Part shown: positions 1-43,266 of the stretch, piece after piece
Position numbering within the stretch: position 1 is the stretch's first letter
How the letters are laid out: each line of letters begins with the position of its first letter
NCBI GenBank assembly: GCA_002887195.1
Contig: PJAB01000099.1
Coordinates: 1-43,266, forward strand
DNA from: Chrysochromulina parva
Lineage: Eukaryota; Haptophyta; Prymnesiales; Chrysochromulinaceae
DNA: 43,266 nucleotides
Direction of reading: 5' to 3'
Notes under the pieces: generated by a model
Seen by the model: the letters and a program-made list of their open reading frames with translations, nothing else
What the model was told of the DNA's origin: nothing
The model's database searches: none
Made by a program: the position numbers and the translations under genes

Positions 1-192
1 TGGAAGTCGCCGAGCGGCCGTATCGTCTCAATGAAGGTGCCCGAGGGCTCGAAAGCAGGAGATCTGCTCGAGTTTCAGGTACCCGCATCGGTCATCACGA
101 TGCCGAACCCGGACGGTGGCGGCTCCCGGCAGCCAAGCGGCGGTTTCGTCGAATTCCTCAAACGGAAGCCGTCGGGAAGTCTCTCGCCGTAA
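1..192 (+). CDS. C-terminal end of an unrecognised protein (5' end outside window)
   Basis: An open frame enters from the left edge and stops with TAA at 190-192, giving 63 residues. It contains SMKVPEGSKAGDLLEFQVP, which resembles the short 'V-P-x-G-x-x-x-G-D/Q-x-x-x-F/V' element that recurs in proteins of algae with secondary plastids and in the C-terminal parts of some DnaJ-like proteins. The tail (VEFLKRKPSGSLSP) is basic and low in complexity. No catalytic motif is visible and the family cannot be named from this piece. The frame is the only clean one over this stretch and codon third positions are GC-rich like the neighbouring genes, so it is probably real coding sequence. Confidence 0.5.
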   Translation, partial: WKSPSGRIVSMKVPEGSKAGDLLEFQVPASVITMPNPDGGGSRQPSGGFVEFLKRKPSGSLSP

Positions 193-768
193 GCTATCGC
201 CTACCATGCTTGAGTGAGGCTACATGCCGCCCCATGCTATCGATGACGTTGTGTAGTACTGCATCGTTGCGGCCCCGGGGCGGTGTCGGGTATGGTCGTA
301 TCCACAGTGATACCAGGTGCCTCTCGTCTGTCCGTCTCCGATCTGTGCGCCGCTGCGCCCCCGATGAGCGACGTGGCCGATCTTCACAGAGAACGTCTCC
401 AGGATTATATAATATAACTCGCGACCTGCGCCTACTCGCTACTGAGATGTCACGATATCATCTTCGCGCTTGCGGTGGGCGACGTACTATTACGGTTTAC
501 GCCGCACGTCGGTGAGCGGCGGCTAGCGCGCGTGACCCCGTACGCCGTAGTTCGCTCGGTCCACCGCACGCGGACGCTACTACCGTAGCGGGGGGCGGGG
601 CGCCGCGCGGGCGGCGGACCGGCCGTCCGGGCGGCTCCTTCGACGAGGTTCGGGGTACACCGATAGACCGATGTATATGAACACCTTGAATATGTACACC
701 TTGCCCGTTGCCGGGGCATCTACTTAACTTGCTTCGATTTTTACGCGCGTCCGAGCCGCGCTCCGATA
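193..768. other. intergenic stretch, no gene seen
   Basis: About 575 bases between the end of the left-edge gene and the end of the oxygenase gene on the opposite strand, so both 3' flanks lie here. Small open frames occur in several frames but are arginine-rich GC artefacts without recognisable domains. An AT-rich patch near 404-420 (attatataatataactc) could be a transcription or polyadenylation signal; nothing else is evident. Confidence 0.4.
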
Positions 769-1716
769 TCATAACATCACGGATGGTGGAGCGCTTTCGT
801 CAAAATTGATCGCTACCGAGATGCGGGCCGCAGCTGCCGAAAGTTCCTCGCGATGGCTGCCGCTGGGCGCTTGCCGCCGCCGTGGGAAGACGCAATGCGG
901 CATCGTGCCAGGAAATATCCATAGCGCACCTGCTTCGGGCGGCACGGCCAAGTACGAGTGCGTCTCGCCATCGACACCGTCGCGCTGCATTCCACCTCGA
1001 AACACGAGGTGGCCGTTGAGGCCACCCGCAATCCGATGCTTCGGGTCAGATGGGGGGATTTCGCCCGGCTGCACGAAGTACACGCCAGAGTACTTGCCCT
1101 CCTCGTGTACGTGAAGGAAGTTCAGATCCTCGGGCCGGTTCACGTTGATCCATGCAACGCCGCCACACAGCTCGCCGACCCTTTGCGGCCGGCTCTCGGG
1201 GTCGACATCGACACACAGCTCGTCCATCGCCGCGCTACAGAGGCGGTGCAGCTCGCGCAAGCATGCCATCCGGCAATAGGCCTCGGGGTCGTCGGTGCGA
1301 TCCACAAAGCAGTCATCGTGGCTTTGGAAGCCTCCCCAGTTGGACTTCGAAACATTGGCCTCGGCCTCTTCTCCTTGAAGGCGCGCTCTCGCCCACCGCT
1401 CTTTCTGAAGTGCCAGCTCGGCGAGGCGCACGTTGAGGTGCTCGGCCAGCTCCCGTTGCACGTGAAAGACATGCAAACAATCTGCCATTCCCTGCACCCG
1501 TCGCCGTCGTCGTGCAAAGTCGCACTGATAGTCGCATGGAATCTTGAGAAAAAGATGATCGGTAAAGAGTGCGGTGTCAGTAACTGCCAGAGACTGAGGC
1601 TCTAGGCGCAGAGGCGAGAATTTACACATTTGCGCCAGAGAGAGCCTCTTGGAGCCAGGTGCGAGCAGTTCGCGGCCTTCGGGGGAAGCCTTGTCGAGGA
1701 CTGGCAGCTGGTCCAT
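769..1716 (-). CDS. 2-oxoglutarate/Fe(II)-dependent oxygenase-like protein
   Basis: 315 residues from ATG at 1716 to TGA at 769. The C-terminal half has the double-stranded beta-helix signature of the putative 2OG-Fe(II) oxygenase family TIGR02466: a GVAWINVNRPEDLNFLHVHEEGK stretch is represented by WINVN and then HVH (residues 202-204), followed by YSGVYFVQPGE, GHLVFRGG, and ALWIFPGTMPHCVFP with the distal histidine at 274, then ARISVAINF with Arg 298 as the likely 2OG carboxylate ligand. It should hydroxylate an unknown substrate using 2OG, O2 and Fe(II). The N-terminal half is not recognised. The open frame continues upstream of the ATG to about 1854 with coding-like composition but no ATG before an in-frame TGA, so a short missed 5' exon is possible. 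It is divergent from the nucleotidyltransferase at 2047. Confidence 0.75.
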   Translation of the reverse strand: MDQLPVLDKASPEGRELLAPGSKRLSLAQMCKFSPLRLEPQSLAVTDTALFTDHLFLKIPCDYQCDFARRRRRVQGMADCLHVFHVQRELAEHLNVRLAELALQKERWARARLQGEEAEANVSKSNWGGFQSHDDCFVDRTDDPEAYCRMACLRELHRLCSAAMDELCVDVDPESRPQRVGELCGGVAWINVNRPEDLNFLHVHEEGKYSGVYFVQPGEIPPSDPKHRIAGGLNGHLVFRGGMQRDGVDGETHSYLAVPPEAGALWIFPGTMPHCVFPRRRQAPSGSHREELSAAAARISVAINFDESAPPSVML

Positions 1717-2046
1717 TAAGGGAGAAAAGGTGGTGAACTTGCTGTCAAAAGCAGGCTCACGTTCGCGCCGGAAAAGTGCACGCTCCAGCTCGTCCGACAG
1801 TGGTGGCTGAGTCCGCACTTCAGTACCAGTACGACATTGAAACGTGGAGTCCAAGTCAAGTCAAGTTAAGTTTGTATCCAAGTTTGGCAGTGTGCAGCTA
1901 CCGCGTAGCAAAACAACCTCTGTTGGGCCCTCTGAATCTCATTCACCTGCATGCTCACCGACCCGGTTCAGTACGCCCTGTGTTCACAAATCCGCGCACT
2001 TCATCACAAGGCACGTCGTGCAGAGCACACACTTCAACAGAGCATA
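1717..2046. promoter_or_regulatory. divergent promoter region between oxygenase and nucleotidyltransferase genes
   Basis: This 330-base interval separates two start codons on opposite strands and must hold both 5' UTRs and core promoters. No TATA box is clear. On the minus strand, 1851-1866 reads ACTTGACTTGACTTGG, and the identical 16-mer lies 107 bases upstream of the ATG at 28820. Part of the interval (1717-1854) stays open in the oxygenase frame. Confidence 0.4.
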
Positions 2047-3957
2047 ATGGCATCGGACAACGCGTGGCTCGACGACATCGCCGCCGCGCTCAGCGAAGGG
2101 CCGCTCGAGATGAGCAAGATCCCTACCATCGTCCCCAAGCCACCCTCGGTAACGGGCAAGCTCAAGGCGCTTTTGGAGTCGCAGCCGATGCGATTCGAAA
2201 TCCGTCCCGTTCCCAAGATCAAGGACCAGCGGATGGTGCACCTCAAGCGCGAGGCAACCGCGCCGTCGTTCGATGAACTCCTTCAAGACATGAGTCGTGA
2301 GGCGGAACTTGCTCATGCGCGCCACCTCAAACGCGATGAGCAAGTGCGGAGCCGCATGGAGCAGTTGCTCCGCACCAACTTCCCACAGGCGAGCGTGGCA
2401 CCATTCGGTTCGGCTGCCTCGGGCCTCCGCGTGAGCTCCGCAGACATCGATCTGTGCGTCACATTTCCTGATGAGCAAGGTCGTCACTGGGACGATTGCG
2501 AGCGCCGAACGACGAGTGTCGAAACGATCAAAACGATTGCTAAGCTGCTGCGGAAGAGCAGCGATCACCACAAGGTCGAGCCGATCGCGAAGGCGCGCGT
2601 GCCGATCGTCAAGGCTGTGGACAAAGTGGCAAACCTCGCCTGCGACGTGGTTCCGCACGCGGCGCTTGCGTGGCACAACAGCCAGTTGCTCTCGCGTTAC
2701 TGCGAGCTCGAGCCGCTCGTCCGTCGGCTCTGCTTGATTGTGAAAGTATGGGCGAGCCGTCGCGCCGTCTCAAGTGCCATGCACGCGTTCCTCTCGTCGT
2801 ACGCCCACGTGGTGACCGTGCTGCACTATTGCCTGGCGGCCGTCTCTCCGCCGCTGCTTGTCGACCTCCAAGCACCAGAGCTGCTGGTGGGGCTGCCGGA
2901 GAGCTGGTGCGATGGCTTCGATGTTCGCATGTGCTCGCTCGAGGTCGCGCGGTCCGCTCTGGATGCGAAAAGGAGGGCCGCAGTGGCGCAGCCACTTGCG
3001 CACATCCCTCAGAGGGCGGCAAACCTGCCACCATCGACGTCTCCGAGCAGCCAGTGGCCTCCGAAGCAGTCGCAGCAGTGGATGATTGCGACGCTACGGT
3101 CAAGAAGGAAGTCGCTGTCTGGAGAAGCTCGCGATCTCGTCGAGGCCGCACTGCAGATCGCGCTCCATATGCCGGGAGCGCTCGCGGACGCTGCCTTGGT
3201 CGTGGCGCTCGATGAGATCTCGATCGACCTCGAGGCGATCTCGATCAAGGAGCTCACACAGGAGCTCACACAGGAGCAGGCAAAGCAGCCTACTCTTTCC
3301 AAATGTGGCAGGACGGATTCGGTCACCGAGACTGGCGACGTCGCCGGGGCGGCGCCGCGACCGCCCTCGCTCGCAACGCTCCTGCGGGGCTTCTTCGAGT
3401 ACATGGTGAGCCTGACAGAAGGGCGCGAAGGCATGCTCGCAATCTCGTTGCACGAGAAGCCACTCAGCCGATCTCGTGAGATCTCCCATGAACCTCTCAG
3501 CCGATCTCGTGAGATCTCCCATGAGCCACGTCGTGCACGAGCTCCACCCGGCTCCGAGAGCGACGCCGAGGTGCCGCCGTATACCTTCCCCAAGTCTGCT
3601 TGGACGGGTGGTGGCCCGTACAGCTTCTCGATCGAGGACCCCTTCGAAACGGTCCATTCGAGGAAACCACACGACCTGTGCGCGCCTCTGAATAAGCAGA
3701 CGGCTCTCATCTTGCGCGGCGAGTACCGACGGGCCGCGACGCTGCTCGCGGCTAACCTGACCGAGAGTGGAGACGTCAAGCCGGGCGGAATGAGTGCGGC
3801 CGACTTGCTCGAGGAGGTGCTGCGCTTTGGTACGAGTCCATGCAGGCGGCGCAGCGACGAAGATGGCAAGGCCTACACCGAGCAAGAGTACGTCGACTAC
3901 TATGGGCGCGAGGAGGGCACCCATCGCTGGGCGTCGGGTGCATTGGTGGACGAATGA
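2047..3957 (+). CDS. non-canonical poly(A)/poly(U) polymerase (Cid1/TUTase type)
   Basis: 636 residues. The family adds A or U tails to RNA 3' ends. The nucleotidyltransferase core shows PFGSAASG (121-126 is GSAASG), then SSADIDLCV with the first two metal-binding aspartates at 133 and 135, and ANLACDVV with the third at 200, followed by the typical AWHNSQLLSRY segment that helps bind the nucleotide. The helical central domain follows (VKVWASRRAVSSAMHAFLSSY). A PAP-associated signature is seen near the C-terminus (IEDPFETVHSRKPHDL) with a long low-complexity insertion before it. The open frame extends upstream to 1951, but the ATG at 2047 begins a protein-like stretch (MASDNAWLDDIAAALSEGP), so it was chosen. 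An in-frame 33-bp tandem repeat sits at 3460-3525. The nucleotide preferred, A or U, cannot be decided. Confidence 0.88.
   Translation: MASDNAWLDDIAAALSEGPLEMSKIPTIVPKPPSVTGKLKALLESQPMRFEIRPVPKIKDQRMVHLKREATAPSFDELLQDMSREAELAHARHLKRDEQVRSRMEQLLRTNFPQASVAPFGSAASGLRVSSADIDLCVTFPDEQGRHWDDCERRTTSVETIKTIAKLLRKSSDHHKVEPIAKARVPIVKAVDKVANLACDVVPHAALAWHNSQLLSRYCELEPLVRRLCLIVKVWASRRAVSSAMHAFLSSYAHVVTVLHYCLAAVSPPLLVDLQAPELLVGLPESWCDGFDVRMCSLEVARSALDAKRRAAVAQPLAHIPQRAANLPPSTSPSSQWPPKQSQQWMIATLRSRRKSLSGEARDLVEAALQIALHMPGALADAALVVALDEISIDLEAISIKELTQELTQEQAKQPTLSKCGRTDSVTETGDVAGAAPRPPSLATLLRGFFEYMVSLTEGREGMLAISLHEKPLSRSREISHEPLSRSREISHEPRRARAPPGSESDAEVPPYTFPKSAWTGGGPYSFSIEDPFETVHSRKPHDLCAPLNKQTALILRGEYRRAATLLAANLTESGDVKPGGMSAADLLEEVLRFGTSPCRRRSDEDGKAYTEQEYVDYYGREEGTHRWASGALVDE
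3460..3525 (+). repeat. 33-bp in-frame tandem repeat (two units) in the nucleotidyltransferase gene
   Basis: Two units of 33 bp encode PLSRSREISHE twice. Only a few bases differ between units, so the duplication is recent. Each unit carries the hairpin-forming gatctcgtgagatc. It falls in a disordered insertion between the helical domain and the PAP-associated segment. Confidence 0.9.
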
Positions 3958-4256
3958 GCGCTTTTTGAACGGTCCTCGGGAGCGGAGAACGCGGAGTCCG
4001 GAGAGGGTCTTGCTGTCTTGCGGATTTCGAGTCGGTGACGGTGTTCTGCGTGATGACGACCGTGACTGTGGCAGGGAAAGCCCGGGGCCCTCGAAATATT
4101 TGCGAATGTGTACGCCGTCCCGGTGTCCTTGGTGTTGATCGTCTGCTGGTCGTTGCATCAACACGTGATCTCTACCGTTACGGCGCTGTGAAGGGACTCT
4201 TCTTTCATGCGAAGACTCACGTTCCCTCGCTCGCGGTTCTAATAGGGAGCGGCCAT
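3958..4256. other. short gap between two co-directional genes
   Basis: About 300 bases holding the 3' UTR of the nucleotidyltransferase and the 5' UTR of the acetyltransferase. The downstream reading frame is open back to 4035 but starts there with a non-conserved sequence. No RNA gene is seen. Confidence 0.4.
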
Positions 4257-5195
4257 ATGAAGGCCACCGCTGCCAAAGCCATCATGTCACGTAACGCTCG
4301 TAGAGACGCCGTCGACAGCTCGCCACACTTAAGTGCAATGGTCGATCGTGAATTTCTACGCGAGATGGACGCCGAAAGACGCGAGGCTCGCCGCGCCGCA
4401 CGGCTCCGTGTTAGAGCACGCTTGCTGCTCGAGGGTGCTGAGGCAGCAATCGCTTCGCTGCCGGCGGAAGACGAGGGTCTCGATGGGGAACCGACCTTGC
4501 GGCCGATGAGCGCCCTGGAGCTTGGAATGATGTACGTTTGGATGCAGGCCGACGAGCGGCAATGCTCAGAGCAAGAGGAGCACGTCACCCGATGGTGGTC
4601 CGGTGGCGCCGTGGGCATTCAGCAGACGTGGGAGGCGGCAAGCGGGTGGTACGATGAGGAGCTGGACGAACCGCCAACGAGAGCGCGTACTGCCTCGGAA
4701 GGTCGCGGCCCGAGGCCCGCCGTAGCCTCAGTCGATGCTGTCGCAACAGCAGCTTCGAGCGGCTCGCGGTCAGTCATCAGCCGACAGCTGGGGCCAGGTG
4801 CAACGCAGAGCTATGCTCCACCGCCCCACGGTCCTCGCGTTCTGGGGGCGTTTGTGCACGGACGTCGTGCTCCTGTCGCCTTTGTAGCGACTCGCGAGCC
4901 CTCACGCAAAGATGCGCGGCTCAACTGGACAATCGATGCGATGGGCACACGGCTCGCGGCACGTGGCCGCGGCCTGGGCTCGGCCCTTGCCCTGCATTGC
5001 ATTGCCGCGGCGCGCGCTGCCGATCCGGGTTTGGCGCAGTATCTTATCAACGCGGTGCCAGCGGCCATGCCATTTTGGGAGAAGCTCGGCTTCGAGGAGG
5101 TCGAGCCGTCTTCAGCTGAGCAGGAATTTTACATGAAGCGGGGAGGTGACCGGCCGATGGCCTTGGCCTTGCCGTTGCGAGTGGCTGATCCGTGA
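4257..5195 (+). CDS. GNAT-family N-acetyltransferase
   Basis: 312 residues from ATG 4257 (an alternative is ATG 4284). The C-terminal quarter is a GNAT domain: APVAFVATREPSRKDARLNW, then RLAARGRGLGSALALHC, which is the acetyl-CoA pyrophosphate-binding R/Q-x-x-G-x-G/A loop, then AVPAAMPFWEKLGFEEVEP, the usual F/Y-x-x-x-G-F-x-x beta-strand end. It should transfer an acetyl group from acetyl-CoA to an unknown amine. The N-terminal 200 residues are charged and helical (MDAERREARRAARLRVRARLL) with no recognised domain. The substrate cannot be told. The tail ends with GGDRPMALALPLRVADP. The gene is read in the same direction as the nucleotidyltransferase, with a gap too large to suggest coupling. 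Confidence 0.75.
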   Translation: MKATAAKAIMSRNARRDAVDSSPHLSAMVDREFLREMDAERREARRAARLRVRARLLLEGAEAAIASLPAEDEGLDGEPTLRPMSALELGMMYVWMQADERQCSEQEEHVTRWWSGGAVGIQQTWEAASGWYDEELDEPPTRARTASEGRGPRPAVASVDAVATAASSGSRSVISRQLGPGATQSYAPPPHGPRVLGAFVHGRRAPVAFVATREPSRKDARLNWTIDAMGTRLAARGRGLGSALALHCIAAARAADPGLAQYLINAVPAAMPFWEKLGFEEVEPSSAEQEFYMKRGGDRPMALALPLRVADP

Positions 5196-5602
5196 TCATG
5201 TTGATCTTCAAGAAAACTATAGTTTTCGTTCAATCTCGAATCTGCACGTGAGACGTGTGGCCGCACACGCCGATTTAACGCCGATTACGCATGTAGTCGC
5301 GACCCGGGCGCCGCGGGCGTGGGGCGTCCCGTGACCCGTCCCGCCGGCACGCTCGGCGGCTTAACGGCACGCCCGGGGCCCACGCCGGGCCATGTGGCCT
5401 TTTGCTTTTCGGGGCGGTTGTGGGTGTGTGTCTGACCGAGAGGGCACTGAAAAGAACGAACAAAAATCTGCATTTTCGCTCGCTGCGGTGTAACGTCGCA
5501 GGCGACGCGTGTTGAAACCCGGTCGCGCACACGGCGGTCGACGACCAGCGAACGCACCCGGCACACTTCACACTACAGAAAACTCGATTACAGCAGTACG
5601 CC
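5196..5602. other. convergent intergenic region with a 16-bp perfect palindrome
   Basis: About 400 bases between two convergent genes. 5212-5227 is GAAAACTATAGTTTTC, a perfect 16-bp palindrome only 17 bases after the acetyltransferase stop codon. In RNA it would form an AU-rich hairpin near the 3' end; a 3'-end processing role is conceivable but unproven. The rest is GC-rich and shows no gene. Confidence 0.6.
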
Positions 5603-6613
5603 TCAGCGTGACGGCGCGGACGGAAGCCATTCCCCCGTCCATAGGTGGCGCACAATGGCAGCCACAAGCTGCTGCGACGTGTCTGTTGTGGCCTCGCTGC
5701 CGATCGTCGCCAGGCGCTCTGCGAGCCACTGCGAACCAAATTTGGGTGCGTCCTCCTCGAGAATAGTGCGTAGCACTCGTCTGCCTGTGGGCGTACAGAA
5801 CTCTGGGTGGCCCTGCACCGTGAACGCGAGCGGCCTTTCGCCATCGCCGCTTGGCAAGCTGCCTCGTGTGATGGCAAGGCGCGCGCCCGTGGCCGACGCA
5901 AAGTAAGCGGCGGCGTGTGTCGGGTTAGTCGTCGAGCAGCCGAGATTCGCCGCACATGGAGGAAGCATGCTCACGATGTCGTTGTGGTGGTAGAGTATCT
6001 CGACACGTTGGGCACCTCCAAAGGGCCCGAGCAGGTGCTTTCCAAGGGCCGTTGGCTCGAACGCGCAAGCAGCCGCGTGCAAGCCGTGGGTCTCATTCGT
6101 CTCAACACGACCGCCCATGGCAGAGGCGAGGACCTGATGGCCGAAGCAGATGCCGAGCACCGGGATGCGCTTTGCATGCAGTTGGCGAAGATGTTGCTCA
6201 AGTGGCGTTATCCACGCTGGGGCTGCGTCGGCGCTAGACGTGTAGGCACCAGCCGCTACGCTCGCTGGGCTGCCGGGAACTATGAAGCCATCGAAGGAGC
6301 CATCGAGGTGAAAGTCGGCAGCGCTCCTAAAATTGGATATGTCGATTTCCTCGAGCGCCAGTGCTGCGTCGATGCTCTGAAATAGCTCGTTGAGCATGGG
6401 GAGCACTGCATCATTGTAATGATTACCTCGTGGGTTCAGCACTGCGAGCCGTGCCTTCGGCGGTGCTCGTGCGGTAAATTGCGCATCTGAACGCAACCTG
6501 CGAACTCGCCACGAGATGAGAGCTGCGCCGATAGGCAGGGCGACTGCCGCAACCAGATACGGCCGCGATGCCATCAACGGCAGTGGCCGCGCCAGACATC
6601 GTAAAATGTGCAT
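5603..6613 (-). CDS. membrane-anchored class I glutamine amidotransferase-like protein
   Basis: 336 residues. The fold is the class I GATase of the GMP synthase/gamma-glutamyl peptidase-like type: FDGFIVPGSPASV, the nucleophile elbow PVLGICFGHQVLA with catalytic Cys 156, and FTVQGHPEFCTP with catalytic His 269 and Glu 271. YHHNDIVSMLP matches the 'C/H-H-Q/N-D-x-V' segment of the family. No synthetase domain follows, so it may be a stand-alone hydrolase such as a gamma-glutamyl peptidase-type enzyme; the substrate is not known. Residues 17-34 (PYLVAAVALPIGAALISW) form one hydrophobic segment followed by basic RVRRLR, so it is either a signal anchor or part of an organelle leader. An alternative ATG lies at 6574. 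Upstream lie the palindromes at 6665-6723. Confidence 0.82.
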   Translation of the reverse strand: MHILRCLARPLPLMASRPYLVAAVALPIGAALISWRVRRLRSDAQFTARAPPKARLAVLNPRGNHYNDAVLPMLNELFQSIDAALALEEIDISNFRSAADFHLDGSFDGFIVPGSPASVAAGAYTSSADAAPAWITPLEQHLRQLHAKRIPVLGICFGHQVLASAMGGRVETNETHGLHAAACAFEPTALGKHLLGPFGGAQRVEILYHHNDIVSMLPPCAANLGCSTTNPTHAAAYFASATGARLAITRGSLPSGDGERPLAFTVQGHPEFCTPTGRRVLRTILEEDAPKFGSQWLAERLATIGSEATTDTSQQLVAAIVRHLWTGEWLPSAPSR

Positions 6614-7350
6614 TAAAAATGCTCTCCGCCGCGCGGGGCCGCGCGTTCATATGAATACTCACGTCACGTACCGGTAAAAAGACACCGGGGGGAGGCACGT
6701 ACCGGTACAGTACATGTACTGTAAGAGCATTCACAGCAGGAGCGAGATGCTGCGAAGGACCCTCGAAATGAGACACATGTACCCGGTAGACGGAGTGCTG
6801 AGAAACACCAGCCAAAATTAGAGAGAGGCGGCGCGTCCAAGACCGACCAATTGAGACCGACACTGTCGACTGTGAGCAAAGCACGCACCCCTATACAGCA
6901 CCGCACCCGGGCCACCCGCAGGCACGAGGTGGGTCGACGCGCGCCCCCCGCGTGAGAGAGGGGGCGAGCGATGGTGCGTGACGCGAGTTTGTGCAGAGTC
7001 GCACTGTGCCACGTTGATATCGCTTATCGGTACCGGTGACAACCACCGGCAGCGCCAGAAAACATACGTGAGAGCGCGCCAAAAGTGTGAAAGGGCACAC
7101 TTCATGAGAGATTAAATGAGAGAATCGACCGGATCGTGACCACTCGAAGCATGCCGAAGAACAGCCAGCCCCTTGTGAGTGAGGAATAGCGTCAGCGACG
7201 AAACCGCCCGCCAGTGTCTGTGGACAGGTCCATGCAATGTCCGCGGTTTCGCAACGCGTAATGAAGAATCGCAAGGAGAGACACAGTTGTCTCCCCTGGT
7301 CTACCGTATCAGTGGACACGGCCTGATTTGGCGGCCGCGCTTCAGTCTTT
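6614..7350. promoter_or_regulatory. upstream region of the amidotransferase gene, with GTAC-type palindromes
   Basis: About 740 bases. CACGTACCGGTA occurs twice, at 6665-6676 and 6696-6707, with a 31-bp period. The second copy runs into TACAGTACATGTACTGTA (6706-6723), a perfect 18-bp palindrome 93 bases from the ATG at 6613. CGGTACCG recurs near 7028-7035. The rest, also the 3' flank of the ARM-like gene, holds no recognisable gene. Confidence 0.5.
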
Positions 7351-8301
7351 TCAGATGATATCGGTTGATCCCTCCGCGCCCGGCTCCGCCAGTCCTACGC
7401 TCGGCGTCTCTGCCGCTTGGAGCCATTCGGCGATCAACCTCAGCTCACGTGCCTCGACAACATCGCCACAAGTTTCGGCGTGCCCCGCCACCGTTGCGGC
7501 GGTGCTCACTTTTGCCGCCGCCGCCTGCAGCCTCGTCGACGAGCGCAGGACGAGCAGCAAGCTTCGTAAGGTCGTCCGAATCTCGCGCGGCTCCGCGTCC
7601 AGGACTTTGGGTAGCAAGGTGCCTAACACGTCCTCCGGCGCCTCCTCGACCACGTTGCGCACCGGCCCTGCGACGGCATCATCCCGCGCCAGGATGGCGA
7701 GGAGGAGCTCGGCCGCACCCTGGCAGATCTGCGCGTCGCGCGAGCTGCTCAGCAGTGCGAACGGTGTGGTGCAAAGTTGCTCTGACTCAAGCACGCGCAG
7801 AGCAACCTCGGGCGTAGTGCGCTGCACGAGCGTGCTGAACATCTCGAGCGCCACGCGCCGCACGGGCAAATCCGGATCAACAGCCTTCTTGCCGCCCGTG
7901 TCCCCGTCCTCTTCGCGCTCCGCAGCTTCCTGAACGCTTCTGTCGGACTCGGCGAGCATCCGAGCCAGCGCCTTGGGCAACATGCAGGGTTCGTCGAGTG
8001 CGACCTGCAGGAAGTGCGGCTCGTTTTGTGACACGAGGTTGTGCACGCACATTGTGGCGCCGAGCCGGAAGGACGGTTCAGGATGGAGCAAAGCGGTCTG
8101 CAGGAGCAGGCGAACTCCACCCGGTGTATCCACCAAATCCAAGGCAGAGCCTGGCTCGGCGGTGGAGCGCTCGAGAACAGCAAGAGCAATCGAGGCTTTT
8201 TTGAGCCCATCCTCCGCCAACATGTTCATGGGCTGGAGCCTGTCTAGAAGCGCAACAAGCTTGGTGCGACGACGACAGTCCTGGCCACCATCTTGTGCCA
8301 T
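7351..8301 (-). CDS. ARM/HEAT-like helical repeat protein, function unknown
   Basis: 316 residues, ATG at 8301. The sequence is almost entirely amphipathic helices with a regular leucine pattern: GVRLLLQTALLHPEPSFRLG, ATMCVHNLVSQNEPHFLQVA, VRRVALEMFSTLVQRTTPEV, CQGAAELLLAILARDDAVAG, IRTTLRSLLLVLRSSTRLQ. This is typical of ARM/HEAT alpha-alpha superhelices that act as binding scaffolds, such as HSP70-binding (HspBP1/Fes1-like) or import factors. The spacing is loosely Fes1-like but I cannot assign the family. No signal peptide or membrane segment is seen. A short acidic insertion (AAEREEDGDTGGKKA) divides the repeats. Confidence 0.7.
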   Translation of the reverse strand: MAQDGGQDCRRRTKLVALLDRLQPMNMLAEDGLKKASIALAVLERSTAEPGSALDLVDTPGGVRLLLQTALLHPEPSFRLGATMCVHNLVSQNEPHFLQVALDEPCMLPKALARMLAESDRSVQEAAEREEDGDTGGKKAVDPDLPVRRVALEMFSTLVQRTTPEVALRVLESEQLCTTPFALLSSSRDAQICQGAAELLLAILARDDAVAGPVRNVVEEAPEDVLGTLLPKVLDAEPREIRTTLRSLLLVLRSSTRLQAAAAKVSTAATVAGHAETCGDVVEARELRLIAEWLQAAETPSVGLAEPGAEGSTDII

Positions 8302-8795
8302 GCTGCAAAAGGGCCCAGGGTTCTATCCCACCGGTGTGAACGCGTGTGTGAACGTGTCTCTGACGTCAAAATGGCCACACGTTCTCTGCATGCTGAGCAT
8401 GATGAGCATGATGAGAGAGCAATATGTGGTTGCATGACAAGCTCCCTGTCAAAGGTTCTCTGTTGTTTTAAGTTTGGCCTTGGCTTTTTGCTGTGAGGAA
8501 GCGCTCTAGCCGGCGCGGCGGCGTGGCGCGCGCGCGGGTATACACTGACGCCTGAGAGGCCTGAGCGCTTCGAGGGAAGTCGAAAACTCGAAGTCGAAAT
8601 CCCACCTGAAGCGGAGAAGCACGGAGGTTTGAACGCCGACACACCGCCCCTGCTCGGACGGGGAGACGCGCCACTCTGCCTTAAACTCTGCCCCCCAGTG
8701 CCCAGTGCCCAGAGGGATGATATACGCTTAATCCGCTTTCCGTGATAAATGCATGATACGTGTTACGTCGGGACCGTGCGTGGTCCGGTCACAGC
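8302..8795. other. intergenic region between two minus-strand genes
   Basis: About 490 bases with the 5' flank of the ARM-like gene and the 3' flank of the next gene. Short direct repeats are visible at 8393-8412 (gctgagcatgatgagcatga) and at 8695-8712 (ccccagtgcccagtgccc). No gene or RNA is seen. Confidence 0.4.
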
Positions 8796-10001
8796 TCACA
8801 CTCTCAACTGAATCTCCATTCTAACAACTGGATCTGAAAAGTCGATTTCCATCTGGCGCATCGGGCTGCCAGGCGAACTGGTTACGACGACGAACGCATT
8901 CTGGTCGTCAGTCTGGTCGACCAAAACCGTCTCGCGTTGATACAGCCACGCGCGCAATGCGAAGACGGGGTTCGCCCTTGAAGACCTTGCATGCGGTGGT
9001 GGTGGCTGCACGCTGGATGATCGTCGATACAGTTTCTTTGAGCCGCTTTCGGCGGTGCATTCCTGCCGCAGCCCAAGCCACAGGTCTTGATGTGCCGATT
9101 CGGCCACTCCTGGCGAAGCCTCAGGCGCAACCGCTGCCGCTGTCGCCTCTGCGTTCTCCTCAAGCCCAACGGCAGCATCGTCGCTCGCCGACTGTGTCGC
9201 ACCTTCACTGGGTGGCGGTGGCGGTGGTCGACCAGCTCGATCAGCATCGAAGAGCGCCCTACACGCCTCGAACATCGCCCTGCCGCTAATGATGCTCTGA
9301 ACAGCGGGCGTCTCCGGCACCTTTAAGGACGTGGCCCATTCGGGCTGAGATGCGTGTAATGGCGGCACCTCGTTCGCGCCGGTCATGCCAGTCGTATCGG
9401 TGTGCTTAGGCCAGCTTTGGCGCACAGCGGCTCGTACAGTCGGTCCCACCGGCGCATTTGGAGGCGATGCAGAGATCCAGAGGGGCGAGGGGGGCCGAGG
9501 CCCGAGCGGCAGGCCGATGGGCATGGAAGACATGCAAGAATGCCCAGCGTCGGTACCCAGAGTCGAGGGCACGTGCTGCGCCTGAGAGACCGGCACGTCC
9601 GCGAGCTTGGAAGATTCGGCTGCGGCCGCCTCCTGGATAAGTTGTAGCAATTCTTTGCGCGATCGTATCGCTGACTGCATGCTGCTCCTGGGTGAGGCCC
9701 GGTGCAGCTCATCCGGCGCAACTGCAACTAAAGGTTTCTTCGGACCCGTTGCGGACCGGTGCTGCTGCTCATCCGGTACAGCTTCGGCTGCCGCGTCCGG
9801 TTTCTGGGAGGGGGCCGTCGACAGCACAACCGCAACCGCGGCGCGCAAAGCTGCTGTGATGTCACCTTGTTCATCCGATGTCGTGGGGTTGTTTGGGGTT
9901 TGCCCCAGCACTATCACCATATTCGTGGAGAATGGAGGTTCAACCGCAAGAGAATCGCAGCCACAGAAGCGCAGTAAATTTGCGAGAACGTCGCGCAGCA
10001 T
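8796..10001 (-). CDS. hypothetical protein, low complexity, not recognised
   Basis: 401 residues from ATG 10001; the frame is open further upstream but lacks an ATG. It begins MLRDVLANLLRFCGCDS, has a Pro/Ser/Ala-rich middle (a run of six prolines near PPPPPPSEGATQ), and ends with a more ordered part: ARSSRANPVFALRAWLYQR, ETVLVDQTDDQNAFVVVT and PVVRMEIQLRV, which look like beta strands. No catalytic motif or membrane segment is apparent. A role as a regulator or adaptor would be a guess. It is divergent from the HIT protein, sharing the interval 10002-10414 as promoter. Confidence 0.6.
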   Translation of the reverse strand: MLRDVLANLLRFCGCDSLAVEPPFSTNMVIVLGQTPNNPTTSDEQGDITAALRAAVAVVLSTAPSQKPDAAAEAVPDEQQHRSATGPKKPLVAVAPDELHRASPRSSMQSAIRSRKELLQLIQEAAAAESSKLADVPVSQAQHVPSTLGTDAGHSCMSSMPIGLPLGPRPPSPLWISASPPNAPVGPTVRAAVRQSWPKHTDTTGMTGANEVPPLHASQPEWATSLKVPETPAVQSIISGRAMFEACRALFDADRAGRPPPPPPSEGATQSASDDAAVGLEENAEATAAAVAPEASPGVAESAHQDLWLGLRQECTAESGSKKLYRRSSSVQPPPPHARSSRANPVFALRAWLYQRETVLVDQTDDQNAFVVVTSSPGSPMRQMEIDFSDPVVRMEIQLRV

Positions 10002-10414
10002 AACTTTGTGCTTTGTACTTCCTGTGTGCTTCCTGTGGTGTGCACCTTCGGCGTTCGAAAACACGACATGGAACACGCGTCGCGCGGTCACACCCCTTCC
10101 TGTTCATTAAACGAATCGTTTTGTCCGTGCAGTTCATTTTCTACGACATTTCGGGGCTGCTCGTTGCTTGGTCGCTTTCGACGACAGAAAAAATCATCGT
10201 CGCGATCCACCTGTCTACCAAGAATAAGGAATCGTGTTTCGTCACACTGGCTTTTATGACCTAATCAATGCTGTCGCACCTCGCTCACGGTGTGGCCTGC
10301 TCACCCGCACGTGTTGGTTTACGTCTCTCACCCGCACGATGTGGCCTGCTCACACCTGTTGGTGGGACGCCGTCCTCCGTCGCACATCGTCGACTCGTCT
10401 CGATTCGCACAGCG
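10002..10414. promoter_or_regulatory. divergent promoter region with local direct repeats
   Basis: About 410 bases between opposite start codons. GTGGCCTGCTCAC occurs twice (near 10292 and 10340) and CTCACCCGCACG twice (near 10300 and 10328). From 10268 the interval stays open in the frame of the HIT gene and would encode an Arg/Ser-rich stretch with no acidic residue, so part of it could be a translated leader. Confidence 0.4.
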
Positions 10415-10822
10415 ATGATGGCCTCTGAGGAGGTCGCGAAGGCTCATGCGGCTGCACTCAAACGGATCGCAGACGATGAATTGCGAACCATCTTTGACAA
10501 GATCCTGTCAAAGGAAATCTTATCCGACGCTGTGTACGAGGATGAGCTCGTGTATGCCTTCAGAGACATCAGTCCGCAGGCGCCGATTCACGTGCTGCTC
10601 ATCCCAAAGGTCCGAGCTGGCTTGACGCAGATTAGGCGGGCCACAGAGCAGCATGCCGCGCTCCTTGGTCACATGATGGTCGTCGCCGGCCAGCTCGGAG
10701 ATGAGCACTGCCCGGACGGCTTCCGCCTCGTCATCAACGATGGGAAGCAAGGAGCGCAATCGGTGTATCACCTCCATGTCCACCTCCTCGGTGGCCGCCA
10801 GCTGGGCTGGCCTCCGGGATAA
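10415..10822 (+). CDS. HIT-family protein, HINT1/PKCI type (purine nucleoside phosphoramidase)
   Basis: 135 residues. The match to HINT1 is close along its length: TIFDKILSKEILSDAVYEDE, FRDISPQAPIHVLLIPK, and the histidine triad YHLHVHLLGGRQ with His 119, 121 and 123, ending in the family's typical LGWPPG. HINT proteins hydrolyse adenosine phosphoramidates and AMP-lysine adducts, with the central triad histidine as nucleophile. Two ATGs lie side by side (10415 and 10418). The frame stays open upstream to 10268 and adds 49 residues without Asp or Glu and with several Arg, which could be a mitochondrial leader as in HINT2, but no conservation can be tested here. No introns. Confidence 0.93.
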   Translation: MMASEEVAKAHAAALKRIADDELRTIFDKILSKEILSDAVYEDELVYAFRDISPQAPIHVLLIPKVRAGLTQIRRATEQHAALLGHMMVVAGQLGDEHCPDGFRLVINDGKQGAQSVYHLHVHLLGGRQLGWPPG

Positions 10823-11458
10823 GCCATGTAGAGACAACCCATGAGGTCTGCGTTTTAACGCTAGGGACTCCATATTTGGGTGTGTTAGAGGCGCCGGCTC
10901 CGGGCCGGGTCTGCGGGCGGGGTGACGGCTCCGCGCCGTCCATTGCGGGGACGTCAACGTGCCCGCCGCGTCTGCCGCCTGGCGCTGAGCCGCTGACCGT
11001 AGACCGACGAGGGCGGGAGGGCGACGCTTGTTCAACGGTTACAAATCTGTTCTTATCTCTCTCTCCCGCCCTCGCACTAACCCTCCAACCTCTCTAACCC
11101 GTCGAACCCTGGAATACAACCGCGGGAACAGAATACTGTCTCAGGCCCCGCAGCGGAGTTGAGAGTACACGACCGCGGAGTGCCGAAACGCGGACGGAAG
11201 TTCGGTGGACCGGAGCATGTGGACGAGGCGCGCCCGACCGGACGTGCGCGGACCGTCGTCGCGTTCGGAGCTATTATTATTTGCGAGGCCGTGCCCTGGG
11301 CCATGGACCCGCCCCCTGCCGTTGCCCATTCCTCTCTCTCGTTACATGACCTCGGTCCGCCCCCGTCTCCACTGACTTAGCCACGCACCCACAACCTCAA
11401 CGGGCGACCTGCTTGCCACCCTGCTGCCGAGGTGATGCGCGGTGATCCCGTTCACGAT
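10823..11458. other. convergent intergenic region, no gene seen
   Basis: About 640 bases between the 3' ends of the HIT gene and the oxidase-Hint gene. It contains a pyrimidine-rich stretch near 11053-11100 and GC-rich remainder. The open frames present are GC artefacts. No tRNA-like or repeat structure was found. Confidence 0.4.
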
Positions 11459-13861
11459 TCAGGCAATGTACTTGTGTTCGGCGCCGAGAACGGCGTCGCG
11501 GAAGGTGGCGGTGAGCCCGGTCGCCTCGAGCAGCGGCAGCCCGTAGGAGGCGAGGCGCACGTTGTGCAGCGCGTCGAAGGACGTCGCCACGCCGTTCACG
11601 ATGGGCATCGTGCCGTGCGAGAGCACCGGTGAGTGCAGGCCCGGCTTGATGGCCGTGCCGATCTTCTTGACCTGGGTGGCGCGCACGGCTGCGCTCACTG
11701 AGACCGCCTCATAGACGGTCTCGCCGACGGCGACGTCCTTGGCCTGCTTGAGGTCGGCGCAGCATGCTGCGCCGACGGGCACGTGGTGCGTGGGCGTCAG
11801 CGTCAGGTTCCGGCCAGACGCCGTCGTGAGCACCACGAAGGTCGTGCCCTGCGCGTCCGCATCGGCGAGCGAGAGGAGCGAGACGGTGTCGGTGGTGAGG
11901 GTGCCGTCGGTGCGGGCGGCGACGATGGCGTCGCCCGCACGGAGCGCGCCGAGGCGGCGCGGCGTGCCGTCGGCCATCGTGACGAGCGCCTCGCTCGGGA
12001 AGCACGGGTCTTCGTAGGAGCTTGGGGAGCTCGGGGAGCGGCCCGATGGGCAGCTGCCAGCTGAGCAGGCCTTGACGGCGCGCGCCGCGACCTGGGCAGG
12101 TACGAACGGGGGCGAGGGAGAGGTGAATGGGAGGTATGTGTGGGAGATGAGGGGGAGATGAGGGGAAGTGCGGGGAGATGAGCACCTGGCCGGTCTGGAA
12201 GGCGCCGTGGACAGTCCCTCTGTACGCCGCCGACGTGTGCTCGCCTGCAAAGAAGAGTCTCCCTTGGACATTGCCACCAAAGGCGGCCGTGATGGTGTTC
12301 TTCGAAGTACCTGCCATGATAGAAAGACTCGGGGCAGCTCAGGGGAAGGTCGGAGAACGGCACAGCCAACGGCGGCAACGATGGGTTGGTCGACGCACCG
12401 ACTGCGACATACGTGTACGCGCCCTTCGCATGTGGATTGGCGCGCCAATTCGAGCGAATCATATCAGGCGCAGTCGTCGGGACCGTGACAGAACCCGGGA
12501 AGATCTTGACCAGATTCGCCCGGATCTGCGAGTGAGATGCAGGGGGAGATGCGCGGGAGATCATGAGCAGGTTCGTCCGGAACTAACGCCCAGGCACCTG
12601 ATGCATAAGAGGTGTGATGGAGAAGCGAGGGAGAACGCACCTGCGTCCAGACGGCGGCGTCGCTCATCACTTCGGCCGTGTCGGCAGCCGCACCCAGTGC
12701 AAACGTCATGAGCACCGGCTTGTTCGACAGCTCATGCACGTTGAGAAAGTAGGTGAAGAGGCCGCGGTCGGTCCCCTGGGCAAGGCCATAATAGTGCTTG
12801 CCTGTCGGCCACCAAACGGTGGGAAACAAGAGGGCGATCTTGACGACGTTGCCGAAACCAAGCTGAGCGATGCCATTTGTCGTGGCTGACGGGAGTGCCG
12901 GGCTGAATGTGACTCTGGAGCTCGCGTCGGTGCTCCTGAGTACCCCGAGGGGGATCGTGATGATCACGTAATCAGCGTTGTACGTGCTGCTGTCCGCGGT
13001 CGTCAGCACGACTCCCGTGCTGCTGTACGTGACGGACGTGACGCGCTTGCTGTACGTGACCGAGATGGCCCGTCTGGCGGACGGCACGGCGGTCACCTCC
13101 AGGGTGCTCGAGCCGTCATTTACCCGGACCGCGCCGCTCTGCAGCGCCTCGTACATCTCCTTGTAACCTTGTGCCCACACGAGCTCTCTGCCTGAATATT
13201 GGGAATCATCATTATAGTACCAGGCTGACAGCTGAGTGACCGGCCCGGCGGTGTTGAACTCAGCGCCGACGGCGAGGTGGTACTGGAACAGCTCCGAATC
13301 TCGAGTCTGCCCCGAGTTCGAAAGGCCTGAGAGCGCCTGCCAAAGCGGAATGTCCGTCGCCGAATTCTCCGCATTCTGCTGTGCTTGTGTGAGCAGGCTC
13401 TCGTACGCGGCGTACTGATCGTTGGCCGGCTCCGAGCAGGCCGAGGTCAGGCCGCCGGTGCAGAGGTGAAGTTCGGCCGAATTATCATTAGTTCTCACGA
13501 GACCAGAACCCTCAGCCAAGTTCAGGGCCGTCGCGATCTTGGTGATCGGATGCGTCGAGGTGCTCCCATGGATCCAGCTGGCACCCATGTCCGTCGGCGC
13601 TCCCAGAGCGCCGGCGGTGTCCCAGGCCGCTCCCGCCTCGGCAGCATTCAGCGTCCACGTACGGCCACCAATGCGAGTCCCGGCTTCGAGAACCGTCAGC
13701 TCCAGGGGTCCTCCGTTTGCAGCAGTATCCCACGTGTCGGTCAGAGTACGCGCCGCGGCGAGACCCGATGTGCCTGCACCGACGACGACGACTTTGACAG
13801 TTGCGACCAGGTCCAAGGAGATGACGAACAGAGCCTTCGTAAGGAAGACGAAGGGAGCCAT
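11459..13861 (-). CDS. secreted flavin polyamine oxidase fused to a Hedgehog-type Hint domain (four exons)
   Basis: 701 residues from exons 13861-12641, 12525-12399, 12310-12186 and 12091-11459. A signal peptide (APFVFLTKALFVISLDLVA) precedes the FAD-binding VVVVGAGTSGLAAA (24-37) and GTRIGGRTW. Amine-oxidase landmarks follow: GASWIHG, YVIITIPLGVLRS, and across introns GAYTYVAVG|TSKN and GRLFFAGEHTSAAYRGTVHG. Such enzymes oxidise polyamines and make H2O2. Exon 4 continues into a Hint/Hog module: PCFPSEALVTMADG with the candidate nucleophile Cys 521, GALRAGDAIVAA, LTPTHHVPVG (T590-x-x-H593), and GLHSPVLSHGTMPIVNGVA, as in Hedgehog C-terminal domains. The residue before the Cys is Pro rather than the usual Gly. 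Splicing restores every conserved oxidase motif, so the fusion is well supported; autocleavage is inferred. Confidence 0.85.
12092..12185 (-). other. intron 3 of the oxidase-Hint gene
   Basis: Donor GGCCAG|GTGCTC and acceptor TGCCCAG|GTCGCG, phase 0, 94 nt. The inside is a pyrimidine-rich tandem of CATCTCCCC-like units. It separates GTVHGAFQTGQ from VAARAVKA, the final helix of the oxidase. Confidence 0.85.
12311..12398 (-). other. intron 2 of the oxidase-Hint gene
   Basis: Donor GTCG|GTGCGT and acceptor ATGGCAG|GTACTT, phase 1, 88 nt. Removing it joins YVAVG to TSKN and restores the conserved 'Y-V-x-V-G' to 'G-R-L-F-F-A-G-E' spacing of amine oxidases. Confidence 0.85.
12526..12640 (-). other. 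intron 1 of the oxidase-Hint gene
   Basis: Donor CAG|GTGCGT and acceptor TCGCAG|ATCCGG, phase 0, 115 nt. Plus-strand 12553-12583 holds a diverged copy of the start of the next exon: TCCGGACGAACCTGCTCA in the intron against TCCGGGCGAATCTGGTCA in the exon. Confidence 0.85.
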
Positions 13862-14467
13862 GGTTGGAGAGAGGCGAGAGAGCAACCGAGGCCGATGGTA
13901 GGAATTCTATTCCGGAGTTTTCTCGAACGAAAATAGATGAAGAATTGCGGGAGACCGCGGAGATTGGACCCTCTCACGTCCCAAAAGACGCCTCGCCGAA
14001 ACACAAACAACTCGGTGAGCACGAAAGTGCGGCACCGGTTTCTTTCGAGAAGTCTTCACACTATTCACACAACTTACATGTACCGGTACCGGTACATTGT
14101 CAAACCCGAACCGCGGGCGCGACCCTTGGGGCGCGATGTATCATGTAAGCATGTAACCACATCACCACGCGTCATTCCTCATTCCTCTTTTTTTCGGCGC
14201 GGCACGGCAGCCTTGCCGCTGTGGTCGCGCACATTTCGCGGCACGGTCTCAAGGGGCCCGCGCGAAAAGGGGCGCCGCGCGAGGAGGCGGCCGCGCGCGC
14301 CTCGCCACGCGGCTAAGTCATCGCGTGATCCCATAGTCCACTACCATGTGTAGAGCGAGCTACTGAGTGTCAGTATACCTTGGAGCGCCGTATCGGCGGC
14401 GCAGTTGCAGTCGGTGTGAAGGGTTCTGTAACGACTCGTGACAGGCTGACTTTTCGGGCGTGCGATG
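13862..14467. promoter_or_regulatory. divergent promoter region with a 20-bp perfect palindrome
   Basis: About 600 bases between the oxidase-Hint start (-) and the peroxiredoxin start (+). 14080-14099 is ATGTACCGGTACCGGTACAT, a perfect 20-bp palindrome built of the same GTACCGGTAC words seen upstream of the amidotransferase gene. No other gene is evident. Confidence 0.5.
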
Positions 14468-14998
14468 ATGCAGATGGCCACGCTCATCGGCCAGCCATTC
14501 CCTGCCAACATCGAAAACTTGTACGTCTTCGACAAGCCATTCGTGAGAGACGACGTTTTCGCTGGCAAGCGCGTAATCGTCGTCTCATTGCCGGGCGCGT
14601 TCACCCCTGTCTGATGCGATCAGCTGGACGGCTACAAGCAAGCAGAGATTGAAGGAGCGGCGGTAGCGGCAGGCGTAGACTGCGTCGTCATCCTTTGCGT
14701 GAACGACGGCTACGTGATGCAAGGATGGAAGCAAAGCCGCGGCTTGGCGGGATCCGAGCTCATCGTGTTCTTGGCAGACCCGTTCGGCAAGCTCACCTCG
14801 GCTCTAGGCCTCAACTTGCCCGAGCCGGACGCCGAGCTTGGACCTTTGCTTCGAGGCCAGCGTGCTGCGATGCTCGTCATTGATGGCGTCGTGCGGCACA
14901 TGGAGATCAGCGATCCGAATGGAGACCCCAGCGGCGACCACAGCAAGCTCAACACCAGCGCTCCGCACATGCTCGAGGTTGCAAAAGGCCTCAAGTAG
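14468..14998 (+). CDS. peroxiredoxin-5-type selenoprotein with UGA at the peroxidatic position
   Basis: 176 residues if the in-frame TGA at 14612-14614 is read as selenocysteine; the stop is TAG at 14996. The frame before and after TGA is one Prx5/PRX-II protein: AGKRVIVVSLPGAFTPV, then UGA, then CDQLDGYKQ, VILCVNDGYVMQGWKQ, and VFLADPFGKLTSALGLNLP. In the family the peroxidatic cysteine follows P-G-A-F-T-P-x, and the TGA lies exactly there (residue 49). The conserved T-x-x-C becomes T-x-x-U. Prx5 enzymes reduce H2O2, organic peroxides and peroxynitrite. The downstream part stays open for 127 codons and keeps family motifs, which argues against decay. Other ATGs are 14465 (out of frame with nothing, directly preceding) and 14474. 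Alternatives are a sequencing error or a pseudogene. Confidence 0.82.
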
Positions 14999-15709
14999 AA
15001 CAGGCCGCGCGACTTCGACACTTGTGGGGCTAGAGCACCGAAGCCTCGCCTCTCCCGTCACATGATGCAGCCCGCGACAATGATGCGTTCGAGGATCAAG
15101 GCTTCGCCAACGGCCACCCGAACGCGGATACGGTTGAACCCGCAGCGTGCGTACAGCGATGACATTCGGTCGATCCGGTGGGAGAGGTACTTAGGGGTGG
15201 TGTGACGTGTGAGGCTCACCCCTTAACTTACATCGCATATTACTCGATACTCGCCTCGTTCTCTCACGTCATGTCGATACTGAAATCCACTGTGCGCAGC
15301 CGCGCACGCACCATTGGCACGCACTGTCTACTCGCGTCTACTCGGTCGTACCGAAGGCGAATTTCCTGTAGCAGAAAGCCCCACGTCCTAGCACATTCCA
15401 CATTGAATTCAATGACGTCAAGCCAGGTAAACCAATTTTTTTGAATTTTACCAACATGCGGCCTGTACATGTACATGTACACGTCGCTACGAACGCCAAG
15501 AACAATTGCGTTGCATGCACCGACGGCATTGGGACGTTTCGACTTTCACAGTCCACGCGGCCTGACGCAAGTTGAAGAACTGGTTGAAGGGTCGTCTGTT
15601 CCCGCGAGGTCGCGTGTGTGGCTGCAGTCGCCGTGCGTGCGACGAGTGCCACTCCTTTGCTCGTGCGTGGGGCGCTGCAATCTTGTGGCACGGACACGGA
15701 ACGGCACGG
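14999..15709. other. 3' UTR of the selenoprotein gene and upstream region of the SFI1-like gene
   Basis: About 710 bases. Apart from the SECIS candidate it contains TGTACATGTACATGTACA at 15464-15481, a perfect 18-bp palindrome 229 bases upstream of the ATG at 15710. The middle (15230-15460) is AT-richer, as expected for a promoter. The frame of the next gene is open from 15572, but without ATG before 15710. Confidence 0.45.
15070..15135 (+). promoter_or_regulatory. candidate SECIS element in the peroxiredoxin 3' UTR
   Basis: ATGA at 15080-15083 is followed by GCGTTCG, which pairs perfectly with CGAACGC at 15119-15125, and then GGAT (15126-15129) supplies the 3' GA of the kink-turn quartet. 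An AA pair lies in the loop at 15098-15099, where eukaryotic SECIS elements carry unpaired A residues. It starts about 80 bases after the stop codon. The lower helix is not convincing, and the minus strand of the same stretch can be read as a short acetyltransferase-like tail, so this remains a candidate. Confidence 0.35.
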
Positions 15710-18394
15710 ATGGACACTGTTGAACCCATCGAAGGAGCTGAGTCCTCGCATGATCCGGCTGCGGATGCCGCCTCCATTAAAGAGTGGCGCGCGAAGCTGC
15801 AGGTGGTCTTTGACAGTGCGGCTGCGGCGTTGCCCAGCAATCAGCGGCCGATGATTGCGAGGGTCTCAGAGCAGGTGCTTGCAGTCGTTGAGGCGTTGCA
15901 AACAACTGAACTCGCTCGGAACCACAAGGCGATGGAGAGCCTGCGCTTCCGGGTCCAGTGGGAGAAAGAACAGGCCAAAAAGCAGCTGGGCTCGCTCCGC
16001 AGTGCCTCGACGATGGAGGGGCAGCACCTGATCACGCGGGTGACGATGCAGCTCGAGGCGGAGCACAAGAACACACTTGAGCAGATGGAACAGAAAGCGG
16101 CAGAGGTGACGAAGCGGTACGAGGCGCAGATAGGCGCCCAGGCCGAGGTGCAGCAGGTGCTCCTCATGAAGATCACGCTCCTCGACGGCGGCGCCACCGC
16201 GGCCAGCCTTGAGCACGAGCGTCAGGTGAGCTTTATGGCAGCGAGCGCGATGCGCCGGCTGCAACACGTTGCGCTCAGCCGCGGCTGGCTCACGTGGGTC
16301 GAGGGGGCGGCCGAGCAGCGCAAGATGCACGGTGCGCTGAGGCGGATGCGAGATTACGCGGTGAATCTCGCCTTCCACGCGTGGGTCGAGCTATGTGAGC
16401 AGCGTGAGTCGCAGCGGCAGCTGATGGAGCAGGCGGCAAGACGGCTGCTGCGGCCCGCGCTCACGTCTGCGTTCACGCACTGGCTCGAAGAGTGGAAGGA
16501 GGCGCAGAGGCGGGTAACGAGGGACGGGCTGCTCATGCGCATCGAGGAACTTGAAAGCCAGATCATGCGTGAGCGCATCGAGAGTGCGCGCCGACTCGAT
16601 GCGGCAGTGGCCGAGCAGCAGAGGCTGCTGCACACGATGACGCTCGGGCAGTCGGAGACCATGCGCCTCGAGGCGCTCGCGCGTGCTGACCTCGTCGAGT
16701 ATCTTAACCACTCCACCACCCGCCGCCGGCTACAGCAAGCACGCATGCGTAGCTGGGGCGCTTGGAAGGAATTTCGACAAGCCCGCGCCACGCAGCGGCG
16801 GCGGCTCAGCCAGTTTGTGAGTCGGTGGCTCAAGCGTCAGCTGGTGCGCGGATGGGCGGAGTGGCACGTGTGGGCTCGCATGCATATAAGCGAGCGGAGG
16901 TGCATGGGCGCGGTCGTCGGCCGCCTCGCCAACAAGCACCTCTCTCGAGGTTGGACTGGCTGGCACTCGTGCTGGGAAGAGGGCACTGCGCATCGGCGCA
17001 TGATGCGCGGTGCCTTGAGCCATCACACCAAGAAGCAGCTCACGGGCTGCTGGGGCTCCTGGCATGTGCTCCGGCATGAAGCCGCGAGGCAGCGTCAGCT
17101 TCTCGCCGTCGCTGCCAGCCGGCTGCGCAACCCGAGCCTCGCGGGCGCCTACGGCGTCTGGCGGCACGAGTGGCGGAGGGCATTGATGGCGGAGCACGCG
17201 AACACCTTAGAGGAGCGTGCCCGGCTCTTCGGCCCAAAAGGGGACGAGGATGGAGAGATCCAGCTGAGCGAGACGACGTCAGCTCCGCTCGAGCTCGCGG
17301 AGCGCAAGTTATCTCCGCTCGAGCTTGCGGAGCGCAAGGTGGATGAGTTAAGTCGCGCACTGCAAGAGATGGAGAGATGGAGAGATGAAGAGAGGGGCGC
17401 GCGCGAGCTGGCGAAGGCGGAGGCTCAGATGGCGACAGAGATGCTCGTCGAGCTCGACGGCCTGCGAAATGAGTCCTCCCGCTGGCACGCAGAGCGCGAG
17501 GCTTTGCAGGCGAAGCTCGACGAGACCGTACGCCAGCTGACGCGCGAGATCGAGCACGCGCGTGCCGAGTACGAGCGGCGCGGGCGCGACCTCGCCGCAG
17601 CTAAGCTGCACGCCGAGCTAGCCGCCGATGTCGAGAAGGAGGCGAAGGAGACGCTCGAGAAGGCCCTCGAGGCCGTCGCACGCGCGGACGAAGTACGAGA
17701 GACCGAGAAGAGGCAGCTCACGCGCCGGATGTACGAACAGATGGAGGGCCTGCTCGCCGAGCGCATGGATGCTGTCGCGGTCAACCACGAACACCGCATC
17801 CGGGAGCTGACCAACCTCCTCGCGCTGCGCGATCGGCAGCTGATGCGAGCTGTCGCGGGCGCGACTTCCGGAAATCTCGGCCTCTCGAGATCAAGCCCGG
17901 CGATGCCGCCGTTCATGGCCCCAGCATACGCGGCGGCTGCCACACCTGGCACGGCGCTACACAAGAGCGCGTCCGAGAGCGCGTCGCCCAAACCTCTCGT
18001 GCGCGGCTCGGGTGACAAGCGCTCCCTTGACTTCCGACCTGTGAACGCACCTGTGGACTACCTCCGGATGAAGCGGCCGGCCACTGCCGCGTACACGACG
18101 AATGCCTCGCGTCGTGGGCGGGGGCAGGCCGCGGGCATGGCGCTCAGTACCTCGAGCGCTGGGCTGCTCGTCACCGCGACGCTGCCCGAGGCGGTTGGCT
18201 GGGCGGGGCAGATGGCCAGAGTTGACGCGCAGCCGCTCGGGCTCACGATCGCGCTGCCTATCGTGCCCACGAGGGACATCACAACCCCTCATCTCTACCA
18301 TACGATGACAGCTCCCGGCGGGAGCATGATGGGTGCAAAGTCCGCACCTTCTTGGACGAGCCCCTTTAGCAGACGATGCGGGAGTCAGGCGTGA
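15710..18394 (+). CDS. SFI1-like centrin-binding repeat and coiled-coil protein
   Basis: 894 residues from ATG 15710. The N-terminal 170 residues are helical and charged. From about residue 170 to 500 there is a series of repeats with paired tryptophans and a basic residue: ALSRGWLTWVEG, NLAFHAWVELCEQ, ALTSAFTHWLEEWKE, ARMRSWGAWKEF, QLVRGWAEWHVWAR, HLSRGWTGWHSCWEE, QLTGCWGSWHVLRHE, SLAGAYGVWRHEW. This matches the SFI1 pattern (L/F-x-x-W-x-x-W/F-x-x-x) that binds centrin in centrosomes and basal bodies. A long coiled coil follows (about 530-740, for example ELSRALQEMERWRDEE). The C-terminal 150 residues are Ser/Pro/Ala-rich and disordered. The likely site is the basal body or a centrin fibre. 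A short duplication PLELAERK occurs twice near 17283-17338. Confidence 0.8.
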   Translation: MDTVEPIEGAESSHDPAADAASIKEWRAKLQVVFDSAAAALPSNQRPMIARVSEQVLAVVEALQTTELARNHKAMESLRFRVQWEKEQAKKQLGSLRSASTMEGQHLITRVTMQLEAEHKNTLEQMEQKAAEVTKRYEAQIGAQAEVQQVLLMKITLLDGGATAASLEHERQVSFMAASAMRRLQHVALSRGWLTWVEGAAEQRKMHGALRRMRDYAVNLAFHAWVELCEQRESQRQLMEQAARRLLRPALTSAFTHWLEEWKEAQRRVTRDGLLMRIEELESQIMRERIESARRLDAAVAEQQRLLHTMTLGQSETMRLEALARADLVEYLNHSTTRRRLQQARMRSWGAWKEFRQARATQRRRLSQFVSRWLKRQLVRGWAEWHVWARMHISERRCMGAVVGRLANKHLSRGWTGWHSCWEEGTAHRRMMRGALSHHTKKQLTGCWGSWHVLRHEAARQRQLLAVAASRLRNPSLAGAYGVWRHEWRRALMAEHANTLEERARLFGPKGDEDGEIQLSETTSAPLELAERKLSPLELAERKVDELSRALQEMERWRDEERGARELAKAEAQMATEMLVELDGLRNESSRWHAEREALQAKLDETVRQLTREIEHARAEYERRGRDLAAAKLHAELAADVEKEAKETLEKALEAVARADEVRETEKRQLTRRMYEQMEGLLAERMDAVAVNHEHRIRELTNLLALRDRQLMRAVAGATSGNLGLSRSSPAMPPFMAPAYAAAATPGTALHKSASESASPKPLVRGSGDKRSLDFRPVNAPVDYLRMKRPATAAYTTNASRRGRGQAAGMALSTSSAGLLVTATLPEAVGWAGQMARVDAQPLGLTIALPIVPTRDITTPHLYHTMTAPGGSMMGAKSAPSWTSPFSRRCGSQA

Positions 18395-18613
18395 CGAACG
18401 TACGAAAACGGTGTCTGGTATTTTCTGGCTAAATCACATAACTTTAACTACCTAGGGGGTCTTGGGCGTTGTCTATGTGTGTCATGTTTGTCATGTTTGT
18501 CATGCTCATCAACCCCCCCTGGCCGTCGTAACACAACGTTCACAGTACAGGACATCCATTTCACAGGTCGGCGGCATATCCGGAATCATGTGTGGTGGTG
18601 CCAGCTCACATAC

Positions 18614-20161
18614 ATGTTGGCTCGCCGTGTGCCGGCGTTCGCGACTCGCGTGCTGACGGCTGCACGCGCTCGCACATTATCAACCGCCATCGTCGATCCG
18701 ACCGACTACGAGCCGGCCGCCGGACACACTCACGACCCGTGGGCGCCGCCTGAGCTGAAGGCGCGCTCCAACGACGTCGACCTGAAGGCCGTGTCGGCTG
18801 CGCACTGGGAGGACAAATGGGACGCGGCGAAGATCCGCGCGGCATCGGCCGCGCACGTCGGTGCCACCTGGACGCCGTCCAACGTCTTGGACGACGTGCC
18901 CATCCTCGTCAAGGGCGAGGGCGTCTTCCTGCATGCGGCCGATGGCCGCAAGTTTATCGACTGGACGTCGCAGGCCGTCTGCACGAACCTCGGTTACGAC
19001 GTGCCGCCGGCCGTCATTGAGGCGGTCACGCGCCAGCTCACCGAGCTGCCGCACGTTTACAGCGGCCTGGGCATGGTCGAGCCACGCGCGCGGCTCGCGG
19101 CCCTGCTGGCGGAGCTGCTGCCGGCACCGCTCACGGGCCTGATCTTCCCTTCGAGCGGCTCCGAGGCGAACGAGGCGGCAATCCGCATCGCGCGGCGGTT
19201 CACGGGCAAGCACAAGATCCTCACACAGTACCGCTCGTACCACGGCGGCTCCGGCGCGTCGCTCGCGGCCACTGGCGACTTCCGCCGCTGGTATGCTGAG
19301 GCAGGCAACAGCGGCTTCATCAAGGCCATCAATCCGACGCCGCTCATGTTCTCGTGGTCGGAGGCGGGCGACGCGGCCGAGACGGACGGGGCGCATCGGG
19401 CGCTCGCCGCACTCGAAGAACAGATTCTCCTCGAAGGGCCTCAGACGATCGCCGCTGTGCTCCTCGAGTCGATAGTGGGCTCCGGTGGCACCTTCATCGC
19501 TCCCGAGGCGTACATGCGCGGAGTGCGCGCGCTGTGCGACAAGTACGGCATCCTGTACATCGCGGACGAGGTGATGGTCGGCTTTGGGCGCACGGGCAAG
19601 ATGTGGGGCTTCCAGCACTACGAGGGACTGGTGCCCGACATAGTGACCTCTGCTAAGGGCCTCACGGCCGCTTACCTCCCGCTTTCGATGGTCGCGATGA
19701 GCGCGGAGCTGCATGAGTTCTTCCGCACGCGGCCCGTGGGCTGGGGCTCCACGTACCAGGCGCACCCCGTCGCGCTCGCATGCGCGTACGAGTGCGTCAA
19801 GCACCTGCTCAAACACGACCTCGTGGGGAACGCAGCGCGCCTCGAGCCGGTCATGCGGGAGTGCACCGACCATCTCGTGGCCTCTCACCCGTCGGTGCGT
19901 CAGGGCCGTGTCAAAGGGCTCTTCGGCTGCCTCGACCTGCAGGGCGTCGACGGCAAGTACATGCAGCCGCTCTCCGGCCCGCCGCACGCGGCGGTCAAGC
20001 CGTTCAGGCGCGCGCTGCTCGACGAGGGCGTGTATGGGCTCGTGCGCCCGCCGCTGTTGCACTCGGCGCCACCGCTCGTCATCGATGAGCCAACGCTGCG
20101 CGACGGCTTCGCGCGCGTCGACCGCGCGCTCAGCGTGCTCGACAAGGAGCTCGGGTTCTGA
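18614..20161 (+). CDS. mitochondrial class III (omega) aminotransferase
   Basis: 515 residues from ATG 18614. The start MLARRVPAFATRVLTAARAR is a typical mitochondrial presequence: basic, no acidic residue. The PLP fold type I features are intact: FPSSGSEANEAAIRIARR (phosphate binding), YRSYHGGSGAS, IADEVMVGFGRTGKMWG with Asp 318 contacting the PLP ring nitrogen, and TSAKGLTAAYLPLSMV with the Schiff-base Lys 348. GWGSTYQAHPVALACA is the usual following motif. The family includes alanine-glyoxylate (AGT2), beta-alanine and 4-aminobutyrate transaminases; the amino donor cannot be fixed. Length is normal for the family plus leader. The open frame extends upstream from ATG 18614 to 18479 in repetitive sequence and is not used. 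The next gene begins less than 160 bases after its stop. Confidence 0.92.
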   Translation: MLARRVPAFATRVLTAARARTLSTAIVDPTDYEPAAGHTHDPWAPPELKARSNDVDLKAVSAAHWEDKWDAAKIRAASAAHVGATWTPSNVLDDVPILVKGEGVFLHAADGRKFIDWTSQAVCTNLGYDVPPAVIEAVTRQLTELPHVYSGLGMVEPRARLAALLAELLPAPLTGLIFPSSGSEANEAAIRIARRFTGKHKILTQYRSYHGGSGASLAATGDFRRWYAEAGNSGFIKAINPTPLMFSWSEAGDAAETDGAHRALAALEEQILLEGPQTIAAVLLESIVGSGGTFIAPEAYMRGVRALCDKYGILYIADEVMVGFGRTGKMWGFQHYEGLVPDIVTSAKGLTAAYLPLSMVAMSAELHEFFRTRPVGWGSTYQAHPVALACAYECVKHLLKHDLVGNAARLEPVMRECTDHLVASHPSVRQGRVKGLFGCLDLQGVDGKYMQPLSGPPHAAVKPFRRALLDEGVYGLVRPPLLHSAPPLVIDEPTLRDGFARVDRALSVLDKELGF

Positions 20162-20236
20162 GCCAACATGCCGCGAGGATGTTGTGTAGAGGAGGTGCGG
20201 CTGATTGGCTTCGTCGATGCGGGGCCTCGCCGAACC

Positions 20237-22600
20237 ATGTTCTCGTGTATAGCTGTGAGATTGCAATCTATTCACAGCGCCCTCCGTTCACGCGGCGACC
20301 TGGGCCACGGCCTGTGGATGGCGCACAAGACCGACCGCGCAGCCGCCACCTCGACCGTAACCGCCTTCGCGGCTGCCGAGAGCGAAGCAGGCGACTGCTC
20401 CGACGTCGCGATCCTCCTCAGCCGACTGCAAGCGCGCGGCCCGCTGAAACGCGCGTACGCTTTGTTGCGCGAGTCGCTCCCCGATGAGCTCTTGGGGCTC
20501 GGCGCTAGCCGAGTGCACGCGCTCGTGCTCAGTGCGTTGCAGTCACTGCTCGACGGGCCAGCACGAGAGGACAAAGAGGCGTGGCCTGGCTCGGGAGCTG
20601 CCGCCTATTGCTCGCTGCTGCTCGACGCGGCCTCCAAGTTGCACGCCAACGGCTCCGCAGCAGTGCTGCCTTCGCACCGTGAGCAGGCCGTCACGCTGTG
20701 CGCGCGGCACCCGCGCTTCGTGCGCAAGCTCCTTGCTGTCTACGGAGGAGGTGAGGACGACCGAGCGCCGGCGCTGCTTGCGGCACAGACGTTGTGGGCA
20801 CGCGGTGACGGCGCGGAGGTAGCACAGCTCACCGCGTCCTTCGCGCTGCACGCCCACTTTGACGTGCGCGCTTTGCTCCGCTCCGCCCTAGACAGCACTC
20901 AGCCGCAGGCCGCCACGGCTCTTGCGAGTGCTTCGCCGGAGCATGCTCTGATGCTGCTCGAGGAGCTGTGCGAGCGCGGCGACGCGCGCCAGGCGCTGCG
21001 CGCCCTGCCCAAGCTCAACCTTACGCGTCGCACACTGCCGTTGACCACGCGCCGTCTGCTCCGTCGGGGCGTGCTCTCGCCTCGCCGCCGCTGGCTCGCG
21101 CGCTCGAGGCTGTGGGATCTCATCGACGCCTTCTACGCGGCGGCCGCGGCAGGCGTCGCCGAGGCCAGCCGCGCGCAGGACGAGGAGGATGCGGCGCTCG
21201 ACACGGCGCTCGACACGGCGCTCGACAGCGCGGCGCAGGTGGAGCGGCTCGTGCTGCGGACGGTGCTGCCGGCATGTGATTGGGTGGCGCTGGCCGCGGG
21301 CCTGAGCCTCGAGCTTGCAAAGGAAGGGCTGCGCACCGTCGCCGTCCACGGCTGCTTACGTCATCAGATTGAGAGCGCACTGCCTCCCAAATTAGGGCCA
21401 ATTACGGCAGCAGAGCGCGCAGAGGCGAGGGCCTTGACGGAGGAACAGGTGGCCACTGGCGCCCCCTACGTGGCACTGGCGCCCGCACGCGACGGTGCCC
21501 GCGGCGGCGCGCCTCCGAGCTACTTTGGCCAACGGCTCGATCTCGCGCGGGTGATCGTGATCTCGGACGCCGCCGGAATGCGCTCCATGTGCGCCGCCGT
21601 GCTGGCCGGCGCTGTGCCGGGCGCTGTGCCGGACGCAGTGGGGTCGCACGCCGGCGCCGGCGCGTCGCTCGTGCGAGCCGGCGAGACGACCGCCGCCAGT
21701 GGCGGCCGAGCGGCAGGTGGCGCGAGCGACGCACTGGCTGTCTCTCGAGGCGTGCTCGGCATCGACATCGAATGGTTTGACGGCGAGGGCGGCTCGGGCG
21801 AGGGTGGCATGGTGCAGTGGGTGCAGCTCGCAGATGGGATGCGCATCTACCTGCTCGACGTGCCCGCGCTGCTGGGCACGGACGCCTCGCGCGTGGCCTT
21901 TGCGGAGGGCTGGAGAGCTCTCATGAGCTGCCAAGGCCTGCTCAAGCTGGGCCTCGGGCTCAAGCAAGACCTGAGAAAGCTACGCAAGGCGCACGCAGTA
22001 CTCGCGGCAGCTGGCGCCGACGAGCTTGAGCCGGCCGTTGAATTGGGTGCGCTCTGGAGCAAGCGGCGGGCTGCCAAGGCGAAGGTGGGCGGCGGTGGCG
22101 GCGGTGGCCGCGGTCGTGGCGGTGGCGGCGGTGGCGGCGATGGCGGCGATGGCGGCGACGGCGACAGCGATGGCGGCGGCGACGGCGGCGGCGACGAAGG
22201 CCGCGACGACGGCGGTGGCGGGGCGGGGCGCAATAGTCCCGGCCTTTCCGCGCTGGTGCAGGAGACCTTCGGGAGCCCCCTCGACAAGTCGATGTGCCTT
22301 TCCAACTGGACACGTCGGCCGCTCACCCTCTCCCAGCTGCGCTACGCCGCTCTCGACGCCGAGTGTCTGGTGACCCTGTTTGCACACTGGGAGCGCCAAC
22401 GTATTCTCGAGGGGACGCCGCCGCTTCTGCCCGCCTACCTGCCTCCTGCCCGCATGCGTGGCGTCACTTGCTGCGTCGTGTCGCTACAGGTCGTTGCTTC
22501 GGCGGCGGTGCGCATCGAGCTTGCAGTTGGTGCCAGCTTCGCGGCGCGCATGCTGCCTTTGCTGGGCGCTGCCTCCTTGAGCGACTGCGCTTGTGGTTGA
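20237..22600 (+). CDS. DEDDy 3'-5' exonuclease, EXD3/mut-7-like
   Basis: 787 residues from ATG 20237 (ATG 20318 is also possible). The N-terminal 480 residues are helical and Leu/Ala-rich, as in the helical N-terminal region of EXD3/mut-7 proteins. The exonuclease domain starts at RGVLGIDIEWFDGE with the first catalytic Asp and Glu (510 and 512), continues with MVQWVQLADGMRIYLLDV and LLKLGLGLKQDLRKLRKA with the second Asp, and ends LSQLRYAALDAECLVTLF, the Y-x-x-x-D of the DEDDy class. Such enzymes trim RNA or DNA 3' ends; mut-7 acts in small-RNA pathways. A glycine/aspartate run of about 50 residues (22087-22230) is inserted between the second and third motifs. The last 50 residues are atypical and may hide an unrecognised 3' intron. 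Only 75 bases separate it from the aminotransferase. Confidence 0.75.
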   Translation: MFSCIAVRLQSIHSALRSRGDLGHGLWMAHKTDRAAATSTVTAFAAAESEAGDCSDVAILLSRLQARGPLKRAYALLRESLPDELLGLGASRVHALVLSALQSLLDGPAREDKEAWPGSGAAAYCSLLLDAASKLHANGSAAVLPSHREQAVTLCARHPRFVRKLLAVYGGGEDDRAPALLAAQTLWARGDGAEVAQLTASFALHAHFDVRALLRSALDSTQPQAATALASASPEHALMLLEELCERGDARQALRALPKLNLTRRTLPLTTRRLLRRGVLSPRRRWLARSRLWDLIDAFYAAAAAGVAEASRAQDEEDAALDTALDTALDSAAQVERLVLRTVLPACDWVALAAGLSLELAKEGLRTVAVHGCLRHQIESALPPKLGPITAAERAEARALTEEQVATGAPYVALAPARDGARGGAPPSYFGQRLDLARVIVISDAAGMRSMCAAVLAGAVPGAVPDAVGSHAGAGASLVRAGETTAASGGRAAGGASDALAVSRGVLGIDIEWFDGEGGSGEGGMVQWVQLADGMRIYLLDVPALLGTDASRVAFAEGWRALMSCQGLLKLGLGLKQDLRKLRKAHAVLAAAGADELEPAVELGALWSKRRAAKAKVGGGGGGGRGRGGGGGGGDGGDGGDGDSDGGGDGGGDEGRDDGGGGAGRNSPGLSALVQETFGSPLDKSMCLSNWTRRPLTLSQLRYAALDAECLVTLFAHWERQRILEGTPPLLPAYLPPARMRGVTCCVVSLQVVASAAVRIELAVGASFAARMLPLLGAASLSDCACG
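22087..22235 (+). repeat. GGC-rich polyglycine tract inside the exonuclease domain
   Basis: Repeated GGTGGCGGC/GATGGCGGC codons encode runs of Gly with interspersed Asp and Arg. It lies between the ExoII and ExoIII motifs, so it must loop out of the folded domain. Confidence 0.9.
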
Positions 22601-22852
22601 CGCTTGCGGTATAGAGCTCCTGTGTTCTGCCCGATGGAGCACCGATGGAGCACCGCGGTGTGAACAGCTCCGTTTCCGAGGTGCTCGTGCACTGCGCCGG
22701 CACATGTGCTAAAAAAAGTATCGATAAACGGTATGGGCGTGAGTGTCGCAACAACTCGCCCCATGTTGGTTGTCATTGCCCCCTCACCCCGCGCGAGTCC
22801 GTGCGTCTGCCGGGCGTCGGGCTATTCTCGACAAAGAACCCACCCATTATAC

Positions 22853-25800
22853 TTATGCACCGTCTTCGCCGTTCAACAACACGCCCGCATGCAGCCACGG
22901 AGGCTGCTTGCACGCCAGCAGCCGCTCAATCTCGCACTGCCAGTGCCATGCCGTGTCGGAGACGTCGCACGCCGCCGCGTACGCGTTGCGCCGCAGCGCG
23001 GCGTAGTGCTCGGGCTGCGCGTACAGCGCCAGCGCACGCTCGAGCGAGCTCATCAGTGCCGAGTGCGAGTGCCCTGAAAAGGTCAGTCCGGAGCCCTTAC
23101 GGCTGCGCTCGTCGTAGTCGGCCACTCGCTCGCGGAGGCCGCCGGCGCGCGAGCAGACGAGCGGCGTGCCGGCTGCGAAGAACTCCTCGCGCACGAGCCC
23201 CGAGGGTTCGAAGAGGGAAGGCATGAGCCCAAAGTCCGCCGCGATGCTTGCGAGCGCGCCGTCCTCGAAAAAGGTGGCTGGGTCGGCCCAAAAGTGGTCT
23301 GGGTACGTTGCCTGGAGCGAGGCCATTTGTGGGCCGATGAATAGGCTATCCAGGCAATCAAGAGGCCATCAAGAGGCCATCAAGAGGTCATCAAGAGGCA
23401 ATCAAGAGGCAATCAAGAGGCAATCAAGAGGCCATCAAGAGGCCATCAAGAGGCCACCCATGGAGATCGCACCTGGAGTGTGGCCATTTGGTCCGCGCAC
23501 CGACGAGCGTATGCGTCCGAGGGGTCTGCGTGGCCGCAGACACACAGCTGCAGCTGCCCACGCGCGGCTTGGAGGATGGCCGGTACGCAGTCGAGGAGCA
23601 GATGGATGCCCTTTTGGTATGAGATCCGCCCGAGGAAGAGGAACAAAGGCACCGACGAGCGCACGCCAGATTCGCCAAAGCAGCGGCGCTGTAGCGTCGC
23701 CTTCGCGGCGGCGTGGTCGCCATGCGCGGCCAGCTCGGCACGGCGCCGGCCGAGGGGCAGCCCCGAGGCGCACGCAATCGCTCCACCCGCCGCACGTAGC
23801 AGCGGCGCGTAGCTCGAGGATGCGAGGAGCTCGTCCCGATAGCTCGTCGAGACGGTCGCCCACGCACACGAGCAGAGGAGCGCGGCCCGAGTGAGCGAGA
23901 TCGTGCCGAGATTGGGCTCCTGGCTGCCGCCCTTGCGACCCCCGCCCTCGTGCAGCAGACGGTGCGGCAGCTGGTGCAACGCCGTCAGTTGCGTCGCCGG
24001 CGCATCCACCACCAACTTACCATCATACCCGGGCTCAAGGTTGTGGATGAGGTGCACGAAGAGCGCCGACTCGCCGAGCGCTCTCACCCCACTAGCCGCA
24101 CTACCAGCCCAGCCCGGGTGTTGGGCGTAGGGCGCAGCGAGACCGGCCACCCAGTCGTTGGTCACGACTGCGTGCGGCAGCGGCTCTCCGCGCTCGCGTA
24201 GTCGGTCGAGCAGGAGCAGCGCGCCGCGCGCGAGCAGCGCGGCTGGGAGCAGTTTGCGCGCGGTACCACCTGTAGTGTCAGCAGAGGTCAGCAGAAGTCT
24301 TCAGAGGCCATCAGAAGTCCTCAGAGGCCATCAGAGGTCATCAGAGGCCATCAGAGGTCCTCAGAGGCCATCAGAGTTCCTCAGAGGTCACCTGTGGGGT
24401 AGGGCGCGCCAAAGCAAGCGCCATTCTCAAGGAGATGCACCGTCACTCCATGCTCCTGTATGGTGCGCACGCCCACGGACATGTGGGCGTGCCCGAGGGG
24501 AACCTGCAACGAGTACTCGAGGCTCATCGATGCCCAACGTGGCGCGTAGCACCGGTAGGCCGGCGCGATCACGCGTACGTGCGCGCCGCGCGCGGCGAGC
24601 GCGGCCGACAAGTGCGCGGTCATCGTGCCGAGCCCTCCGACGGATGCCCAGCGACCGAGTTCGGGGGTGATCAAGACGAGCCTCCGCGGCTGTGCCACCT
24701 CCACAAGCGCCCGGTGCAACCGTGCAATTGGATCTCGGTGCAATCTCGGTGCAATTGGATCTCGGTGCAATCTCGGTGCAATTGGCGCGTTCGGGGCGGG
24801 CTGGAGCGGCGCAGCGGGTGTGGCGGGCGCGGCCGGCGGGCCTGCTGCGGCGGGCGGGCGCAGCGAGTCGCCGGCCGAGGCCGCATCCCCCGGCGCATCC
24901 CCCGAATGCCCACTGAGGACGCAATTGGGCGAGGCGGACGTTGGGTATGCGTCTTCGCTCGTCTTGACAACCGCTTGGTGTGCCAGCCATCGAAGGGTTG
25001 GGATTTCGGTCTGCGCCAGCCGACTCATTGCGACGAGCGCACGCCGGATAGCCTGCGTCGCGCGCTGCGCGGCCTCCGCGGTCGTCAGAGCCTCGCATCT
25101 CGGTACGATCTCGGTACGATCTCCCGTGGCCGTGAGTGCCTCGGCAGCACGATCTCCCACACGATCTCCCACGCCGTCACGAGCGCCGTCGCGAGCGGTG
25201 TCCGACCCAAATATGGGGTTGCGCTCGAGCGACTCGTCAGAGTGCTCTCCACCTCCACCTCCAGCCCCAGCCCCAGCCCCAGCCCCAGCCCCAGCCCCAG
25301 CCCCTCCCACAGGCTCATGCAGCTCGTCAGAGTGCAGCGCACCTGCCTGGGCGGCCATGTGCACTGCGGCTGAGAGCACGAGTGCTAACGGTGCCATCAT
25401 CCCGTCCTCGATGGGCATGAGCGACGTGAGGAGCGCGAGCAGACGGTGGCCAGAGGCGTTCGCGTCCGCGGACGCGCAGATGCGCTGCAGCGCCGTCGCC
25501 GCAGCATTGTGCTTCGCGTACGCACTTGGCCGTTGGCTCAGCCGACGGAGTGCACTGAGCAAGTGCGACCGGTCGGTCAGGTGCTTGGAGCAATGCACGC
25601 GCAGGGCGACCAAACCGTTGGCAGGCACGCGTGCGTGCAGCTGAGAGTGAGCCAGCTCTTGCCGAGAGAAGACCTCGAGCGCAGGCTCCTCGGCCTGGCA
25701 TCCGGACGACATGACGCCAGGAACTCTGGCCACGGCGCTGACGCTGCTCGTGGAGGTCAGCATGCGGTGGACGGCAACGAGCGCCTGGGGATCGTCATCG

Positions 25801-26075
25801 GCGCCATGGAGAGCTTCGGCGGAGACGTTGACTGCGACTGTCGTCGCAGCGCCGCTCAGATCGATCAGGATGAGCAGCGGAGATCCATCATCTCCACGCC
25901 TCCAGAAAGCGAGCGGCGGCTGCTCCTGCGGTTGCAACGGTTGCACGCTCAAAGTACGTAGCCCGTCGTGCGCTAGAAGCCGTCGCGCGTGCCCGCACGT
26001 GTCTGCCGACAAGTTGCAATGCTCGAGCAGGTGGCGCACGAGCACGACGAGGCCGTCGGGACGCACCGCCGACAT
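22853..26075 (-). CDS. GT5 starch/glycogen synthase-like protein with N-terminal extension (three exons)
   Basis: 979 residues from exons 26075-24392, 24269-23473 and 23311-22853. The last 430 residues are a GT5 synthase: LVLITPELGRWASVGGLGTM is the ADP-glucose-binding loop (usually K-x-G-G-L; here S-V-G-G-L), then VRVIAPAYRCYAP, HAVVTNDWVAGL, FVHLIHNLEPGYDG, FLFLGRISYQKGIHLLLD, and ADFGLMPSLFEPSGLVREE with AGGLRERVADY. It would extend alpha-glucan from a nucleotide glucose. The N-terminal 150 residues (LAFWRRGDDGSPLLILIDLS, LHARVPANGLVALRVH) resemble an amylase-type C-terminal beta-sandwich, a weak match. Between them lie helices and low-complexity inserts including tandem repeats at 24724-24785 and 25258-25305. 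The first lysine of the usual K-x-G-G-L is missing, so activity is not certain. Confidence 0.82.
23312..23472 (-). other. intron 2 of the GT5 gene, filled with a 10-11-nt repeat
   Basis: Donor CTCCAG|GTGCGA and acceptor CTCCAG|GCAACG, phase 0, 161 nt. The coding strand carries about ten units of TTGATGGCCTC or TTGATTGCCTC. The last 15 nt of the upstream exon (ATGGCCACACTCCAG) recur at the intron end as ATGGCCTCGCTCCAG. Confidence 0.85.
24270..24391 (-). other. intron 1 of the GT5 gene, filled with a 10-nt repeat
   Basis: Donor CCCACAG|GTGACC and acceptor ACTACAG|GTGGTA, phase 1, 122 nt. On the coding strand it reads as tandem CTGATGGCCT/CTGAGGACCT-type units. Removing it joins GAPYPTG to GTARKLLPAA in frame. 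Confidence 0.88.
24724..24785 (-). repeat. 27-bp in-frame tandem repeat in the GT5 gene
   Basis: Two identical 27-bp units and a partial third encode a repeated nonapeptide (RLHRDPIAP). It sits in the linker just before the GT5 domain. Identical units mean a recent expansion. Confidence 0.9.
25258..25305 (-). repeat. hexanucleotide repeat coding for (Gly-Ala)n in the GT5 gene
   Basis: CCCCAG is repeated about eight times on the plus strand and gives alternating Gly-Ala residues in the protein. It interrupts the helical middle region. Confidence 0.9.
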
Positions 26076-26731
26076 GGGCGCTTTTGACGAAATTCCCGGG
26101 TTACGGTTACAAATTACAGACAAAACACTCTTCACAACACACTCTCTAAAACAGGTGTACCCGGAAATCAACTCGACATCCCTCGCCTCAGAAGCGACGG
26201 GCACACTGATGAGACACCGCTTCAGGGAATTTCCTTATTTCCCGCGTGCCCCCGCCGCCCGAACGAATTTCCTGGAATACGACGCACTGATCGGCGGACG
26301 TCATCACGCTGAGCGAGGCGTTCTTGTGTGTGCTGCCAGGGCGCGGCAGTGCGGCGGCCGCGCCCAACCGCCAGTAGTAGCCCGGGTCTGGTTGCACGAC
26401 GTCTGACAAGCCGAGCCCGCGGTGCGCACTTGACGCACACGTCTCCTGCCGTGCGGTTGTTGTACGTGCCCGGAGCACACGGCACCGCCACGGCCGAGCC
26501 CACAGAGCACGACGTGCCGACCGGGTAGGCGATGCACTCGCTCAGGGAATTGAGGTAGCCGGTGAGAGTGACAGAGTGGGAGCAGCTGTGAGCAGCTGTG
26601 AGCTGAGCACACGGTCTGGTTGGCGCTGGTGCCGCCCGGGGCCCCGGGCAGGGCTGGGGCGCGGACCTCGACGCACAGGTTCGGAGCTCAGGAGCAAATC
26701 GGTTCTTTGTAGCGAAATGAGTGACGGTGTG
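26076..26731. other. gap with a cysteine-rich coding fragment on the minus strand
   Basis: About 650 bases between the GT31-like stop and the GT5 start. 26076-26200 is AT-richer and suits a promoter for GT5. 26420-26575 holds the cysteine-rich fragment listed separately. On the minus strand, ACAGCTGCTC is repeated near 26577-26600, just upstream of that fragment, and could be an acceptor region. Confidence 0.4.
26420..26575 (-). other. cysteine-rich fragment, ephrin-receptor-like type, unassigned
   Basis: The minus strand encodes GYLNSLSECIAYPVGT, then SCSVGSAVAVPCAPG, TYNNRTAGDVCVKCA. The C-x-x-G-T-Y-N-N-x-x-x-A-x-x-C-x-x-C pattern is that of ephrin-receptor-like/GCC2-GCC3 modules of secreted proteins. 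Downstream, in a different frame, comes VVQPDPGYYWRLGAA, which also fits such a module, so either a small intron or a frameshift separates them. It may be a 3' exon of the GT31-like gene or a gene remnant. Confidence 0.4.
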
Positions 26732-28111
26732 TCACAACGTCGCGCCGGACTGCCGGTGCCCGCAGACGCGGTCACGGCACTCGCGGGCGAGCTCGCGCGT
26801 CTCTGCGGGTTTCCCACAGCAGCGCCAGCCGTCTCGCACAGCCACGCTTCCAGGCCATGTGACCCAGCCCATGTCCTCGCACGTCCGGCAAGTGCGACGG
26901 GTGGGCTGGAAGGGCCCTGAGCTCATGCGCGCGGCAAAGGACCACGCACTGCTGTTGGGGTTCTTGAGATCGTGAAGGACGATCGAGCGATTGCTCATGT
27001 GGCCTCGCGTGTACGTGGGCCAAGGATGGTGCTGCACGAAGAGGGGCGAATCGACGATGTTCAGCGCCTCGTGCCGCGCGCGCAGCACGTCACTCACCCA
27101 AAAGCCAAAGACGCTGTCCCCCATCGGAAAGCAAGCACTTCCGCGCATGCGCGATGGGATCCGACCACCGCGTGCCTGCACGGTGCGCGCAATCTCCGTC
27201 TCGCGCAGCCGCTCGAGCCAGCGACGAGGGCGCGCATCCTCGACGAGTCGCTGCGCGAGGGCGCGCGAGACGCCGAAGCATGGGCCGTTCACCTGCGGAA
27301 AGGGTGGGCTCGGGTCGACAGCGCGCGAGGCGATGGAGAGGGCCGCCTGCTGACGCGTATGGTCCATGTCACTGAGGAGTGCCCGCTCACGAAGTGGCAC
27401 CACCAGCCGCGCGCATGCGGTCGACCAGCGCCGCACCAAGGAGGCGTTCCTCGTCGCGCCGAGCATCTGAAGCTTGAAGACCCTCGAGCTGATGTTCATC
27501 GAGTTGTGCTCCAAATCAGCCGCACAGCGATCGATTAGAAGCCGTAAACGCGCCGCTTGCCAATCTACCGGGTCCCAGCCCATGAAGCCGACGCCCGACG
27601 TGTCCATACTGAGATTATTGTAGTAGCTGCGCCAAGTGAGCAGGCCCCAGAGCGTCATGCCTGTGGCAGGCACGAGCTGCGACACGAGCCGAAGATCGGC
27701 CTCCAGATGCGCGAGCTGGATGTAATTGTCGTCGTCACCCGCGACGAGATACTGCGCGTTGGGGTACCGAGGGAGCGCGGCGTCGAAGAACAAAAGGTAC
27801 TTTCTCGCGCACTCGAGAAACCCTTCGCTCATGTTCACGAGGAGGAGGTCACCCTCACGGGCATGCTCTTCTTGGAGTGCACGAAGCGCACCGGTTGCGA
27901 GCTTGCTCTGAGGCGGCACAGCTGCCAGTACAAAGTGTAACGCCACTCGTGAGGAGGGCTCCTCCAGGAAGCGCCTCGAGAGCTCGCGGATCTTACGCCG
28001 CCTGGCCGCGCCTAATGAACTGCTACCCCGTTTGGGGCAGCACCGCACGTTGCTGTCGTAGGCGAGCGAGAGCAATCCCACGACGACGAATGCGTCCTTG
28101 GGGCGAGGCAT
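26732..28111 (-). CDS. GT31-like (beta-1,3-galactosyltransferase type) glycosyltransferase
   Basis: 459 residues, ATG at 28111. A short hydrophobic stretch (AFVVVGLLSLAY) near the N-terminus could be a Golgi signal anchor. The core has LALHFVLAAVP-like strands, NMSEGFLECARKYLLFFDAA, and YLVAGDDDNYIQLAHLEADL, where DDD is the metal-binding D-x-D of GT31 enzymes. VNGPCFGVSRALAQRLVED matches the family's later G-x-x-Y/F-x-x-S segment. It would transfer a sugar from a UDP donor onto a glycoconjugate in the Golgi. The C-terminus contains several cysteines (CRTCEDMGW, WRCCGKP, CRDRVCGH), unusual for GT31, and may continue into the cysteine-rich fragment at 26420-26575 by splicing. The exact sugar is unknown. 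Confidence 0.7.
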   Translation of the reverse strand: MPRPKDAFVVVGLLSLAYDSNVRCCPKRGSSSLGAARRRKIRELSRRFLEEPSSRVALHFVLAAVPPQSKLATGALRALQEEHAREGDLLLVNMSEGFLECARKYLLFFDAALPRYPNAQYLVAGDDDNYIQLAHLEADLRLVSQLVPATGMTLWGLLTWRSYYNNLSMDTSGVGFMGWDPVDWQAARLRLLIDRCAADLEHNSMNISSRVFKLQMLGATRNASLVRRWSTACARLVVPLRERALLSDMDHTRQQAALSIASRAVDPSPPFPQVNGPCFGVSRALAQRLVEDARPRRWLERLRETEIARTVQARGGRIPSRMRGSACFPMGDSVFGFWVSDVLRARHEALNIVDSPLFVQHHPWPTYTRGHMSNRSIVLHDLKNPNSSAWSFAARMSSGPFQPTRRTCRTCEDMGWVTWPGSVAVRDGWRCCGKPAETRELARECRDRVCGHRQSGATL

Positions 28112-28819
28112 GGTGTTTCAGTGCTCGGGTCAATGGTGGCACACGGCTAGACCTGCAGTGGGTCCTGGATCCGTCCGTCGCAGCCTGGTTCTTGAAAATC
28201 TCACAGTCTGCGGGGACGCCACGATTGATTGCACGCAGCGCGCTTCGAGCGAGCGATGTGTGCGGTCAACGTCGTCTGAAAACACCAGATGCATGCGTGT
28301 CACATGCGTGTTATTTCGAACTTACCACTGTCCAATCGTACGCAACCCCCCCGGTCCACTGCCACATCACGAGCAATGCGTGAGTACCCGTGAATTGCGG
28401 TATGCGTTAGTTGTGCGTGCGTCTCAAGACTTTTCTCAAGATCCCGAGAGCTCGGGAACAAAAAGGAATTAATAAGCATCAAAGCAAGTTCCTACATGGC
28501 CCTACTCTGCTGGCTATTGGGGCATTCGGTTGCGCTTTAGTTGTTCAGGTACTTGTGTTGTCCCTGTGTGTTGTTTCGACTAATTTGCTACGTGCTTGGT
28601 GCTTAGGAACTCCGAGAGGGCTCTCCCGCGCTGAACGTGCGTACTCTCGGTCGAGGCTAGCAGTGGAGGTGAGAGTCGACGGAGAGGATGAGACTCGACT
28701 TGACTTGACTTGGCGACCTCGCGCCGCAGTGGGCACCCCACATCCGCCTCTCCGACGCGCGCGCTCGGAAATCGGCCGCCCGCGCGCGAGGCCGCGTGAC
28801 AAGCCGAAAGAGCACAGCT
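28112..28819. promoter_or_regulatory. divergent promoter region of the GT31-like and RBR-like genes
   Basis: About 700 bases between opposite start codons. The 16-mer ACTTGACTTGACTTGG at 28698-28713 is identical to one upstream of the oxygenase gene (minus strand, 1851-1866) and lies 107 bases before the ATG. 28430-28600 is AT-richer than its surroundings. Reading frames here are not coding-like. Confidence 0.45.
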
Positions 28820-31800
28820 ATGCCTTCTCCCAGAGAAAGCGAGCCGAAGGCGGGCACGAAAAAGATGTGGCTGCAAGGCATCGCGCCAAAGTTTGTGATC
28901 GCACTCAACACGCAGCCGCGCGAAACCACGGAGTGGATGCGCACTCAGTACCGAAGGCAGGCGGAGCATTTGCGCACCCTCGAGCGAGCTGGCGGCATGC
29001 CATCGGGAACGTCGGCCAACTTCCTCTCCAAGATTGGCCAGCTCAACTTCAAAGTGGATCTCGAGTCCGACGGCATCATCGAGTGGCCCATTTTAGGCAA
29101 GAAGGCCGAGGACTACGAGAACCCGGCCAATCCGGCGTGGCCGGCCGAGAGGCGGGTCTTCTACTGCCTGAATCCGCACATGCACGAGCTGCAGGAGGCA
29201 GAGAAGGCGCGCGTGGGCGAGCTCTCCTTTCGCGCCGCCGATCCGGCTGAGGAGCGCGCGGCGCTCATGCGGCAGCAGGCTCGCGTTGGTCTCGGGATCA
29301 AGGTGAGCTCTGTCGGTGGCGGCGACGCGGTGCCGATCGAGAGGGCCGAAGTGCTGCGCCCGGCGGCGGAGGTCTTTGGCGTCGTGGCCATGGAGCATGG
29401 GCACTACTACGGCGAGAATAAGAACAGCGCGCCCGATGCGTCCAGCCGACGAACCGTCGTCGCACCGGAGGCGCGTGTTCCTGACACATCGATGCCGCCA
29501 TCACCTCAGCGGGCGGCGCATTCGATGCTCAGACTCGCACCACTCGCGCCGCTGGACATGACCAAGGAGCAGAAGGCTCTCAACGGGGTGCCTCAGACCG
29601 CCGTACGTGTGGCCTTCGTCTACCCAAATAAGAACATCGTGCTCCAGACCTACGCACGTGACGCCAAGTTTCTGCCGCAGGCGCAGGCGACGGTGCCTGC
29701 GCTGGTGACCCGAGCGACCTACACGGAGACGCGACAGGGGTCGGGCAGCTCCGTGGCGTCTCGTGTAGAGGCTGACACGCCCAAGATGGTGCAGCTGAAG
29801 GCGACACGCATGTGGGACTTCTACTCCGACCTCGACCACTGCAACGCGCTGGACGTGCTTCGATTACAGGAGACTTACGACCTTCGTGGTGGCGTGGCTA
29901 CCACCGAGCAGAAGACGTTGCAGCTGCGTCGCTTCTTCTTCACCGCTGTTGAGAGCATCGCGCGCGGCACGCTGGCGCGCGAGACGGGCAATGCTGCTGC
30001 TAGGCCGCCTACGAATGTGTACCCTGCCGCCGACGAGGCTCACGTGATGACGTTCTTGAGACGCATGCTCTCAAAGCATCCGAGCTTTGACAGCATCGAG
30101 GGCCGCCAGAAGGTCATCGCACGGTACACGGCGCCGGAGGGCGACTGCGAGTTCGCCACTGACGACCTGCCTTGCATGCAAGTGCTCACCAAAGCGTCGT
30201 GTCCCCACAGGTACACGTCGCCGGAAGGCGACTACATGAGCGTGCTCAACTACGAGCGTTCAGAGACCGTGCTTCCGCTGGCTGTCGATTATGCGGGTGA
30301 GCGTCGTTGAATGCCTCCGACTGCCTTCAGAGTGTCGTTAATCGCCTACTGCTCACCCATGGGTCTCTTATTCTGTTCCGAGCGTCTTTCATCGCCGCAG
30401 GCGCCGCCGGCCCCTATGCGCGCCCCGCGCCCTCGTTGATGAGTGGCAGTGCCGCATTAGGCAATTCGTCGTACCTGAACGTTGGCGCCGAGCCGCTCGC
30501 CGCGAGCATCGACGAGCAGCTGCTCAGATCGATTCTCGAAAAGGAGCTTGCTCAGAAGTTCCTGAAGCTCGGCGGCTTCGCTTTCTTCGACGGCGCGGAT
30601 CCACCGAATATGGTCCACTGCGCAGTGCTCACTGACTACCCGTCAGAGGCGCAGGCGGCCATGGCAACCTACCGAGCGTCGCCACCGACCGATCGGCCCC
30701 GCCGCGTTGCGCAGGATGAACTGTCTGAGCTAGAGATGGACGAGCGAGTGGCGAGTTTCAACTTGAGCGGCGAGCAGCACATGGAGTTCTCTGCGCCGAT
30801 GCCCTTGCATGCATCGGACGACAGGGCGAGCGTCTTCTATGGAGCGTATGCTGAGGGCCTCGGATTGCCGCATGATTGCATCTGATGGCCGTGTGAATGG
30901 CCGTGCGATTGCCCCTGGATGGCCTCTGATGGCCTCTGACGGCCTCCCTCATCAGGTACGAGCTCGACCCTGCCCGTCCTAACCAGCTGAGCGGCGTGCT
31001 CCGAGGCAAGCTCGCGAGGCGCGTACGCTTCGATCCGGTGCGCTCAGAGGCCGCGGGCCGGCCCGTCGCAACGGCCTGGCTGAACCGTGATGACCTACCC
31101 ACGCCGACGGTGCGCGATGCCAACGGCCAGGAGCGCGTGATTGACCTCAAGATGCGTGCTGGAGGGTTTGTCGTCTTCCACGACTTTGCATGCAAGCAGT
31201 TCGCCTCGTCGAAGACGACGCTCGAGACGGCGCTTGCGCTCTCTGATGACGTGGTCATCGAGCGCGTCTTCAGCAACACGCCGCTCGCTCAGTTGGACTA
31301 CTTCCAGGCCCACCTGCTCGACAACCTCAACCACTTCCCAGTCAACGTGGGCCCCTTTCAAACCCTCCAGGCACGCGCTCCCGATGGCTCCACGGCCCGG
31401 CATGCAAGTGCTCACCACGGCGCCCTCCTTCTCCCCACAGGTACGCAGTGCCCTCGAGACTTTCGGACACCTGCTCTACCGGTTTGTGCTCACCACGGCG
31501 CCCTCTCTCCCCACAGGTACGCAGTGCCCTCGAGACTTTCGGACACCTGCTCTACCGGTTTGTGCTCGAGGACGCGCCAACGAGCGCACGCGCTGCGGCG
31601 GGCAGCGCGGGCGCTGCGGCGAGCAGCTCGGGTGCTGCGGCGGGCAGCACGGGCGCTGCGGCGGCGAGCGGCACGGGCGCAGGCGCGGGTGCTGCGGCGG
31701 GCGGTGCGGCGCTCAGTGCGGCGCTTACTCTCTCGATTAGCCTCGATGAGGCCAAGGTGCCTTTGGCTGTGTCGCCCTTGTCGCTCGTGACCTTGAGCGA

Positions 31801-34800
31801 GGCCGAGCGCGCCGTGATGGGCATCCCAATCTCGGCGCGTCGCTTTGCATTTGTGTACCCGCTGGACGAGCTCGACACGGCGCTCTTGGCTCGCTCCCAA
31901 CGGAACTCTTCCTCCCCATTCTTCTTCAAAGATTTGGAGGAGGAGCGGATTGCTGCCGCCCTGGCCGCGGCGGCCTCGGCGGGCGAGTGGACGTGTGAAG
32001 GCGTGCTTCGCGCTGTGAGAGCTCGCATGGAAAGAATCCCCACAGGTGCGAGATGGCCTCCGATGGCCTCCGATGGCCTCCCTCCGATGGCCTCCGATGG
32101 CCTCCGATGGCCTCCGATTGCCTCTGATGTCCGCTGATGGCCTCTGATGGCCTCTGATGGCCTCCGATCGAGAGCATTCCCCTCAGGTCCGGCGCTTGAG
32201 GAGGCACGCACCGTGTACAGCGCGGTCGAGCCAGCTTTGCATGCATTCCTGCGCTCCGGCGGTTTCGTCTACGTGAGCGCTGATAATGAGGTGCTGCAAT
32301 TGACGTCACTCACCCCTACGGGGGCCTTTGATGACGAGGACGGGCTCGGCTTCCTCATGGGGCGGCCTGCGCCTGAGTGGTGGATTGCGGAGCTTGAGCG
32401 GCAGGGTCGCATGCATCCCATCACGCTAAGAGTGCTCCATGATGAGGGCGCGACTCACTTCGCGTGGATGAAGCCCTTCGAGACGCTGCCCGTGCCGCCC
32501 GACACGACGCTTGCCATGCTGCAGCCAGACCACCCCGATGGCTCCTTCGTCTACCGAATGCGATCGGGCCACCATTGGTTCTTTCCTGTCGCTCCGAACC
32601 ACGCTGCGCGCAAGCGCGAGCGACAGGTCTTTGTGGCAGAGATTAGCAGGTACGATGACCAGCGATGGAATTCGTAATAGGACCGTCTGCGCTCTTACAT
32701 GCTGATTGCATCTGATTGCATCTGATTGCACACGATTGCCTCGGCAGGTACGACAATCGGCTGATCTCGTATGAGGACCGCCTGCGCTCTTACATGAAGA
32801 CCTTCTACGAGCGCTCCGTGGATTCCAAGGTGGCCAGGTTCCTCAACATGGGCAACGTGCGCCGCCGCCGCCGCGCTCTTACATGCTGATTGCATACGAT
32901 TGCATCTGATTGCACACGATTGCATCGTCGACATAGGCAATGTGCGCCGCCGCCGCCGCGCGCGGCTGCTCGGAGCTTTGAGGTCCCCTGAGGGACCTCT
33001 GATGACGTCTGATGACGTATGAGTGCCTCCCTCATCAGGTGCGCGCGCGGCTGCTCGAGGAGCTACGCCGGGACGACGCGTCCCTCCAGGCCGCATATGA
33101 CACGGTGCTTGACACCCTGATGGAGGAGATCGAGCTGCTCGAGAACGACGCCCTCGTGTTTCGTCAAGCGCGCGAGGCGCAGCACGCCGATGAGCACCGT
33201 TCCCCACAGCGTTTGGATCGCTGGGACCGTGAGCGACGGCGCAATCTGGCGCACTTTTTCGTGCTCCCCGCATACGTCAAAGATGAGGCGGTAATCACAG
33301 CTCGAGCTTGATTGCTCTTGATGCCTCTTGGTTACACTTGAATGATCTTGATGGCCTCCTTGATGGCCTCCCTCATCAGGTAATCAAGCTGGAGGCCGCC
33401 ATCAAGACGCGCCAGTTACTCGCTCGCGGCGATAACACGCTGACGACCGAGACGTGTGGCAACTGCTGGGACGATGTGATCGCAGCCAACACCGTTAGCC
33501 TGTGCAGCGGCCGGTGTGGATTCATTTTTTGTAGGAGCTGCGCCGCGAAGACGTACGATGGCCTCTGATGGCCACCGATGGCCACAGATGGCATTTGATG
33601 GCCTCTGATGGCCTCTGATGACTTACTGATGTCTTTCCTCATCAGGTATCAGCTCCTCGGCCGCCGAAACTTTTTGCACTCGCGAGGTGGGCCGCAACAA
33701 TGCCGCGGGTTGCAGTGTGACGGCTGCCGCGCGCCGGCCTCGACGGAGGTCGTCCGTGGTCTGCAGACTCTTCTCTCCAAGTATCAGCTGCTCTCGGACG
33801 CCGGCGCTGAGGCGAACGAGGCCGAAGGCTCAGATACGGACCTGGCGCTCCTCAATGCTAGGGTGGCCCTACGCGGGTGCGAGCGAGCGCTGCTGCTCAT
33901 GACGAAACGGCTCGATGGAACGGGGGAGACAGGGCAGGCAGTGCTGCTGCGCAACGAGCCTGGGGTGTCGGTGCGTGAGTGCGAGGACCTCTGATTGCGT
34001 CTGATTGCGTCTGATTGCGTCTGAGCGCGCGTGCCGCTGAGTGCTGCTGAGTGCTGCTCTCATTGCCGCTGGTTGCCGCTGATTGACCTCTGATCACAGG
34101 TGCGCCAGTGCGATGGCCTCACGTTTGAAGAGGAGATCGACCTGAGCGAAGCGCTGCCCGAACCAACGGATCGAGAATACGCCGAGATGCGATCTCGGCT
34201 CAATCTGGGCGAGGCCGAGATGCGCGAGCTCGAGGCGCGCGACCCGCGCGTGCGCGAGCTCGCGCAGACAGAACGAAAGTACTTCGAAGTGGCCCACAAA
34301 GTCATCGAGGCGCAAGGCGGCTTTGGGGCCGCTCCTGCAGGCCGTCGGCCACTCCATCGGTGCTTAGAAGGGCTTCGATTGGACGACGGGAGGACCCTCG
34401 CACGGCTAGCTGTGGTGCCTGACCTGGAGACGGGTACACGGTGCGCGCACGCTCAGCTTGTCGAGCAGGCGCTCGAGGGCGCGTGCCGCGCGCTGCATGA
34501 GGGCGTGCAGCTCGCAGTGCCGCCGGCGACGTGCTCCCGGTGCATGCGCGCGAGAGAGAAGCTCAATGCGATCAAGCGCTGTATCGAGCGGCTGCGCCAG
34601 CAGTACGAGGATGCGAGGGCGCACGTGGATGTGGACGCCCAGCTCTCGCAGTTCGTCACCGTCCTCAAGCAGTCCAAGAAGCTCACGCGCTGCCCGTTCT
34701 GCCAGACGCCAGTCATCCACACGAATGCATGCGACCACATGCAGTGCGTGCAGGCGCGCTGTCGCAAGCACTTTTGCCGCGGCTGCAGCCTCAACAAGTG

Positions 34801-35068
34801 GTTGCTCGAGCTAGGCGCGCAAGTGGAGGATCGGTACCATGGGCGTGAGAGTTTTCTGCGTCGGCCGACCAACTACGGTGGCGATGATGCCTCCGCCGTC
34901 TACGCCAATCATCTGTATTCGGAAACCTCGTGCAATGAGGGGCGAACGTGCTTCAACAACGAGGCGCGGCGCGACCTTCTGCCAGGCGAAGAGGAGAGGC
35001 TCATCGCCGCCGCCTCTAGCTACGGGGCTGCCCTCGCAGCAGCAGCAGCAGCCGGCCGAAACCCGTGA
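28820..35068 (+). CDS. large RING/RBR-like probable E3 ubiquitin ligase (twelve exons)
   Basis: 1681 residues from exons 28820-30123, 30211-30296, 30401-30845, 30956-31346, 31517-32045, 32187-32649, 32748-32856, 33039-33290, 33380-33552, 33646-33970 and 34100-35068 (eleven if counted so; the 30124-30210 piece may be retained as a twelfth). All phases match. The C-terminal third has a RING-like set (TCGNCWDDV from Cys 1219, LCSGRCGFIFCRSCA, then QCRGLQCDGCRAP) and a RING2-like set (RCPFCQTPVIHTNACDHMQC, then RCRKHFCRGC). Cys 1570, in N-A-C-D-H-M, sits where parkin-type RBR ligases carry the catalytic cysteine. The 1200-residue N-terminal part is not recognised but repeats a module 'L-x-x-G-G-F-x-x-F/Y' (30559, 31146, 32246) and 'F-A-F-V-Y-P'. 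An Ala/Gly/Ser-rich insert is at 31590-31715. Coiled coils precede the RING. Confidence 0.75.
30124..30210 (+). other. intron or retained repeat in the RBR-like gene
   Basis: 87 nt, GT-AG, phase 2. It begins GTACACGGCGCCGGAGGG and the exon after it begins GTACACGTCGCCGGAAGG. The length is a multiple of three and has no stop, so it can also be translated, adding 29 residues. The end (GCATGCAAGTGCTCACC then CCCCACAG) recurs in the intron at 31347-31516. Confidence 0.6.
30297..30400 (+). other. intron in the RBR-like gene without the repeat
   Basis: Donor GCGG|GTGAGC, acceptor GCCGCAG|GCGCC, phase 1, 104 nt. It contains an in-frame stop and shows no exon copy or tandem unit, so it may be an older intron. 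Confidence 0.8.
30846..30955 (+). other. intron with TGATGGCCTC-type repeats
   Basis: Donor GGAGC|GTATGC, acceptor CATCAG|GTACGA, phase 2, 110 nt. The second half reads TGGATGGCCTCTGATGGCCT and then TGACGGCCTCC before the acceptor. Splicing joins YGA to YELDPARP. Confidence 0.8.
31347..31516 (+). other. intron containing a duplicated acceptor-plus-exon segment
   Basis: Donor GTCAAC|GTGGGC, acceptor CCCACAG|GTACGC, phase 0, 170 nt. An earlier acceptor at 31440 with the same following sequence is out of frame with the rest, so the second acceptor is the one that keeps the frame. Confidence 0.75.
31408..31561 (+). repeat. 76-78-bp tandem duplication of a 3' splice site and exon start
   Basis: Two units (31408-31485 and 31486-31561) begin GTGCTCACCACGGCGCCCTC, run through CCCCACAG|GTACGCAG, and end in the exon sequence for HLLYRFVL. 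They differ only by a 2-nt indel near the pyrimidine tract. The first is inside the intron, the second is the real exon start. Confidence 0.92.
32046..32186 (+). other. intron with about ten TGATGGCCTC-type units
   Basis: Donor CCCCACAG|GTGCGA, acceptor CCCCTCAG|GTCCGG, phase 1, 141 nt. Units alternate CGATGGCCTC and TGATGGCCTC. The sequences around the two splice sites resemble each other. Splicing gives RIPTGPALEEA. Confidence 0.88.
32650..32747 (+). other. intron that starts with a copy of the following exon
   Basis: Donor TTAGCAG|GTACGA, acceptor TCGGCAG|GTACGA, phase 2, 98 nt. Intron 32681-32699 is gaccgtctgcgctcttaca and exon 32776-32794 is gaccgcctgcgctcttaca. The rest is TGATTGCATC units. 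Confidence 0.9.
32857..33038 (+). other. intron with two diverged copies of the following exon start
   Basis: Donor GGCAAC|GTGCGC, acceptor CATCAG|GTGCGC, phase 0, 182 nt. One copy begins at the donor; the other is at 32942-32975 and shares GCGCGCGGCTGCTCG with the exon. TGATTGCATC and TGATGACGTC units fill the rest. Confidence 0.88.
33291..33379 (+). other. intron with exon copy and TTGATGGCCTC units
   Basis: Donor GAGGCG|GTAATC, acceptor CATCAG|GTAATC, phase 0, 89 nt. Intron start GTAATCACAGCTCGAGC, exon start GTAATCAAGCTGGAGGC. Confidence 0.88.
33553..33645 (+). other. intron with TGATGGCCTC units
   Basis: Donor AAGAC|GTACGA, acceptor CATCAG|GTATCA, phase 2, 93 nt. Nearly all of it is GATGGCCTCT/GATGGCCACC-type units. 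It falls between the two parts of the RING-like zinc-binding region (SCAAKT and YQLLGRR). Confidence 0.88.
33971..34099 (+). other. intron with exon copy and TGATTGCGTC units
   Basis: Donor GTGTCG|GTGCGT, acceptor ATCACAG|GTGCGC, phase 0, 129 nt. Intron start GTGCGTGAGTGCGAGGACC, exon start GTGCGCCAGTGCGATGGCC. TGATTGCGTC is repeated three times, then GCTGAGTGCT units. Confidence 0.9.
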
Positions 35069-35820
35069 CGAAACCCTACCCCACAGCCCCCAACCCCACC
35101 GCCCCCCGGCGCTGGATCAGGACACTGCCAGGATGGGGTGAGACCAGCACGGTGGGACCAGGCGGGATGGCTGGGGGCGCACATAGCCCCAGGACTGATG
35201 CGGCTCTAACCTCTATAGCCGTGGTTTCCTTCCTCACAAATTTCGTGGGTCCGGGTTAGAAACGCGCAGCGCGACACGCCGAGAGAGCACACTCACATAA
35301 ACAGTACTGTTCTGTACCACTTCCACGTTGACGTTCCAGGCATGTGCTCGGCGTTGCGGTTGTTCACACATGAGCCTTGTGAGCGCTCACCGGCGCGCGG
35401 CGGAAATGTGACGGGCGCCGGTCGTGCTCTTGCCTAGCTCTTGCCGGTGTCGGTGGCCTCTGAGAGTCGCCGGCCGCGAGTGCCGTAGCCGACGCGAGGG
35501 TTGGCCGGGGGTCGGGGGGTCCCGCGGTAACGCGGTAACGCGGTAACGCGGTAGTAACGCGGTAGCTGCTTGCGCGCGCGCCGCGCCGGCGTCCGTGAAG
35601 TCGGACCGTTGCCGTCGTCGTTGATCTCGTCCGCGTGAGTGTGAAGCGCGTGTGTCTAGGCTCCCCCTGCGTTGTCTACCTGGTAAATAGGCATCGGGGG
35701 GAGCCGGGAACACACACGGGCGCTGTACCATTTTTGGTTGAACTACTATACCGGAACTGAAAAGGGGATCGCCGTTACACAATTTTTCCGCTCCCTGTGA
35801 GCAGCGCGGGCGTGTCGGCC
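35069..35820. promoter_or_regulatory. intergenic region upstream of the TPR gene
   Basis: About 750 bases. AACAGTACTGTT (35300-35311) is a perfect 12-bp palindrome with a GTAC core like those upstream of other genes here. CGCGGTAA is repeated in tandem at 35523-35565. Around 35735-35785 the sequence is AT-richer, fitting a transcription start. No gene is seen. Confidence 0.45.
35523..35565 (+). repeat. 8-bp tandem repeat (CGCGGTAA, about five units)
   Basis: Four to five near-identical copies of CGCGGTAA, with one unit lengthened by three bases. Noncoding, upstream of the TPR gene. Confidence 0.9.
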
Positions 35821-38800
35821 ATGACCTCGTCAGAAGACGACCGGCTGCTCGATGCTGTCGACATCACCGAGCTGCTCGATGCTAGTGTGACAGAGCACTG
35901 GATGGCTGTGAAAGAGGTTCAAAAGTACCTTGACGAGGCCGGCGACAAAGCCATCCGTCAAATGCACCGAAACTGTGCCACGTTGAGCACGTTCTGGGAC
36001 CACTCGCTCGCGTACCAAAATGGAATGACCATGACACTCTGCCAGTTCTGGCGCATCGCCGCCATTGTAGGCTTGACACAGCTTGCCACCCTTGCGGAGC
36101 TCTCTCGTGATGTCAACCCTGTGCCCACAGGCCGCAAAAAGCCAGCGCCGCCGCCTCTGCGTAAGCTGAGTGTTGCGGACCTCGCGCTTGGCTTGGCGAA
36201 GATTGCGTCCACGCGCACGACGTGCGTGCAGGTGGCCGTCCAATATGGCAGAGATCGCATGTTTACCGGGATTCCTGTAAACTCACTCGCGGAGCGACTC
36301 GCTGTGCTTGTCGGAGCAATCAATAAAGAGGTTGGCCGTCTCATCGATGCCGGCGAGCCATTGGACGTGCCTGGGCAGCTCTACTCTGACTCTACGGGGT
36401 TCCGTGCCACGGAGCTCTTTAGAAAGAAGTATGCCCGTGGCGTGAAGCGCGTGTTGGCTGCCATGTGCGACGACGCCGGCACTGCGCCGCTCTTTGCTGT
36501 CCGCAAGATCCTGCTCATCGTGGAATCTTTGAGTCCAAACCTCTCCTCGAAACGAGTCATCGGCACGGCTGCAATCGCTGCTCAAGCATTGGCCACCGCC
36601 GCACCTCGGCCTCCCGCAAAATGCGAGGTCCTTGAGCTCATGTGTCTCGGCAATCAAGTGTCCGCTTTCTCCTCAGCGAGCCGTATGCGCGTCACCGCGG
36701 ATGAGGTCCTCGAGGCGTTTGCTCGGTTTGCGTGCGGTGCTCGACCAGACGTGGACAGGGTGGCTGCCATAGAGGGTGTGTGGAGGCCCTTTTTGTCGAG
36801 CGAACCGAGTGCAGCACTCGCCCAAGATACGCTCCTCTCCTTTTTGCAGCCAGCGGCGGGGACATCAAGTGACCTGCGGCTTCTACTGCGCAATTCGTTC
36901 CTCCATTATGCATCCTTTGGATGGCACAACGACGCATCAAGTGTGGCACAGATGGAGATGCGCCACGCCTCCTGGCGTGCAATTAAGACGCAGCTCGGCC
37001 TACAGAGTGGCATCGACTCGATAGACGATGCAGCTTTCTACGCTTGCGCTGTCGGAGGAGTGACCTCTCTTGCAGATGATGCCAAGGATACGCCCGCCGT
37101 GCTCGAGGAGCACGGCTTGCTGTCTGCACTCAGAATGCTTGGTGCTCGCTCGGTGCTTGCGAGCAAGCTTGATGAGTTCACCGACGACATTCACGAAACT
37201 TCGAAGCCTTCTATTGCGAGCGGAACCGCCGCATCACCACCTCCTCCAGCTCCACCGTCCCCGATCAAGTCGGGAACCCAAACGCAGGGCATGAGGTCGC
37301 CCTCTCCGCCTGCAGAGGAAGAGGAGGAGGAGGTGACGGGTGGGGATGCCTCGGAGATCGCTCGGCTCGTCGACGAGGTAATCATGTCCCACTTGAGCGC
37401 ACTTACTTCTCGTCTCGGCCTCAAGACGGTGCGCTCCAATGCCCGGGACCGTATGCCATCAGTCGATGTATGCAATGTCGCCGCCATGATGCTGCAACAG
37501 CATCCGGAGTCGCTCAGTATCATCTTCCAAGCTTATGCTGAGCCACTCGCACCTCGAGAGGCCACTTACACTGGCAGTCTTGCAGCGGATGCCGACTTTT
37601 ATCCAGGCTTCGCTAGAGATGGCGATGCCCTTTCCAAACAAGATGTCACGTGGCAGCACGCGCTCGAGGCCGAGTTACGCGGAGTGGGGCCTCACGCGCT
37701 CAAAAATCTCATCGTGGATTTTGCGCTCGCCGAGTCGCTCCGTTGCGATGCAGCTACGGCCTCGCAATTTGCTTCACAGATGGGTGGGCGGCCCCTCTCG
37801 TTGGTTCAATTAATTGCTGTGCTACTTCGAATGGCGCAACACGGAGCGAAAGCCATAATGACACGCCAAAGCTTCGAGGAGGATGGGGTCCCCTCCGTCA
37901 AGGAGAGCGGCAACTGGACTGGGCTATACTCGCCATCGACTCCCTCAACGTCCCACACCTCCACAGCAATGGAGGTGGACCAGTCCGACAACGAGTCCGA
38001 GGTCTCAAGTAAGGGTATCGGGGGTGAACTTGGCCACAGCGCCGAGCGCACAGCGAGCTTTCTTGAGTCTGCTATCGTCAATCGGCCTGCCCACATCGCA
38101 CTGGACCAGGTTCTCGTGCACGTGGTGACTAAGGTACTACTCCTCGAGCAACCAGTCTCCGTTCGCTGTCGGCTTCTCTGTATGGGTCGGCGGCTCAGCG
38201 CAGTTTCGGTGCTCCTCCCTCTCCCACCCCGGCCACTTCTTATGCCCTCTTCTGGCATGGAGGGCTTGCGTCTTTCGCAAGAGCAGTTAGCGCGTCGCCT
38301 ACACGCTCTCATCGCCCTGGCCGACCTAGACGACGTTCGGTTGTGGGGTCCGGCTGTATCCGCCGCGGCCCAAGCAACTCCTCCCATGGGCGGGGACGGA
38401 GACGTCTCCAGCAGGCCGTCAAGTGCGCCGACGACGTCGAACTACGCTGCCACAGCATCCAGGTCCATTATCAATGTTTCCGCGGCTCGAATGTCGGCTA
38501 CGCCATCGCCCCTGACTGCTGTGATGGCGCCATACTACACGCCATCACTGCCGGCACGACGCCCTCGAGCGCTTCTCAGGACTACCGTTGCTCTATCTGC
38601 TTCCGCGTCCGACATGCCCGTGTCGCAAGCGCCCATGTTAAATGCCTCTGAGGCAGCGGGTACTCCTGGCTATCCCTCGTTGCTGCGGCCTCCATCTTGG
38701 CGAAGCCCCCCGACTGGGTATGCCAACGTGGCCGGCATGTCAGTCACCACAAGCGTTCCCAGCGGGGTTGCGGGCAACGTTTTCACCGCCACCATCGCGC

Positions 38801-39681
38801 GAACGCTCACCAACACCGACGCGGCCACGTCAGTGCCGGTTGAGGCTACGCGTCTCTTATTTCAGAAGCTCGAGGCTCCTCCTCTGCCTGCAGAGGTTGC
38901 AAGGCTTGTGCACGAGGCGTCGCTCTACTCTGCAGACGGCGATTTGGGCCGGGCTCTCGCTGCCCTGCACTGTGCTCGAGTCCTCTTGCTTAAGTCATCC
39001 CCTCAGTACGGACAGCTCTCAAAGTCGTCCTCAATGGCTTCCATCAGCACTTCCACACTACCAGACTTTGAGCCACCGTACTACCCTCCAAGGGTGGCCA
39101 TTTTCTTCGAGCTTTCGATGGCGAGAGCATGCTCTGCGTGTAGGCAACTTGCCCGCGCCCTCCACCACGCAGGTTCTGCATTCTTCATTGCGATTCTGCT
39201 GGAACCAGGCGACGTTCTCTGTCATGCTGAGATTGCATGCTGCCTGGGCTCGATCTGCTGCGAGCTTCGGCGATATGCGGTGGCGGGTGCTCTCTTCGCC
39301 CGTGCGCTTGAAGGCCGAGCGAGTCATGGATGCCCGGCACTGCTACTCGCCGAAGCACTCAACAACCTCGCGGTCTGCACCTCAGCGACGGGTGATATCC
39401 CCACGGCAGTGCAGCTCTACCGTGATTGCCACAAGCTAATGATACTCGAGGTGCAACCAGGTCACGAGTCAGTAGCTCGAGTTCTACATAATCTGAGCCG
39501 ACAGCTCAGGATGTCTGGGGCTTCCTTGACCAATCGGCCACCAGTTAACCTTCGTGGCCCCTTGCTAGCGCCACCAGTCCTCGCATTCCAATTGCCGAGG
39601 CCTCCACCCGGAAAGAAAGGCAAAAAGGGTGGCAAGAAGGGCGGAGGAAAGAAAGGCAAAGGCGGGAAGAAGAAGAAGTAG
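35821..39681 (+). CDS. large TPR-repeat protein with Lys/Gly tail, possibly flagellar
   Basis: 1286 residues from ATG 35821; no intron is needed. The N-terminal 450 residues are helical with paired segments (CQFWRIAAIVGLTQLATLAE, LSVADLALGLAKIASTRTTC, RVTADEVLEAFARFACGARP) that resemble degenerate EF-hand-like or helical modules seen in protist axonemal proteins. The middle is Ser/Thr/Pro-rich with an acidic run (EEEEEEVTGGD). Residues from about 1040 form TPR helices: SLYSADGDLGRALAALHCAR, RQLARALHHAGSAFFIAILL, RRYAVAGALFARALEGRA, ALNNLAVCTSATGDIPTAVQ. The end is GKKGKKGGKKGGGKKGKGG, a tail common on algal axonemal or RNA-binding proteins. I do not recognise the family; a scaffold role is likely, flagellar location is a guess. 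Confidence 0.75.
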   Translation: MTSSEDDRLLDAVDITELLDASVTEHWMAVKEVQKYLDEAGDKAIRQMHRNCATLSTFWDHSLAYQNGMTMTLCQFWRIAAIVGLTQLATLAELSRDVNPVPTGRKKPAPPPLRKLSVADLALGLAKIASTRTTCVQVAVQYGRDRMFTGIPVNSLAERLAVLVGAINKEVGRLIDAGEPLDVPGQLYSDSTGFRATELFRKKYARGVKRVLAAMCDDAGTAPLFAVRKILLIVESLSPNLSSKRVIGTAAIAAQALATAAPRPPAKCEVLELMCLGNQVSAFSSASRMRVTADEVLEAFARFACGARPDVDRVAAIEGVWRPFLSSEPSAALAQDTLLSFLQPAAGTSSDLRLLLRNSFLHYASFGWHNDASSVAQMEMRHASWRAIKTQLGLQSGIDSIDDAAFYACAVGGVTSLADDAKDTPAVLEEHGLLSALRMLGARSVLASKLDEFTDDIHETSKPSIASGTAASPPPPAPPSPIKSGTQTQGMRSPSPPAEEEEEEVTGGDASEIARLVDEVIMSHLSALTSRLGLKTVRSNARDRMPSVDVCNVAAMMLQQHPESLSIIFQAYAEPLAPREATYTGSLAADADFYPGFARDGDALSKQDVTWQHALEAELRGVGPHALKNLIVDFALAESLRCDAATASQFASQMGGRPLSLVQLIAVLLRMAQHGAKAIMTRQSFEEDGVPSVKESGNWTGLYSPSTPSTSHTSTAMEVDQSDNESEVSSKGIGGELGHSAERTASFLESAIVNRPAHIALDQVLVHVVTKVLLLEQPVSVRCRLLCMGRRLSAVSVLLPLPPRPLLMPSSGMEGLRLSQEQLARRLHALIALADLDDVRLWGPAVSAAAQATPPMGGDGDVSSRPSSAPTTSNYAATASRSIINVSAARMSATPSPLTAVMAPYYTPSLPARRPRALLRTTVALSASASDMPVSQAPMLNASEAAGTPGYPSLLRPPSWRSPPTGYANVAGMSVTTSVPSGVAGNVFTATIARTLTNTDAATSVPVEATRLLFQKLEAPPLPAEVARLVHEASLYSADGDLGRALAALHCARVLLLKSSPQYGQLSKSSSMASISTSTLPDFEPPYYPPRVAIFFELSMARACSACRQLARALHHAGSAFFIAILLEPGDVLCHAEIACCLGSICCELRRYAVAGALFARALEGRASHGCPALLLAEALNNLAVCTSATGDIPTAVQLYRDCHKLMILEVQPGHESVARVLHNLSRQLRMSGASLTNRPPVNLRGPLLAPPVLAFQLPRPPPGKKGKKGGKKGGGKKGKGGKKKK

Positions 39682-39735
39682 AAGAAGTAGAAGTATCGGA
39701 ACGGAAGAAGTTGAAGAAGTTGAAGTAATGAAGTC
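39655..39735 (+). repeat. purine-rich GAAGAAGTA/TGAAGAAGT repeats spanning the stop codon
   Basis: The last codons, the stop TAG and about 50 bases of 3' UTR form one purine-only style tract of aagaagtag and gaagaagttg units. The stop codon itself belongs to a unit, so repeat length change would move the end of the protein. Confidence 0.8.
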
Positions 39736-39864
39736 GGAAGTCAATATTGTAGGTTCGATCCAGACGTCATCGTATCATGCATCGTATTTAAATACCATAC
39801 GATTCGATTCTTATTCGATTACCGAAGCGGCGCGGCACGGCGCCGTTGTGGCATGTGGGTCTCT

Positions 39865-42426
39865 CTACGCAAGGTACAAAATGACGCAACTCGCATTATC
39901 TGTCCCGCCACTCCCTTCAGCGCGGGCCACCACCATCTCCGCCACCTCGCCCGCACTCGGTGCCGGCGAGCGTGAGGTCGCCCGTGCCTCTGCAACCAAG
40001 CAGGCCACGCGCTCGGCGCCCTCGCTGGCGCCACCGACGCCATCAAACGGCCCCCACACGCCGTCGGAACCGAGCAAGATAAAGGCGTGGCGTGAGTCGA
40101 GCCGCAGCGTGGTCACATCGGCTGTGTCGCAAATACCGGCGTCGGCCCACTGCGAGCCACCAAGGGCACGGGGCACAGCGACCAGCCAGTTGCCCTCCGG
40201 ACAGTCCACGGCGACGCGCATCACGCCTCCGCGGCCGCATGCCACGTCGCCGCCGCCCTCTCGAATACGCTCGATCTCGGCTTCGTCACTCGCGCTATGG
40301 TCCTTGGTCGCAAAGGCCACTGTGCATGGAGCGCCATCAGGCGTCGCGTGCGCAGCTAGCAGGGCTCGCGAGTCGCCAACGTTGAGAAATTGGCAGCGCC
40401 CGTCATCCGAGGCGAGCACCACCGTCGCGGTGCTGCCGTCCTGATGTCCCGTGCGTCGATAGCTCTCACATGTAGCGCGCCAGGCGACTGCGAGGGGAGA
40501 TGGCTCACCGCGGCTCAGTGCTTCTTTGACAGCGGCGGGCAGCGTGGCGGCGGCGTGCGCGGAAGCCCGCGGCCCTCGATGGCCGTCAAAGACGCCGGCG
40601 AGCGTGAAGCGTGTGGAAGAAGCGGAGCCCGGAGGCGTCACCTCGAGCGTCGTCAGTATCGTGGTGTCCTCCTGTGTCGAACGGCCGCCGATGATGGAGG
40701 CGGCACCCGCGGCCACGACAATGGGCGACGCAGCGGTACCCGTGGCCGCAGGCGAGCGGTCGGGGGCCGAGGCGCCGCCAGATGCAAGCATGCTCTCGAG
40801 CGTCTCCACCGCTTCCGTGGGCAAAGGGCACTCGTCCCCCGTCTCGACGCCGCAGTCCCTCTCGAACGTGAGAAGGACTACATCCTTGCCGCCGCGGCTG
40901 CGCGCGCTTATGAGGGCGCTGATTTGCTCGACGGAGGCACGACGCACCGGCGTGTGCTCGATGCGTACGAGACGATCGCCTATGCGGAGCGCCTCACGCG
41001 CCGCGGCAGAGGCGAGCCCGTCCACGAAGCCGTCGAGCGTCACTCCACCCGCGCGCAGCTCGCCAAGGAGAAGGCCGAGCGGAGGCTGCAGGCGCACGCT
41101 CAGAGCGATCGGGTGCTCCTCGACCGCCCAAGCTGGCAACACACACCCGTCGGGTTCGAACCCCTCGAGCTGTACATTGAGTGCGCTGGGCGAGAAGAAG
41201 AGCTTCGCCTCCTTGCCAGAGGCGGACGCCCCGGAGTTGGTGGCGCCGCCGGCCGCGTTGCCCGACAGGCACGGATGGGTCAGAAGTGCGTCGATCGACG
41301 GCCGGCGTGCCGCCTCCGAGACCAGCATGGCCCGAAGCATAGCCAGCAAGCTCGCGTCGCCTGCGGGCAGCGCGTCGAGCGAGGCGCTTAGCAGAGGATC
41401 GAGTGCGGTCTCGCCCAGCCCGATGCGCAGCCATGCGTCGAGGTCGTGCCCAGATCGCTCGAGCTGCTCACGAAACCGCGTCAGCCCCAAGGCACCCTTG
41501 GTGTCGTCGACAGCGCTCCCTGCGCCCAACACCGCACCATCGGTGGGTGCGCGCAGCAGCGGCCAACACAGCTTCAGGAGCGTGATGGCGATCGAGTAGA
41601 CGTCGAAGGCCCACGGGTGCAACGGGTCCACAAATTTCTCAGGCGCCGCGTACTCCGGCGTGCAAGGCGAGCGGCTCGCGTCGTACCCCAAGCATGCGCT
41701 TGCCCGTTCGAGCGCAGGGCAGCCCTCGAGTTGCGCGCAGGAGCCCATGTCGATCAGGCGCAGTGAGGTGCCATCCACGAGCACGTTCTCGGGTTTGATG
41801 TCACGGTGAACGAAGCCGATCTCGTGCAGAGCGCTCGCGGCCTCGAGCAGCTGACGCAGCACATCGCGCGGCGTGAGCCCGGTCGCTGCCTGCAGGCCCT
41901 TCGCGTCACCTCCAAAATCGGCGAGCGACCGAGCTACGCCGTCCGGTCTGCCCACGCGCTGCCAGAGCAGCCAGCGCTCGCCATCGCGCTCCACCTCCCC
42001 GAGGTACTTGGCGAAGAGGGCACCGTACCGGTCGGGGGGCACCTCCGCTGCGAGGCGCGTGTTGACCACGGCCTCCACCTCGAGGTACGTGACGGCCTGC
42101 GCATCGGCACCCTCGTGGCTGGCACGCGCTTCCGCTCTCTTGGCGACCGCATCGATCACAGCGTCTCCGACGATGGCGCTGGCGGCATGCACAGTCCCAT
42201 ATTGGCCGTAAGCGAGCTGCGCACCGATCGTAGCACGCAGAGATGTGATGCGTGGAGCAACGGACATCGCGACGTTCCCACGAGGAGCAAATGCCGTACC
42301 AATCGTAGCACGCACGTGTGGCGCTAGTCGTTGCGAAACGGACAGCGCGATGTTCCCACGGGGTACCACAGAAAGGCCGTGCGCCACGCCGCTCAGAAAG
42401 AGCACGAGGGCCGTGAGATGCATCAT
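39865..42426 (-). CDS. STN7/STN8-like protein kinase - PDZ - PP2C phosphatase fusion, probably plastid-targeted
   Basis: 853 residues from the ATG pair at 42426/42423 (a further ATG is at 42498). MHLTALVLFLSGVAHG is a signal peptide; the next 50 residues lack acidic residues and fit the transit part of a bipartite plastid leader. Kinase: LAYGQYGTVHAA loop, Lys 96, HRDIKPENVLVDG (207-219), DMG in place of DFG (226-228), YAAPE (259-263). WLLWQRVG, FDVYSIAITLLKLCWPLL and FREQLERSGHDLDAWLRI match thylakoid STN7/STN8 kinases. PDZ: about 442-524 (PPLGLLLGELRAGGVTLDGF, LRIGDRLVRIEH). PP2C: about 576-853 with GRSTQED, GVFDGHRG, DGSTATVV, NVGDSRALL, VPRALGGSQ, LLGSDGVWG and GTDNASC, all metal ligands present. 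It would both add and remove phosphates, perhaps on light-harvesting proteins. Confidence 0.88.
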   Translation of the reverse strand: MMHLTALVLFLSGVAHGLSVVPRGNIALSVSQRLAPHVRATIGTAFAPRGNVAMSVAPRITSLRATIGAQLAYGQYGTVHAASAIVGDAVIDAVAKRAEARASHEGADAQAVTYLEVEAVVNTRLAAEVPPDRYGALFAKYLGEVERDGERWLLWQRVGRPDGVARSLADFGGDAKGLQAATGLTPRDVLRQLLEAASALHEIGFVHRDIKPENVLVDGTSLRLIDMGSCAQLEGCPALERASACLGYDASRSPCTPEYAAPEKFVDPLHPWAFDVYSIAITLLKLCWPLLRAPTDGAVLGAGSAVDDTKGALGLTRFREQLERSGHDLDAWLRIGLGETALDPLLSASLDALPAGDASLLAMLRAMLVSEAARRPSIDALLTHPCLSGNAAGGATNSGASASGKEAKLFFSPSALNVQLEGFEPDGCVLPAWAVEEHPIALSVRLQPPLGLLLGELRAGGVTLDGFVDGLASAAAREALRIGDRLVRIEHTPVRRASVEQISALISARSRGGKDVVLLTFERDCGVETGDECPLPTEAVETLESMLASGGASAPDRSPAATGTAASPIVVAAGAASIIGGRSTQEDTTILTTLEVTPPGSASSTRFTLAGVFDGHRGPRASAHAAATLPAAVKEALSRGEPSPLAVAWRATCESYRRTGHQDGSTATVVLASDDGRCQFLNVGDSRALLAAHATPDGAPCTVAFATKDHSASDEAEIERIREGGGDVACGRGGVMRVAVDCPEGNWLVAVPRALGGSQWADAGICDTADVTTLRLDSRHAFILLGSDGVWGPFDGVGGASEGAERVACLVAEARATSRSPAPSAGEVAEMVVARAEGSGGTDNASCVILYLA
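42223..42363 (-). repeat. duplicated leader segment in the kinase-phosphatase gene
   Basis: The transit-type leader contains PRGNIALSVSQRL...RATIG and, 26 residues on, PRGNVAMSVAPRI...RATIG. The matching DNA is also similar, so the leader grew by a tandem duplication of about 78 bp. Confidence 0.8.
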
Positions 42427-43266
42427 CGCGATGAAAAAATGACTTGACGTGTTTGACGAAACTATGTTTGCGGTGCCAACTTCCCGCGAGATTTTCATCT
42501 TGATGACGCTGAAACTTGGGCGAGCCGGGCGAGCTCTTAGGCGAGCTCAGGATGCAGACCCACAGCAGCAAGAGACTTCACTGGTGAGGAGGCTGTCGCC
42601 TTGGCCCTCAGCGAGGGTAGTCGACGGGGGTGTAACGGCGACGGGGGTGCTCTCGCGTCAGCGGGGCAACTTGATTACAATCGTTTAGTACGCGTTAGTA
42701 GCGAGACTATGCACAACTATGCAGGGTGCCAATCGACAGATCTCGGAACGTAGACCCCCAAACCGCGGAAATTCGGCTTGCATCAGTTAAGCAAAGGCCG
42801 CGAACACCTCGTGAATTTGCAATTTCTTTCACACCTTGGCAATCTCGTTTCTTCGTCATGGAAAGCGCGCATTCGTCTTCTCCCCCCTCCTCCGACCCCG
42901 ATGTCTCCGTCGCCACCGCCTCCAGTACCGCCACCTCCTTCTCCGCCACCTCTTGTCCCTCCCATGCCCACGTTGTCAAGATCAGCCCTCCTCCCCAGAC
43001 CTAGCTAAAGGAGCACGTGTCTGGTACCACCAGCTTGGTGAGTGGCTCGATCGGCATATGTCAACGCATGGAATGCGGTATGCGGAGACGGTTCGCCTCC
43101 AGCCTGTGGCGAGTGGGAAGGGCTGTGGACGAGGTGACTGTCCGTTGCCAACAGGTAGCTCTGCAGCAGCCTCGTGACTGTGGGGCCATGCAGCCCCCAC
43201 AGGGCTTGTCCGGTATCATGCACTGGCTTGAGCGTGACCCATAATTCATCTTGGAGACGCACGACA
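42427..43266. other. right-edge region, gene content unresolved
   Basis: About 840 bases. 42427-42560 is the 5' flank of the fusion gene. ATG 42859 opens a 48-codon Ser/Pro-rich frame (MESAHSSSPPSSDPDV), and a pyrimidine tract ending CCCCAG at about 43000 could be an acceptor for DLAKGARVWYHQLGEWLD. The minus strand has an equally open frame entering from the right edge (ELWVTLKPVHDTGQALWG) and stopping at 43005. I cannot choose between them. Confidence 0.3.

What the first reader, a model, noticed from the sequence alone, without database searches (positions are those of the whole stretch)
39865..42426. STN-type thylakoid kinase, PDZ and PP2C phosphatase in one polypeptide
Seen: a kinase with the WLLW, F-D-V-Y-S-I and F-R-E-Q-L-x-x-x-x-x-D-L-x-A-W features of STN7/STN8, then a PDZ domain, then a complete PP2C phosphatase, behind a signal peptide and an acid-free leader. 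Known: in plants STN7 is opposed by the separate PP2C enzyme TAP38/PPH1, and STN8 by the PP2C PBCP. Inference: this alga may have a self-contained phosphorylation switch for antenna or photosystem proteins, with the PDZ domain binding substrate C-termini. DMG instead of DFG in the kinase may tune or weaken activity.
Basis: partly seen in the sequence, partly recalled or inferred. Interest (0 to 1): 0.9.

Follow-up and report, generated by a model that had tools for sequence, protein, structure and literature searches.

The report
Algal kinase–PDZ–phosphatase fusion protein
A single-celled alga carries one gene that joins a relative of the plant light-harvesting kinase STN7 to a docking domain and to the opposite enzyme, a phosphatase, so that one protein could both add and remove the same phosphate tags, probably in the chloroplast.

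Summary
A stop-free minus-strand frame (42426..39865, 853 aa) encodes a kinase, a PDZ domain and a PP2C phosphatase behind a signal-peptide-like, acid-free leader. Three relatives (72, 47 and 46% identical in their best alignments) from other assemblies keep the domain order, so it is no assembly artefact. The organism is Chrysochromulina tobinii or a very near relative. The kinase is of the STN superfamily: of 59 genome matches to Arabidopsis STN7 this locus is the best, and a tree joins it to STN7/Stt7 at 100/100. It is not STN7/STN8 itself: it lacks the membrane helix, both STN7 cysteine pairs and an insertion shared by STN7 and Stt7. DMG is fixed in its clade and STN7 has DLG, so weakened activity does not follow. 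PP2C metal ligands and the PDZ carboxylate loop are conserved; the phosphatase shows no special link to TAP38. Kinase–PP2C fusions are known in plants, oomycetes and bacteria, with other kinases and, in what I read, without PDZ. Most likely it is a plastid writer-and-eraser enzyme docked by PDZ; location, activities and substrates are untested.

The parts
39865..42426 (-). whole coding frame, 853 aa plus stop (kinase-PDZ-PP2C); an in-frame ATG 24 codons upstream (to 42498) is an alternative start
   Evidence: P0002 begins at the upstream start
42376..42426 (-). signal-peptide-like start, residues 1-17 (MMHLTALVLFLSGVAHG); cleavage after AHG is my guess
   Evidence: the three most hydrophobic 19-residue windows of the protein begin at residues 2-4; no signal-peptide predictor was run
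42235..42375 (-). acid-free leader, residues 18-64, transit-peptide-like; holds a diverged tandem duplication that relative P0004 has once
   Evidence: no D/E before residue 88; direct repeats 42220-42239/42295-42314 and 42251-42285/42329-42363, spacing 75-78 nt; alignment A1
41251..42234 (-). STN-superfamily kinase domain, residues 65-392: K96, HRD D209, DMG D226, APE E263, FDVYS D275
41743..41751 (-). DMG motif, residues 226-228
40837..41118 (-). PDZ domain, residues 437-530; carboxylate-binding loop PPLGLLLGE at 448-456
   Evidence: pLDDT block means 72-86 at residues 441-520 with strands and helices in PDZ order
39868..40728 (-). PP2C phosphatase domain, residues 567-853: E586/D587, D614-G615, D663, GDSR, D788, D843-N844
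40321..40509 (-). 63 codons (residues 640-702) missing from public model Ctob_010043; they carry DGSTA and GDSR and are present in P0004, P0005, P0007 and P0008, so probably coding

Best explanation
A bifunctional protein-phosphorylation enzyme of the haptophyte plastid. An STN-superfamily kinase and a PP2C phosphatase are held on one chain with a PDZ domain between them. Proposed mechanism: (1) the signal-peptide-plus-leader start takes it through the ER into the plastid; (2) the PDZ groove docks it on the C-terminus of a partner, such as an antenna or photosystem protein or a thylakoid scaffold, in place of the membrane anchor that STN7 has and this protein lacks; (3) docked, the kinase phosphorylates the partner or its neighbours and the PP2C removes the same phosphates, so the phosphorylation level is set by whatever favours one activity over the other. 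Shown by sequence: one conserved polypeptide with these three domains and the usual catalytic residues. Steps 1-3 are inferred.
Against: No targeting predictor, expression or biochemical data. The acid-free start of P0007/P0009 is short (27/25 residues) and P0002's longer start has an acidic residue at position 6. The guessed +1 residue is Leu, not the Phe of the ASAFAP motif of diatoms, cryptophytes and dinoflagellates (PMC4329603, passages). P0005 shows that PDZ-PP2C can exist without the kinase, so the activities need not be coupled. With MsStt7d as query the best own-genome match is kinase C421 (59.5 bits); this locus is third of 28 rows (37.8 bits). With P0001 alone as query MsStt7d leads the PDB list only narrowly (38.1 vs 35 bits). 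Foldseek's own top 50 do not show 4ix3. PP2C has WG where TAP38 has WD, and Asp663 faces Ser in TAP38. A destination elsewhere on the secretory route is not excluded.
Confidence: 0.5

Rival explanations
1. Self-limiting kinase: the PP2C mainly removes the kinase's own activating phosphates, so the enzyme is a kinase with a built-in off-timer rather than a substrate eraser.
For: Ser/Thr conserved in the activation segment (RSPC[T/S]P in P0001, P0004, P0006-P0009); tethering raises local concentration (inference).
Against: PP2C and PDZ occur without any kinase in P0005, so the phosphatase has other targets there.
Confidence: 0.25
2. Same enzyme but outside the plastid stroma: the N-terminus is an ordinary signal peptide and the protein works in the ER/secretory route or the periplastid space.
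For: The signal-peptide-like start is clear; the transit part is only compositional; Leu rather than Phe at the guessed +1 (PMC4329603 passages).
Against: STN-superfamily kinship of the kinase; long acid-free starts in four family members, one of them with an unrelated leader sequence.
Confidence: 0.2
3. One half is catalytically silent and serves as a binding module, as reported for two PP2C-cNMP-kinase proteins of Phytophthora infestans whose kinase domains are called inactive.
For: Precedent (PMC3019232, passages); the first Gly of the GxGxxG loop is Ala in P0001 and P0004; WD is WG in the PP2C; P0007 and P0008 have GCCA for GSTA.
Against: K96, D209, N214, D226, E263, D275 and E586, D587, D614, D663, D788, D843, N844 are invariant in P0001, P0004, P0007 and P0008.
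Confidence: 0.15
4. Gene-model or assembly artefact joining two genes.
For: Public model Ctob_010043 differs (later start, 63 aa absent).
Against: One stop-free frame in the window; same order in P0002, P0004, P0007, P0008 and (minus 63 aa) P0003 from other contigs.
Confidence: 0.02

Closest known systems
STN7/Stt7 thylakoid kinases (Arabidopsis STN7, Micromonas MsStt7d 4ix3)
   Same: Same kinase clade (100/100); WLLW, FDxYS and F-x3-L-x5-DL-x-AW as in Arabidopsis STN7; non-Phe DxG (DLG there, DMG here)
   Different: No transmembrane helix, no CxxxxC or CxxxC pair, no insertion between APE and FDxYS; PDZ and PP2C added
TAP38/PPH1 (PP2C 57), the separate phosphatase opposing STN7
   Same: PP2C fold and metal ligands; would oppose a kinase of the same superfamily (inferred)
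   Different: Fused to its kinase; TAP38 is only 20th of 21 PDB sequence matches (20.3 bits); no tree link shown
PP2C19/At2g20050 and rice PKG (PP2C - two cNMP domains - kinase)
   Same: Ser/Thr kinase and PP2C on one chain; rice form reported with both activities (PMC11775391, passages)
   Different: Order reversed, cNMP domains instead of PDZ, PP2C19 at the plasma membrane; kinase of another type (recalled)
Oomycete kinase-phosphatase proteins (5 in Phytophthora sojae; 4 PP2C-bearing kinases in P. infestans)
   Same: Kinase plus PP2C in one protein; read mapping said to support single transcripts for the P. sojae five (PMC10925823, passages; PMC3019232, passages)
   Different: CAP/cNMP domains in the P. 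sojae five; AGC, CAMK and OTHER kinases in P. infestans, where PDZ is listed for one TKL kinase; not photosynthetic
Bacterial PP2C-kinase fusions (Pseudomonas, Deinococcus)
   Same: Tethered kinase and PP2C (PMC1262709, passages)
   Different: PP2C N-terminal, bacterial kinases, no PDZ mentioned in the passages read

Membership tests
STN superfamily (STN7/Stt7 and kin) | Kinase groups with STN7/Stt7 rather than with other kinases | tested here: met
   13-row clade 100/100 vs 35 own and 8 presumed bacterial kinases; 12-row clade 100/100 after leaving out five rows; AU tests. No STN8, Chlamydomonas, red-algal or diatom STN rows were in the tree
STN superfamily (STN7/Stt7 and kin) | STN-type FDxYS and F-x3-L-x5-DL-x-AW motifs | tested here: met
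   both in P0001; alpha-H regex 10 of 13 STN-side rows, 0 of 43 others; regexes written after seeing the family
STN7 proper | Falls inside the STN7 + Micromonas Stt7 subclade | tested here: inconclusive
   Fusion rows sit beside it (STN five 97/85; fusion + C421 + C536 86/64); support falls to 59/43 and 80/55 in the reduced tree
STN7 proper | Transmembrane helix after the plastid leader | tested here: not met
   No 19-residue window beyond the signal-like start averages above 1.54 on the Kyte-Doolittle scale; hydropathy only
STN7 proper | Lumenal C-x4-C and stromal C-x3-C pairs (PMC11808413, passages) | tested here: not met
   no such pair in P0001; both found in STN7 P0034 (at 65 and 187)
STN7 proper | Insertion between APE and FDxYS shared by STN7 and MsStt7d | tested here: not met
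   alignment A2
STN7 proper | Phosphorylates LHC proteins on plastoquinone reduction | not testable with these tools
   needs biochemistry
PP2C/PPM phosphatase | PP2C profile and metal-ligand residues (ED, DGH, SDG, DN) | tested here: met
TAP38/PPH1 clade | Closest PP2C kin is TAP38 | tested here: inconclusive
   TAP38 20th of 21 PDB sequence matches; 15-row tree mostly unresolved
PDZ domain | PDZ profile match and carboxylate-binding loop | tested here: met
   below the Pfam cut-offs in P0001 itself
PP2C-cNMP-kinase (PP2C19/PKG) | Cyclic-nucleotide-binding domains | tested here: not met
   no cNMP family at E up to 1 in the Pfam scan
Plastid-targeted protein of a red-lineage alga | Signal peptide plus transit peptide poor in acidic residues | tested here: inconclusive
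   composition and hydropathy fit; no predictor or localisation

The most novel reading that the evidence does not exclude
In this haptophyte lineage the separate STN7/TAP38 pair is functionally replaced by one PDZ-docked protein that writes and erases the same thylakoid phosphosites, with cysteines of the kinase activation segment (four, invariant in P0001, P0004, P0007 and P0008) as a possible thioredoxin switch between the two activities.
Probability: 0.2. Interest if true: 0.88.

Novelty: new variant of a known kind. Interest (0 to 1): 0.68.

Why it matters
[quoted passage not shown] Here is one concrete gene: the best STN7 match in a haptophyte genome, fused to its would-be opponent. It makes the question testable with a single knockout. 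I found no report of an STN-superfamily kinase joined to a phosphatase in the searches (listings, and passages of some papers; most subscription journals are not in the library).

Tried and rejected
AlphaFold models were weak: P0001 with 10 sequences mean pLDDT 50.9, P0005 with 9 sequences 55.9. Kinase and PP2C folds were still recognised; Foldseek's listed 50 kinases did not include 4ix3, which came first only in the VIA-align second look. In each search a catalytic domain filled the list, so the PDZ fold was never compared structurally. TAP38 origin of the PP2C: not supported by sequence rank; the PP2C tree of 15 rows left most forks open and has one row with end branch 8.8. The first protein search listed no plant STN7 among its 32 hits, only 7994 word-sharing candidates being scored. 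Broader spread of the fusion: the profile search found no family member beyond P0002-P0010 (16 hits, the other 7 matching as kinases by their Pfam lists); again only 7994 candidates were scored, so absence elsewhere is soft. Viral contigs: 21 pattern hits, no relative. NCBIfam: no family over its cut-off for P0001 or P0007. Kinase-only relatives C421 and C536: no PDZ or PP2C seen by eye in three-frame translations downstream within the fetched loci. Cysteine conservation as such is not exceptional: 9 of 16 Cys invariant against 346 of 711 residues overall, so the redox idea rests only on the four in the activation segment. Same-frame long frames at 15566-22600 look like separate genes.

Full report
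What is in the window. A further in-frame ATG lies 24 codons upstream and begins a near-identical database entry (P0002). Frames on the other strand are long too (up to 378 codons), as expected at about 69% G+C in 40001-42000, so length alone would prove little; relatives do.

Organism. The nearest named protein is Ctob_010043 of Chrysochromulina tobinii; apart from gene-model differences it differs from the window protein at 3 residues. The genome held for the window is 45.07 Mb in 2199 contigs, with 58 rows of chlorophyll-binding antenna matches. So this is C. tobinii or a very close relative, a photosynthetic haptophyte.

Domains. Pfam gives Pkinase (62.3 bits) and PP2C (73 bits) above their cut-offs, PDZ and PDZ_6 below (14.7 and 15.1 bits) in this protein. 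The PDZ domain is nonetheless secure: PF00595 matches 6 of 6 PDZ pieces from the family and exceeds its cut-off in the P0007 piece (32.6 bits); a profile of these pieces matches 237 PDB sequences at E up to 1, and the 60 listed are by name PDZ proteins (best E 9.6e-9); the loop PPLGLLLxE that would hold a C-terminal carboxylate is invariant in all 10 aligned proteins. The carboxylate role is knowledge of the PDZ family, not a result.

The fusion is conserved. P0004 (72% identity over 100% of the query), P0007 (47% over 28%; 50% in the multiple alignment) and P0008 (46% over 77%) come from other contigs and have kinase, PDZ and PP2C in the same order; P0008 lacks the start. Identity to the window protein is similar in the three domains (P0004: 78, 78, 86%; P0007: 56, 51, 53%) and lower in the linkers. 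P0006 and P0009 hold kinase and PDZ and end early; whether their contigs cut them is not known. P0010 (34%) is kinase plus PDZ, with no PP2C in its 520 residues. P0005 is the opposite: PDZ plus PP2C, 95% identical to the window protein over 52% of it, with a different signal-peptide-like leader and no kinase. The window's own genome shows no second copy: of 35 rows no other reaches both kinase and PP2C, in an assembly that may be incomplete. A later profile search added no member.

What it lacks. STN7 has a membrane helix, a lumenal and a stromal cysteine pair (PMC11808413, passages). The window protein has no C-x3-C or C-x4-C pair and no strongly hydrophobic stretch beyond its signal-like start, and it lacks the insertion between APE and FDxYS that STN7 and MsStt7d share. 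It is therefore filed as an STN-superfamily kinase, not as STN7 or STN8. DMG is in the five close family kinases of the tree; C421, C536 and P0010 have DFG, the five STN7/Stt7 rows DLG, and of 35 other own kinases two have DMG and one DWG. Loss of activity does not follow from it.

Leader. There is no acidic residue before position 88 (chance 5.6e-6 from the acid content of the rest); P0004, P0005 and P0006 have acid-free starts of 77, 51 and 65 residues, P0007 and P0009 only 27 and 25, and P0002's longer start has an acidic residue at 6. [quoted passage not shown] No predictor could be run. Six antenna genes were fetched as a control and their frames printed, but introns make their starts uncertain, so they are not counted.

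Mechanism. Most likely a plastid enzyme that both phosphorylates and dephosphorylates, docked by PDZ in place of the membrane anchor; see the best explanation and rivals. Shown: one conserved chain, three domains, catalytic residues. Inferred: location, docking, shared substrate. TAP38 in plants is argued to act on LHCII directly rather than on STN7 (PMC2811158, passages), which slightly favours the substrate-eraser reading by analogy.

Comparison. Kinase and PP2C on one chain are known: Arabidopsis PP2C19 and rice PKG (PMC11775391, passages), five proteins in Phytophthora sojae (PMC10925823, passages), four PP2C-bearing kinases in P. infestans, with two PKG-type proteins of that make-up called inactive as kinases (PMC3019232, passages), and bacterial cases (PMC1262709, passages). 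None has an STN-type kinase or a PDZ between the enzymes in the passages read. The literature searches (listings, plus passages of the papers named) showed no report of an STN-PP2C fusion; the library lacks most subscription journals. State transitions in algae with complex plastids are called debatable, with a report on the haptophyte Phaeocystis antarctica cited (PMC12141491, passages). Novelty: a new variant of a known kind.

Noticed in passing
window 40321-40509 (minus) and P0003: Public gene model Ctob_010043 starts 53 residues late and lacks 63 in-frame residues that hold PP2C catalytic motifs; the stretch is present in four relatives, so the annotated intron is probably false (or a phosphatase-off splice form).
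   Followed up: partly
P0005 (metagenome protein, 498 aa): A PDZ-PP2C protein 95% identical to the C-terminal half but with no kinase and its own signal-like leader; not found as a second copy in the window's genome.
   Followed up: partly
window 42220-42363: Leader coding region contains a diverged tandem duplication (spacing 75-78 nt) that relative P0004 has only once.
   Followed up: yes
P0007 and P0008, PP2C region: Both carry an unalignable insert of roughly 70 residues, rich in Ala and Arg, that looks like an unspliced intron read through.
   Followed up: no
G000:C421:15281-15823 and G000:C536:9258-9773: Two stand-alone STN-superfamily kinases (DFG type) in the same genome; C421 matches Micromonas Stt7 better than the fusion does.
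   Followed up: partly
window 35761-39681 (+): Convergent neighbour: 1306-codon frame with a TPR_12 match (37.8 bits) and a Lys/Gly-rich end, 183 bases from the fusion's stop codon.
   Followed up: no
window 15566-22600 (+): Three long frames follow each other in one reading frame; Pfam finds a class-III aminotransferase in the second and a 3'-5' exonuclease piece in the third, so they look like separate genes.
   Followed up: yes
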